Assembly: GCA_020436835.1 (NCBI GenBank)
Contig: JAGQWZ010000272.1
Span: 1 to 49,162, forward strand
Length of the DNA stretch: 49,162 nt
Direction: 5' to 3'
From: Saprospiraceae bacterium
Lineage (GTDB): Bacteria > Bacteroidota > Bacteroidia > Chitinophagales > Saprospiraceae
Position 1 is the first letter of the stretch. Each line of letters opens with the position of its first letter. The notes below the pieces were generated by a model that saw only the letters and a list, made by a program, of their open reading frames with translations, ran no database searches and was not told the DNA's origin. The translations under genes and the position numbers were made by a program. Of the stretch, positions 1 through 49,162 are shown in pieces.

Positions 1-1253
1 CCAGGTTTAGTAAGACCATCTTTAAAATCTCCCCCAAAGTCACCGTTCCCTATACCCCGGTTCCACCCGGCTCTTCCTGCACTAAAAGCCACCATATAGC
101 CTCTCAGAAAATCGGTTTCCTGCCGGTAAACATTTCGGAAAGATGGCATAAAAGCAGTGGTAGGTCTTCGGCCTGAGTAGTAGCGGTCCGAAAATCCTTC
201 ATAGTTGGCCCAAAGAGATCCCCGGTAATTATGAAATGCAATATAACGCCCCAGGACACCGGAATCATTTCCCAGCCCATTTGGAAATCGACCGGATGTT
301 GAATTGAGCAACAACAGATTCGTATTGAGGGTACTGGCATTCAGAAAGATGATATTGGCAAAGTATTCCGTACTCCGGTTGCTTTCACTATCATATACCC
401 GGACACCCGAGGCCAGGTTCTTTTCCTCATCGTAGATGATTGAATGTACTACTGAATTTGGCTGAAGCGTCAGGTTTCCGGTCTTCTCCGCCCAGGGTAT
501 TGTACTGGAGTTGCTACTGAAATAAGCCCCGTAAGGGCACCCTCGGTAGCAAAGATGACGGGCTTGACATCTACCCCTGCCCTGCTCAATATGAATCGGC
601 TGAGGTTCCGTGAGGTGAGCGCATCTCCCTATAATGACATTCCGCTCCGGAAAATTCGTGTGAACCGCTTCCTGAATTTTCTTTTCGACACAATTCAGCT
701 CGAAGGGAGGTAGCACTTCACTGTCAGGGAGATGAGCTATCCCGTCCCGGTTACCACTGATACCGACAAACTTCTCCACATGACTATACCATGGTTCCAG
801 ATCCTGGTAGCGGATCGGCCAGTCCACTGCAAAGCCATCTCTGGCTGGTGCTTCAAATTCAAAGTTACTCCATCGTTGAGTCTGTCTGGCCCAGATTAAG
901 GATTTGCCTCCGGTTTGATAGCCTCTTATCCAGTCGAATGGTTTCGCCTGTATGTAGGGATGATCGGCATCCTTCACAAAGAAATGTTTGGTGGCGTCAT
1001 CAAATGCATAGCAACGATCAGCGATAGGATTTCTAGCCTTTTCTTCCTCGGATAGTCCACCGCGGTAGTTGAAATCCCAGGGTGCCAACAAGGCTGTGGG
1101 ATAGTCCTTGAGATGCGTCACAGATCGCCCCCTTTCTAATAAAAGCGTTTTTAGACCCCGGTCACATAATTCCTTGGCGGCCCAACCACCACTGATACCA
1201 GAGCCAACGACAATCGCATCATAACTGTGTTCCTGTTTACCCTTGCCAAACAT
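1..1253 (-). CDS. GMC-family FAD oxidoreductase, C-terminal part cut by window edge
   Basis: The reading frame runs leftward from the ATG at 1253 and is still open at base 1, giving 417 codons. The N-terminus carries the FAD dinucleotide-binding fold: DAIVVGSGISGGWAAKEL at about residues 12-29, followed by an acidic strand end (LLLERG). Later motifs such as CYRGCPYGAYF and the long substrate-domain stretch fit glucose/choline-type GMC oxidoreductases, which oxidise alcohols or sugars. Members are usually near 560 residues, so about a quarter is missing, including the C-terminal catalytic His region. No signal peptide is visible. It is divergent from the CHU_C protein across about 155 bases. 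The family is clear; the substrate cannot be told. Confidence 0.85.
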   Translation of the reverse strand, partial: MFGKGKQEHSYDAIVVGSGISGGWAAKELCDRGLKTLLLERGRSVTHLKDYPTALLAPWDFNYRGGLSEEEKARNPIADRCYAFDDATKHFFVKDADHPYIQAKPFDWIRGYQTGGKSLIWARQTQRWSNFEFEAPARDGFAVDWPIRYQDLEPWYSHVEKFVGISGNRDGIAHLPDSEVLPPFELNCVEKKIQEAVHTNFPERNVIIGRCAHLTEPQPIHIEQGRGRCQARHLCYRGCPYGAYFSSNSSTIPWAEKTGNLTLQPNSVVHSIIYDEEKNLASGVRVYDSESNRSTEYFANIIFLNASTLNTNLLLLNSTSGRFPNGLGNDSGVLGRYIAFHNYRGSLWANYEGFSDRYYSGRRPTTAFMPSFRNVYRQETDFLRGYMVAFSAGRAGWNRGIGNGDFGGDFKDGLTKP

Positions 1254-1408
1254 TCAATTGTAATTAGGGAGAACAAATTAGAAAAAATCTGGTCTGGTAA
1301 CATATAGCAGCAAAATTACTTCACATACCTACCGAAGGGGAAAATCTTTAAGCCGAAGCAGCAAATTTCCATGGTCCATTGCTCTTTTTTGGAGTATATT
1401 TATTTGCG

Positions 1409-3001
1409 ATGGGACGGATCCTGAAACTTATAGTATTGGTATTCACCCCAATGTTTATCACATTCGAAGCACACACTGGGGAAGGGGTAGTCGAGGTCTG
1501 TGACAATGCGAAAGATGACGACCTTGACGGTTTAATTGATCTCAATGACCCCGATTGTCAATGTGATGTGGCGGAGCCGAAATCACTGATCCCCAATCCC
1601 TCTTTCGAAGATAATTCCTGTTGTCCCCCCAACCGAAGCAGTTTGCATTGCGCCGAAACCTGGATACAGGCAAGTGAAGCCACGACTGACTATCTGCACC
1701 AATGTGGATGGTTTGGATGGGAAGATCTGCCCGTTCCCATGCCATTGCCGGATGGGAATGCTTGTATCGGTTTTCGAAATGGCCGCTTTGGCGATAATCC
1801 CAATCCAAACTGGAAGGAATATACCGGAGCGTGTTTGACCAGTCCATTGAAAGCCGGAACGAGTTACAAATTTCAGTTCTGGTTGGGTTTTACGCAATAC
1901 CAAAACTCCCCTCCCATCAATGTTGTATTTTACGGGAGTCCAGACTGCAAGTATTTGCCCTTTGGAGAAGGCAATGAACGCCACGGCTGCCCATTAAATG
2001 GAGAAGGTTGGGTTCCGCTTGATGTCATCTATGCCCTGGGGGCAAACAACTGGTTACTGAAGGAATTCAATGTAACGCCTGACCAGGACATTTATGCCAT
2101 TGCGATAGGTCCGGATTGCACCGAATTAAACCTGGACCAAAATCCTTATTATTTCCTTGATAATCTGGTTTTGGCGGATGTCAAGGAATTTGAACTGGTA
2201 ATTGGACCCAGCACGCATCCATGCTCTCCCGATTTTAGTCTTGTTCTCCCCTACCGGGAAACAAACCGGTATCAATGGTATCGCGATGGAATTGCCCTGA
2301 TCGGCGAAACCAACAGTGAACTCCGAACTCCGCATGAAGGTCAGTACCAGGTACGGGTGATCGATCAAAACGGCAACGGCAATTGCAAGGTGACAAAGCC
2401 CTATTTTTACAGTAGACCAAAAAGCGAAGTACAGCTTGAACGTTTTGTCTGTCAGGGGAACCAGATTGAAGTACATGGACGCTCGGTGAGCGAATCAGGT
2501 GCATTTGTAGATACTTTAAAGACGATCGACGGTTGTGACAGCATCGTAAGCACCAAGGTTGTCATGGTTGAAAAGAGCTTCGTAGATCTGGATGCTAAAA
2601 TCTTCCCCGGTGAAACATTGCAGATTGGAAACAGGACATTCGAGGCGCCGGTAAAAGAGTCTGTATTGATTAATTCCAGGCTTGGCTGCGACAGCACGGT
2701 CCATCTCAACCTGGAATACTACAACGTTTACATCCCGAATGCCATCACTCCGAATGGTGATGGTATCAATGACGGATTTTCAGTCTATGGTGCCAAAGAT
2801 CTGGTGATGATAAAATCCATTCAACTCTACAATCATTGGGGCGATCGTGTTTACTCCGCTGACAATCTTCCACCAAATCAAGAGGTAAACATCTGGCAGA
2901 ATAATCAACATGGATCAGGATTATTTACCTATGTGGTCGAGCTAATTATGGATGATGGTAAAAGTCATCAACAACAAGGGTCCTTTGTATTGCTAAGATA
3001 G
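1409..3001 (+). CDS. Secreted protein with gliding-motility (CHU_C) T9SS sorting tail
   Basis: An upstream TTG at 1379 keeps the frame open, but the ATG at 1409 puts a normal signal peptide first (MGRILKLIVLVFTPMFITF), giving 530 residues. After it comes an Asp-rich segment (CDNAKDDDLDGLIDLNDPDC) and a Trp/Cys-rich domain at about residues 45-260 that resembles carbohydrate-binding jelly-rolls. A Cys-containing linker region follows, then a C-terminal block beginning YIPNAITPNGDGINDGF. That block (about the last 90 residues) is the gliding-motility-associated type B sorting signal, so the protein is predicted to be exported by T9SS to the cell surface or medium. No enzyme motif is visible; an adhesin or polymer-binding role is inference. 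Its 3' end overlaps the convergent neighbour by 9 bases. Confidence 0.82.
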   Translation: MGRILKLIVLVFTPMFITFEAHTGEGVVEVCDNAKDDDLDGLIDLNDPDCQCDVAEPKSLIPNPSFEDNSCCPPNRSSLHCAETWIQASEATTDYLHQCGWFGWEDLPVPMPLPDGNACIGFRNGRFGDNPNPNWKEYTGACLTSPLKAGTSYKFQFWLGFTQYQNSPPINVVFYGSPDCKYLPFGEGNERHGCPLNGEGWVPLDVIYALGANNWLLKEFNVTPDQDIYAIAIGPDCTELNLDQNPYYFLDNLVLADVKEFELVIGPSTHPCSPDFSLVLPYRETNRYQWYRDGIALIGETNSELRTPHEGQYQVRVIDQNGNGNCKVTKPYFYSRPKSEVQLERFVCQGNQIEVHGRSVSESGAFVDTLKTIDGCDSIVSTKVVMVEKSFVDLDAKIFPGETLQIGNRTFEAPVKESVLINSRLGCDSTVHLNLEYYNVYIPNAITPNGDGINDGFSVYGAKDLVMIKSIQLYNHWGDRVYSADNLPPNQEVNIWQNNQHGSGLFTYVVELIMDDGKSHQQQGSFVLLR

Positions 3002-4168
3002 ACCTTGCGGCAGGTGAATACGGAAAGATCCAACGCTTAAAATTTCAATGTTTTGATCTATATGCTGCAATTCACGTACTGCCAGATCATCCAATGAAAC
3101 GCTAAAAGGCACGCCTTCTTTTACTAATTGATCCTGAATTTTTTCAATCAGCACTTCTACCTTAATGGGAAAATAATTTTCAATCACGTCTTCAATTTTG
3201 CCACTGAATAGCCTGAGCAGCGCCTTCACCAGAAGACCGGATTCATCACCAGATTTTACGGCGCAATCAACTGAAGTGAGTAGACTCCCGTTTTCCAGAT
3301 ATTGAAGTGAAAGGTCCAATCGGATCGGCTTGTTCAGCTGTCTCGGGAGGAGCCATACAATAATTCGATCATCCTTGATCTCGGTCCAGACCTTATCCAA
3401 TTGTAGTGCTCCAACTTGCTTGTTCAGGGATTCAATTTCATCTCGCAGAAAACTATTGATCAGGCCCTGAGAAATTTTTAGGCGTGTATCCGGCAAAACT
3501 TCCTGTTCCTCCACACGGATATTCGTAGTTCCGGCACTACCTTCTTCCAGGTAAAGATCAACCTGACAGAAGATCTCCATTTGCTCCCCCCGAATGTGGA
3601 TGTTCCAATCTCTGAGCCCAAAATCAGAGATCCGGACCGGTTTTCCCCTCATTGGGAAAGAACTCTTAAACTGTTTTAGTCTTGATTTTATCGAGGCCGG
3701 AGCAAGTTCGATTTTAATCCTGGATTCAATCATCCTCTCCAGCATATCGGTCTGTTTTAAAAGACTCTTTGAAAGTCTCCTTATAAGGGACAGATGTCTG
3801 CCCTTACCAGATTGTGGTCCTTTCAGCCACTCTATTTGCCGGACCTTGAATCCTACCTTCAGTTCATGGGATTTTTCCAAACTGAGCAAACTCTTCACCT
3901 GGATCGTTCCACTGAAAGACGGAATAAGTTTACTGTCCGGAATAATATTCAGGTTCAATATTTGCACTATATCCAGCTGATTACCAACTATTTTTAGATC
4001 CTCAATTGAAATATCTTCAATACAAGCTTTAATTGCTCCCAGAACAGGTATCTGTATCACAAATTCTTGACTTCCAATATTTTGCAATGATTTGCTAATT
4101 AAATATTGTAAGTCCTTAGCTCTTAGGTTGACATCAATCCCCAGACCGGAAACTTCAAGTAATCTCAA
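2993..4168 (-). CDS. Unrecognised 391-residue protein, possibly TULIP/DUF4403-like
   Basis: I do not recognise this protein with certainty. It has an ATG start, no signal peptide and no transmembrane segment. The chain alternates short beta-like strands rich in Ile/Leu/Val with charged turns. Two halves each contain an amphipathic segment followed by strand-rich stretches (about residues 1-190 and 200-391). That two-fold pattern recalls lipid-binding TULIP proteins such as DUF4403, which is common in Bacteroidota, but those normally have a signal peptide. A basic segment (about residues 120-165) separates the halves. It is monocistronic, convergent with the CHU_C gene (9-base overlap) and divergent from the BNR gene. 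Coding is supported by uninterrupted length. Confidence 0.7.
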   Translation of the reverse strand: MRLLEVSGLGIDVNLRAKDLQYLISKSLQNIGSQEFVIQIPVLGAIKACIEDISIEDLKIVGNQLDIVQILNLNIIPDSKLIPSFSGTIQVKSLLSLEKSHELKVGFKVRQIEWLKGPQSGKGRHLSLIRRLSKSLLKQTDMLERMIESRIKIELAPASIKSRLKQFKSSFPMRGKPVRISDFGLRDWNIHIRGEQMEIFCQVDLYLEEGSAGTTNIRVEEQEVLPDTRLKISQGLINSFLRDEIESLNKQVGALQLDKVWTEIKDDRIIVWLLPRQLNKPIRLDLSLQYLENGSLLTSVDCAVKSGDESGLLVKALLRLFSGKIEDVIENYFPIKVEVLIEKIQDQLVKEGVPFSVSLDDLAVRELQHIDQNIEILSVGSFRIHLPQGLS

Positions 4169-4265
4169 TTTTTTCGGGGAATATAAAATAATCCCTGAAA
4201 GCCAGCCGTTTAGATTTCAGATTTCCTATCCTACGGAAATTATGTTCACGGGATTACAATTTTGG

Positions 4266-4303
4266 AAGTGAGTCGGAAAGTCTAATTTCGACTCACTTTT
4301 TTT
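4266..4303 (+). terminator. Intrinsic-terminator-like hairpin upstream of the BNR gene
   Basis: A perfect 10-bp stem (AAGTGAGTCG at 4266-4275 with CGACTCACTT at 4289-4298) is followed at once by seven T's. The T-run lies only on the + strand side, so it would stop rightward transcription. No rightward gene precedes it: the left neighbour is transcribed leftward from 4168. It therefore sits about 40 bases in front of the BNR start codon, where it could be a leader attenuator or the end of a short unannotated RNA. Confidence 0.7.
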
Positions 4304-4343
4304 ATCTTCCCCTCCCAATAAAATTGCCATTAAAAACAAGACT

Positions 4344-7300
4344 ATGGATAAGCTCTGTATCCTCATTCTATTTATCTCGTCACTAACTTTCAGCAAGGTA
4401 GATATCGTCATTGCTCAGGCACTTGACACTTCACTCATCGGTGCGATGGAATATCGCTCGATCGGACCGTTCCGGGGTGGCCGTTCAGCTGCCGTGACCG
4501 GTGTACCTGGTAATCCGGATCTTTACTATTTCGGATCCACCGGAGGAGGTGTTTGGAAGACCGAGGATGGGGGAAGTACCTGGGAAAATATCTCAGATGG
4601 ATATTTCGGAGGTTCCATTGGCGCCGTAGCTGTCGCTCCATCCGATCCAAATGTGATCTATGTTGGTGGTGGTGAAGAGACCGTCAGAGGGAATGTGTCA
4701 TCTGGAAATGGAATGTACAAAAGTGTTGATGCCGGAACTACCTGGTCCCATATAGGTCTAGACGATTCGCGTCATATCAGCAGAATTCGAATCCACCCTA
4801 AGAATTCGGACGTCCTTTATGTTGCAGCAATGGGCAATCTGTATAAGAGTAACGAGATGCGAGGAATTTATAAAAGTGTGGACGGTGGCCAATCGTGGGA
4901 AAGAAAACTGTTTGTCAATGCTGATGTTGGTGCGGTTGATTTATGTCTGGATCCCAACAATCCCAGAATCATGTATGCAACCACCTGGCGGATCAGAAGG
5001 ACGCCTTACAGCCTTTCCAGTGGTGGCAGCGGCTCCGGTATCTGGAAAAGCACAGATAGTGGTGAAACCTGGACCGAACTAACTGGAAACAAAGGCCTAC
5101 CCACCGACACGATCGGAATCATCGGTGTCGCTGTTTCACCAGTAAACTCAAACCGGGTTTGGGCTATTGTTGAATCCGAAACAGGAGGTGTCTTCCGTTC
5201 TGATGATGCCGGAAGCACCTGGACAAAATTGAATGAAGACCGGTCCCTGCGCCAAAGGGCCTGGTACTATACCCGAATTTATGCCGACACCAGGGATGTA
5301 AATACGGTTTATGTGATGAACGTTTCATATCACAAATCTACCGACGGCGGCAAGTCCTTTCAATCCTCAAATGCTCCTCATGGGGACCATCATGATCTAT
5401 GGATCGCTCCTGAAGATAACCAACGAATGATTATCGCAGATGACGGCGGCGCGCAGGTCTCCTATGATGGAGGATCGAACTGGAGTACTTACTACAATCA
5501 ACCGACTGCCCAGTTTTACCGGCTGGCCGTCGACAATTCATTTCCTTACCGGATCTATGCCGCGCAACAAGACAATTCAACGATCAGAATAAAACATCGA
5601 ACTTCGGGATATTCCATCGAAGAGAGTGATTGGGAAGCCAGTGCAGGATGTGAATGCGGCCATATTGCCGTAGATCCCTTGAATAGCAATATTGTATATG
5701 GAGGCTGCTATGACGGGGTAATTGAGCGACTCAATCACGACATTGAGCAAAGCCAGGCTGTGAGTGTCTGGCCCGATAATCCGATGGGATATGGGGCGGA
5801 AGGGATGAAGTATCGGTTCCAGTGGAATTTCCCTATTTTCTTTTCACCCCATGATCCGCAACAGTTATACACTGCCTCCAATCATTTGCATACAAGTTCG
5901 GATGGTGGACGTAATTGGTCAATCATCAGCCCGGATTTGACCCGGAATGATAGTAGCAAATTAGTGTCCTCGGGAGGTCCTATTACTCAGGACAATACCA
6001 GTGTAGAGTACTACTGCACGATCTTTGCGGCGGCAGAATCACCCCGGGTGAAAAATCTCCTCTGGGTAGGTTCAGACGATGGTCTTGTTCATGTAAGTCG
6101 CGACGGAGGTCAGAATTGGAAAAACGTTACCCCCAAAGGAATTCCCGAATGGATTATGATCAACAGCATTGAACCTGATCCCCATAGTGATGGAGGTTGT
6201 TACATTGCAGCCACGATGTACAAGTGGGGGGATTTCAGACCCTTCCTGTATAAGACCTCTGATTATGGAGAAACCTGGACCAAAATAACTAATGGAATCG
6301 AAAATGAGCATTTTACCCGGGTGATCAGATCTGATCCCAATCTAGCCGGTCTTTTATATGCTGGCACCGAGAGTGGGATGTATATTTCGAGGGATGATGG
6401 TATGCAATGGTATCCTTTTCAACTGAATTTACCGATTGTCCCGATAACAGATCTTTTGGTAAAGGACGAAAACCTGATTGTGGCCACCCAGGGTAGAAGC
6501 ATCTGGATAATTGATGATCTGAGTCCGATATATCAATTGTCTGAAGTCGCGGACAATCAAAACTTTCTTTATAAGCCAAAGACAACCTACCGTATGGGTG
6601 GTGGTCAGCGAAAAAACCTCAAAACCGCAGGATTGAATCATCCCGGCGGGGCGATGATCTACTTCTACTTACCTGATTTGGAGGATTCAACAGAAGTCAC
6701 TCTGGAGTTTTCAGATAGTGGTGGAAAAGTAATCGAGACGTACTCAACCAAAAATGAGAAGCCTACAAAGCTAGAACTCAAAAAGGGCTCGAATCTATTT
6801 GTTTGGAATCTGCAATATCCTCAGGCCGAGCGTTTCGATGGGATGATATTTTGGGCAGGGTCTCTCTCCGGTCCTGTTGTACTTCCGGGTATTTACATGG
6901 TGACATTAAAGGTTGGCGGCTATACCCAAACACAGGAATTTGAGGTCAAGCCGGATCCCAGATCAGAAAGTACCTATGAGGACATGCAGGCTCAATTCAG
7001 CTTTATACAGGAAGTCAACCTTAAAGTAACTGAAGCTCACAAAGCCATCAAACAGATAAGGGAGGTGAAAAAGCAACTCGATCAGGTCACTCCTGCCCTC
7101 AAATCAATCGATGGTTCAAAAAAGATCATCGAGATGGGTGATGAAATACGAAAAGGCATCACAGAAATCGAGGAAAAACTATACCAGACCAAGAATAGAA
7201 GCAATCAGGATCCTCTCAATTATCCGATACGCCTCACAAATAAACTTGCTTATTTGAACACCATTTCGTGTGGGGGTGATTATGCCCCAACAAAGCAGGC

Positions 7301-7460
7301 CAGGATGGTTAAAGAGGAACTATCACAGGCAATCGACCACGAACTAAGTCTTCTGAAGAGGATATTTGAAGAAGATCTACCGAAATTTAATGAAAGCTAT
7401 CGCAACCTGGAAATGGATGCATTAAACCTCAAACCGGAGAAAGTGGATGGACCACAATAA
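4344..7460 (+). CDS. Secreted Asp-box (BNR/sortilin-like) multi-repeat propeller protein
   Basis: It encodes 1038 residues from an ATG with a signal peptide (about residues 1-25, ending VIAQ). I count eleven Asp-box motifs of the S-x-D-x-G-x-T-W type between about residues 70 and 690, for example TEDGGSTW, STDSGETW and SRDGGQNW. These mark one or two large beta-propellers of the sortilin/VPS10 or glycosidase-like class. A beta-sandwich-like region (about 740-870) and a charged alpha-helical tail (about 880-1030) follow. Families with this layout in Bacteroidota are annotated as exo-alpha-sialidase-like or 'glycosyl hydrolase', but I cannot identify catalytic residues, so binding or protein-processing roles remain possible. 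There is no T9SS tail. Its last 14 bases overlap mogA. Confidence 0.88.
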   Translation: MDKLCILILFISSLTFSKVDIVIAQALDTSLIGAMEYRSIGPFRGGRSAAVTGVPGNPDLYYFGSTGGGVWKTEDGGSTWENISDGYFGGSIGAVAVAPSDPNVIYVGGGEETVRGNVSSGNGMYKSVDAGTTWSHIGLDDSRHISRIRIHPKNSDVLYVAAMGNLYKSNEMRGIYKSVDGGQSWERKLFVNADVGAVDLCLDPNNPRIMYATTWRIRRTPYSLSSGGSGSGIWKSTDSGETWTELTGNKGLPTDTIGIIGVAVSPVNSNRVWAIVESETGGVFRSDDAGSTWTKLNEDRSLRQRAWYYTRIYADTRDVNTVYVMNVSYHKSTDGGKSFQSSNAPHGDHHDLWIAPEDNQRMIIADDGGAQVSYDGGSNWSTYYNQPTAQFYRLAVDNSFPYRIYAAQQDNSTIRIKHRTSGYSIEESDWEASAGCECGHIAVDPLNSNIVYGGCYDGVIERLNHDIEQSQAVSVWPDNPMGYGAEGMKYRFQWNFPIFFSPHDPQQLYTASNHLHTSSDGGRNWSIISPDLTRNDSSKLVSSGGPITQDNTSVEYYCTIFAAAESPRVKNLLWVGSDDGLVHVSRDGGQNWKNVTPKGIPEWIMINSIEPDPHSDGGCYIAATMYKWGDFRPFLYKTSDYGETWTKITNGIENEHFTRVIRSDPNLAGLLYAGTESGMYISRDDGMQWYPFQLNLPIVPITDLLVKDENLIVATQGRSIWIIDDLSPIYQLSEVADNQNFLYKPKTTYRMGGGQRKNLKTAGLNHPGGAMIYFYLPDLEDSTEVTLEFSDSGGKVIETYSTKNEKPTKLELKKGSNLFVWNLQYPQAERFDGMIFWAGSLSGPVVLPGIYMVTLKVGGYTQTQEFEVKPDPRSESTYEDMQAQFSFIQEVNLKVTEAHKAIKQIREVKKQLDQVTPALKSIDGSKKIIEMGDEIRKGITEIEEKLYQTKNRSNQDPLNYPIRLTNKLAYLNTISCGGDYAPTKQARMVKEELSQAIDHELSLLKRIFEEDLPKFNESYRNLEMDALNLKPEKVDGPQ

Positions 7461-7983
7461 AGTATTAATCGGAATTATCAATGTTTCGGACCGGGCCAGC
7501 CAGGGCATCTACGAAGATCTGCCGGGTAAAGCGATCCTGGAGACATTGAAGGAATATTTGGTAACGGAATTCCAACCGGTCTACGAGGTTATTCCGGATG
7601 AACAAGATCAGATCGAAGAAAGCCTGATTAAAATGTGTGATGCCGGCTGTTGCCTGATCGTGACATCCGGCGGCACCGGACCGTCACCCAGGGATGTCAC
7701 CACTGAGGCAACAGAATCTGTTTGTCACAAGATATTACCAGGGTTCGGGGAATTAATGCGTCAGGAAAGTTTGAAATACGTTCCAACCGCAATCCTCTCA
7801 AGACAAACGGCGGGCATTCGCGATCAAACCCTAATCATCAACCTTCCTGGAAAACCAAAGTCGATTCGTGAATGTCTTGATGCCGTGTTTCCCGCGGTGC
7901 CTTATTGTATTGATCTGATCGAAGGTCCCTATTTGGAAACAAACGAATCGGTCATGAAGGTTTTTCGTCCCAAAACAACTTAA
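7447..7983 (+). CDS. mogA: Molybdopterin adenylyltransferase (MogA/MoaB type)
   Basis: This 178-residue protein has the MoCF-biosynthesis signature: TSGGTGPSPRDVTTEAT at about residues 74-90, an N-terminal IGIINVSDRASQG strand-loop, and a C-terminal LINLPGKPKSIRECL segment. MogA adenylylates molybdopterin before molybdate insertion in the cytoplasm. Its ATG at 7447 lies inside the end of the BNR gene (14-base overlap, different frame), which implies translational coupling. No other molybdenum-cofactor gene is in the window. A MoaB assignment is the main alternative, since the two share the fold. The gene ends 11 bases before a convergent gene. Confidence 0.88.
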   Translation: MDHNKVLIGIINVSDRASQGIYEDLPGKAILETLKEYLVTEFQPVYEVIPDEQDQIEESLIKMCDAGCCLIVTSGGTGPSPRDVTTEATESVCHKILPGFGELMRQESLKYVPTAILSRQTAGIRDQTLIINLPGKPKSIRECLDAVFPAVPYCIDLIEGPYLETNESVMKVFRPKTT

Positions 7984-7994
7984 CATGCTGATAA

Positions 7995-8528
7995 TTAATT
8001 ATTTAATCCAAGCAACTTAAAGCTATTCATAAATCGATCAATGTCGCCATCCAGGCTGAAATCTGCATCCACCGCAACCTGTACTGAATAATATCGATCT
8101 TTCACTAAATACGCTTTTGTCTTGATTACAGACCGGCCGCCGTTGTAGTGAATACGCCAGAACCGGCCAGGATATTTATCCTGATAGCTGATTTCATCAA
8201 GGATAACCACCTCTCCGGAAACACTCAAAGCCGCCTGTTCAATGGTTGCGTCAAAAAAATCAGCCAGTAGTTGCAATGAGTCTGGAGGAATTCGCAGTGC
8301 TTCCGACTCATAGAAGCTGACCTGAAAAAAGAAGTTTCCGCGGTCTTCCCGTTCCACAGGGAGGTAGTAGGTATGAAAATCGATATCTCCCAAATCGGTC
8401 GTGATCTGCTGCACAGTATGTTCCATAGGAGCAGGAGTCCGGATCTCAAAAGCCCCTTCGATGCTTCTAAATGTATCCCAGGTCCAACCGGTTAAAAGCA
8501 ACGACGATAAAATGTAGATTGAATTCAT
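7995..8528 (-). CDS. Small secreted protein of unknown function
   Basis: I do not recognise this 177-residue protein. I prefer the ATG at 8528 because it opens with a signal-peptide-like stretch (NSIYILSSLLLTGW); an upstream in-frame ATG at 8579 would add 17 residues in front. The mature part mixes acidic turns and beta strands, has few Cys and ends in a helix (IDRFMNSFKLLGL). The layout, with a short secreted domain and the tail phrase 'FMNSFKLL', resembles small Bacteroidota periplasmic proteins of the PsbP/DUF1795 kind, but this is only a resemblance. It is divergent from lpdA and convergent with mogA. Confidence 0.65.
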   Translation of the reverse strand: MNSIYILSSLLLTGWTWDTFRSIEGAFEIRTPAPMEHTVQQITTDLGDIDFHTYYLPVEREDRGNFFFQVSFYESEALRIPPDSLQLLADFFDATIEQAALSVSGEVVILDEISYQDKYPGRFWRIHYNGGRSVIKTKAYLVKDRYYSVQVAVDADFSLDGDIDRFMNSFKLLGLNN

Positions 8529-8607
8529 AAACTCAATTAACGTATCGGTGTTCAAAATAGTGCCGGCAAGGAAAACCATTACATCCTGATCAAAAAGAGG
8601 ATAAGTT

Positions 8608-8615
8608 TATCTTTG
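8608..8615 (+). promoter_or_regulatory. -7 box of the lpdA promoter
   Basis: TATCTTTG matches the Bacteroidota -7 consensus TAnnTTTG exactly. No clear TTG -33 box lies at the usual distance. The box covers the TTG at 8613 that could otherwise serve as a start, which supports the ATG at 8643 as the real lpdA start, with a leader of about 20 bases. Confidence 0.5.
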
Positions 8616-8642
8616 CGGTCACTAACTCAAAAAATAAGTCGA

Positions 8643-10037
8643 ATGAAATTTGATATAGCCATTATCGGAAGTGGTCCGGGAGGATATGTGGCTGCCATCC
8701 GGGCAGCCCAACTCGGTCAGAAAGTTGCCATCATCGAAAGAGAGTCGTTGGGCGGTATTTGTCTGAATTGGGGATGCATTCCAACGAAAGCCCTTCTCAA
8801 AAGTGCCCAGGTTTTCGAATACATTAATCACGCGGAGGATTTTGGAATTGAAGTGGGTAAGCACAAAGCCGATTTTGACAAGATCATCCAGAGGAGTCGG
8901 TCTGTTGCCGATGGTATGAGCAAAGGCGTACAGTTTTTGATGAAAAAGAATAAGATTGAGGTGATTACAGGTTCAGGCAAATTAAAGAAGCCAGGAGTCA
9001 TAGAAGTGGAGAATGATGGTAAAAAGCAGGAAATAGAGGCCGATCACATCATTATTGCTACGGGTGGGCGTTCGAAAGAGCTACCCAATCTTGAAATTGA
9101 TGGGGAAAAAATAATTGGCTATCGCGAGGCGATGTCGTTAAGTAAGCAGCCCAAAAGGATGGTCATCGTGGGGGCTGGTGCTATTGGTGCGGAGTTCGCC
9201 TACTTCTACAATACCATAGGTACAGAAGTCACCATTGTCGAGTTTCTTGAACAGGGTCTGCTTCCCCGGGAAGATGCTGATATATCTAAAGAGCTAGCCA
9301 GGGCCTTCAAGAAAAAGGGGATTAAAGTACTGGCCAATACCAGCGTGGACAAGGTGGACACCAAGGGAAAGGAACTCAATGTCACGGTCAAGGATAGAAA
9401 AACTGGAAAGGAAGACACGATTGAGTGTGACGTCGTTTTGAGTGCAGTGGGGATTTCCACTAATATTGAGGGAATAGGTTTGGAGGAACTTGGCATAAAA
9501 TCTGATAAGGGTTTAATATCAGTAGATCCATTCTACCGAACCAATGTGAAAGGCATTTACGCCATTGGAGACGTTGTAATGGGTCCGGCCCTCGCTCACG
9601 TAGCCAGTGCCGAAGGGATTATCTGTGTGGAGAAGATCAGTGGTGAAAATCCACAACCGTTGGATTATCAGAACATTCCTTCCTGTACCTATTGTCATCC
9701 CGAAGTTGCGTCAGTTGGATATACCGAGGCAGCAGCCAAAGAAGCCGGCTTCGAAATTAAGGTGGGTAAATTTCCTTACTCCGCTTCAGGAAAAGCCAGC
9801 GCTGCAGGGCACAAAGAGGGCTTTGTAAAAGTGATCTATGATGCTAAATACGGAGAATGGCTGGGAGCTCACCTGATCGGCGAGAACGTCACGGAAATGA
9901 TTGCAGAGGTAGTCGCTGCGCGTAAATTGGAAACAACCGGACACGAAATAATTAAGGCTGTTCACCCGCACCCCACAATGAGTGAAGCCATAATGGAAGC
10001 CAGTGCCGCCGCATATGGAGAAGTAATCCATATTTAA
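8643..10037 (+). CDS. lpdA: Dihydrolipoyl dehydrogenase (E3)
   Basis: The protein has 464 residues. It reoxidises dihydrolipoamide with NAD+ as the E3 subunit of pyruvate, 2-oxoglutarate or branched-chain 2-oxoacid dehydrogenase complexes. Visible marks are the FAD motif IIGSGPGGYVAAIRAA near the N-terminus, the redox disulfide GGICLNWGCIPTKALL (CxxxxC), a second dinucleotide fold IVGAGAIGAEFAY near residue 175, the FAD-contact segment YAIGDVV, and the C-terminal HPHPTMSEA with the catalytic His-Glu pair. Length is normal for the family. The start is the ATG at 8643, because the alternative TTG falls inside the -7 box. It is not next to E1/E2 genes and is probably monocistronic. Confidence 0.96.
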   Translation: MKFDIAIIGSGPGGYVAAIRAAQLGQKVAIIERESLGGICLNWGCIPTKALLKSAQVFEYINHAEDFGIEVGKHKADFDKIIQRSRSVADGMSKGVQFLMKKNKIEVITGSGKLKKPGVIEVENDGKKQEIEADHIIIATGGRSKELPNLEIDGEKIIGYREAMSLSKQPKRMVIVGAGAIGAEFAYFYNTIGTEVTIVEFLEQGLLPREDADISKELARAFKKKGIKVLANTSVDKVDTKGKELNVTVKDRKTGKEDTIECDVVLSAVGISTNIEGIGLEELGIKSDKGLISVDPFYRTNVKGIYAIGDVVMGPALAHVASAEGIICVEKISGENPQPLDYQNIPSCTYCHPEVASVGYTEAAAKEAGFEIKVGKFPYSASGKASAAGHKEGFVKVIYDAKYGEWLGAHLIGENVTEMIAEVVAARKLETTGHEIIKAVHPHPTMSEAIMEASAAAYGEVIHI

Positions 10038-10139
10038 GCACGCAACAAGGTTTTTTCACGATGGTTTTATGCAATTGACGGGTAATCTCACTCTTATTTT
10101 ATGTAGTTGATTTCAATACAAGACAACTTATTATATTAC

Positions 10140-10180
10140 AAATAACTTATATATAAACAAAATTCTTATAAGTTATTTTT
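10140..10180 (+). terminator. A/T-rich hairpin, likely lpdA terminator
   Basis: A perfect 12-bp inverted repeat (AAATAACTTATA at 10140-10151 and TATAAGTTATTT at 10167-10178) encloses 15 bases and ends in a T-run. It lies about 100 bases after the lpdA stop. The stem is almost all A/T, so termination strength is uncertain. Its final T's are shared with the TTTG that looks like the -33 box of the next promoter. Confidence 0.45.
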
Positions 10181-10210
10181 GAGATTGATTGAAAAAATGG
10201 TTTACTTTTG
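10178..10210 (+). promoter_or_regulatory. Promoter of the haem peroxidase gene
   Basis: TTTG (10178-10181) and TACTTTTG (10203-10210) match the Bacteroidota -33/-7 pattern (TTTG, spacer of about 19-21, TAnnTTTG) with a 21-base spacer. It would give a leader of about 90 bases in front of the ATG at 10308. Confidence 0.6.
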
Positions 10211-10307
10211 TTCCGGTTTTGAGATATAAACCGGCCAGTAAACTGCTACTTTTTGGACGGAAAGCTAATTGAAGAAGATTGCGGCCCAACTCAAATCTCA
10301 AAGGCCT

Positions 10308-12221
10308 ATGAACATAAACCGATACTCAAGAACCAACGTACTAACACTATTTTTCTTGATTCCAGCGCTCGTATGCGTTGGTCAGGTAAGATCCTATGAT
10401 GGATTTGGCAATAATCTGGTTAATCCCGAATGGGGAGCTGTCGGATCTGCCCTTCGCACCCTGACCCCATATGCCTACAGCGATGGAGTTTCCCTGCCCA
10501 ATGGTCAGGATCGACCTAATCCAAGGAGAATAAGCAATCAGCTTTTTGAACAACTTGAAGCCATCTATGACGGTCATAATTTAACCGATTATACCTGGGT
10601 GTTTGGACAATTCATCGATCATGATATAACCCTGATTGGGGATTCCCACACCGAACCGGCTTTTATTTCTGTTCCCGCTTGTGATCCGGTGTTTGATCCT
10701 ACCTGTACCGGAAATTCACTGATTATGATGATGCGGTCCCAACCGCTGGAAGGCACAGGTACTGACCAATCTAATCCAAGACAATTCGGAAATAATATCA
10801 CAGCCTATCTGGATGGTTCGGCAGTATATGGGTCAGATGTCGAGAGAGCAAGTTGGCTACGTACGTTTGAAGATGGGAAACTGAAGACTTCCAAAGATGA
10901 CCTGTTACCTTTCAATACCCTGGATGGCGAACTAAATGGAGCTACCGATCCAAATGCTCCCGCCATGGCTACGCTAAATAGTGACCAACGAAGATATTTT
11001 GTGGCTGGTGACGAACGGGCCAATGAGAACGTTATGTTGACGGCTATGCATACACTTTTCGTGCGTGAACATAACCGTATGTGTGACCAAATCAAGAAGG
11101 AAGACCCGGGAGCGACGGATGAGCAAATTTATCAGAAGGCACGGAAAATGGTGGGAGGGTTCATTCAGAATATTGCATATACCGAATGGCTGCCGGTGAT
11201 GGGAGTCATTCTTGAAGATTATTCAGGGTATAAGAGAGATATTAATCCTGGCATCACCAACATCTTCTCGGCTGCAGCTTTCCGTTTTGGGCATACCCTT
11301 TTAAGCAGTAATCTGCTGAGAATGACCGATGATTGCGAAACAGTTCCACAGGGCGACATTACATTAAGAAACGCATTCTTCAATCCTGAAATGCTGGTAA
11401 AAAGTGGTCTCGATCCCCTGGTAAAGGGAATGAGCGCTCAGATTCAGCAAAATCTGGACTGTAAAGTAATCGACGACGTTCGTAACTTTCTTTTCGGACC
11501 TCCGGGTATAGGATTTGGCTTGGATCTGGTCTCCATAAATATCAACCGCGGAAGAGAAAGAGGACTGCCCGACTACAATAGCATCCGAGGCATGCTTGGT
11601 TTGGGCCAGGTCAGATCTTTCACCGAGATCGTCAGTGATCCGATTGAAGCCAAGACCATGGAAGACCTGTACGAGTCGCTTGAAAAAATTGATCCGTGGG
11701 TCGGAATGCTGGCAGAAGATCATATGCCAGGGGCGATGTTTGGAGAATCGATTATGACCGTAATGAAGGATCAGTTCAGAGCGATCAGGGATGGTGACCG
11801 TTTCTTTTTTGAAATTGATCCCGAACTAAACGAGGAAGAGAAAAGTACAATCCGAAATACCACCCTGGCAGATATCATCATGAGGAATACCGCATTGCAG
11901 TCGATGCAGACGAACGTATTTGTAATGGAGCGAAAATGCCATAAAATCGAGATTGAGGAAAGACATCTGGCTTTGAATGTTGCTCCAAACCCAATACGGT
12001 CTGATTTTGATCTAAATGTGTATTCCTTTGAGACTGGAACGGCGAGGTTAATCTTAACCGATATCATGGGTCGAGAAGTACTTAATATGCCCTTATCACT
12101 GGATCTGGGAGTTAATACTTTCAACCTCAATATTGGTTCTGGAGTACCGATTGGCTTTTACAATCTGCAACTGAATATGGGTCAGCGATCAAATACGCAA
12201 AAGGTACTCAAGGTAGATTAA
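10308..12221 (+). CDS. Animal-type haem peroxidase with T9SS sorting tail
   Basis: From the ATG at 10308 the protein has 637 residues and starts with a signal peptide (hydrophobic LTLFFLIPALVCVG). A TTG at 10269 would add 13 polar residues and is less likely. It belongs to the peroxinectin/myeloperoxidase superfamily. FGQFIDHDITL has the distal His at about residue 105; AAFRFGHTLL has the proximal His at about residue 345; the family motif INRGRERGLPDYNS follows further on. It should use H2O2 to oxidise halides or organics. The last 75 or so residues (from LNVAPNPIRSDF to KVLKVD) form a type A T9SS sorting domain, so the enzyme is predicted to be on the surface or released. The substrate and the haem linkage are unknown. 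Confidence 0.93.
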   Translation: MNINRYSRTNVLTLFFLIPALVCVGQVRSYDGFGNNLVNPEWGAVGSALRTLTPYAYSDGVSLPNGQDRPNPRRISNQLFEQLEAIYDGHNLTDYTWVFGQFIDHDITLIGDSHTEPAFISVPACDPVFDPTCTGNSLIMMMRSQPLEGTGTDQSNPRQFGNNITAYLDGSAVYGSDVERASWLRTFEDGKLKTSKDDLLPFNTLDGELNGATDPNAPAMATLNSDQRRYFVAGDERANENVMLTAMHTLFVREHNRMCDQIKKEDPGATDEQIYQKARKMVGGFIQNIAYTEWLPVMGVILEDYSGYKRDINPGITNIFSAAAFRFGHTLLSSNLLRMTDDCETVPQGDITLRNAFFNPEMLVKSGLDPLVKGMSAQIQQNLDCKVIDDVRNFLFGPPGIGFGLDLVSININRGRERGLPDYNSIRGMLGLGQVRSFTEIVSDPIEAKTMEDLYESLEKIDPWVGMLAEDHMPGAMFGESIMTVMKDQFRAIRDGDRFFFEIDPELNEEEKSTIRNTTLADIIMRNTALQSMQTNVFVMERKCHKIEIEERHLALNVAPNPIRSDFDLNVYSFETGTARLILTDIMGREVLNMPLSLDLGVNTFNLNIGSGVPIGFYNLQLNMGQRSNTQKVLKVD

Positions 12222-12247
12222 AGAAATCCCGATTTTAGGGGTGAAAT

Positions 12248-12472
12248 CTATTCTTCTTCATCGGAGTTGGCGCTGTTAATGACTACCAGCAGGATGATTG
12301 AAAGAAGGATCATACCTATTTTCACGAGAAATCCCAGGAGGGTACTAATGTCATCTATCCAGGCGAGAAAACTCCACCGGATACCCACCAGGCTCAGGGT
12401 AAGGGAGGTGAAACCTGTCAGAAAAAGCAGAAAGGCCACCGTTGTTACTATATCTTTCCTTGTCACGATCAT
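12248..12472 (-). CDS. Small two-helix membrane protein
   Basis: This 74-residue protein has an ATG start and two predicted membrane helices (about residues 9-29 and 43-65), with a short loop and an acidic tail (NSANSDEEE). I do not recognise a family. It is convergent with the peroxidase gene (26 bases apart) and divergent from the HMG-CoA lyase gene. An ORF of similar length exists on the opposite strand, but that one is basic and featureless, while this frame has the hydrophobic periodicity of a membrane protein. Function is unknown. Confidence 0.6.
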   Translation of the reverse strand: MIVTRKDIVTTVAFLLFLTGFTSLTLSLVGIRWSFLAWIDDISTLLGFLVKIGMILLSIILLVVINSANSDEEE

Positions 12473-12610
12473 ACTGCAAAATTAGACTTTCTATTCAATC
12501 CCTGTATCCCTTGATCTTTTTTCCCGAACGGATTGATTTTAAAAAAGACGATGATCCGATAGCATTTGGTTCGGAGGAGCACTATCTTTAATTTTCTGAA
12601 TCCAAAAGAA

Positions 12611-13462
12611 GTGTTGAAGATTATTGAATGTCCCCGTGATGCGATGCAAGGCATTACCAAATTTATTCCTACCGATCGCAAAGCCAGCTACATAAATCTC
12701 TTACTTAAGGTTGGATTTGACACGATTGATTTTGGCAGCTTTGTTTCACCCAAGGCCATTCCTCAAATGAGAGATACCGCTTCCGTCCTGGAGAAATTGG
12801 ACCTGAGTGACGGTGGTACCCGGTTACTTGCCATCGTAGCAAATCAGAGGGGAGCCAACGACGCTGTGAATCACGAGGAGATATCCTACCTGGGCTATCC
12901 TTTTTCAGTATCTCAGACATTTCAACTAAGGAACACCAATGCCACCATTGAGGAGTCACTTGACCGGGTCAGGGACATCCAGGAGATCTGCCTGAAAAGA
13001 AGTAAAAAACTGGTCGTGTACTTATCAATGGGTTTTGGGAATCCCTACGGTGATCCCTGGAACGTAGAGATCGTGCAGAAGTGGGTGGACATCCTTGCCG
13101 ATATGGAGATCAAGATCCTGGCGCTATCCGACACGATTGGGGTATCGACCCCTGATAGTATCAAATACCTTTTCTCCAACCTGATCCCCCCCTACCCCGA
13201 TGTAGAATTTGGTGCCCACCTTCATACGAATCCTTCATCCTGGTATGAGAAAATCCATGCCGCCTATGTTTCGGGATGCAGAAGATTCGACAGCACCATA
13301 AAAGGCTATGGAGGATGTCCGATGGCTAAAGACGAACTCACCGGAAATATGGCAACGGAAAATCTTCTTGAATACTTCAAGATGCATGATATCGCTTACC
13401 CTTTGCACGAAGATTGGATGATCCGGGCTATGCGTGCTTCTTTGGAGGTATTTCCTAATTGA
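12611..13462 (+). CDS. Hydroxymethylglutaryl-CoA lyase
   Basis: The protein is a DRE-TIM metallolyase that cleaves HMG-CoA to acetoacetate and acetyl-CoA at the end of leucine breakdown. Marks are IIECPRDAMQG near the N-terminus (the family's E-x-G-PRD-x-LQ site), FVSPKAIPQM, GFGNPYGDPW, the metal-binding FGAHLHT, and GGCPMAKDELTGN with the catalytic Cys. No ATG lies before the first conserved residues, so the start is non-ATG: GTG at 12611 (or TTG at 12614) leaves a short N-terminus, and TTG at 12566 would add 15 residues. A TATCTTTA box at 12583-12590 favours the later start. The 3' end overlaps the convergent helical-repeat gene by 8 bases. Confidence 0.87.
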   Translation: MLKIIECPRDAMQGITKFIPTDRKASYINLLLKVGFDTIDFGSFVSPKAIPQMRDTASVLEKLDLSDGGTRLLAIVANQRGANDAVNHEEISYLGYPFSVSQTFQLRNTNATIEESLDRVRDIQEICLKRSKKLVVYLSMGFGNPYGDPWNVEIVQKWVDILADMEIKILALSDTIGVSTPDSIKYLFSNLIPPYPDVEFGAHLHTNPSSWYEKIHAAYVSGCRRFDSTIKGYGGCPMAKDELTGNMATENLLEYFKMHDIAYPLHEDWMIRAMRASLEVFPN

Positions 13463-15011
13463 CCGGTAATCCTACCCTTTGACGATACACCCGCTGAATA
13501 ATCTCCTCCACGGTTTTTCCTTCAATCTTGCTTTCCAACCAGGACATAATATCTAGGTAGAGAAATGCCCGCTTTGCATAGGTCGATGCCGACAATTTGA
13601 CTAATTTATCATGTAACTCCTGAAACTGTTTTTTGACATCTTCCTTACTCATCTTCGGTGTTTTTCGCAGGAAGCGGAAAATTTCATTTTGCACAGCCTG
13701 CAATTCACTCATCTTACCCAGATACCGGTATACCGATTTCACCTGATACTCCAGCAGCGCCTGATTACCCAGCTCGTAGTGAGCAATTAAGTTCAATATC
13801 CGGGCGAAAGAAAGTATGTCTCCCCGGAAGTCCGGTGTTTTCGCATTGATAATCTTATTTAAATATGTGATCGAGGTACTCCAGTCACCGCTTCCGAAAT
13901 ACATACAGGCAATTTTGTAGTAAAAAACTAGGATACGGTGCTTATCCCAATCGTAAGGATTGTTTCGGATCAGTTTGGCCAATTGCGCCATCTCCCTTAC
14001 CCCCTCACTGAATGTTCCCTGCAAAAAATGGCGATTGACGAGATGGATGTAATAATATAGTTTGTATAGCCCCTCCTGATTTAATGTCCGTATTAATCCC
14101 CTGGCTGGAATTTCATTTAGAATCTGCCAGATGGACATAAACCTTTCATCACTGAGCGAAATATAGAGGCTGGTTAACAGATTGTGGATCGATTTGAGAT
14201 ATAATGATGTTTCTTCTTCGATCATTTCCGGATACTCCTCAAATAGATCATACCATTTTCTGGTATACCGGTAAAAATTCACAAAGTCCTGATTGATATA
14301 GTAAAACCAGCCATAGGACTGAAAGAGGTATAATTTTTCATAAAAATCTAACTGATCAGGATCGTGCGCAGGCAGATTGGATTCAAAAAAGTCGTGAAGA
14401 TTTTGGAAATCTTGTTTGTTGCGGACGTGACCAACTTTGAGATACAGACCATACAACTGCAGCGCCAGATTGCTGAAAGCCTGAGTTCTTTCTATCTTGC
14501 GGGTCAGCTCAACAGCCTCCTTTTTCAACTCTTCCGCCCTGTTTTCAATACTCCTGGTGATATACTGGGATTCGATAAATTTTTCGAATTCAAGAATATT
14601 CAGAGCCAAAACGTGATGGTTGTATTTCAATGCAATAGGCTTCGTACGACTCAGGATTTCCAGGCTTTGCCGGTATAAACCTTTGTCATAAAGCACCCGA
14701 GCATAGTCGATTCGTTCTCTGATGTCAATTTCCCTGGTGCTTTGACGACTTAGCAGACGCAGGCAGATTAGAAGCTGTTTGTATAAATGTGCTTTCAGGT
14801 TTGAAAGCTGGCGTTTTTTTATCGAGGGAATTCGATCGAGAACTTGCGCTTCATCAAATCGGCCGGAACGACTAATCTCATCAAATAAGTGCAGAAATAA
14901 AATATCATCCGACGTTTGATTTCTGGTCACAAACAGTCGAAAACTTCTTTTTTCCGCTTTTGTTAATGAATTAACCAGCTGAACGAGGTATTCCGTTTTC
15001 GGAGTGGGCAT
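13455..15011 (-). CDS. Helical-repeat protein, paralogue A, divergent from leuA
   Basis: I cannot assign this 518-residue protein to a named family. It is strongly alpha-helical, has no signal peptide or membrane segment and looks cytoplasmic. Tyr/Leu-rich pairs of helices such as KGLYRQSLEIL and YLNKIIN resemble TPR or other alpha-solenoids. It starts with LTKAEKRSFRLF and ends with a YAKRAFLYLDIMSWLESK block. The same blocks occur in the same order in the gene at 19497-21077, so the two are clear paralogues. It is divergent from leuA (about 150 bases between starts), which hints at a regulatory link, but no DNA-binding motif is evident. Confidence 0.8.
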   Translation of the reverse strand: MPTPKTEYLVQLVNSLTKAEKRSFRLFVTRNQTSDDILFLHLFDEISRSGRFDEAQVLDRIPSIKKRQLSNLKAHLYKQLLICLRLLSRQSTREIDIRERIDYARVLYDKGLYRQSLEILSRTKPIALKYNHHVLALNILEFEKFIESQYITRSIENRAEELKKEAVELTRKIERTQAFSNLALQLYGLYLKVGHVRNKQDFQNLHDFFESNLPAHDPDQLDFYEKLYLFQSYGWFYYINQDFVNFYRYTRKWYDLFEEYPEMIEEETSLYLKSIHNLLTSLYISLSDERFMSIWQILNEIPARGLIRTLNQEGLYKLYYYIHLVNRHFLQGTFSEGVREMAQLAKLIRNNPYDWDKHRILVFYYKIACMYFGSGDWSTSITYLNKIINAKTPDFRGDILSFARILNLIAHYELGNQALLEYQVKSVYRYLGKMSELQAVQNEIFRFLRKTPKMSKEDVKKQFQELHDKLVKLSASTYAKRAFLYLDIMSWLESKIEGKTVEEIIQRVYRQRVGLPVN

Positions 15012-15164
15012 TGTAACTCTATGTATTATATTTTACTGATTATCAAATATTTAACAAACACAATGATACGTCTTATCTTGTAATGGCTAGTTATATTTTA
15101 CTTCATATGGCACAATCGACACCCTATTTTTAGGTGTTGGAATCAGACATAAACTTAGATAAAA

Positions 15165-16346
15165 ATGGAGAAGTCTAAAATCCAGATTTTTGACACTACT
15201 TTGAGGGATGGTGAGCAAGTACCGGGATGCAAGTTAAACAAAGAACAAAAACTACGTTTAGCCCGTACCCTGGAGGAACTGGGAGTGGATGTTATCGAAG
15301 CTGGTTTTCCCATTAGCAGCCCGGGTGATTTCGATGCGGTGAGTGCGATAAGTGCTGCAGCTGGAGATGTGACTATCTGTGCTCTTTCCCGGTCAGTAGA
15401 AAGAGATATCGATGCTGCTGCCGGAGCAATCAAAAAAGCAAGAAAACCAAGAATCCATACTGGTATAGGAACTTCAGATTCGCATATCAAGTACAAATTT
15501 AATACGACCCGGGAGGCAGTGCTGGAACGAGCGGTCGCCGCAGTCAAATATGCTAAAAGGTATGTAGAAGATGTAGAGTTTTATGCCGAAGATGCAGGGA
15601 GAACTGATAATGAATACCTGGCACGGGTATGTGAAGCCGTCATTAAAGCCGGTGCCACTGTTTTAAACATTCCGGATACCACAGGGTATTGTCTCCCCAG
15701 CGAATATGGCGCCAAAATTAAGTACCTGGTTGACCATGTCAGAGGGGTTGAAAATGTGACGATTTCAACGCATTGCCACAATGACCTGGGATTGGCTACG
15801 GCTAATTCTATTGAAGGTGTCATCAATGGTGCCCGGCAAATAGAATGTACCATCAATGGACTTGGTGAACGAGCAGGCAATACTTCACTGGAAGAATGTG
15901 TCATGGTGATCAGGCAACATCCCTATCTTGGTTTTGATACTGGAATCAACACCAGACTGCTTAATCCGGTGAGTAGACTGGTATCTGAAGAAATGGGCAT
16001 GCCAGTTCAACCCAATAAAGCAATCGTGGGTTCCAATGCATTCGCGCACTCATCAGGAATTCATCAGGATGGTGTGATCAAGAAACGGGAAACCTATGAG
16101 ATTATCGATCCCATGGAAGTTGGTGTCGACAAATCATCCATCATTTTGACGGCCCGTTCCGGTCGTGCCGCGTTGGCCTATCGCCTGAAGGAATTAGGAC
16201 ATCAAATAACCAAATTGGAGCTGGATGCCCTTTATGACCGGTTTCTTGAGATTGCTGACATCCAGAAGGAAGTCATCGACGATGATCTGCAAAGATTGAT
16301 CGAAAGTAAGGAAGCAGTTATCGCAGCTTTCACAGATAAAAATTAG
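15165..16346 (+). CDS. leuA: 2-isopropylmalate synthase, short form without regulatory domain
   Basis: The protein has 393 residues. It condenses acetyl-CoA with 2-oxoisovalerate, the first committed step to leucine. The catalytic TIM-barrel is complete: [14 protein letters not shown] near the N-terminus, [13 protein letters not shown] with the metal-binding His pair at about residue 205, [11 protein letters not shown], and [10 protein letters not shown]-terminal helical lid of about 60 residues follows, then the protein stops. The usual ~120-residue allosteric leucine-binding domain (LeuA_dimer) is absent, since classic enzymes have 500-570 residues. Citramalate or homocitrate synthase would be alternatives, but position as first gene of leuACDB supports LeuA. 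It starts at ATG 15165 and lies 23 bases before leuC. Confidence 0.92.
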
Positions 16347-16369
16347 TTTCATTATTTCTAACATTAAAA

Positions 16370-17761
16370 ATGGGAAAGACACTTTTTGAAAAAGTATGGG
16401 ATGCGCATGTCGTAGACAAAGTGGACGGCGGCATGGAAGTATTATATATTGATCAACATCTGATCCACGAGGTCACCAGTCCTCAGGCCTTTCAGGGGTT
16501 GCGAGACCGGCAGATCCCGGTTGCCCGCCCGGAGCGAACACTGGCCACCGCGGATCACAATGTTCCCACCAAAGATCAACATCTTCCGATCCGGGAAGAG
16601 TTGTCAAGAAATCAGGTGCAGAAATTGGTCGAAAACTGCAATGAATTTGGCGTGACACTCTATGGATTAGGTCACCCATACCAGGGTATAGTACATGTGA
16701 TAGGACCAGAATTGGGTGTGACCCAACCCGGTATGACAATCGTTTGCGGAGACAGCCATACCTCGACCCATGGGGCATTCGGGACCATCGCTTTCGGTAT
16801 TGGTACCAGTCAGGTCGAACAGGTACTTGCCACTCAATGTCTCTTGCTAAGCCGGCCAAAAAAGATGCGCATAAATGTTGATGGGCAGTTGGCAAAGGGT
16901 GTTCTTGCCAAAGACATCATCCTATATATTATTTCCAGGCTCACCGCAGCCGGCGGAACCGGCTACTTTATTGAATATGCTGGGTCAGCCATCCGTAATT
17001 TAAGTATGGAAGGTCGCATGACGGTATGCAACATGAGTATTGAAATGGGTGCCAGAGGTGGTATGATTGCGCCTGACGAAACCACTTTCAACTACGTGGA
17101 GGGCCGTGAATTTGCGCCACAGGGAGAAGATTTTGAAAAGGCCAAAGCCTACTGGAGTACGCTTTATACGGATGATGATGCCACTTTTGATAAAGAGTAT
17201 CATTTCAAGGCAGAAGATATCGAACCGATGCTCACCTATGGTACAAACCCGGGAATGGGTATCCGCGTAACCGATGAAATTCCGAATGGCAGCGCCGAGC
17301 AGGGAGAAGTGTCTTTTAGAAAGGCATTGCACTACATGGGATTGGAGTCCGGTGAAAAATTATTAGGTCACAATATTGACTATGTGTTTATAGGAAGTTG
17401 TACAAACTCCAGAATCGAAGACCTCCGGTTGGTAGCCGAATTTGTCAAAGGAAAGAAAGTTGCGTCGAATGTGAATGCAATGGTGGTGCCCGGTTCTCAG
17501 CTGGTGCGAAAACAAGCCAAATCTGAAGGACTGGATAAAATTTTTACCGAGGCCGGATTTGATTTTCGCGAAGCTGGATGCTCTGCCTGTCTGGGTATGA
17601 ATGAAGATAAAGTCCCGGCAGGACAGTATTGTGTTTCCACGAGCAACAGGAATTTTGAAGGACGCCAGGGGCCGGGAGCACGTACGATCCTGGCCAGTCC
17701 GCTGATGGCAGCCGTAACAGCTATTGAAGGTAAAATTGTTGACATAAGAGAATACCTCTAG
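16370..17761 (+). CDS. leuC: 3-isopropylmalate dehydratase large subunit
   Basis: This 463-residue aconitase-family subunit pairs with LeuD to isomerise 2- to 3-isopropylmalate. The [4Fe-4S] cluster ligands are visible: [11 protein letters not shown] (first Cys, about residue 345) and [10 protein letters not shown] (two Cys, about residues 404-407). Substrate-site motifs include [14 protein letters not shown] and the N-terminal [12 protein letters not shown]. Length matches the bacterial heterodimeric type. It sits 23 bases after leuA, and its TAG stop is one base from the leuD start, so LeuC and LeuD are probably translated together. Confidence 0.97.
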
Positions 17762-17762
17762 A

Positions 17763-18350
17763 ATGGAAAAAATAGAAGTACTTAAATCCACATGTATCCC
17801 ACTTCCGATAGAAGATGTTGATACCGATCAAATCATACCTGCCCGTTTTCTTAAGGCGACGACCAAAGAAGGGTTTGGAGACAATCTTTTCAGAGACTGG
17901 CGGTACCACCGCGATGACTCACCCAAAGATGATTTCATTCTCAATAATCCGGTCTATGGAGGAAAGATTCTGGTGGCTGGAAAAAACTTCGGCTGTGGCT
18001 CCAGTCGTGAACATGCAGCCTGGGCCATTCATGGTTATGGAATCCGAGTGATCATCTCCAGTTTTTTTGCCGATATCTTCAAGGGAAATGCTTTGAACAA
18101 CGGGTTGTTACCTATCACAGTCGATCCTCAATTCCTGGATCATCTGTTCAGTGAAATTGAAAAAGACCCTGGAGTAGAGGTCGAGGTATCGGTACCAGAT
18201 CAAACAGTACGGATACTGTCATCCGGTGAGACCCGCAATTTCGAACTTGATCCATATAAGAAAATGTGTCTGATCAATGGTTACGATGATATTGACTATC
18301 TTTTGAGCCTGAAAGATAAAATCCAACAATTTGAACTAAGTAGAAACTAA
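17763..18350 (+). CDS. leuD: 3-isopropylmalate dehydratase small subunit
   Basis: This 195-residue swivel domain partners with Leu[15 protein letters not shown] near residue 20 and the conserved [13 protein letters not shown] near residue 75 contribute the substrate-contact loop of the dehydratase. Length is typical. The ATG at 17763 follows the leuC stop with a one-base gap. The next gene, leuB, starts 23 bases downstream. Confidence 0.97.
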
Positions 18351-18373
18351 CTTAATTCGTTCAATTTGATCCT

Positions 18374-19486
18374 ATGAAAGCAAAGATTGCAGTTTTACCC
18401 GGGGACGGAATTGGCCCGGAGGTGATCACTCAGGCTCTGAAAGTGATGGATGCCGTTGCCGACCGCTTTGGGCACGTATTCACGTATTGTTTCGGTGATG
18501 TCGGAGGAATCGCCATCGATAAAACCGGTGACCCCTTTCCAAAGGAAACCCTGGACACCTGTATTAACAGTGATGCGATCCTCTTTGGAGCCATTGGTGA
18601 CCCTAAATATGATAACGACCCAAAGGCCAAGGTAAGACCCGAGCAGGGATTGTTGGGAATGAGGAAAGCACTGGGGCTTTTCTGCAACATTCGGCCGGTC
18701 ACCATTTTCCCAAAGCTCAAGCACTTATCTCCAATAAAGGAGTCGTACCTCGATGGGGTCGATATGGTCATCTACAGAGAACTGATTGGAGGCATCTATT
18801 TCGGAGATAAGGGCCGCACCAAAGATCGCAGGGAAGCCTGGGATACAGAATATTACCGTGTAGAAGAAATAGAGAGAATTGCACATCTAGCCTATCAGCA
18901 AGCTTTGAAACGACGTAAAAAGGTAACATTGGTGGACAAAGCGAATGTCCTGGAATCTTCACGACTTTGGCGTGAAACCATCCAGGAACTGGCAAAAGAA
19001 TATCCCGATGTCACGACGGATTACATGTTTGTCGACAATGCTGCGATGCAGATAATTGTATATCCTTCTCAATTTGATGTAGTCCTGACAAGTAATATGT
19101 TTGGAGACATCATCTCGGATGAATCCAGCGTTTTGGCAGGTTCTCTGGGGCTACTGCCTTCGGCATCCATTGGTGAAAAAACCAGTGTATTTGAGCCAAT
19201 TCACGGTTCCTATCCTCAAGCGAAAGAGAAAGACATTGCCAATCCTATTGCCACGGTGCTTTCTGCCGCCATGCTGTTGGATCATCTGAATCTTACCGAG
19301 GAAAGTGCTGTGGTCAAGAAAGCGGTTTCCCGTTTGCTGGAATCAGGTCTGGGAACACCTGATCTGAAAGGCAGTTCAGAAATTACCTGCTCAAAAGCGG
19401 GCGATTTCCTGGAAGCACTGGTTTTAGATGATTCTTTAAAGATTGACAAGAATAAATACGTTAGCGGCACATCTACCATTATTTAA
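18374..19486 (+). CDS. leuB: 3-isopropylmalate dehydrogenase
   Basis: This 370-residue NAD-dependent beta-decarboxylating dehydrogenase oxidises 3-isopropylmalate to 2-oxoisocaproate. Family marks: VLPGDGIGPEV at the N-terminus, the Arg-containing substrate site around RPEQGLLGMRK, YRELIGGIYFG with the catalytic Tyr, DKANVLESSRLW with the catalytic Lys, and the Mg/NAD block NMFGDIISDESS and FEPIHGSYPQ. Length is normal. It is the last gene of leuACDB; its stop lies 10 bases from the stop of the convergent helical-repeat paralogue B, with no evident hairpin between them. Confidence 0.97.
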   Translation: MKAKIAVLPGDGIGPEVITQALKVMDAVADRFGHVFTYCFGDVGGIAIDKTGDPFPKETLDTCINSDAILFGAIGDPKYDNDPKAKVRPEQGLLGMRKALGLFCNIRPVTIFPKLKHLSPIKESYLDGVDMVIYRELIGGIYFGDKGRTKDRREAWDTEYYRVEEIERIAHLAYQQALKRRKKVTLVDKANVLESSRLWRETIQELAKEYPDVTTDYMFVDNAAMQIIVYPSQFDVVLTSNMFGDIISDESSVLAGSLGLLPSASIGEKTSVFEPIHGSYPQAKEKDIANPIATVLSAAMLLDHLNLTEESAVVKKAVSRLLESGLGTPDLKGSSEITCSKAGDFLEALVLDDSLKIDKNKYVSGTSTII

Positions 19487-19496
19487 GATAAAATCT

Positions 19497-21077
19497 TCAT
19501 TTGTCTCCGGTAACTCCCGCATCTTCCTGAACAATCGGCTCACGGCGATCGCGAATGATCTCAGCAACGGTCTTGTTTTTGAGTTTGCTTTCGACCCAAT
19601 CGAGTGCATTCAGGTAAAGAAAAGCGCGTTTCTCATACGGGTCACTGGCCAATTTCAAGAGGGTTTTTTGCGTGGACTTCAACAGTTTCTCGTCGGGTAC
19701 ATTGCTGCTTCTCAACTGTTTGCGAATGAACGATAGCATTTCCAACTGCACCTTATTCCTGTCTTTCATTTTCTCAAAAAATCTACTGACGGATTTTTCC
19801 AGGTATTCCAACAGAGAAAAATTCCTCAATTCGAAGTGCGCCAATAGATGGAGTAATCGGCTATAAGATTGGATATCTTCTCTCAGATGACCTACTTTCA
19901 AATTGATAATTTTGTTGAGATAATCGATTGACTCGCTGTATCTACCCTGTCCAAAATTTAACCAGGCGATGCGATAGTAAAACACCAGAATGCGGTGAGT
20001 ATCGAGATTCCGCGCGTACAATTTCATCTTTTCCTCCAATTCCGGCACCAGATTCAGGCCCTCCTCGAAGGTCCCTAACAAGTAATGCTTATACACCAGC
20101 GCTGAATAGTAATAGAGAAAATAAATAATTTCAGAAGTGGTGTTCAGGTTTTCGCCATATGTCTTCTGAAATTTTTCAAATTTACTTATGTGGTCAACAA
20201 AGGAATCGACTTTATCCTGATTAAAAAAGCTGGTCATTAAGTAATGCAAGCCCCGCAAATAAATATCCGGATCATCTTCGATCATATTGGGGCTCTCTTC
20301 GAGCAGGGTCACCCATTTACGGGCATGTTCCTCACATTTTTCAAAATCAAGAAGTATGTAATAATACCATACGTAGCTTTGATGCAGATAGATTTTTTCA
20401 AAAAAAGTCAAAGATCCATAATCCAGGTTTGGCAAATTGGACTTAAAATAATCCTGAACCACAAAAGCATCTTTTTCATTTTTAATGTGCCCAATTTGAA
20501 TATATAAACCGTGAATCTTCAGTTTGAGATTGGTTAATTTATTTGTATTTCCAATAATCCGGTTTCTATTGTCGGATTCATCAATTAAATCCTCCATTTT
20601 ATTTTTTACCGTCCGGCTTCTGGTAATATGTTTTTCTTCAATTAACTTTTCGAATTCTAAAATTTCATAATGAAGGATGTCCTGATTGCTGCTTTTTGCA
20701 ATGCCTTTTATCCTGTCCAGCAATTTTAAACTTTGCATGTATAAACCCTTTCCGTAAAGTATCCGGGCAAAGTCAATTTGTTCACGTATTTGAATGTCAA
20801 TATTCTTAGAAATATGAATTAACCGAAGACTGGCCAGGATCTGAGAATAGAGATGTCTCTTAAGATTGGATAATTGGCTTTTTGACAATCCCTTTACCCG
20901 CTTAAAGACCTGGTCTTCATCGTACTCATCCATGCTATCGATAATGTCGAATAGCCGGATAAATTTGGCTTCACCAGCTTGCTGAGTACGTTTTGCGTAG
21001 AGTTTAAAATTTCGCTTTTCAGACTTCGTAAGTCCTTTGACGAGATTAAAAAGTTGGTCAGTTGTTGATATAGGCAT
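19497..21077 (-). CDS. Helical-repeat protein, paralogue B, divergent from glnK
   Basis: This 526-residue, all-helical, soluble protein has no named domain that I can see. It is a paralogue of the gene at 13455-15011. Shared blocks in the same order include LTKSEKRNFKLY at the N-terminus, QLSNLKRHLY, ILYGKGLYMQSLKLL, ILEFEKLIEE, RILVFYYRIAW, YLNKIIN and KRAFLYLNALDWVESK near the C-terminus. The middle is richer in Lys and Asn than paralogue A. It starts at ATG 21077, divergent from glnK across about 180 bases, and converges on leuB. Function is unknown; a solenoid scaffold or regulator is inference. Confidence 0.8.
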   Translation of the reverse strand: MPISTTDQLFNLVKGLTKSEKRNFKLYAKRTQQAGEAKFIRLFDIIDSMDEYDEDQVFKRVKGLSKSQLSNLKRHLYSQILASLRLIHISKNIDIQIREQIDFARILYGKGLYMQSLKLLDRIKGIAKSSNQDILHYEILEFEKLIEEKHITRSRTVKNKMEDLIDESDNRNRIIGNTNKLTNLKLKIHGLYIQIGHIKNEKDAFVVQDYFKSNLPNLDYGSLTFFEKIYLHQSYVWYYYILLDFEKCEEHARKWVTLLEESPNMIEDDPDIYLRGLHYLMTSFFNQDKVDSFVDHISKFEKFQKTYGENLNTTSEIIYFLYYYSALVYKHYLLGTFEEGLNLVPELEEKMKLYARNLDTHRILVFYYRIAWLNFGQGRYSESIDYLNKIINLKVGHLREDIQSYSRLLHLLAHFELRNFSLLEYLEKSVSRFFEKMKDRNKVQLEMLSFIRKQLRSSNVPDEKLLKSTQKTLLKLASDPYEKRAFLYLNALDWVESKLKNKTVAEIIRDRREPIVQEDAGVTGDK

Positions 21078-21192
21078 GACAATTAGGACTTATATAAGTT
21101 ACTGTCTTTCAATCACTTTAGTAGAATTTGACCCCTTATTGGAACTAACAATCTTTCTAAAAATCCAGCCGCTCAATTGACAGGGCGTCGTC

Positions 21193-21200
21193 TACCTTTG
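21193..21200 (+). promoter_or_regulatory. -7 box upstream of glnK-amtB
   Basis: TACCTTTG matches TAnnTTTG exactly and would start a transcript with a leader of roughly 50 bases before glnK. The only nearby TTG (21177-21179) is just 13 bases upstream, shorter than usual, so the -33 part is unclear. Confidence 0.5.
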
Positions 21201-21227
21201 AGTTAAGCAAAGAAAACAACTATTCTT

Positions 21228-21241
21228 CAAACTGATTGAAC
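21228..21241 (+). promoter_or_regulatory. Leader element shared with glutamine synthetase gene (copy 1)
   Basis: CAAACTGATTGAAC lies in the glnK leader, ending 18 bases before the ATG. The identical 14 bases occur in the leader of the GSII gene at 24279-24292. Both lie downstream of a -7 box, so they would be in the transcript. Whether the element is bound as DNA or as RNA, or is a chance match, cannot be told. Confidence 0.35.
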
Positions 21242-21259
21242 TAGGTAAAATTTATTTGT

Positions 21260-21598
21260 ATGAAAAAAATCGAAGCCATTATCAGAACTTCAAAATTTGA
21301 CGCCGTTAGAGATGCCCTGGCAGACATCGGAGTTAGATTTTTCACACTCACAGAAGTAAAGGGTTATGGATTACAGAAGGGGGAAAAGCACATGTATCGT
21401 GGTGCTGACCTTGGATCGGACTACATAGCTCGTTTGCTTATGGAAATCGTAGTAACGAACGAAAAAGTCGAAGAAGTACTAGAGACCATTGAAAAGTCCG
21501 GCAGAACCGGATCGGTAGGAGATGGAAAAATATTTGTTTATGATGTCGCCAAATCCGTAAGAATACGTACCGGTGAAAGAGACAATGACGCTATTTAA
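21260..21598 (+). CDS. glnK: P-II nitrogen regulatory protein lacking the T-loop Tyr51
   Basis: This 112-residue PII protein should sense ATP/ADP and 2-oxoglutarate and plug AmtB in nitrogen excess. The frame is typical: KKIEAIIRTSKFDAVRDAL at the start, EVKGYGLQKG before the T-loop, GDGKIFVYDV (B-loop region) and RIRTGE at the end (C-loop). The T-loop reads MYRGADLGSDY. Position 51, the uridylylated Tyr of proteobacterial GlnB/GlnK, is Leu, and position 49, the cyanobacterial phospho-Ser, is Ala. Classical covalent control therefore looks impossible. Pairing with amtB 39 bases downstream supports the name GlnK over GlnB. Confidence 0.93.
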   Translation: MKKIEAIIRTSKFDAVRDALADIGVRFFTLTEVKGYGLQKGEKHMYRGADLGSDYIARLLMEIVVTNEKVEEVLETIEKSGRTGSVGDGKIFVYDVAKSVRIRTGERDNDAI

Positions 21599-21637
21599 TA
21601 ACCACTAATAAAATATTAAATACTAAATACTACTACT

Positions 21638-22888
21638 ATGAACGAGGCAACTTTTACTGCTAACAATTTATGGATTCTTATTGCTGCAGTGCTAGTATTT
21701 ATCATGCACCTTGGATTTGCATCATTAGAATCTGGATTTGTCCGAAAGAAAAATACGGTCAATATTCTTTTTAAGAATAGTATGATCATTTCGATCGGAC
21801 TACTTACTTACTATTTACTAGGATTTAATTTAATGTACCCGGGAGATGCCGCCAGTAATGGCTTTATTGGTTTTTCAGGGTTTGGATTATCCATGCCTGA
21901 GGGTGCCGCCGGGGCCATTGAATATGCCGATGGTGCCTATACCTATTGGACGGATTTTATTTTTCAAGCAATGTTCGCTGCCACTGGTGCAACAATCGTC
22001 AGTGGAGCCGTAGCAGAACGAATGAAATTATCGAGTTTTCTGGTATTTACACTGGTTTTTGTTTCCCTATGCTATCCGATTACCGGATTCTGGAAATGGG
22101 GAGGCGGCTGGTTAGATGCACGGGGATTTTACGATTTCGCAGGATCTACACTCGTTCATTCAGTTGGTGGCTGGGCTGCTTTGGCCTGCATCATGGTTTT
22201 GGGTGCCAGAAAAGGAAAATATACCTCGAAGGGCATACAGGCTATACCGGGTCATAGCATGCCCTTAGCCACTGTTGGTGTCTTCATGCTGTGGTTCGGC
22301 TGGTTCGGATTTAATGGCGGTAGCGTGCTATCTGCGGATCCTGTTGCCGTTTCTCTCGTGTTTGTAACCACCTGTCTGGCTGCAGCCGCAGGGGCGATTG
22401 GAGCCTTCTTCACGTCATACATCATGTTCAAATCACATGACTTGTCCATGGTGCTTAACGGTATCCTGGGAGGTCTGGTAGGCATCACCGCCGGTGCGGA
22501 TCAGATGAGCCCGGTTGACGCCATATTGATCGGCGCAATTGCCGGAATCATCATTCCTATGTCTGTCGTATTCTTTGACCGTAAATTAAAGCTGGATGAC
22601 CCGGTTGGTGCTACCTCTGTGCATCTCGTTTGTGGAATATGGGGTACCCTTGCCGTAGGAATATTCGGAGCCATGGCCAGTATTGGTCAATTCATCGAGC
22701 AGTTGATTGGCGTGGTAGCAATAGGAGCATTCACCTTTGTTTTCGCTTACCTGCTGATTACTATCCTGAAAGTAACTATGGGAATCCGCGTTCCTGAAGA
22801 AGATGAAGTAAAAGGACTTGATGTTTCCGAACATGACATGGAAGCATACTCAGAAATTGATACGGACTATGCATTTGCCGTAAAGTAA
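21638..22888 (+). CDS. amtB: Ammonium transporter
   Basis: This 416-residue inner-membrane channel of the Amt/MEP/Rh family has about eleven hydrophobic helices. Key features: FQAMFAATGATIVSGAVAER (Phe-gate helix and family signature), a first pore His in LVHSVGGWAAL (about residue 176), GWFGFNGGS with the second Phe region, and the second twin His in GATSVHLVCGIWG (about residue 328). The N-terminus MNEATFTANNLWIL is compatible with a type lacking a cleaved signal. It follows glnK closely in the same operon. A hairpin after the stop probably limits read-through into the porin gene. Confidence 0.96.
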   Translation: MNEATFTANNLWILIAAVLVFIMHLGFASLESGFVRKKNTVNILFKNSMIISIGLLTYYLLGFNLMYPGDAASNGFIGFSGFGLSMPEGAAGAIEYADGAYTYWTDFIFQAMFAATGATIVSGAVAERMKLSSFLVFTLVFVSLCYPITGFWKWGGGWLDARGFYDFAGSTLVHSVGGWAALACIMVLGARKGKYTSKGIQAIPGHSMPLATVGVFMLWFGWFGFNGGSVLSADPVAVSLVFVTTCLAAAAGAIGAFFTSYIMFKSHDLSMVLNGILGGLVGITAGADQMSPVDAILIGAIAGIIIPMSVVFFDRKLKLDDPVGATSVHLVCGIWGTLAVGIFGAMASIGQFIEQLIGVVAIGAFTFVFAYLLITILKVTMGIRVPEEDEVKGLDVSEHDMEAYSEIDTDYAFAVK

Positions 22889-22936
22889 AGTGATAATCCT
22901 ATGACACCTTTATTGGCATAAGCTCTGGTTGTGGGT

Positions 22937-22966
22937 GGAGGGTGTTTCGACATCCTCCCCTTTCTT
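22937..22966 (+). terminator. Hairpin with TTCG loop between amtB and the porin gene
   Basis: GGAGGGTGT (22937-22945) pairs with ACATCCTCC (22950-22958), nine pairs including one G-T, around a TTCG tetraloop. A short CCTTTCTT tract follows. It lies about 50 bases after the amtB stop and looks like a leaky terminator that could reduce, not abolish, expression of the porin from the glnK promoter. Confidence 0.6.
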
Positions 22967-22998
22967 GAAATATTCTAAAATCAAATTCTATTAAATCT

Positions 22999-24111
22999 AT
23001 GAAAAACTTATTCACTATATCGATTATACTTCTGTCCTCTATTATGACAATGAATCAGGCACTGGCCCAGGAAGCCGATGCTGAACCGATGGAGGAAGAA
23101 ATGGAAAAAGAAAGTCCGCTGTCCATCAGTGGTTCGATTGATCTCTACTATAAACTGGATTTTGCCGGAAGTGCAGGAGCAAATGGAAATATCAGTGGTG
23201 GAGAAAATTATACCTTCTTTGCCCCTGATCATAATTCATTTTCCATTGGTATGGCCAATATCATTTTGGAAAAGGCATTTGGAAAATCATCAATGGTAGC
23301 TGATCTGTCATTTGGTCCACGTGGAGCCAGTTCCTCCATTCCTACCCTGAGTGTTGAAGATGGATCTTTCCATATTCAAAACCTGTATTTTAGTCATGCA
23401 TTTTCAGATGCAGTTACAATTACTGCCGGATATATGGGTACATTTGTGGGCTACGAAGTGATTTCTCCTGCCTCCAATTTCAACTATAGTACCTCGCATC
23501 TTTTTTCCTGGGGGCCATTCCAGAATGCCGGGGTTAAACTCGATTTTGCACTTTCCGACAAATTTGGTTTGATGGTTGGAATATTCAACGACTGGAATAC
23601 GTATACGGATTTTACTTCCAGTAAAGACCTTGGAATGCAGCTGTCTTACAACATTGCGGATGGAAGCGATGTATATGTAAACTTTATTGCCGGAGCAGAC
23701 AGTGGCGTTGAGTTGGATTTGACCGCGGGTTTTCAAATCTCTGATCTTTTCTATCTGGGTGTAAATGCAGCAACGTATAGCAATTCGGAAGGAAAATTCC
23801 TGGAAACGGGCGAATCCGGATTTTCCGGTGTGGCTCTATACCCACAGTTTTCTCTTAGTGACAACTTCTCTATCGGTTTGCGATCTGAAATATTCAGTGA
23901 AAAACAGGCTAATGATATTTTCGCAGGAGCATATTCTGAAAAAGCATCAGTTTTTGCAAATACAATTACAGCGAATATTAAGGCCGGACCGCTTACCATC
24001 ATTCCTGAGTTGAGATTTGACTCCAGTAGTGAAGACATCTATATTGATAGTGATGGAAACGCCACTGGCAGTGCAGCTCAGTTCCTGATCGCCGCCGTCT
24101 ATGCCTTCTGA
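22999..24111 (+). CDS. Outer-membrane beta-barrel porin of the ammonium cluster
   Basis: The protein has 370 residues with a signal peptide (LFTISIILLSSIMTMNQALAQ) and a short acidic stretch (EADAEPMEEEMEKE). The rest is a chain of Gly/Ser/aromatic-rich amphipathic strands with turns, ending in a terminal aromatic (VYAF), the mark of an outer-membrane barrel. It fits the BBP2/OmpL-like porin group. Its place between amtB and glutamine synthetase suggests that it lets ammonium or small nitrogen compounds across the outer membrane; that is inference from context. The ATG at 22999 is the only good start. Confidence 0.78.
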   Translation: MKNLFTISIILLSSIMTMNQALAQEADAEPMEEEMEKESPLSISGSIDLYYKLDFAGSAGANGNISGGENYTFFAPDHNSFSIGMANIILEKAFGKSSMVADLSFGPRGASSSIPTLSVEDGSFHIQNLYFSHAFSDAVTITAGYMGTFVGYEVISPASNFNYSTSHLFSWGPFQNAGVKLDFALSDKFGLMVGIFNDWNTYTDFTSSKDLGMQLSYNIADGSDVYVNFIAGADSGVELDLTAGFQISDLFYLGVNAATYSNSEGKFLETGESGFSGVALYPQFSLSDNFSIGLRSEIFSEKQANDIFAGAYSEKASVFANTITANIKAGPLTIIPELRFDSSSEDIYIDSDGNATGSAAQFLIAAVYAF

Positions 24112-24218
24112 TTTGGTTCGTGAAAATCACAGATTATTTTTCATATATCACTGAAAAACAAGAAATTAGATCAAATTCAGCCCGGTTAGAATTAGCAATA
24201 CCAAATGAATTGTAGTGC

Positions 24219-24247
24219 TTGTCTCGCTAGACTGATATTTAATTTTG
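24219..24247 (+). promoter_or_regulatory. Promoter of the glutamine synthetase gene
   Basis: TTG (24219-24221), an 18-base spacer and TAATTTTG (24240-24247) fit the Bacteroidota TTG-N17-23-TAnnTTTG pattern. The transcript would start near 24254 and contain the 14-base element shared with the glnK leader. Confidence 0.6.
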
Positions 24248-24278
24248 AATTCTTTAAAATTTTCTATTTAAAATTTTG

Positions 24279-24292
24279 CAAACTGATTGAAC
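24279..24292 (+). promoter_or_regulatory. Leader element shared with glnK (copy 2)
   Basis: CAAACTGATTGAAC, identical to the copy at 21228-21241, ends one base before the GSII start codon. Here it would overlap the ribosome-binding region, unlike in the glnK leader, where it lies 18 bases from the ATG. That difference in spacing weakens a simple translational role. Confidence 0.35.
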
Positions 24293-24293
24293 A

Positions 24294-25307
24294 ATGACTA
24301 AAAGCAAACTAGAGTACATCTGGTTAGACGGATACAAACCGACCCAGAGTTTAAGGAGTAAAACGAAAATCGTTAGTGATTTCAGTGGCAAACTGGAAGA
24401 CTGTTCCGAGTGGGGATTTGATGGTTCTTCTACAGAACAGGCTCCTGGTGGGTCCTCTGACTGTTTGTTAAAACCGGTTTATATCTGCACTGATCCGGCC
24501 ATCAAGAATGGCTACCTGGTAATGTGTGAAGTACTGAATGCAGACGGAACACCGCACCCATCAAATGGTCGGGCAACCATCGATGACGATGATGATGATT
24601 TTTGGTTCGGATTCGAACAGGAGTACTTTCTGATCGATCCCGAGACCAAGCTGCCATTGGGTTTTCCTCCCGGTGGATATCCCGGTCCTCAAGGCCCATA
24701 CTACTGTGGAGTCGGAGGTCAGAACGCTTACGGAAGACAATTCAAAGACGAACATCTGGACCTGTGTCTTGATGCTGGTCTGAACGTCGAAGGTACCAAC
24801 GGTGAAGTGGCTGCCGGACAATGGGAGTGGCAGGTTTTTGCCAAAGGCGCCAAATTGGCTGGAGACCAGGTCTGGGTAGCCCGGTATCTCATGGAAAGAC
24901 TGACGGAAAGCTATGGACTTTATGTCGAGTATCACCCAAAACCACTGGGTAAAGATGCGGATTGGAATGGTTCCGGTATGCACGCTAACTTCTCAAACAG
25001 TCTCATCAGGACTGCCGGATCAAAAGCTAAGATCGAGGAAGTTTGCGAAGCATTCCGCAGTGTCGTCAGTGAGCACATAGCCGTTTATGGGGCGTACAAC
25101 GATCAGAGATTGACCGGTAAGCATGAGACCGCGGCTATTACTGACTTTTCCTATGGAGTTTCTGACCGGGGAGCGTCTATTCGTATACCGGTATTTACCG
25201 CCACTCATGGATGGAGCGGATATCTGGAAGATCGAAGGCCGGCATCGAATGCTGATCCCTACAAAGTTGCCTCCAGGATTATCAAGACCGTCAAGACTGT
25301 AAGTTAA
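24294..25307 (+). CDS. glnA: Glutamine synthetase type II (eukaryote-like, beta-grasp)
   Basis: This 337-residue enzyme makes glutamine from glutamate, ammonia and ATP. It is the GSII type found in eukaryotes and some bacteria, not the ~470-residue GSI. Marks: SEWGFDGSSTEQAPG near residue 38, FGFEQEYFLID near 103 (metal-binding Glu), GTNGEVAAGQWEWQV near 165, NGSGMHANFS near 225, and RLTGKHETAAITDF and DRGASIRIPV in the C-terminal third (ATP/Glu site). There is no GSI-type adenylylation Tyr region. It belongs with the glnK-amtB-porin cluster but has its own promoter, and a strong terminator follows. Confidence 0.94.
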   Translation: MTKSKLEYIWLDGYKPTQSLRSKTKIVSDFSGKLEDCSEWGFDGSSTEQAPGGSSDCLLKPVYICTDPAIKNGYLVMCEVLNADGTPHPSNGRATIDDDDDDFWFGFEQEYFLIDPETKLPLGFPPGGYPGPQGPYYCGVGGQNAYGRQFKDEHLDLCLDAGLNVEGTNGEVAAGQWEWQVFAKGAKLAGDQVWVARYLMERLTESYGLYVEYHPKPLGKDADWNGSGMHANFSNSLIRTAGSKAKIEEVCEAFRSVVSEHIAVYGAYNDQRLTGKHETAAITDFSYGVSDRGASIRIPVFTATHGWSGYLEDRRPASNADPYKVASRIIKTVKTVS

Positions 25308-25343
25308 TACGGAAGTATTTAAATAAATGTAATTCATTATCTT

Positions 25344-25381
25344 AACCATCCTTGCATTAGATATGTAAGGATGGTTTTTTT
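25344..25381 (+). terminator. Strong intrinsic terminator after glutamine synthetase
   Basis: AACCATCCTT (25344-25353) pairs perfectly with AAGGATGGTT (25367-25376). Four more pairs (one G-T) extend the stem inward to a 5-base loop. A T7 run ends at 25381. This is a textbook Rho-independent terminator 37 bases after the stop. The start codon of the next gene begins on the base after the T-run. Confidence 0.9.
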
Positions 25382-27487
25382 ATGCCCGGATTTCATCTGC
25401 CACACCTTCTCCTGTCTCTTGCACTGATAGGATATCTTACGGTGCGATTTACCTGCACCGCTTTTAGCCAGGAAGACTCTTTGTCTCAAATTCCGGGATA
25501 CATACAAGACCAGATCGAAACATTGCTCAGTGATTCGGAGTCGGAGGCCGATTTTGACTTTAATGATTTGGGGGAAGCCTTCAGATACCACCTGACCCAC
25601 CCTCTTCACATCAATAGAGCTTCCGAAGGTGATCTGGAAGCGCTAAACCTGTTAAACGATATTCAAATAGCTGATTTTCTTCATTACAGAGATGAACTGG
25701 GAGCGCTGGAAAGTATTCAGGAGCTACAAGCCATCCCTTCTTTCGATCTGAATACCATTGAAAGAATTCTTCCTTTTATTACGATCGAGGATGATAGAAT
25801 ATTCGATGGCCGTTCCTTTTCAAAGATGTTGATCCGGGGTAGAAATGAGCTGTATCTGAGGAGTTCGCGGGTACTCGAACAACAGCAAGGGTATAGATCT
25901 ATCGACAACCAGCCTCCGAAATACCTGGGTAATCAGAATCAATATTATGTTCGCTTCAAACACCAGTTTGAGCAGAATCTGAGCTATGGATTCACGCTGG
26001 AGAAAGATCCGGGTGAACCATTTTTCAATGATGTCAATAAAAATGGATTTGACTATAGCAACTTTCATCTCTTTGTGAGAAACCTCAATCAGGTAGTTCA
26101 TACCGTGGCAATAGGTGATTATTCGGTATCCCTGGGTCAGGGCCTGATTATGCACTCCGGATATGGAGGGGGTAAGAGTTCATTTGTAACCAAAATAAAG
26201 CGAGGGGGCCGGACATTACGCCCATATACTTCGGTCAATGAGGCGGCAGCTCTCAGAGGTGTAGCCACTACTTTCAACTTGAATCCAATTTCGATTACCG
26301 TGTTTGCGTCGCGCCGCAAGCAGGATGGTAATGTTCTTGTTGATTCCTCAGATGGGCCGGAAAGTATTCAATCTTTTTCCTCCCTGCAGATTTCAGGACT
26401 TCACCGGACAACAAATGAAATAGAGGACAAGCGGGCGATTCAACATCAGGTCATTGGAACAAGACTTCACTTCAAAAAAAGATCTGTTGCCATAGGCCTC
26501 AATGCGCTCAACAACCATTTTGATCAACCATTTGAAAGAAACCTCCTTCCCTATAACAGATTCTATTTTCGTGGATCAAGTCTGTCAAATGCGAGCCTGG
26601 ATTATGGCTATCGATTTAGAAATTTTAATTTTTTTGGTGAAATAGCCGCCAGTGATAATGGTGCCATTGGGCAAACCCATGGGCTGCTGATGGGTTTGAG
26701 TCGCTATGTGGACCTAGCTCTTTTATACCGGAATCTGGCTCCCAGATACCAGGCATTGCAGGCCACTCCTTTCATTGAGTCTTCACAGGCAAACAATGAA
26801 AAAGGCATTTATGTGGGTAGTGAAATTAAAATAAACCCCTCATTTTGGATCAGCGTCTATGCTGACTACTGGAGCCATCCCTGGTTGCGTTTTAATGCAG
26901 ATGCTCCTTCAAACGGTAAGGAACATTTTATCCGCCTTACTTACTATAAAAAGAGAAGACTGGAAGCCTATCTGCAAATTCGCTCGGAGAGCAAAGCAAT
27001 TAATTTCCGTACGGATGTTGATCACGTCAACCGGATTGGACTCAGAGACAGGAAAAATATTCGCTTTCACCTATCCCAAAAGGTTCATCAAAACCTGGAG
27101 CTCCGAAACCGGATTGAGTTCTCCAAAGTAGATCTGGCAGGAGGTCCTGAAAGTAACGGATTTTTGATCTATCAGGACATCATTTACAAATCAATCAAGC
27201 TTCCACTGTCCTTCACCACCCGTCTATGTTATTTTGATACGGACGATTATTCCTCCCGCATCTATGCCTATGAAAATGACATCTTATATAGCTTTTCGAT
27301 TCCTGCATTCTTCAATGAAGGATTGCGTTATTATCTGAATCTAAGATATCGATTCCGGAACTTCACTCTTGAAGCCCGAATGGAACAAACCCGTTACAGA
27401 AATCAGGAAACAATCAGTTCTGGCGGTGAGGAGATAACCGGAAATAAACGAACACGTATTAAATTACAGTGTCGATTTGCCTTCTAG
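25382..27487 (+). CDS. Helix-hairpin-helix domain plus outer-membrane barrel-like protein
   Basis: The 701-residue protein starts with a signal peptide (LLLSLALIGYL, cleavage near FSQ). A ComEA-like helix-hairpin-helix region lies at about residues 70-140: HINRASEGDLEALNLLND, then FLHYRDELGALESIQELQAI. The remaining ~550 residues alternate aromatic/charged strands such as YYVRFKHQFEQNLSYGF and end in RIKLQCRFAF, a terminal Phe typical of outer-membrane barrels. HHH motifs usually contact DNA or act as protein modules; in an exported Bacteroidota barrel this could mean DNA uptake or simple packing. The ATG lies directly behind the previous gene's terminator, so its own promoter is unclear. Substrate and role are unknown. 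Confidence 0.78.
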   Translation: MPGFHLPHLLLSLALIGYLTVRFTCTAFSQEDSLSQIPGYIQDQIETLLSDSESEADFDFNDLGEAFRYHLTHPLHINRASEGDLEALNLLNDIQIADFLHYRDELGALESIQELQAIPSFDLNTIERILPFITIEDDRIFDGRSFSKMLIRGRNELYLRSSRVLEQQQGYRSIDNQPPKYLGNQNQYYVRFKHQFEQNLSYGFTLEKDPGEPFFNDVNKNGFDYSNFHLFVRNLNQVVHTVAIGDYSVSLGQGLIMHSGYGGGKSSFVTKIKRGGRTLRPYTSVNEAAALRGVATTFNLNPISITVFASRRKQDGNVLVDSSDGPESIQSFSSLQISGLHRTTNEIEDKRAIQHQVIGTRLHFKKRSVAIGLNALNNHFDQPFERNLLPYNRFYFRGSSLSNASLDYGYRFRNFNFFGEIAASDNGAIGQTHGLLMGLSRYVDLALLYRNLAPRYQALQATPFIESSQANNEKGIYVGSEIKINPSFWISVYADYWSHPWLRFNADAPSNGKEHFIRLTYYKKRRLEAYLQIRSESKAINFRTDVDHVNRIGLRDRKNIRFHLSQKVHQNLELRNRIEFSKVDLAGGPESNGFLIYQDIIYKSIKLPLSFTTRLCYFDTDDYSSRIYAYENDILYSFSIPAFFNEGLRYYLNLRYRFRNFTLEARMEQTRYRNQETISSGGEEITGNKRTRIKLQCRFAF

Positions 27488-27538
27488 TATTGGAAGTGGT
27501 TAATTTTTAATTTCCAGGAATCTTCATCTGGATAATTT

Positions 27539-27760
27539 TTAAGGTCTCTGGGATAATTCCAAAAAATAATAGCTATTTAATGCTTGTTCACTTTCACTAT
27601 AAAATAAAGGGGTAGCATCGATATTTTGCGCATCCAGGTTCTCCCGATAATCTTTGGGAACCATTTTCGCCATTTGAGGTAACACCCCAAAATAAAAAAT
27701 GGAAAGCAGAAGAAGGTATAATACAAACCTGGCAAAGCCTTTAAATTCGAATTTATCCAT
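27539..27760 (-). CDS. Small membrane protein coupled to the YeiH-type transporter
   Basis: This 73-residue protein starts at the ATG at 27760, one base after the transporter's stop (TGAGATG arrangement), so it is almost certainly co-translated. An upstream in-frame start at 27793 would overlap the transporter. It has one clear membrane helix (about residues 12-30, LYLLLLSIFYFGVLP) and a polar tail. No family is recognised. It may be an accessory subunit of the transporter, by position only. Confidence 0.62.
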   Translation of the reverse strand: MDKFEFKGFARFVLYLLLLSIFYFGVLPQMAKMVPKDYRENLDAQNIDATPLFYSESEQALNSYYFLELSQRP

Positions 27761-27761
27761 C

Positions 27762-29462
27762 TCAAATAGATTCCGTAATCTCCGGAAAAACAAGATAAAA
27801 CATAATATACGCCATTAATAAAGTCAACATTAAATTAAAAGCCTGGCCACATATATATAAAATGAATGGCTTGCCCCCGGTAAAATGAGATTTAAGTTCC
27901 TTAAAATTAGTCGACAGCCCAATACTTACAAATGCCAGACAAAACAACCATCCTCTTAGCCGGCTGGTGAAGCCACCAATGACTCCGTGATCTAGTAAGG
28001 AGTAAGCCATGTGGCTGTTTAAAAGAGCATAAATAATAGAGAATAAAATGGATGCTCCAATAAAGCCCAGGACGAATTTTGGGAAACGCCTCCAGATTTC
28101 ACCAGCTCCAACTTTTTCTCCGGATCCTGCGCCCATTCTTGTAAAGTAGATCGCCACTCCAAAGGCAATGACCCCAATTAATATATTTTGAATCATTTTG
28201 ATTGTGGCTGCCACATTCAGTGCAGCATCTCCCAGAAATGCACCGGCAGCTACCACGGCACCGGTAGCGTCAATCGTTCCTCCGATCCAGGCACCTCCAA
28301 GTACCTCTGGCATCCCCAACCCATTAATAACCATTGGTAGGACGACCATCATTATGGAGGTAAAAACCATGGACAGCCCCACTGCAAGTGTCAGCTCCTC
28401 CTTGGTGGCTTTGCACGCGGCTGCCGTGGCCACAGCTGCGCTTACCCCACAGACACTCATATCGGCAGAAATTGTCATATTTAACGTTTTCGAACCTATT
28501 TTCAGAACTCTCTGCCCAAACCAATAGGTAGTGATTAAAACAATTGGCGTCACCACCCAGGCGACAAAAATACCTGGCAGTCCAATAGCTAAAACTTTAC
28601 TCATTAATATTTCGGCGCCCAGTATTACCAATCCTGTCTTAATATAGAGTTCCGTACTTAGAGCGGATTTAATGGTATCCCCCACCCCTACCGTATTGCT
28701 GATTAATAATCCCAATACGATCGCCCAGGCTGCGTATCCAATTCCCAGATCTTTGATCGTGGATTGCCCTGCGAGCCAGTGTGAGACGGTGCCAATAAAA
28801 AATACGAAGGCAAATCCCTTAAGAAAAGTCACAAATTTCACCCCCATTCGCAAATGAGCAAAGCCAAATAATAGACTAAGAAATCCAAATAGAAGTAAGA
28901 GAAATAACCACCGGGAATAGGATTTCGTCTTGAATTTCTTCTCTATGCCGGCACTCTTGCCCATTGCATTTCGCCAATCAGCGATTGCCTTTATTGCCAG
29001 ACCATTTTTAGTACCATCTGAAAAGCCGACTTCCGCGGCCCGTTGTTCAGCTTGCCGGGCTTCCTCTTTGAGAGTGGCTATTTCCTCCTGAGTCTTCTGA
29101 TATGCTTCGGAACTACTTCTACTGATCTGATCAGCCTCTCCGGCAGAAAGCTGCATTGAGGCCAGCGGATTCGACTTCCAGGATCCGGGTTTATCGGTCA
29201 GGTTTTTAAGGAAGGTACCAACGGCGTTTTTGCTACCCTGGATCGCCTGCAGGTGATCGTAAGCCTCATACCATTCTACAGATTTAAATTCGGGATTGAC
29301 TTTTGCAGATGTTTCCAGATCCTCAATATATTGGGTTTGTGCTTCATTTATCTCCCGGTAGCCGGTAATAAAGTAGATGATTAAGCCGGCAAGTAAAATA
29401 AGTACACCCAAAAGTATGGCATGGAAATCTTCGGATCGGCTAAATTGATTATCGACTGACAT
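27762..29462 (-). CDS. YeiH-type (putative sulfate exporter family) membrane transporter with N-terminal extension
   Basis: This 566-residue protein has the YeiH/UPF0324 core from about residue 190 on: ten or so helices with the family features [46 protein letters not shown] and [18 protein letters not shown]. In front lies an N-terminal helix (about residues 15-35) and a ~150-residue hydrophilic, coiled-coil-like stretch (Glu/Ala-rich, [19 protein letters not shown]). Ordinary YeiH proteins have about 330-350 residues, so the extension is the notable part. The family is annotated as sulfate exporters on thin evidence; the substrate is unknown. A 73-residue membrane protein is coupled to its 3' end. 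Confidence 0.85.
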
Positions 29463-29549
29463 ACAAAGCAGTATTACATAAGTAAGGAAGAGGTAAAATA
29501 GATAACTTTAAGCAATTGTAAAATGACCTGATTCACAGAGGCCACCTCT

Positions 29550-30050
29550 TTAGAGCAATTTCTGCATGATGACTACGTCGACCCAACGGCCATCCTTGAA
29601 TCCTACTTCGTTTTGTGTGCCAACTATGGTATATCCCAACTTGAGATTGTAGGCGATACTGATCTCATTTGTTGCAATGATTTTTGCATGCACATGATGA
29701 TATCCCAGGCGTTTGCATTCTTCCAAAATGAATTTCTTAAACGGAGACCCAAAACCTCTATTCACGTATTCACGTCGGAGAAAAACGGATGTCTCACAGG
29801 TATATGCATAGCCCTCCTTTTCATGATATTTTCGTATCCATCCCCATCCCAATATTTCATTTCCGTAAGATAGCATATACGCTTTCTCACGGTGATTGAA
29901 GGCCTGTAGAATAGCTTCGATTTCATCAACCGAAAAGGTTCTTTCCCACAGCGTGACCATGCCGACAGAAATATTCTCGTTCAGAATTTCACTGATTTTT
30001 GGGGCATCATCAAGGGTAGCAGGAAGATATCTGAGCTGGTTCTCAGCCAT
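29550..30050 (-). CDS. GNAT-family N-acetyltransferase (phosphinothricin-acetyltransferase-like)
   Basis: This 166-residue cytoplasmic acetyltransferase should use acetyl-CoA. The GNAT core is visible: an N-terminal RYLPATLDDAPKISEILN segment, the motif A region with FLRREYVNRGFGSPFKKFIL (acetyl-CoA pyrophosphate loop RGFGS), then HVHAKIIATNEISIAYNLKLGY and a GRWVDVVIMQK end. This ending resembles the PAT/MddA subgroup that acetylates phosphinothricin, methionine sulfone and related amino acids. It starts at ATG 30050, six bases after the rhodanese stop, so the two form an operon. Confidence 0.86.
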   Translation of the reverse strand: MAENQLRYLPATLDDAPKISEILNENISVGMVTLWERTFSVDEIEAILQAFNHREKAYMLSYGNEILGWGWIRKYHEKEGYAYTCETSVFLRREYVNRGFGSPFKKFILEECKRLGYHHVHAKIIATNEISIAYNLKLGYTIVGTQNEVGFKDGRWVDVVIMQKLL

Positions 30051-30056
30051 GACGTT

Positions 30057-30431
30057 TCAGGAAAAAGTGAATTTACCCAAACGCTGTTCCCACGCCGACA
30101 AACCGCCATCCAGATTTCGCAGGTCTGTGAATCCCCAATTCTTCATAAGAATACTGGTTCTTAAACTGCGGCGGCCAGTCCGGCAAAAAATAAAGTAAGC
30201 TTTCTCACGGTCCAGTTTCTCCAGGATGTCCAAAAATCCCTCCGCCAGGTAATCGATGTGCATGGCGTTAGGTAGTGATCCGGTATTCCATTCTTCCCGC
30301 GTTCTCACATCGATCAGGATCCCATTATTCTCTCGCAGAAATGTTTCCCGGAATTCTTCCGGAGATAGATTAACTATTTCCTTTTTCAGTTGTTGCCATC
30401 TTGGAATTTCACATGCATTACTGTTTTCCAT
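30057..30431 (-). CDS. Rhodanese-like sulfurtransferase domain protein
   Basis: This 124-residue single-domain rhodanese has IDVRTREEWNTGSLPNAMHI (family CH2A motif, about residues 40-59) and the active-site loop CRTGRRS with the catalytic Cys near residue 84, then a GGLSAWEQ end. It could carry persulfide sulfur in the cytoplasm; there is no signal peptide. It is the first gene of a two-gene unit with the GNAT enzyme and is divergent from the membrane methyltransferase-like gene. Confidence 0.9.
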   Translation of the reverse strand: MENSNACEIPRWQQLKKEIVNLSPEEFRETFLRENNGILIDVRTREEWNTGSLPNAMHIDYLAEGFLDILEKLDREKAYFIFCRTGRRSLRTSILMKNWGFTDLRNLDGGLSAWEQRLGKFTFS

Positions 30432-30469
30432 AGCTTAATTTCTTACTTTCAAAGATAAGCGATTTATTT

Positions 30470-31039
30470 GTGCTCTACTTTCTATTCCTGGTATCACTCA
30501 CTCTATACTTCTTTCTGCACAGTTGGTTAGCATCCAAGACAGCCAGGTCGATTTTTGTTAGATCCGGTATTATCTGGTCCTATCGTATTTTCTACAATAT
30601 ATTCTCCCTGATCACGCTCATTCCGATATTCCTCCTATATCTAGGGTCCGAACACCGTAATTATCTAGACTCTGATTTGATTAAATTATTGGGACTTGCA
30701 GTAATCATTCTAAGCCTCCTGTTGTTCCGGAGTTGTATTCCCCTGTACAATTGGCATCAGTTTTCAGGGCTTACTTCTTCCCAAAAAACTGACTTCGTTC
30801 GCAAGGGGATACTGGGTCGATTGCGGCACCCTCTTTATCTGGCGACGATTCTTTTCGTTGGTGGAATTTGTATGATCGAACTAAATCTTTGGAGCATCTC
30901 CGCCTGGGTAATCATGGTATGGTATATTCTCATCGGAATTAAACTAGAAGAAAAGAAACTCATAGAAGAACATGGTACCAAATACATCAATTACAGGAAA
31001 GAAGTACCCATGTTAATACCCCGCCTCAGGCGCAACTGA
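30470..31039 (+). CDS. Isoprenylcysteine-methyltransferase/NnrU-like integral membrane protein
   Basis: This 189-residue protein has four or five membrane helices and the C-terminal signature of the ICMT/phospholipid-methyltransferase superfamily: GRLRHPLYLATILFVGG at about residues 117-133 and EEKKLIEEHGTKYINYRKEV near the end, which in relatives bind S-adenosylmethionine. The start is GTG at 30470; there is no ATG before the first helix. A TACTTTCA sequence 20 bases upstream could be a weak -7 box. It lies alone between divergent and convergent neighbours. Substrate unknown; a NnrU or methyltransferase role is inferred from family only. Confidence 0.78.
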   Translation: MLYFLFLVSLTLYFFLHSWLASKTARSIFVRSGIIWSYRIFYNIFSLITLIPIFLLYLGSEHRNYLDSDLIKLLGLAVIILSLLLFRSCIPLYNWHQFSGLTSSQKTDFVRKGILGRLRHPLYLATILFVGGICMIELNLWSISAWVIMVWYILIGIKLEEKKLIEEHGTKYINYRKEVPMLIPRLRRN

Positions 31040-31048
31040 GGTACTGTT

Positions 31049-31369
31049 TCACATATTACACTGGCAATTTTCCAAACATTCAATGATGAGGGAAACGTCG
31101 CGCTCCTTCAATGAATACAGCATACTTCGCCCATCTCGTTTCACACTCAAGATCCCCTTCAACTTCATGTTTTGCAGGTGATGAGAAGTCAGAGACTGTT
31201 CTGATCCCAGCATCTCACAAATATCTGAGACAGAAAGCCGTGCATGCTGCTCCAGAAGATGAATGATCCCCAATCGCAAAGGATGTGCCACTGTCTTAAG
31301 GATATAAGCGATCCGTTCTAATTTGTCCGCTTCCTTGTCATTAAGCACCAGATTCGATTTGCCTTCCAT
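31049..31369 (-). CDS. ArsR-family winged-helix regulator
   Basis: From the ATG at 31369 the protein has 106 residues. It has the ArsR layout: AYILKTVAHPLRLGIIHLLE (helix 1-2), VSDICEMLGSEQSLTSHHLQNMKLKGIL (recognition helix) and a wing VKRDGRSMLYSL. It lacks the ELCVCD-type metal site of ArsR itself; the only Cys are one in the recognition region and a C-terminal ECLENCQC cluster. An in-frame ATG at 31435 would add 22 residues forming one membrane-like helix (LAFALTGLAVSIPIVYLYI), which would be unusual. It is divergent from the deacylase gene and may control it. Confidence 0.85.
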   Translation of the reverse strand: MEGKSNLVLNDKEADKLERIAYILKTVAHPLRLGIIHLLEQHARLSVSDICEMLGSEQSLTSHHLQNMKLKGILSVKRDGRSMLYSLKERDVSLIIECLENCQCNM

Positions 31370-31480
31370 GATATAAAGATAGACAATTGGTATCGATACT
31401 GCCAGTCCAGTTAATGCAAATGCCAGATTTATCATAGATAGCTACTTACAATGTCGCATCCATGACTTATCTTGACAGCG

Positions 31481-33037
31481 ATGCATAAATGGTTAATGTT
31501 GGTCCTGTTTCTCTGTTCCCAGTGCCAATGGGAGCATACCGGTTCGTTTGAAGCAGTTTGTGCCAAATTCGAGGGCAAATTTGATTATGCCATTATCGAA
31601 GGAAAGGTAATTGATGGAACGGGTTCACCGGCCAGAGTTGCCGATATACTTGTGCAAGGAGATAGCATCGTATATGTTGGACCGGTAGACACGAGTCGGA
31701 TCCAGGCTAAAATGATTTATGCTACCGGACAATTGATTACGCCCGGGTTCATTGATGTTCATGCCCACGGAGACCCGTTTGAGGATGATTTCAGTAACTT
31801 TCTTTCCATGGGAGTTACGACGATAGTTCTTGGCCAGGATGGCCGGAGTCCCGTATCAGCTTTCGAAGATCCCAATTCGTTTTTTGATTCATTACAGCAA
31901 AAAAGTTTCATGATTAACCTGGCTTTCTTATCTGGCCATGGAGATCTGAGACAAAAGGTTCAGAAGGGTAAGCAGTCTGAACTTTCAATGGAGGAATTAA
32001 GTGAGATGCTAAGAATACTTCGCACAGAAATGATCGCCGGCACCTTTGGCCTCAGTACGGGCCTGGAATATTTTCCGGGATTTCTCGCAGACCGGCAGGA
32101 ACTGGATAGTATGGCCCTCACTGTGAGTCATGAGCAGGGATTGATCATGAGTCATCTCCGCAGTGAAGATGATGACAAAATGAATGCTTCCATAAATGAA
32201 CTGCTTGCACAGGGACAACACTGCCAGGTACATGTTAGCCACCTAAAAGTTGTCTATGGACAACAAGAGAGCCGGGCAGAAGAGATCCTGGATCGGCTGG
32301 AGAAGGCCGCTGAATCGGGAATCGAGGTATCTGCTGATGTTTATCCTTATGCTGCAAGTTATACGGGTATAGGGATTGTCTTTCCGGAATGGGCGAAGAC
32401 GAGATCCGATTTTGAAAATGCAATTCAGACCAGGCAACAAGAGCTCAGAGAGTTCCTATATCAAAAGATCATGGACCGGAATGGACCGGAAGCAACCCTA
32501 TTTGCCACCCGGCCTTTTACCGGAAAAACCCTGGCAGAAGTGGCCAATGAATCAGGCCAGGACTTTGTGGACATCCTGCTGAAGATCGGACCCACCGGAG
32601 CCTCCGGAGCTTATTTTGTGATGAATGAATCCATTCAGGAACGATTTATAGTAGATCCTAACACTATGATAAGTTCGGATGGCGGTCCCAACTTAAGACA
32701 TCCTCGCTCTTATGGTGCTTTTGCTAAGATCATTCAGAAATTTGTCATGGATGAAAAAAAGCTTTCCCTGGAATCAGCCATCCGGAAAATGACCAGTCTC
32801 AGTGCAGAAACAGTACATCTAACTAATCGTGGCGCACTAAAACCGGGTTATAAAGCAGATATACTTGTTTTTAATCCTGAGGAAATTGTGGCTAATTCGA
32901 CCTATGAAAATCCGTTCGAACCTGCTACCGGATTCTCCACCGTTATGGTAAACGGGGCTCTGGTGAAAGATCAGAACAAAATCGTGCATTGGGACACAGG
33001 TAGAATTCTGCGTAAGTCAATCTCCGTGGCCAAATAA
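31481..33037 (+). CDS. Amidohydrolase, N-acyl-D-amino-acid deacylase family
   Basis: The protein has 518 residues from the ATG at 31481 (a TTG at 31472 would add three). It has an N-terminal hydrophobic segment with Cys residues (LMLVLFLCSQC), either a signal peptide or an atypical lipoprotein signal. The amidohydrolase marks follow: PGFIDVHAHGDP with the HxH metal pair near residue 93, GLSTGLEY, LIMSHLRSE, QVHVSHLKVV with a metal His, and SSDGG with the catalytic Asp. This order fits D-aminoacylase/N-acyl-D-amino-acid deacylase (hydrolysing N-acyl-D-amino acids). Export suggests use of cell-wall or dietary D-amino acid derivatives. Divergent ArsR gene upstream. Confidence 0.88.
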   Translation: MHKWLMLVLFLCSQCQWEHTGSFEAVCAKFEGKFDYAIIEGKVIDGTGSPARVADILVQGDSIVYVGPVDTSRIQAKMIYATGQLITPGFIDVHAHGDPFEDDFSNFLSMGVTTIVLGQDGRSPVSAFEDPNSFFDSLQQKSFMINLAFLSGHGDLRQKVQKGKQSELSMEELSEMLRILRTEMIAGTFGLSTGLEYFPGFLADRQELDSMALTVSHEQGLIMSHLRSEDDDKMNASINELLAQGQHCQVHVSHLKVVYGQQESRAEEILDRLEKAAESGIEVSADVYPYAASYTGIGIVFPEWAKTRSDFENAIQTRQQELREFLYQKIMDRNGPEATLFATRPFTGKTLAEVANESGQDFVDILLKIGPTGASGAYFVMNESIQERFIVDPNTMISSDGGPNLRHPRSYGAFAKIIQKFVMDEKKLSLESAIRKMTSLSAETVHLTNRGALKPGYKADILVFNPEEIVANSTYENPFEPATGFSTVMVNGALVKDQNKIVHWDTGRILRKSISVAK

Positions 33038-33422
33038 AATCTGACCCATTACCCAGACCAATCATTTTGTATCTGTTTAAAGCAGTGATCGTAATTTACA
33101 ATTGATCAGAAAACTACAAATATGGATATTAACTAATAATTTTTGACCATGATTTGTAATTCAAATTAGCTAAAAAAATATAAGTTTTTTTGTTTGGATG
33201 TTTGCATTCTTTTTAACGAACTTCATGGCGCACTAAAACCTATTTGTTAACCCGTTTCAAACCGTGAAACCCAAATGCGACTCTTAAACCCGTATATCAT
33301 TTCCCATCGATTTTGGTAGGTTAAATCCATAAACTAGTGTGAAGAACACTTCATCCTGGTTACTGTGTGTTGTCCACGCACCGTTTATTTCCTATTATTA
33401 ATCGAATCCATCCAAACCCGTT
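33038..33422 (+). other. 385-base gap with no gene seen
   Basis: This A/T-rich stretch between the deacylase and the first secreted repeat protein contains no ORF with coding character and no hairpin-plus-T-run that I can see. It is probably the upstream region of the gene at 33423, but I could not find a convincing -33/-7 pair. Confidence 0.5.
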
Positions 33423-34205
33423 ATGAAAACTGCAGAGAACTCCTGTGCGTATAATCGAGATTATACCCGTTTAGGTAAACTACTTATTTTACCCCTGCTG
33501 GTAATCTTAAATATTGCTGCATTGTCCGGAAAAGGTGCAGAAAATCGCATTCCATTTTTTAAGGTCCCTGAATTAAACACTCAATTTCATTTGCTACCCG
33601 GGATTTTAAACCCAAATGATACATCGGAAGCTGCGCAAAATACTACCCAAAGAGAGGTCATTCAAAAAACCGAGCAAACACAGGCAGCTCAAATTCAGTT
33701 CCTTGGTGTTCCAGATGATATTATTCTCAATTGTGGTGAACCACTGCCCGAATGGCCAGTCGTGACCGCAAAAGATCATCAGGTGGAATTTCAGGTATTT
33801 CCCGGTGAAAAGGTCAATTTCACTCCATGTGGTGGAAGGAACATCATCCGAAGCTGGAGTGTCCGTAATGCCGCAGGTAATACCATCACCAAAAATCAAA
33901 ACATTTCATTTTCAGACAGCGAGGCACCGCTCTTGGATATCGGTAATGACACCATTGTGCACCAGGAAGTGGATCTTCCCCTGCCCTTTTATGAGGCTAG
34001 TGATCAGGGATGTAGCTCCTTTGTTGTCGATATTACTGAAGAAGAGTACAGCTTGAAAAAAGGTACGACATCCGTATTACGGAAATTCGTGGCAACGGAT
34101 GGATGTGGTAATACTACTACTAAGATTCAACATATCCATATTGAAACCGATGATCCAAAGCTCGAATCAAAGACCAAATCAGTTTCATCATTAGAGTATA
34201 GATAG
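33423..34205 (+). CDS. Secreted Cys-repeat protein A
   Basis: This 260-residue protein has an N-terminal signal or anchor (LLILPLLVILNIAAL at about residues 19-33), a low-complexity Gln/Thr-rich linker and two beta-domain-like segments. The first begins with LNCGEPLPEWPVV; the second ends with ATDGCGNTTTKIQHI. This is the HYR/Ig-like 'cohesive surface repeat' style, as in Bacteroidota adhesins. The same CG-x-x-LP-[ED]-WP block and GCGN block recur in the next gene, so they are paralogous. There is no T9SS tail and no catalytic motif. It is followed by a terminator. Function unknown, surface or extracellular location inferred. Confidence 0.68.
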   Translation: MKTAENSCAYNRDYTRLGKLLILPLLVILNIAALSGKGAENRIPFFKVPELNTQFHLLPGILNPNDTSEAAQNTTQREVIQKTEQTQAAQIQFLGVPDDIILNCGEPLPEWPVVTAKDHQVEFQVFPGEKVNFTPCGGRNIIRSWSVRNAAGNTITKNQNISFSDSEAPLLDIGNDTIVHQEVDLPLPFYEASDQGCSSFVVDITEEEYSLKKGTTSVLRKFVATDGCGNTTTKIQHIHIETDDPKLESKTKSVSSLEYR

Positions 34206-34313
34206 AAAGATTTTACGCCAAAGCATAAGAGAAAATACCGATATGAATCATTATATTGAGTTGAAATTTTATTCAAAAGCCAATAGGGATCCCGATCAAC
34301 TTCCTATTGTACC

Positions 34314-34352
34314 GGCAGACAGTATTCTTGCGAGTATTTGTCTGCCTTTTTT
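34314..34352 (+). terminator. Intrinsic terminator after secreted repeat protein A
   Basis: GGCAGACA (34314-34321) pairs perfectly with TGTCTGCC (34339-34346), with a 17-base loop, followed by six T's. It lies about 110 bases after the stop of the gene at 33423. Confidence 0.8.
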
Positions 34353-34414
34353 ATGTACAAAGTCTCCAAATATTTTTTGTCCAAAACTCTAAACGGTTTG
34401 AGGGTTAATAGCCT

Positions 34415-34438
34415 GTCGGCGCACGAAGGTGCGCCGAC
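34415..34438. repeat. GC-rich perfect hairpin (10-bp stem, 4-base loop)
   Basis: GTCGGCGCAC and GTGCGCCGAC flank a GAAG loop. The stem is perfect and far more GC-rich than its surroundings. No T-run follows on either side, so it is not an ordinary terminator. It looks like a REP-type palindrome or a structured leader for the gene downstream. A second weaker stem (GGTTC at about 34471-34475 with GAGCC at about 34484-34488) follows. Confidence 0.7.
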
Positions 34439-34620
34439 CCTCTTTCTCCAAAGCATAGGGAGAGCCCGCTGGTTCTAATTGAGGAGCCCTACCGTTGGAA
34501 AAAAGTCCGAATGAATTAATATAGTTCGAACCAGAAATGCGATGCGCCTTCAATCCTTCTATAGTATTGACCCGAGTTTGTTCAAAATTATTAGATTTAA
34601 TCAGCCCGAACCGATCAAAA

Positions 34621-35853
34621 ATGAAATCCGGTATGCCGAGATCAAATGATGCCTCTGACATTAATCTGTCCTGGTTATTTGGAAGTCTACTGACTCTAAG
34701 TCTCTCCACCCTATTTTTCCTGTCAATTACGTCCTTACGTGGCCAGAACATAAGTAACCCGGAACGAGGCTACGCTCAAACCGTTCTCCAATCAATGGAC
34801 CCGGGATCAAAAGGTCAAACAAAAATTAATATCACTCTTCCTCCGTCTGAACCAATCTGCCTTGTCAACTCATTACCCCCAACCGTCCATGATCTTCCAT
34901 CAAAAAGATCCCGGGAAGAACTTATTGCCGCCATGGAAAATATCGGTCAACAGATGGTCCGAGATCCATCGCTGACCCTTGTTGTATCAGGACCGGATAT
35001 TGTGGGTTCTCACTATCTATTTGTCCGCACCTATACGCTTTCAGGCACCGAAAGCCAGATAGATATCGAGGAGAAACTCTGTATAATCTGGGATCCGAAT
35101 CCCCCCGTGTTAGCTAACATTCCTCCCGATTGTACACGCTCTTGTGGTGCCGATCTTCCGGATTGGCCACAGGTACAAGGCATCGACCTGGAGTGGGATC
35201 ATGTTGTGGTAATTCCATCATCTAATGTAATCGAGCTGGCGTGTGGTGAAAAAGTGAAGCGTAGCTGGACAGCCATAGATGGTTGCGGAAACATCTCTGA
35301 AGCATCGCAAATTATCAATCTGACCAGCCAGATGCCGATCCTCACTGTTCCCGAAGATACGATCATACACTGTAGTGAGGGTATTCCGGCACCAGACTAT
35401 ATAATGGTGGAGGGTTGTTCAAAAATCAATGTTGGATTAAAAGAAATTGTCTCGCCAGGAATTGATTGCAACTATTTTCTTACACGCGTCTGGACCGCAA
35501 AGGACGCTTGCGGTCAAGTTGTAAGGGATACTCAAGTGATACAGGTTATTGATACGATACCCCCCGACATTATACCGATTGGCCCCATGATCGCCAACGT
35601 GAAATCCGGTGATGAGATTGTGGTGGATGGAGATATCAACAGTGCCCTGCTTAAAGAAGAAGATCTCGAGATTAGGGATCAATGTTGCACCCCGGAATGC
35701 ATCATTTCCAATCAATTGATTACCCAAAAACTTCCCGATGGCACCGGTGGTACTTGCACGAAGTGGAAATGTACCGCTACAGTATCCGATCTCTGCGGGA
35801 ATACTACAGAATATCATTATTTCATATTGCATTTAAATACGGATACACCCTGA
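34621..35853 (+). CDS. Secreted Cys-repeat protein B
   Basis: The open frame begins at ATG 34537, but the ATG at 34621 (410 residues) or 34633 places a normal signal peptide first (LFGSLLTLSLSTLFFLSI, ending SLRGQ). The mature chain has several HYR-like beta-modules with paired Cys: RSCGADLPDWPQV, IDGCGNISEASQI, IIHCSEGIPAPDYI, KDACGQVV and SDLCGNTTEYHYF. These match the modules of the preceding gene. There is no enzyme motif, no CHU_C or type A sorting tail, so the export route beyond Sec is unclear. Role unknown; a surface or matrix protein is inference. Confidence 0.7.
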   Translation: MKSGMPRSNDASDINLSWLFGSLLTLSLSTLFFLSITSLRGQNISNPERGYAQTVLQSMDPGSKGQTKINITLPPSEPICLVNSLPPTVHDLPSKRSREELIAAMENIGQQMVRDPSLTLVVSGPDIVGSHYLFVRTYTLSGTESQIDIEEKLCIIWDPNPPVLANIPPDCTRSCGADLPDWPQVQGIDLEWDHVVVIPSSNVIELACGEKVKRSWTAIDGCGNISEASQIINLTSQMPILTVPEDTIIHCSEGIPAPDYIMVEGCSKINVGLKEIVSPGIDCNYFLTRVWTAKDACGQVVRDTQVIQVIDTIPPDIIPIGPMIANVKSGDEIVVDGDINSALLKEEDLEIRDQCCTPECIISNQLITQKLPDGTGGTCTKWKCTATVSDLCGNTTEYHYFILHLNTDTP

Positions 35854-35897
35854 ATCGAGAGATCAGTTCCATCATCTTTCTCAACAACCCAAATGAA

Positions 35898-36062
35898 ATG
35901 GAAACTAAAATCACATCCGGGACAAAAGATCCCTCTTTACCGAAAATCATTTACCAGTCAAAATCTGATAGATACAAGGGTAGAAATAAGCTGCTTTCAC
36001 TGATTCTTGTCGTTTTTGCGATCTGGTATACTTTCGCATTAATCAGCATCGCTAACACTTAA
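35898..36062 (+). CDS. Possible 54-residue membrane peptide
   Basis: A short frame from ATG 35898 encodes a basic N-terminal part (KSDRYKGRNK) and a C-terminal membrane helix (LLSLILVVFAIWYTFALIS). It starts 44 bases after secreted repeat protein B in the same direction. The same frame is open upstream inside that gene, but the upstream part is featureless and out of phase. The hydrophobic tail argues for coding; no family is known. It could still be chance. Confidence 0.4.
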   Translation: METKITSGTKDPSLPKIIYQSKSDRYKGRNKLLSLILVVFAIWYTFALISIANT

Positions 36063-36143
36063 TATCAGCTTTTAGTAATAGCCTTATTTCAAGGAATGTC
36101 AAGAATGTTGATCAAGATTGGGTAATCACTTTGTACCATCGAT

Positions 36144-36926
36144 TTACAGACCTCCATTCAAGAGCCATTGTTTAAAATGGATCGTCCGATCAGCACTGAC
36201 ATCAAAGGTCTTATCCAAGGGAGAAACAAGGGTAATTTTTAACCTGGATTTGGAGTAGGTCAGAATTTGTCCTATACTTTGGTAACTGACAATAGATTGG
36301 CGGTTTATTCGAAAAAACTTCCCGGCAGGCAGTATTTTTTCCAACTGATCCAGGCTGTAATCGATCGGATATCTTCTATTTTCACTGTTCACATAAATGG
36401 TCAACCTCGATTCGTAAAGGTAATAGGCCGCTTCAGCCAGTTCTAAAACTTCTAAATATTGACCTTTTTTCACTAAAATCCGTTCACTTTTCAAATCGTT
36501 TGTAACCTGAGATTCAAGTTGCTCATTAGATCCGAATTCGGTTTTCTCATTTTGTAGCAGTGATGATACGGGTCTACGCTGAAGGAACCGGTTCATAGCT
36601 TTGGTAAAAGCTTCCCGTTTAATTGGTTTATATAAATAATCAATTGCGAATGCTTCAAAGGCATTCGAAATATATTCCGGATGAGAGGTAGTAAAAATAA
36701 CAGGGCAATTTAAACCAGTGTTCCGTAAAATTTCAAACGAAATTCCATCGGATAAATGCACATCTAAAAACAGAAGATCAGGATTCAGATTATTTTCCAA
36801 CCATTCAATAGATTCATGCACACTATCCAGTTGGGCCACTATCTGGTAGGATGGATTAAAATTATGAATGAAGCGATGAAGCCTGTCAATTGCCGGTTGT
36901 TCATCTTCAATTATCACTATTCGCAT
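36144..36926 (-). CDS. LytTR-type response regulator A
   Basis: The 260-residue protein has a receiver domain (VIIEDEQPA at the start with acidic pocket; LLFLDVHLSDG with the phospho-acceptor Asp55; VIFTTSH; Lys in YLYKPIK) and a C-terminal LytTR DNA-binding domain (about 155-255, with FFRINRQSIVSYQSI and LKITLVSPLD). Such regulators act as dimers on direct repeats. It is the last gene of the cytochrome operon, 12 bases after the DUF5777 gene, and has no kinase beside it. It is a paralogue of the regulator at 40289, so a shared kinase (41041) is possible. Confidence 0.93.
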   Translation of the reverse strand: MRIVIIEDEQPAIDRLHRFIHNFNPSYQIVAQLDSVHESIEWLENNLNPDLLFLDVHLSDGISFEILRNTGLNCPVIFTTSHPEYISNAFEAFAIDYLYKPIKREAFTKAMNRFLQRRPVSSLLQNEKTEFGSNEQLESQVTNDLKSERILVKKGQYLEVLELAEAAYYLYESRLTIYVNSENRRYPIDYSLDQLEKILPAGKFFRINRQSIVSYQSIGQILTYSKSRLKITLVSPLDKTFDVSADRTIHFKQWLLNGGL

Positions 36927-36938
36927 CGTACGGTAAGA

Positions 36939-37814
36939 TCATTTATTGCCTTTCAGACTAAATACCCTGGAGAGATTAAAACCGAAATGGATGCCACCAT
37001 CTGTCCAATCTCCAACGGTCTCAGTAATAAATCCTTTATAAACCATAGAAGTGGAATTAGTAAAATGAAGTTGAAATACATGACCACCTGTCTCTATGTC
37101 AAAACCTATACTTAGACTATTTCTGTAATGTTGCGCCAGTTGATCGGGCAGATTATAAAAATACTCAAGATTTATACTGACCCTTTTGGATATCTTTTGC
37201 CGACCTCCAATGCCGATAGAGAAGACATCATGTGATTCTGCATGCGTCTGTACGAGGTTTCGGTGTACTAATGTCGGCATGAGCTGCAAGCTAAAACCCT
37301 CACTGAATTTTCGTGCGATTAAAATCTGATGCCCGTAGTACAGCCGCGATTGAAATAGATTACTTGCATCCGGATCTTCGAAGCGAAGCGTATTTATCGA
37401 AGCCGTGGCCAGATAAGATAGACTTACAGGCATTATTCGCTTGCCGTTACTTTGTCGCAGGATTCGCATTTTAGCGTAAACGTCGTACATCTTTTCAAGA
37501 CTGCTGCGACCAAAACCCAAACTCAGATTGTCCGTAATGCCGAAATCTCCTCCGATCCTGATTGTCGCTCCATCCAGACCAAACAGATCATAGATTCCGT
37601 TGTTTACAAACCCAAATCTGTGACTGATCTTCACATCAAGAATTCCACGAGGGGTATTTTCTATACTGTGACTATTAATAATTCTGGAGGTTTTAAAAAT
37701 CGCAGAGGTATAATTGATCGTTTCTTCTTCCTCCAGCAAAGAGAGAAGATCTTCCTGAGCGGATACACGAAATAAATGAAATAAAGAAAATACCAATAGA
37801 TAGTACTTATTCAT
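36939..37814 (-). CDS. DUF5777-type outer-membrane beta-barrel protein
   Basis: This 291-residue protein has a signal peptide (YYLLVFSLFHLFRVSAQ) and a barrel-like mature chain: alternating aromatic strands and turns, HRFGFVNNGIYDLFGLDGA near residue 65, and GIHFGFNLSRVF at the C-terminus. It matches the DUF5777 group of Bacteroidota barrels that often sit beside YceI and c-type cytochromes. A pore or outer-membrane anchor for the redox proteins upstream is inference. It is 4 bases from the YceI stop and is co-transcribed. Confidence 0.8.
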   Translation of the reverse strand: MNKYYLLVFSLFHLFRVSAQEDLLSLLEEEETINYTSAIFKTSRIINSHSIENTPRGILDVKISHRFGFVNNGIYDLFGLDGATIRIGGDFGITDNLSLGFGRSSLEKMYDVYAKMRILRQSNGKRIMPVSLSYLATASINTLRFEDPDASNLFQSRLYYGHQILIARKFSEGFSLQLMPTLVHRNLVQTHAESHDVFSIGIGGRQKISKRVSINLEYFYNLPDQLAQHYRNSLSIGFDIETGGHVFQLHFTNSTSMVYKGFITETVGDWTDGGIHFGFNLSRVFSLKGNK

Positions 37815-37818
37815 AAGT

Positions 37819-38388
37819 TCACGATTTGGTGTAAAGCTGATAATCAGCCGAGACTTCTACCTGTATGTTTTCTGCTATCTTACCCTTAACCAATGAAGGA
37901 ATTTCAATATCAAAATCAGAAGGCGATACCACGAAATTACACCGGGCAGAAAAGACCCCGTCTTTTACCACAAATATGACGTCAGTTTGAATTTCCTTGT
38001 CCTTTTCTTTGACATTCAGAATACCCATGACAGGGATCACGTATTCACCGTCTTTATCAAGATCCAGTTTTGACAAATCAACCTCAGTGCTTTTAAACTT
38101 GGCCTTGGGATATTGATCGGACTCCATATAATTTTCATTAAAATGTGTCTGCATCAGGGCGTTCTTAAATAAAAAACCCTTGATCAACACTGAGAATTCA
38201 ACTTTCTGATTATCAAAGTCGACGATGCTAACTGCCTTCTCGTTCACTGCCTCTATTTCCTCCAGGGGTGTGTGCGAATAAAAGCTAATTACTCCCTCTT
38301 TGGTAAAATAGGTTTGTGCATCGAGATAGGCGATGGAAAATAAGAAATATGCGGAAATTAAAATGGTTACACTACGTTGCTGATTCAT
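37819..38388 (-). CDS. YceI-family periplasmic lipocalin-like protein A
   Basis: From the ATG at 38388 the protein has 189 residues with a signal peptide (VTILISAYFLFSIAYLDAQ). An upstream ATG at 38451 would overlap the OB-fold gene and bury the signal. The YceI barrel is recognisable: ISFYSHTPLEEIEAVN near the start, MQTHFNENYMESDQYPKAKF near residue 95, and FVVSPSDFDIEIP toward the end. Relatives bind isoprenoid lipids such as quinones. It sits between the OB-fold and DUF5777 genes. A second YceI gene lies at 44045. Confidence 0.88.
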   Translation of the reverse strand: MNQQRSVTILISAYFLFSIAYLDAQTYFTKEGVISFYSHTPLEEIEAVNEKAVSIVDFDNQKVEFSVLIKGFLFKNALMQTHFNENYMESDQYPKAKFKSTEVDLSKLDLDKDGEYVIPVMGILNVKEKDKEIQTDVIFVVKDGVFSARCNFVVSPSDFDIEIPSLVKGKIAENIQVEVSADYQLYTKS

Positions 38389-38396
38389 AAAGTTTA

Positions 38397-38810
38397 TTAA
38401 TTGATCAAAATACAATTCACTAATATTATATCCATAAGCTTTCCAGAGCATTCTCCTTTCACTTCAACACTCTGGCCTTCACTAAGCATTCCAAAATCAG
38501 ACTGCAGATTATGATTCATTTCACAAACAATCGTACTGAGAGGATCCCCTGTATCTAATACAATGGTAGCTTTTTCGGGGGTTAAATCCAGACTATGAAT
38601 TTCGCCGGATACGAGGACAGTCTTTCCCAAAAACTTTTCCAGAGCACCTTCCTCATCCTCCTCAAAGGCCTCAAACAAGGCCAGGGCGGAAATAGATTCC
38701 TCAGCTTTACGGTATTTGATATCATTGCGGGAATCTCTTTGTGTGTAATAATATACCAAACCGATTCCTACTACTGCAAAAAGGCCCAGGTAAATAAGAT
38801 ATTTTTTCAT
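38397..38810 (-). CDS. Membrane-anchored OB-fold (tRNA_anti-like) protein
   Basis: This 137-residue protein has an N-terminal membrane helix (LIYLGLFAVVGIGLVYYYT), an acidic linker (EAFEEDEEGALEKF) and an OB-fold-like domain: GKTVLVSGEIHSLDLTPEKA and GQSVEVKGECSGKLMDIILVNC. This matches small Bacteroidota proteins of the tRNA_anti-like OB group. It contains two Cys (one mid-domain, CEMNHN, and GECSG) that could be redox or metal sites. It lies 2 bases after the small cytochrome's stop; co-expression with cytochromes and YceI is certain from spacing. Confidence 0.78.
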   Translation of the reverse strand: MKKYLIYLGLFAVVGIGLVYYYTQRDSRNDIKYRKAEESISALALFEAFEEDEEGALEKFLGKTVLVSGEIHSLDLTPEKATIVLDTGDPLSTIVCEMNHNLQSDFGMLSEGQSVEVKGECSGKLMDIILVNCILIN

Positions 38811-38812
38811 AA

Positions 38813-39187
38813 CTAATTATTTGGAGCTCCATCATTTACCCAGGCTTCAATCTTTCTGATGTCACAATCCGGAAGCATGCTTTCGTTCTGAGGCATCGGT
38901 GAATAACCTGGTTCTCTTCTGATTGCACCCAATAGCCTTCCACTATTTACATAAATACTGATTTTATCATAACCTTCCAGTGTTACATTTCCCAGATTGA
39001 GAGAAGCGGCATGGCATTTATAACAACGATTAGACACGATATTGAGGATATCCCCGCTGTAGGTAATATTGTCTGTATTACATTCTGTGTCCATCCGGAA
39101 GTCTTCTTCCACATCATAGTAGCAGCCCATAAATAGCGCAAAAAGAAATATATGGTATACCGGCTTTTTCATTTTTATAATAGACAT
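38813..39187 (-). CDS. Mono-haem c-type cytochrome lipoprotein
   Basis: This 124-residue protein starts at ATG 39187, which directly follows the stop of the larger cytochrome. The signal ends at LFALFMGC, a lipobox-like site, so a lipoprotein is likely. One haem motif CYKCH (about residue 55) and a candidate axial Met in SPMPQNE. The tail (IRKIEAWVNDGAPNN) and the haem surroundings parallel the C-terminal half of the cytochrome at 39188 (IEAWINQGALNN), so one arose from the other. Role in periplasmic electron transfer is inferred. Confidence 0.85.
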   Translation of the reverse strand: MSIIKMKKPVYHIFLFALFMGCYYDVEEDFRMDTECNTDNITYSGDILNIVSNRCYKCHAASLNLGNVTLEGYDKISIYVNSGRLLGAIRREPGYSPMPQNESMLPDCDIRKIEAWVNDGAPNN

Positions 39188-39985
39188 TTAATTATTGAGT
39201 GCACCTTGATTTATCCAGGCCTCAATCACATTAATGTTGCACTGTGGAATCTGATTTCCACCCAAAGGCATTCTCAGAAATCCATTACTCCAGCTTATCA
39301 CTCCAAGAAGTTTACCAGAATTTGCCACACCTGCCACTCCATTGAAATTGGTAAGGCTTATTCCTGCGTTTGGATTGCTGCTGCCATGACAAGTGATACA
39401 ATATGTATTGAAGATCGGCTGCACATCCGAAGAAAAACTGACTGCCGTGGTATCACAGACATCACCTGCCATATTCTCACAGGTCATGTTCTCTGCACCT
39501 TGTAAAATCCATTTTCGGATTAACGCAATTTGCGGTTGGGTGAGCGCAGCATTGGGGGGTGGTGGCATTCGATCCTCCGCATCATCCTCTGTGATCTTTT
39601 CATATAGCTCTGATTTGTCCAAATCAAAAGGCACAACGACATCATCATGAGACATCAGGGATTCATAGCTGGTCAGGATCAGGTCATGTTCTGCAGTGAC
39701 CGGATCATGGCACCCTGCAAAGGCACAATTACCCTGTAGGATGGGTAAGATTTGGGATTCGAAATATACGATTCCCGTATCACAGGGTTCCGAAAGGGTA
39801 TCCACAGGGTTAATTATTGAAGTATCCCCTGGAGTGGTCGTAGTATCTCCTGGATTTACATTGGTTGTCGTATCCGTGATTTCCGGTTCCATCGGCCCCG
39901 GATCAAAAGGAATCTCGGTACGACAGGACCAGAGTGACATCAAAGCCAATAATATCAAGAAGGTCCATATTCTTAGAATCATCAT
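39188..39985 (-). CDS. Two-domain c-type cytochrome lipoprotein
   Basis: The ATG at 39985 (or 39982) gives about 265 residues; a TTG at 39991 is less likely. The signal ends LMSLWSC (lipobox), followed by a Thr/Pro/Asp/Gly linker. Domain one has the haem site CAFAGCH, a Cx4CH spacing instead of CxxCH, with a possible Met ligand in DRMPPPP. Domain two has CITCH with LRMPLGG. Both resemble the planctomycete-type cytochrome domains. Extra Cys (SEPCDTG, TCENM, DVCDT) could form disulfides. It heads the six-gene leftward operon. Whether the Cx4CH site binds haem needs experiment. Confidence 0.85.
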   Translation of the reverse strand: MMILRIWTFLILLALMSLWSCRTEIPFDPGPMEPEITDTTTNVNPGDTTTTPGDTSIINPVDTLSEPCDTGIVYFESQILPILQGNCAFAGCHDPVTAEHDLILTSYESLMSHDDVVVPFDLDKSELYEKITEDDAEDRMPPPPNAALTQPQIALIRKWILQGAENMTCENMAGDVCDTTAVSFSSDVQPIFNTYCITCHGSSNPNAGISLTNFNGVAGVANSGKLLGVISWSNGFLRMPLGGNQIPQCNINVIEAWINQGALNN

Positions 39986-40288
39986 CTGCAAAATCGATTA
40001 TTGAGAATCAATCCCGTTTAAGGTAAATTTTGGTCAATGGGAAAACTCATTCTTTGTGTTGGGAAATGGATGCCAATCTAGTAGACTCCCTCTCACGAAA
40101 ACAAAGGCTGACTTAACAAACCTGGTCGATAAAGTGGTAAACAGATTCATATGGTTAATTTAACCCAAAAATATGCCCTGGTCATTCAATAACCAGGGCT
40201 GATAACGACGAAAGAGATCTTTAAGAATCTGAAATAGAATTCTTTGCCGATGAAGGGGGCTCTTTCCCAGACTAAATTTTCTCCAAAA
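39986..40288 (-). other. Gap between the two LytTR operons
   Basis: This 303-base gap is the upstream region of the cytochrome operon and the tail of the kinase-regulator operon, both leftward. It holds a hairpin (40167-40199). I see no small gene and no clear promoter pair; TACCTTAA at about 40018-40025 on the minus strand is a poor -7 box at best. Confidence 0.5.
40167..40199 (-). terminator. Terminator of the kinase/regulator B operon
   Basis: Reading leftward, GCCCTGGT (complement of 40192-40199) pairs with ACCAGGGC (complement of 40175-40182) around 9 bases, followed by ATATTTTTGG. It lies about 90 bases after the stop of the LytTR regulator at 40289 and in the right orientation. Confidence 0.7.
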
Positions 40289-41044
40289 TCACCCAAGTAG
40301 CCATTTTTTAAAATGGGGAGAACGTTCGGTACTGACGATTGTTTCCAATTCCACTGGTGGCACCAGATCGATTTTGACCCGGCCCTTGGTATGACTGCTC
40401 ATAGTTCCAATGGAATCCATGTGGATAATGAATTTGCGATTAATCCGGAAAAATTCTTCAGACGGTAATTCCGACTCCAATGCTTCCAGGCTTTTGTTAA
40501 GGGGAAACCTCCTCCCTTCCCTGGTGATCGCAAAAGTGATCTTATCCCTGGAATAGAAATAGGCAATTTCATCCAATCGAATAAGATTTATCTTGGCCCC
40601 AACCTTGATCAGGAATCTACGGGAACCAATTGCACCATCCTCTTCATCGGTCACTCCTCCACTAGCGACGGTTTCATCCGGCGAATTCTGTACATAGTGG
40701 CGGAGTTTGGATAGGGCCCTTTCGAGATCAGCCTTCTTGATTGGTTTTAATATGTAGTCGATCGAGTGATGCTGAAAGGATCGCAGGGCATATTCATCAT
40801 AGGCTGTAGCAAAAATAATCGGACAGTCGACATCCACCTGATCAAAAATCTCAAAGCAATTACCATCGGACAGATGGATATCCATAAAAACCAGATCCGG
40901 AGCCGGGTTGTGACCAAACCAGGACACTGCGCTCTCAATACTTTCCAAAATACCGGATATGGTAATCGTGGGATCAATATCCCTGACATACTTTTGCAAC
41001 CTTGCTGCAGCCTGCGGTTCGTCTTCTATGATTAAAGCTTTCAT
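40289..41044 (-). CDS. LytTR-type response regulator B
   Basis: This 251-residue protein starts with ALIIEDEPQAAARL, has the phospho-acceptor Asp55 in LVFMDIHLSDG, Lys in YILKPIK, and a LytTR domain (about 145-250, FFRINRKFIIHMDSI, GRVKIDLVPP). Its ATG overlaps the TGA of the sensor kinase by 4 bases (ATGA), so kinase and regulator are a cognate pair. It is a close paralogue of the regulator at 36144: both share SFEIL/CFEIF surroundings, the KPIK block, and HFK-x-WLL at the C-terminus. The target genes are unknown. Confidence 0.94.
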   Translation of the reverse strand: MKALIIEDEPQAAARLQKYVRDIDPTITISGILESIESAVSWFGHNPAPDLVFMDIHLSDGNCFEIFDQVDVDCPIIFATAYDEYALRSFQHHSIDYILKPIKKADLERALSKLRHYVQNSPDETVASGGVTDEEDGAIGSRRFLIKVGAKINLIRLDEIAYFYSRDKITFAITREGRRFPLNKSLEALESELPSEEFFRINRKFIIHMDSIGTMSSHTKGRVKIDLVPPVELETIVSTERSPHFKKWLLG

Positions 41045-43965
41045 ATTTCTTGTGGTGTTTTTAGTAGCGGAATTGAAACGGAAAAAGTATTTTCATCCTG
41101 GCTGATTATAACCTTCCTTCTGGTCAGTAATTCAAACCTGGTCTTTATATTTTGTAATCCGAATTTGGTTGAACGCTCTTTAGTCCTTTTTGGTTGGAGA
41201 TTATTTTCCACTATCAGATACTCATCGCGCTCAGATCTGACCGCGATCTTAAGTGGTTTTTGTTTTGAAATGATATTATGTTTAACCGCATTTTCGACCA
41301 ACATTTGGAGGGTAAGTGGCGGAATATAATAATCCCTGTTCTCAATCATTTTTTCAACAATAAGGTTATTGCCAAATCTTTTTTTCAGCAAATAGGTGAA
41401 ATCATCTATAAGCAGCAGTTCCTGCTCCAAAGGAATTAATTTCTGATTTCGGAACTGGATGATCGATCGGTAATAATCTGACAACTTTTCGATATACTCT
41501 ACCGCCGTATCTTTATCTTCCTCAACGATGTTAGCCAGGGTATTAAAGCTATTGAAAAGAAAATGAGGATTTATTTGTGCTTTCAATACTTCATACTGGG
41601 ATTCAATCCTTTCTCTTTCAAATGATGCCTGCCGGCTGATCTGTTTTTCGCGATATTTCTGATAGCTGTAAATTATCATTGCGGACAGTACAACAATCAA
41701 TGCAATAAACCAGGCTTTACGCCAATAAGGTGGTGCAACGAGAAAAGAATAAGATGCTTCACTTTGGAGCAATGGCTGATTTTTCATCAGGCAACGTACC
41801 CTGAAAGTATAAGCACCCGGACCTAGGTTGGAGTACGACACTGATTCGTCCCTGGTGTCTTTCCAGGAGAGGTCATAACCTTCCAATTGATATTGATAGT
41901 TAATATTTTCAGATGCCGCATACCAAATTCCGGTGTAATTAAATTGAAGATAATTTTCCCGATAACTAAATTCCTTTGCAGAGGTCAAATCCACTAATTG
42001 ATCAAAAAGATTTATCCGGTCAATCACCAGGCTGGGAAAATTCTGATCAGTGTTTTGATTACCCAAGTAGTGGACCAAAATATTTTGACCTCCGATCCAA
42101 AATACGCCATCGAGACCACTTGCCACTACATTCAGTCCCGGATTGAGTCTCTCCACACCGGCATTACTCTCAAAATATCGAAATGTCTTTTGATCCGGAT
42201 TGTAAAGGTCTATTCCGTTCTCGTGAACAATGATGATATTCCCAAAATCATCCACTGCCAGTGAGGTGATAGTCATATTACTCAGACCATGCTCGATGCC
42301 TAAATGCCCCCAGTTGCTGCCATCAAACATAAAAAGTCCCTCATTATTCGTCCCGATCCACATTCTACCGAAAGTATCTTCCGCCATAGTATAGACCGTT
42401 CTTGCCGGTAAAAGACTATCCGCCAAAAGGTTGCTTAGCCGGCCACGCTCCAAATGCAATAATCCCTGGCCATCTGTACCAAACCACACAGCTCCCTGAC
42501 TATCTACAAAAACTTTGTAAAAGAAATTGGATGTTAGCTCTTTAAAAGAATCCAAATTGGAAAAGGCAATACGGCCCCGGTTGATCAGATCCGGGTCATT
42601 TTCAAGAGATACTATTCCGCCCAGTGTTGCCAACCAAATCTTATCCATTGATCCATCAATAGAAAAAACACTGCCATTGATCATGCCCGAAGCTTCATCC
42701 AATCTAAGATTCCTGCCTGTATTCGGATCCCAGCAAATGATACCATCACCAAATGTTCCAATCCAAATCTTGTTGAATCGGTCGCTGTAAAGTGAAATAA
42801 TATTTTCTCCCGCCCATCCGGCCAGGACTAAGCTATCTTCCACCAGCTCAAATAGTCCGTTTCGGGTCCCGATCCACACCCTTCCCTGGTTGTCCTCGGC
42901 GAGTGCTTGTATGTCGCCGAGCTCATGATGCAGAAGCGCCACTCGGGTAATTCCCCGGTAGATGAACTGTTCGTCCACCAAAAGCCAGATATTGCCGGTC
43001 GCATCATGGAGGATTTGCTCACATTCAGCCGGACCGACGGTGGAAATCCATCTTGGTGTACCGGATCTCAGATCGTACATAAATACTCCTTCGTTCTCGG
43101 TCCCAATCCAGACTGTATTCTTATCCGTCTGAGTCATCGACCTGACCGATCCCATCTCCCAGTGAGAAACCGAAAAATCCACACTGCTGGTGCTCGTCGA
43201 GTAATGACAGAAACCATTACTTTGAAAGCCAATCCACATTCCGGTTTCTGTGGGAGTCAATGTATAGGCGATTTCATCAGACAATCCCTGCTTGATGGTC
43301 AAATTATCAACCGATTTATGTCCGTTGTGAAATTGGCAAATACTCACACCATTGTCCGTGGCCAACCATACTTTACCGTCTATACCAAGGGTCATCTCAT
43401 AAACCTGATCTCCCAGTAAACCGTCATCCCCATTAAAGTTGTATAGGTGCAATGAATCCTGAACATAGACTCCCTCACCATAGGTACTGAACCAAAGCCT
43501 GCCTTCTAAGTCTTTGAGCAGGCCGGTGACCGGCACTTTGGGCAGCCCCTCTTCCGGTTGGTAGGAATGAATCTTCCGGTTCTCCAGGTAGTAAATCTCT
43601 CCAGTTTCTGCCCCGCACCAAATTCGTCTGCCATCGGCATAAATACTGATCAGATTACTGGTTTTATTGCTATCAGCGAGGGCAAATGCCTCGTAGTTTC
43701 GACCATCGTAGCGGTAAAGACCCTTTTGAGTTCCCAACCAGGTAAATCCCAGGCTATCTTGTGTGAGCACATTTACCCCTGCATCCAATTCTTTTTCAAG
43801 ATCTTCTTCGATCAAATGGGGTACCTGTGCATAAAGACCAGGTCCCATACAGACCAACAAAGAAAGGAATAACCTAAAGGAAAATGCAGGAATAAATCTC
43901 CGGCAGTACGTTGCATCCAACCATTGGGTAAGAATTACCATGCCTGGAAATACTGTTTGCAACAT
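41041..43965 (-). CDS. Propeller-sensor histidine kinase (LytS-type) of the HTCS-like group
   Basis: This 974-residue protein has a signal peptide (RLFLSLLVCMGPGLYAQ), about a dozen Reg_prop repeats of the GxxWxGTxxGLxxxD type (about residues 50-690; for example FTWLGTQKGLYRYD, VWIGTRNGLFEL, MWIGTNNEGLFMFD), a Y_Y_Y domain near 715-745, a membrane helix near 755-775 (WFIALIVVLSAMIIYSY), and a LytS-type kinase: QINPHFLFNSFNTLANI with the phospho-His, LQMLVENAVKHN (N box) and FGLQNIKTRF. It lacks the AraC domain of full hybrid HTCS and instead passes the phosphate to the adjacent regulator. The ligand is unknown. The ATG at 43965 is used; 43941 is an alternative. Confidence 0.93.
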   Translation of the reverse strand: MLQTVFPGMVILTQWLDATYCRRFIPAFSFRLFLSLLVCMGPGLYAQVPHLIEEDLEKELDAGVNVLTQDSLGFTWLGTQKGLYRYDGRNYEAFALADSNKTSNLISIYADGRRIWCGAETGEIYYLENRKIHSYQPEEGLPKVPVTGLLKDLEGRLWFSTYGEGVYVQDSLHLYNFNGDDGLLGDQVYEMTLGIDGKVWLATDNGVSICQFHNGHKSVDNLTIKQGLSDEIAYTLTPTETGMWIGFQSNGFCHYSTSTSSVDFSVSHWEMGSVRSMTQTDKNTVWIGTENEGVFMYDLRSGTPRWISTVGPAECEQILHDATGNIWLLVDEQFIYRGITRVALLHHELGDIQALAEDNQGRVWIGTRNGLFELVEDSLVLAGWAGENIISLYSDRFNKIWIGTFGDGIICWDPNTGRNLRLDEASGMINGSVFSIDGSMDKIWLATLGGIVSLENDPDLINRGRIAFSNLDSFKELTSNFFYKVFVDSQGAVWFGTDGQGLLHLERGRLSNLLADSLLPARTVYTMAEDTFGRMWIGTNNEGLFMFDGSNWGHLGIEHGLSNMTITSLAVDDFGNIIIVHENGIDLYNPDQKTFRYFESNAGVERLNPGLNVVASGLDGVFWIGGQNILVHYLGNQNTDQNFPSLVIDRINLFDQLVDLTSAKEFSYRENYLQFNYTGIWYAASENINYQYQLEGYDLSWKDTRDESVSYSNLGPGAYTFRVRCLMKNQPLLQSEASYSFLVAPPYWRKAWFIALIVVLSAMIIYSYQKYREKQISRQASFERERIESQYEVLKAQINPHFLFNSFNTLANIVEEDKDTAVEYIEKLSDYYRSIIQFRNQKLIPLEQELLLIDDFTYLLKKRFGNNLIVEKMIENRDYYIPPLTLQMLVENAVKHNIISKQKPLKIAVRSERDEYLIVENNLQPKRTKERSTKFGLQNIKTRFELLTRRKVIISQDENTFSVSIPLLKTPQEI

Positions 43966-44044
43966 GAATTATACCGGTTTGCTGTCCTGGACAAAACATC
44001 TGAGCTAGACAGTGATCACCTGAAAAGAAATATTTTATCCAAGA

Positions 44045-44608
44045 TCAATTTGATGTTTGTTTCAAAAGAGAAATTTCCATGACCACCTTTATCTCTTCCG
44101 AAATCTTTTGTGCTACAATTTTAGGAATATCTATTTCATGTTCTTTTAATGGCACCGTAAATTCAGAGCGAATTATTACCTGGTCAGAAAATATTTCGAT
44201 TTGACTGGGAATAATTCGTTCCCGTTTTACACCATGAATACTCAAAAATCCCTTAGCCCTAATTTCATTAGGACCTTCATTTTCCCAATCCAGGTTTTCA
44301 ATGATCTTACCGACAAAAGTCGCTTTTGGATGCTTACTGCTCTCAAGATAGTTTTCATTAAAGTGCGTTTTCTGCAAATCGCTATTGAAACCATCAAACG
44401 ATTGTATATCGATTGTAAAAGCAAAGGTATTTTGAATAGGATCAATTACACCGCGCAAAGCACCGCTGCTGGCCTGAATAAGTTCCAGTGGTGCATCAGA
44501 AGTAAAATGTATTTGTCCCTCATCTGAGCGGTATAACCCCTTCTGGGCCAAACCATAATTACTAAAGAAAATGATAATCAGAAATATAAAATAAGGTCTT
44601 ACTGGCAT
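44045..44608 (-). CDS. YceI-family periplasmic lipocalin-like protein B
   Basis: The 187-residue protein has a signal peptide (FLIIIFFSNYGLAQ) and the YceI barrel: IHFTSDAPLELIQASS, THFNENYLESSKHPKATF near residue 90, SIHGVKRERIIPSQI and a FTVPLKEHEIDIP end. It parallels the YceI at 37819 (shared HFNENY-[ML]-ES). It is 13 bases downstream of the thioredoxin gene and 79 bases upstream of the kinase. Ligand unknown; isoprenoid binding is known in the family. Confidence 0.88.
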   Translation of the reverse strand: MPVRPYFIFLIIIFFSNYGLAQKGLYRSDEGQIHFTSDAPLELIQASSGALRGVIDPIQNTFAFTIDIQSFDGFNSDLQKTHFNENYLESSKHPKATFVGKIIENLDWENEGPNEIRAKGFLSIHGVKRERIIPSQIEIFSDQVIIRSEFTVPLKEHEIDIPKIVAQKISEEIKVVMEISLLKQTSN

Positions 44609-44621
44609 CGTGATTCGAATC

Positions 44622-46049
44622 TCAATTCTGAGGTTTGATTATCTGATCAAAGAATTCGCCTAACTGTTCCGGCCCCAGATCCTTACTGATAATCTTTTTG
44701 TCTTTATCCAAGATAAACAACTTGGGCGTCTTTTTAATGTTGAACAAGGAATGCATAAAGGATCGACCACCATTCTGATCGGAGACATTGATCCATCCAT
44801 CCATCGTATCCAATTGTCTCTCATCCACAAATTCCCAACAAGGAGGTTCATCTTTCAAAACCTTGGTACAGACTGAAAATACTTTGATCCCCAGATCGGC
44901 ACCTCTTTTTTCGTAGAAATCCTTGAGTTTAGGCATTGATTCTTTACAATGGCTGCAATCATGTGCCCAGAATACAACAATAGTATAGTCCGCACGGATA
45001 TCATACAACGTAATATCCGTACTATCCCTTTGTTGCAGTTTTACGTTAGGTGCAAACTTTCCTATCAGTGTTGGCTCCGCTTCCCTGGCATTTTGGATGA
45101 TTTTTTCCAATTGAGCATCTTCAACCCAGGGAGCCTTATCCTTTGCGTAGTAATTAAGTGCCAGATGCACATACACTGCGTCCATGCCTACAATTTTACT
45201 TTGCGCATAATCATTGAGAAATTTGATCAGGTAGTAACGGTAAATTTCCTCGGCACCCTCCATTTCGTGCAGCAAATAGTCAATAGACTGAATAATGGAA
45301 TCGGGATGCTGAGGCGTCAGTTTTTCCAGATAATAATTGACCCGGTCAAAAATGATATGTTTTGGTGCTCTCAACAGTCGCTCATCTGACAGATTCACAT
45401 GATCAAAATAGTGTTTCTTATAATATCGGTACTGCTGCGTATTGATTTCCTCCTGCGTTCCCGTATATTCCGGTATATCAATCAAAAACCCACTTCTAAT
45501 CAGGGCAGAAGTAAGATATCCGGGGTTTGCTTCGACCAGGCTTTTTTGATATAAAGTGACCTCGTCGTTGATCGCCTTCAGTCTCTCATCCACCGCCAAT
45601 TGATCTGCTTCGGAAAGGGTATCTTTCGCTGCATTCAAAGCCTCTACTTCCTTTCTCTTCGTGCTGATATACCGAAGATTTTTATAGAAGAGTTCATTAT
45701 CGGATGACCCGGTAAACTCAATGGTTTCTTCAATTTGATCCAGATCACCAGAGAAACTGAATTCATTTTCCTCGGCATCTACAATTATCTGAAAATACCG
45801 GTTGTCTGGGGGCATCACCACCAGATACACACCTTCCTTCAGGGAGTCCTCTGAAAACTGGAAGTCTCCGTTTTCTACTGTTGCTGTATCTAACAGGTAC
45901 TGCTTATCACCGTAGTAGTAGCCGAGAAAGATTGAATCTTGCGAATAGTTCTCCAGGTGCCCTTTGATTTCGTATCGCGGAGCTTGCGAATGGGAAAGTT
46001 GAGTGAAAAGGAAAAATGCGAGCGTCGTTAAGGTATACTTGATATTCAT
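44622..46049 (-). CDS. DUF4369/thioredoxin-fold exported protein
   Basis: From the ATG at 46049 the protein has 475 residues with signal peptide (TTLAFFLFTQLSHSQ). Order: a DUF4369-like beta-rich N-terminal domain (about residues 25-110; YEIKGHLENYSQDSIFLGYY), a helical middle (about 120-320, DUF5106-like), then a TlpA-type thioredoxin domain with the redox site FWAHDCSHCKESMP (CxxC) near residue 355 and the cis-Pro KKTPKLFIL. It should shuffle disulfides or deliver reductant in the periplasm. The frame runs back to an ATG at 46163 overlapping pyrB's stop, but that would bury the signal. Co-expressed with YceI B and perhaps kinase. Confidence 0.88.
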   Translation of the reverse strand: MNIKYTLTTLAFFLFTQLSHSQAPRYEIKGHLENYSQDSIFLGYYYGDKQYLLDTATVENGDFQFSEDSLKEGVYLVVMPPDNRYFQIIVDAEENEFSFSGDLDQIEETIEFTGSSDNELFYKNLRYISTKRKEVEALNAAKDTLSEADQLAVDERLKAINDEVTLYQKSLVEANPGYLTSALIRSGFLIDIPEYTGTQEEINTQQYRYYKKHYFDHVNLSDERLLRAPKHIIFDRVNYYLEKLTPQHPDSIIQSIDYLLHEMEGAEEIYRYYLIKFLNDYAQSKIVGMDAVYVHLALNYYAKDKAPWVEDAQLEKIIQNAREAEPTLIGKFAPNVKLQQRDSTDITLYDIRADYTIVVFWAHDCSHCKESMPKLKDFYEKRGADLGIKVFSVCTKVLKDEPPCWEFVDERQLDTMDGWINVSDQNGGRSFMHSLFNIKKTPKLFILDKDKKIISKDLGPEQLGEFFDQIIKPQN

Positions 46050-46159
46050 TTTTTTAGTCCTATGAGCATTAATAATTCTGGTCTGAACACATCCGGCCAG
46101 AGCTTTTATAGTAAATCGAAGGTAATTCATGGTTTTATTAACGATAGAATCAGAGATTA

Positions 46160-47110
46160 TCATGTGCCCATCATTGACCGGGATCTTGGAGCAGCCAGGA
46201 GATACAAGACTGCCATACGAACCGCAACCCCATTTTCGACCTGCTCCAGAATGATCGATTGATCAGAATCAGCTACTTCACTACTTAGTTCCACTCCGCG
46301 GTTTATAGGGCCGGGATGCATGATCACCACTGGAGACTTAAGGCTATTCAAGAGCGGTAAATCAATGCCAAAGTACTGGGTATATTCCCGCAGGGATGGG
46401 AAAAACTTAATATCCTGTCTTTCCAGTTGAATACGTAAAACGTTGGCAACATCACACCATTCCATGGCCTCTCTCACGCTGTATGAAACTTTTACACCCA
46501 AAGACTCTATGTGTTTGGGAATCAAGGTGGGAGGACCGCAAACCATAACTTCTGCACCCAGCTTACCCAGGCAGAATATATTGCTCAGGGCCACCCGGCT
46601 ATGTACGATATCACCAATGATGGCTACTTTCAGTCCTTTGAGCTCACCAAAGTGGTCACGAATGGAAAATGCATCCAGGAGAGCCTGGGTTGGATGTTCG
46701 TGTGTCCCATCACCTGCATTGATAATATTGGCATCGATGTGGTTGGAAAGAAAAGAGGCTGCCCCGGGAGCAGGATGGCGCATTACCACCATATCTACTT
46801 TCATCGACAGAATATTGTTAACCGTGTCTAACAGGGTTTCTCCTTTTTTGACCGAAGATGCCGAGGATGAAAAATTGACCACATCGGCACTGAGCCGCTT
46901 TTCAGCTAATTCAAATGAAATCCTGGTCCGGGTGGAATTTTCAAAAAAAAGGTTAGCTATGGTGATGTCTCTTAACGAAGGAACTTTCTTGATCGGCCGG
47001 TTTATTACTTCTTTGAAACTATCGGCTGTTTCAAATATCAACTGAAGATCATCCTGGTTCAGGTATTTTATCCCCAGGAGGTGCTTGGTACTCAATTGCA
47101 GTTCTGCCAT
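46160..47110 (-). CDS. pyrB: Aspartate carbamoyltransferase catalytic subunit
   Basis: This 316-residue enzyme condenses carbamoyl phosphate with aspartate, the committed pyrimidine step. Sites visible: FFENSTRTRISFELAE (carbamoyl-phosphate loop, near residue 56), a KKGETL lysine loop, MRHPAPGAA, HEHPTQALLDAF, and HPGPINRG (aspartate site). Its ATG shares one base with the pyrR stop (TAATG), so the two are translationally coupled. No pyrI is adjacent; PyrB alone with pyrR is the Bacillus-like arrangement, so control probably acts through PyrR. Confidence 0.95.
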   Translation of the reverse strand: MAELQLSTKHLLGIKYLNQDDLQLIFETADSFKEVINRPIKKVPSLRDITIANLFFENSTRTRISFELAEKRLSADVVNFSSSASSVKKGETLLDTVNNILSMKVDMVVMRHPAPGAASFLSNHIDANIINAGDGTHEHPTQALLDAFSIRDHFGELKGLKVAIIGDIVHSRVALSNIFCLGKLGAEVMVCGPPTLIPKHIESLGVKVSYSVREAMEWCDVANVLRIQLERQDIKFFPSLREYTQYFGIDLPLLNSLKSPVVIMHPGPINRGVELSSEVADSDQSIILEQVENGVAVRMAVLYLLAAPRSRSMMGT

Positions 47111-47667
47111 TATTTACTATCCGTTTTCTGAGCAAAAAGCAAAATCCTATCCCGTCCGGTTGTTTCACTCCATTCGACTTTGACGTATGCTTCATCCAAT
47201 GCGTCAATGGTGAGCCCTACATAATCACTGGCGATCGGGAGGTGGCGATTAAATCTTCGGTCAATCAGGGTCAGTAATTCAACGTTTGCCGGCCGACCAT
47301 AATGCTGAATCGCCGTTAATGCAGCTTGAATCGTTCTTCCGGTATAGAGTACATCATCGATGAGGATCACTTCCCTGTCCTCGACCAGGAAGTCCATCTC
47401 TGTCGTGTTGGCTGACAATGGTTTGCCCCGGGTACGAAAATCATCCCGGTAAAAAGTGATATCCAATCTGCCATAATCTATGGAGGGTAATTTGAGGATC
47501 TTCTTTAATTTACTTACAATCCGGTCGCTAAGCGGTACTCCGCGAGGTTGGATACCAATAATGCATGTATTTGAGAAGTCCGAATACCTTTCGATCAACT
47601 GGTGGCACAACCGCTCGATGGTAAGGTTGAACCGGTCATCTTCTATGATTACTTTTCCCCTGGGCAT
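47110..47667 (-). CDS. pyrR: PyrR bifunctional pyrimidine regulator / uracil phosphoribosyltransferase
   Basis: This 185-residue protein has the type I PRPP motif VILIDDVLYTGRTIQAAL (about residues 97-114). The surrounding GIQPRGVPLSDRI, DITFYRDDFRTRG and VEWSETTGRDRI segments are PyrR-specific. In Gram-positives PyrR binds pyr mRNA leaders when UMP is high; a Bacteroidota role may include this or salvage from uracil. It precedes pyrB with a one-base overlap. The ATG at 47667 is just downstream of a promoter-like pair, leaving almost no leader and no visible attenuator. Confidence 0.94.
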   Translation of the reverse strand: MPRGKVIIEDDRFNLTIERLCHQLIERYSDFSNTCIIGIQPRGVPLSDRIVSKLKKILKLPSIDYGRLDITFYRDDFRTRGKPLSANTTEMDFLVEDREVILIDDVLYTGRTIQAALTAIQHYGRPANVELLTLIDRRFNRHLPIASDYVGLTIDALDEAYVKVEWSETTGRDRILLFAQKTDSK

Positions 47668-47675
47668 CTCACCGA

Positions 47676-47708
47676 TAAAGATAATTATTTGTCAGCATGA
47701 CGGAGCAA
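47676..47708 (-). promoter_or_regulatory. Promoter-like pair for pyrR-pyrB
   Basis: Reading leftward, TTG (complement of 47706-47708), a 22-base spacer and TATCTTTA (complement of 47676-47683) fit the Bacteroidota consensus with one mismatch in the -7 box. The predicted start is within a few bases of the pyrR ATG. Confidence 0.45.
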
Positions 47709-47756
47709 CTCCACATATAACGATTAGAAAAAATCACATATGTCTGGATACGCCGC

Positions 47757-49162
47757 CTATTTTTGCTTCTTGCTCCAGGAATCCCGAAGCCCCACAATAC
47801 GATTGAAAACCGGATATCCGGGTTTGGTATCCGGGTCCGTCACAAAATAGCCCGACCGCAAAAATTGATAATGTTTTCCCCCTTCAGCATCTTTCAGAGA
47901 CGGCTCAAAAACAGCGTCCTTAATTACATTCAGCGAATCGGGATTTATAAATTCAAGGAAATCGCGATCCTCATGATTCGTAGGTTCAGGATCAGTAAAC
48001 AGATTTTCGTACCACCTGATTTCGCCTGCAACTGCCTCTTGCGCAGAGACCCAGTGCAAAGTACCTTTGGCCTTTATTCCCGATACATCTTCTCCACTCT
48101 TGCTATCTGGATAATAGGTGCATCGGATCTCTTCAATCCGGCCATCCGGCCCCTCTGTGAAATCGTGACAATGGATAATATATGCACTCTTTAAACGAAC
48201 AGTCCGGTCCGGTCCCAACCGGAAGTATTTTTTTGGCGGGTCCACTAAAAAATCCTCTCGTTCGATGAATATCTCCCGTCCAAAAGGCACCTTTCGTACA
48301 CCGGCCTCCTCGTCTTCCGGGTTATTTTCAGTTTCCAGATACTCAATCTGGTCCTCCGGATAATTTTCTATGATCAGTTTGACCGGATCCAGGACCACCA
48401 TCACCCTTTCTGCATGTTTATTTAGATCTTCTCTGGCACAAAACTCCAGCAGAGCAAGCTCGATAAGATTATCTCTCTTTGCCACTCCCACCCGGTCACT
48501 AAATTCCCGCAAGGAAGCCGGAGTAAATCCACGCCGCCGTAATCCGGCAATCGTAGGCATTCGCGGATCATCCCATCCCGACACATAGCCTTCTTCCACC
48601 AGTTTCAGAAGCCGTCTTTTGCTGGTGATCATATAAGTAACATTGAGGCGGGCGAACTCAATCTGGCGGCTGGGAAAGATCTCCAATTCCTGAATAAACC
48701 AATCGTAAAGCGGTCGGTGATTTTCAAATTCCAGGGTGCAGATCGAGTAAGTTATTTCTTCGATCGAATCGGACTGACCATGAGCAAAGTCGTACATTGG
48801 ATAGATACACCACTTATCACCCGTTCGATGGTGATGCGCTTTCTTGATCCGGTACATAACCGGATCCCGCATATGCATATTGGGAGAACTCATGTCAATC
48901 CTGGCCCGGAGTACTCGAGACCCATCGGCAAATTCTCCAGCCCGCATTCGCTCAAAAAGATCCAGATTCTCATCTACCGGCCGGTTACGGTAAGGACTTT
49001 CCGTACCCGGAGTAGTGGTCGTACCTTTCATGTCAGCAATCTCATCCGGATTCGAGTCATCGACATAAGCTAATCCTTTCCGGATAAGTTTTTGTGCATA
49101 TTGATAGAGGGTCTCGAAATAATCTGATGCATAATACTCCCTGTCTTCCCAATCGAAGCCGA
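47757..49162 (-). CDS. glnS: Glutaminyl-tRNA synthetase, N-terminal part cut by window edge
   Basis: The frame is open from base 49160 leftward for about 468 codons to the stop at 47757, so the N-terminus with the HIGH motif lies outside the window. Visible class I features are the acceptor region with CIYPMYDFAHGQSDSIEEIT, the KMSKS-type loop MITSKRRLLKLV, WDDPRMPTIAGLRRRG, and the C-terminal anticodon-binding beta-barrels (FIEREDFLVDPP, KYFRLGPDRTVRLK, FLRSGYFVTDPD). The order matches bacterial GlnRS, which is usually about 550 residues. GluRS is less likely because GluRS lacks this beta-barrel anticodon domain. It is separated from pyrR by 89 bases in the same direction. Confidence 0.95.
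   Translation of the reverse strand, partial: GFDWEDREYYASDYFETLYQYAQKLIRKGLAYVDDSNPDEIADMKGTTTTPGTESPYRNRPVDENLDLFERMRAGEFADGSRVLRARIDMSSPNMHMRDPVMYRIKKAHHHRTGDKWCIYPMYDFAHGQSDSIEEITYSICTLEFENHRPLYDWFIQELEIFPSRQIEFARLNVTYMITSKRRLLKLVEEGYVSGWDDPRMPTIAGLRRRGFTPASLREFSDRVGVAKRDNLIELALLEFCAREDLNKHAERVMVVLDPVKLIIENYPEDQIEYLETENNPEDEEAGVRKVPFGREIFIEREDFLVDPPKKYFRLGPDRTVRLKSAYIIHCHDFTEGPDGRIEEIRCTYYPDSKSGEDVSGIKAKGTLHWVSAQEAVAGEIRWYENLFTDPEPTNHEDRDFLEFINPDSLNVIKDAVFEPSLKDAEGGKHYQFLRSGYFVTDPDTKPGYPVFNRIVGLRDSWSKKQK

Follow-up and report, generated by a model that had tools for sequence, protein, structure and literature searches.

A six-gene run in Saprospiria as one form of a Bacteroidota-wide module of DUF5777 barrel, lipoprotein cytochromes and YceI, with a possible role in quinone-linked electron transfer

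Introduction

Several described systems resemble parts of the locus presented here. In the LcoA–BcnA system of Burkholderia, a YceI-family lipocalin is encoded with a cytochrome, and quinone-based redox activity in the envelope has been proposed (PMC9113575). In the Cellvibrio pair Cbp2D/Cbp2E (PMC8981238, PMC12542752), Cbp2D is an exported protein that joins YceI-like and small c-type cytochrome domains. In MtrCAB and other porin–cytochrome complexes, and in Cyc2 (PMC5566968, PMC6344600), barrel genes adjoin c-type cytochrome genes. Finally, SusCD-type pairs combine a barrel with a lipoprotein that is acid-rich after its lipid cysteine.

Here, a window of 49,162 nucleotides from a Saprospiraceae bacterium (contig JAGQWZ010000272.1) was analysed. 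Six of its genes correspond to the Saprospiria version of a module found across the Bacteroidota, which consists of a DUF5777 barrel, CXnCH lipoproteins, YceI and, often, an OB-fold protein. Unlike LcoA–BcnA, it has c-type lipoprotein cytochromes, an outer-membrane barrel and often the OB-fold protein. Cbp2D is one polypeptide with a cellulose-binding module, whereas here separate lipid-anchored proteins accompany a barrel. In contrast to MtrCAB and Cyc2, the barrel models with 12 strands and itself lacks a haem site, and the window's type has cytochromes with one and two haem sites only, although type 3 of the module, described below, often includes a multihaem lipoprotein. Unlike the SusCD-type pairs, the operon contains no TonB-dependent receptor and the lipoprotein is a predicted cytochrome. 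The initial annotation knew of no named system of such composition and, in agreement, a literature search on YceI with cytochromes in Bacteroidetes or Flavobacterium, and on YceI with PSCyt1/tRNA_anti-like, found none among the papers listed; nor did any of these name DUF5777/PF19089. Should the module indeed deliver electrons to the cell surface, a large part of the Bacteroidota would have an unlisted outer-membrane redox system that is testable in cultured hosts, a large barrel family would gain a function, and YceI would have a further setting as a quinone carrier, beside Cbp2D and BcnA.

Organisation of the locus

The six genes occupy 39985..36144 of the minus strand and all six open reading frames were confirmed, with gaps, in order, of 0, 2, 8, 4 and 12 bases (Table 1). 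Pfam matches were all above cut-off, including, in addition to those tabulated, PSCyt1 (6e-16) in the dihaem cytochrome, and Response_reg (1.3e-12, 48.3 bits) and LytTR (2.2e-12, 47.5 bits) in the regulator. Putative export features are hydrophobic stretches at the N-terminus and lipoboxes, picked out visually and with a simple rule. For YceI, the longest reading frame begins at 38451 and overlaps the OB-fold gene; the ATG at 38388 gives what looks, by eye, like a clean signal-peptide-like start.

Table 1. Features of the six-gene run and its upstream region
Feature	Position	Strand	Remark
Dihaem c-type cytochrome lipoprotein	39985..39188	-	In-frame TTG at 39991
Small monohaem c-type cytochrome lipoprotein	39187..38813	-	Haem site CYKCH 39011-39025
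Membrane-anchored OB-fold protein (tRNA_anti-like)	38810..38397	-	Pfam 2.2e-16
YceI-family lipocalin, likely isoprenoid/quinone carrier	38388..37819	-	Pfam YceI 1.6e-12
DUF5777 outer-membrane beta-barrel	37814..36939	-	Pfam DUF5777 2e-95
LytTR response regulator, lineage-specific operon addition	36926..36144	-	Pfam Response_reg + LytTR
Terminator-like hairpin, 11 pairs, T-rich tail	40199..40175	-	Pattern match only
LytTR response regulator of upstream two-component pair	41044..40289	-	Pfam
Sensor histidine kinase (Reg_prop propeller, Y_Y_Y, His_kinase)	43965..41041	-	Pfam
Second YceI-family protein, upstream of kinase	44608..44045	-	Pfam 9.2e-13

The exported proteins

Both of the cytochrome c lipoproteins that had been annotated are present, with the correction that the larger one has two predicted haem sites. 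These are CAFAGCH, of the CX4CH type, in a PSCyt1 domain (39707-39727) and CITCH, of the CxxCH type, in a second class I domain (39386-39400), after a linker rich in Thr, Pro and Asp; both motif types are present in 72 of 86 related large cytochromes. The monohaem protein has no Pfam match above cut-off; it shares 36% identity with the dihaem cytochrome over the C-terminal part of the latter. A profile of its family (45 sequences) matched class I cytochromes in the PDB, among them c6 (3.6e-05) and FoxE (1.7e-04). Its distal Met is Met98. Class I c-type character is further supported, at the level of sequence, by a CX(2-10)CH site in all 184 small cytochromes and a distal Met in 178/180.

The Bacteroidota have a general export signal for surface lipoproteins (PMC5080379). 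In the monohaem cytochrome, the lipid Cys22 is followed by YYDVEEDF, which is acid-rich and resembles such a signal. When the signal was scored as at least 3 D/E in positions +2..+8, it was present in 37/66 small cytochromes of OB-type runs, in 10/18 SusD proteins (positive control) and in none of 23 BamD proteins (negative control). The N-termini of small cytochromes are thus often acid-rich, as in Bacteroidota surface lipoproteins, and those of the dihaem proteins rarely so (4/55 large cytochromes). The signal is modest among close relatives alone (15/40; p 0.013 vs BamD) and weak in the small cytochromes of type 2 (2/14).

The annotated YceI membership was borne out by Pfam (PF04264, 48.4 bits vs a cut-off of 23.7) and by a family profile, which matched the solved YceI structures 1y0g from E. 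coli (3e-07), 5ixg (4.4e-07) and 5ixh; the single operon sequence matched no solved YceI structure in the PDB. The AlphaFold2 model of the OB-fold protein (pLDDT 91.9) has a single long N-terminal helix followed by the OB fold, and a PDB search with this sequence alone returned one match (E 0.21), taken as chance. In 102 such sequences, Cys96 is conserved in 90, Cys121 in 93 and Cys133 in 75. A membrane-anchored OB fold is also the layout of the CcmE haem chaperones, which carry a conserved haem-binding His. That assignment was rejected: the columns that are more than 80% conserved include Gly69, Cys96, Cys121, Gly123 and others, but no His.

The barrel scores 319.2 bits with the DUF5777 profile (PF19089, cut-off 23.1), and its model has 12 strands (pLDDT 93.2, pTM 0.85). 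The best fold matches are the 12-strand KdgM/NanC porins, at 5-11% identity in the fold alignment; MtrB and Cyc2 are absent among the matches listed, which carries no weight against them. A sequence-profile search of the PDB gave no relative, the single match (E 0.98) being taken as chance. His65 and His245 are invariant in 139/139 barrels and were at first framed as haem ligands in the lumen. This idea was dropped because strand-by-strand hydropathy, with orientation inferred from residue parity, places both on the lipid side, together with Phe67, Phe247, Phe279, Arg283 and His184. The resulting lipid-facing strip comprises His65/Phe67, His245/Phe247 and Phe279/Arg283 on strands 1, 11 and 12. 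Its His and Phe residues are just as invariant in type 2 and type 3 barrels, where a YceI input is lacking, and Gly278/Phe279 may simply be part of the barrel-assembly signal. The N-terminus carries a DLLSLL motif. An acidic-Leu pattern of our own design occurs there in 114/161 barrels of the YceI/OB type and in 0/38 of types 2 and 3. As a docking site for YceI it is a lead only, since 47/161 are without it and ancestry explains much of the distribution.

Conservation and types of module

Conservation was assessed over 220 barrels and in three samples of loci: 54 Bacteroidota barrels (one per genus, with partners counted within the same gene run), 79 related loci and 80 named loci. DUF5777 itself is above cut-off in 152 of 395 sampled Bacteroidota genomes. 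In the genus sample, the run includes YceI in 47/54, a cytochrome in 43/54, both in 39/54 and the OB-fold protein in 18/54. A recognised cytochrome is missing from 11 runs, 9 of which still have YceI or OB, and YceI is missing from 7; over the whole set, 8/220 barrels have no recognised partner. Confinement of the gene order to close relatives had been named as grounds for abandoning the idea of a dedicated system. Instead, the set recurs across the Bacteroidota, with some redox partner in the run in 52/54 genera. Neighbouring members are a median of 10-11 bases apart over the 220 barrels, counted from longest-ORF starts. With 8 YceI genes in the 7.28 Mb of the window's genome, simple arithmetic gives a chance of about 1% that one lies near a random point, compared with the 47/54 runs that include YceI. 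Given this conservation across the phylum, chance is a much less probable explanation of the cluster than a dedicated unit. In addition, distances between barrels correlate with those between small cytochromes (r 0.73, n 170, against 0.10 or less in shuffles) and between YceI proteins (r 0.75, n 151, against 0.18 or less), both with kinship uncontrolled by a species tree.

Gene contexts follow the barrel tree, and there are two further ones: type 2, in which the barrel is found with a dihaem cytochrome (25/220), and type 3, in which it is found with Fe-S/NrfD or multihaem proteins (13/220). Among the multihaem proteins scanned, 6/7 match the MtrC/MtrF-domain model above cut-off; those of type 3 also match cytochrome c7 and c552 models, and so the match is not diagnostic of extracellular transfer. 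Cultured genera with the module include Runella, Hymenobacter, Pontibacter and Salibacter.

Proposed electron relay and its alternatives

An envelope electron-transfer unit had been suggested in the initial annotation; the unit is upheld by the conserved gene set, while electron transfer itself is something that we infer from sequence. Our preferred, if tentative, reading of the sequences and models is that the module could be a quinone-linked relay from YceI through the lipoprotein cytochromes to the cell surface, held together by the barrel. In this scheme, YceI would be the periplasmic carrier that brings isoprenoid quinol to the outer membrane. Electrons would pass between the YceI-borne quinol and the dihaem lipoprotein, whose predicted place is on the periplasmic side, on its flexible linker. 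At the cell surface, where it is predicted to be exposed, the small monohaem lipoprotein would donate electrons to a partner outside or accept them from it. The barrel, with 12 strands in the model, would sit in the outer membrane and tie the two sides together, and it may also steer quinol or a small redox molecule. A link from the relay to the inner membrane could come from the OB-fold protein, with its predicted single-helix anchor, by way of its conserved cysteines. Types 2 and 3 would have another input in place of YceI/OB, either a dihaem cytochrome or Fe-S/NrfD proteins, in many cases together with a multihaem lipoprotein. Some observations speak against the relay: Hymenobacter and Runella are aerobic heterotrophs and are not known as extracellular reducers, the cytochrome or YceI is missing from some runs (11/54 and 7/54), 8/220 barrels lack a recognised partner, and the acid-rich signal is weak in type 2 and modest among close relatives.

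Haem-to-haem transfer through the 12-strand barrel, with its conserved, charged lumen side, looks too long to account for the relay's step across the outer membrane. A more specific proposal, which we regard as a speculative and doubtful extension, is that YceI would ferry menaquinol, which would move along the conserved lipid-facing strip of the barrel and be oxidised by the surface monohaem lipoprotein. It would then be quinol within the lipid, and not a chain of haems inside a pore, that takes electrons across the outer membrane, and this one barrel would serve other inputs in types 2 and 3; such a system has no known counterpart.

YceI can also serve in defence against peroxyl radicals (PMC9113575). 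An envelope antioxidant is the first alternative to the relay, although an unlikely one: quinol held by YceI would quench lipid peroxyl radicals in the outer membrane, the cytochromes would recycle it as proposed for LcoA–BcnA, and the barrel would be an anchor. The YceI family is common to the Burkholderia lipocalins. Lipid peroxidation is raised in bcnA or lcoA mutants, and it has been suggested that BcnA-borne quinone is reduced by the cytochrome (PMC9113575). Consistent with such a role, a peroxiredoxin-type gene lies in the runs of loci L064, L067 and L073 (AhpC-TSA, 2.5e-45, in L067, which was scanned), and in the window's genus the type 2 loci have CCP_MauG-type dihaem proteins as neighbours. 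Here, however, YceI is accompanied by lipid-anchored c-type cytochromes instead of a cytochrome b561 of the inner membrane. No gene for the latter was found among the 19 window proteins scanned; the genome's PF01292 matches, including its single above-cut-off cytochrome b561-type match, are on other contigs. Moreover, an antioxidant needs neither a surface-exposed cytochrome nor the type 3 gene set.

Electron transfer could instead be the work of the surface cytochrome alone, with the barrel as its dedicated export or assembly factor (Slam- or FapF-like) or as a small-molecule channel. We consider this less likely still, as the 11/54 barrels without a recognised cytochrome mostly keep YceI or OB, and the general surface-lipoprotein signal (PMC5080379) needs no barrel per substrate.

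A true porin–cytochrome conduit, in which the barrel would enclose a haem-bearing segment as it does in MtrAB or Cyc2, is very unlikely. The barrel is encoded beside haem lipoproteins in most loci and a multihaem lipoprotein is added in 8/13 type 3 runs, as a conduit might have it. The confident model, however, has 12 strands, and MtrB has about 26 and Cyc2 has 16. The modelled barrel is therefore probably too narrow to enclose a cytochrome as in MtrAB. Its lumen side carries conserved charged residues which, together with the 12 strands, also weaken a split-Cyc2 arrangement. Further, the CX(2-10)CH motif occurs in 0/220 barrels, none being a fused cytochrome–barrel protein as in Cyc2, and the window's type has no multihaem periplasmic cytochrome beside the barrel as in MtrAB.

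Regulators and the upstream region

The regulator that ends the run had been taken for the system's own orphan regulator, a view that the wider sample does not support. Such a protein lies directly downstream of the barrel in only 2/220 cases, both in the window's genus, and a kinase/LytTR pair is also nearby (43965..40289). The hairpin with the T-rich tail separates this pair from the six genes; terminator-like sites in the region number 5 vs 3.3 expected, with 11 pairs here and 5 in the other four. Sigma-70-like sites are no commoner than in shuffles (9 vs 12.4), and candidate LytTR-binding direct repeats upstream of the six genes were rejected as weak and chance-like.

The kinase/LytTR pair that adjoins the module here and in some relatives, in some cases along with a further YceI, suggests a sensory device, in which the redox proteins would report the quinone or oxidant state of the envelope to the kinase. 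Such a device is highly improbable given that a histidine kinase is in the barrel's run in 0/54 genus-sampled, 8/79 related and 14/80 named loci and so is no core part of the module. The operon regulator is 36% identical to the upstream response regulator, and the second YceI is 35% identical to the operon YceI over the aligned stretch.

The six-gene module and its surroundings

The six genes are separated by gaps of 0, 2, 8, 4 and 12 bases. This tight leftward arrangement had been recognized in the initial annotation, as had the composition, which is borne out by ORFs, motifs and Pfam, the small cytochrome being the one product for which the Pfam scan gave nothing over cut-off. A hairpin with a T-rich tail separates the six from an upstream sensor kinase and its regulator, so they probably form their own transcription unit.

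Features of the window and of two other barrel loci
Feature	Position	Strand	Remarks
Six-gene run	39985..36144	minus	
Dihaem c-type cytochrome lipoprotein		minus	in run; PSCyt1; CAFAGCH and CITCH
Small monohaem cytochrome lipoprotein		minus	in run; CYKCH
tRNA_anti-like OB-fold protein		minus	in run; single N-terminal helix
YceI protein		minus	in run; Pfam
DUF5777 barrel	36939-37814	minus	in run; Pfam
LytTR response regulator (RR260)		minus	last of run; Pfam
Propeller-type sensor kinase and its LytTR regulator	43965..40289		upstream of six genes
Hairpin	40199..40175		11 pairs, T-rich tail; between kinase/LytTR pair and six genes
Second YceI	44045..44608		beyond kinase/LytTR pair, upstream
DUF4369/DUF5106 thioredoxin-like gene with second YceI	44045-46163		upstream of sensor kinase
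Two ORFs adjoining operon	33423-35853	plus	N-terminal stretches hydrophobic; second matches HYR_4C, below cut-off
Type 3 cluster	L087:3065-9080		
Type 2 dihaem cytochrome	L086:7571-8593		

The second YceI is 35% identical to that of the operon, and a YceI adjoining the kinase is seen again in some relatives. RR260, which is 36% identical to the upstream regulator, had been called the system's orphan regulator. A comparable regulator lies directly 3' of the barrel at 2 of the 220 fetched barrels (the window and L056, from a genome of the same genus), and is absent from L060, another member of that genus. Judged from these loci, RR260 is a local addition and the label is therefore dropped. Kinase/regulator pairs adjoin the module in a minority of loci.

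In the initial annotation, no named system of such a make-up was known. At the level of listings, no paper describing the module turned up for DUF5777, PF19089 or the composition; most subscription papers lie outside this scope, and this is no proof of its being unpublished. One paper mentions new porin-cytochrome candidates in Bacteroidetes, unspecified (PMC6344600).

Distribution and redox partners of DUF5777 barrels

DUF5777 matches pass the cut-off in 54 of 60 relatives and 152 of 395 Bacteroidota genomes (153 at E 0.001); the 14 control genomes, which include one Bacteroides, have none. Loci of up to 20 kb, mostly 12–14 kb, were collected around barrels in three samples, their genes being labeled with profiles made from the window and a few neighbors. 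Sample 1 has one barrel per genus, usually but not always the best (54 loci, L121–L174), taken among the phylum-search matches listed; 83 genera had a match, and those already covered or not among the matches listed were left out. Sample 2 comprises 79 barrels from the relatives and the window's genome, leaving out the partial matches G057 and G032 contig 42. Sample 3, made up of 80 loci whose organisms are named, is the best 80 of 585 matches of a barrel profile and is biased to the window's type, because that profile came from mostly window-like barrels. Its record titles include Saprospiraceae, Flavobacteriales, Bacteroidales, Chitinophagales and Cytophagales, and the cultured genera Runella, Hymenobacter, Pontibacter and Salibacter. 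Seven further barrels, picked for long frames or multiple copies, count only toward the totals of 220. As used here, a run consists of genes on one strand with gaps ≤400 bases, passing over unlabeled opposite-strand ORFs <260 aa.

A redox partner is present in 52 of the 54 sample 1 runs (YceI 47, CXnCH lipoprotein 43, both 39, OB 18), in 74 of 79 in sample 2 (cytochrome 63, YceI 35, dihaem cytochrome 23, OB 20, Fe-S protein and NrfD 9) and in all 80 of the biased sample 3 (cytochrome 69, YceI 69, OB 62). Eleven sample 1 barrels have no recognized cytochrome, and 9 of these still have YceI or OB. Of the 220 barrels, 8 are without any recognized partner; among them, L088 and L124 lie at contig ends, and L142 has a divergently read YceI. 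Neighboring module members are a median of 10 (n=270) and 11 bases (n=256) apart, using longest-ORF starts, and across the sampled loci gene order is reshuffled from lineage to lineage.

The cytochromes and a proposed relay

The small cytochrome aligns with the C-terminal part of the large one at 36% identity, and a profile of 45 small sequences matches class I cytochromes in the PDB, for example c6 (3.6e-05) and FoxE (1.7e-04). Among 184 small cytochromes near barrels, the haem site is CxxCH in 108, CX4CH in 67, CX3CH in 4 and longer in 5 (CX5, CX7 or CX10, read by eye), and thus every one has CX(2-10)CH. A distal Met is found in 178/180 and a Trp in 183/183, while 72 of 86 large cytochromes have both CxxCH and CX4CH. 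One cytochrome family spans CX2CH to CX10CH (L064, L073, L094, L109, L234).

The side of the outer membrane was predicted from a surface-lipoprotein export signal (PMC5080379), scored as ≥3 acidic residues at +2 to +8 after the lipid Cys. Acid-rich N-termini are common in small cytochromes (65/131; 37/66 in OB-type runs, 2/14 in type 2) and rare in large ones (4/55), which predicts an outward-facing small cytochrome and an inward-facing dihaem one. Controls from the relatives gave 10/18 for SusD and 0/23 for BamD, with a few rows under the family cut-off retained; within the relatives only, small cytochromes (15/40) exceed BamD (p 0.013). Dropped, mostly for having no lipobox by a simple rule, were 12/30 SusD, 7/30 BamD, 53/184 small and 31/86 large cytochromes.

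YceI proteins bind isoprenoids, some ubiquinone-8 (PMC9113575, PMC8981238). From this literature and the anatomy of the gene set, we infer a relay in which quinol would ride on YceI as first carrier, followed by the dihaem lipoprotein on the inner side and then the monohaem lipoprotein on the outer side, with the barrel as a holder in the outer membrane. The main rival is an antioxidant system after LcoA-BcnA, which accounts for YceI equally well. The weak step of the relay is the outer-membrane crossing. For a barrel modeled with 12 strands, electron wiring cannot be demonstrated; the step could be made by quinol moving within the lipid, by passage of a small redox molecule through the lumen or by lipoproteins that approach each other closely, any one of which would be sufficient. 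Separately, PMC12542752 places cbp2D and cbp2E among six genes needed for cellulose use.

Types of barrel neighborhood

Types 1 and 4, the window's kind (YceI with or without OB; a few OB alone), account for 162/220 barrels. In type 2 (25/220) the run includes a dihaem class I cytochrome, joined in the window's genus by a divergent CCP_MauG-type gene. In type 3 (13/220), all runs but one contain a 4Fe-4S protein and NrfD, and 8/13 contain a multihaem lipoprotein-like protein whose N-terminal stretch is Gly-rich and collagen-like (collagen model below cut-off). An MtrC/MtrF-domain model is over cut-off in 6 of 7 multihaem proteins scanned. These matches do not fix their kind, because every protein scanned matches cytochrome c7 and several c552 models as well. 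Types 1, 2 and 3 occur once each in the window's genome.

On a FastTree tree of 218 barrels (two short barrels were omitted and types 1 and 4 pooled), context switches 22 times, versus at least 51 in 200 shuffles. Calculated without a species tree, distances between barrels are correlated with distances between small cytochromes (r 0.73, n=170; shuffles ≤0.10) and between YceI proteins (r 0.75, n=151; shuffles ≤0.18); restricting the comparison to OB-type runs gives r of 0.55 and 0.66, respectively. Such sequence correlations are read as co-inheritance, not contact.

The type 3 clusters of L087, L085, L091, L096, L116 and L150 contain a cytochrome lipoprotein, DUF5777 barrel, 4Fe-4S protein, NrfD and multihaem lipoprotein-like protein, and are a candidate Bacteroidota electron-transfer or nitrite-type cluster. 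Across the dihaem cytochrome family of type 2, two additional cysteines (C161 and C165) are invariant (25/25). The mature N-terminus of the window's barrel carries an acidic-Leu motif, DLLSLL, which by a pattern of our own is found in 114/161 YceI/OB-type barrels versus 0/38 of types 2 and 3.
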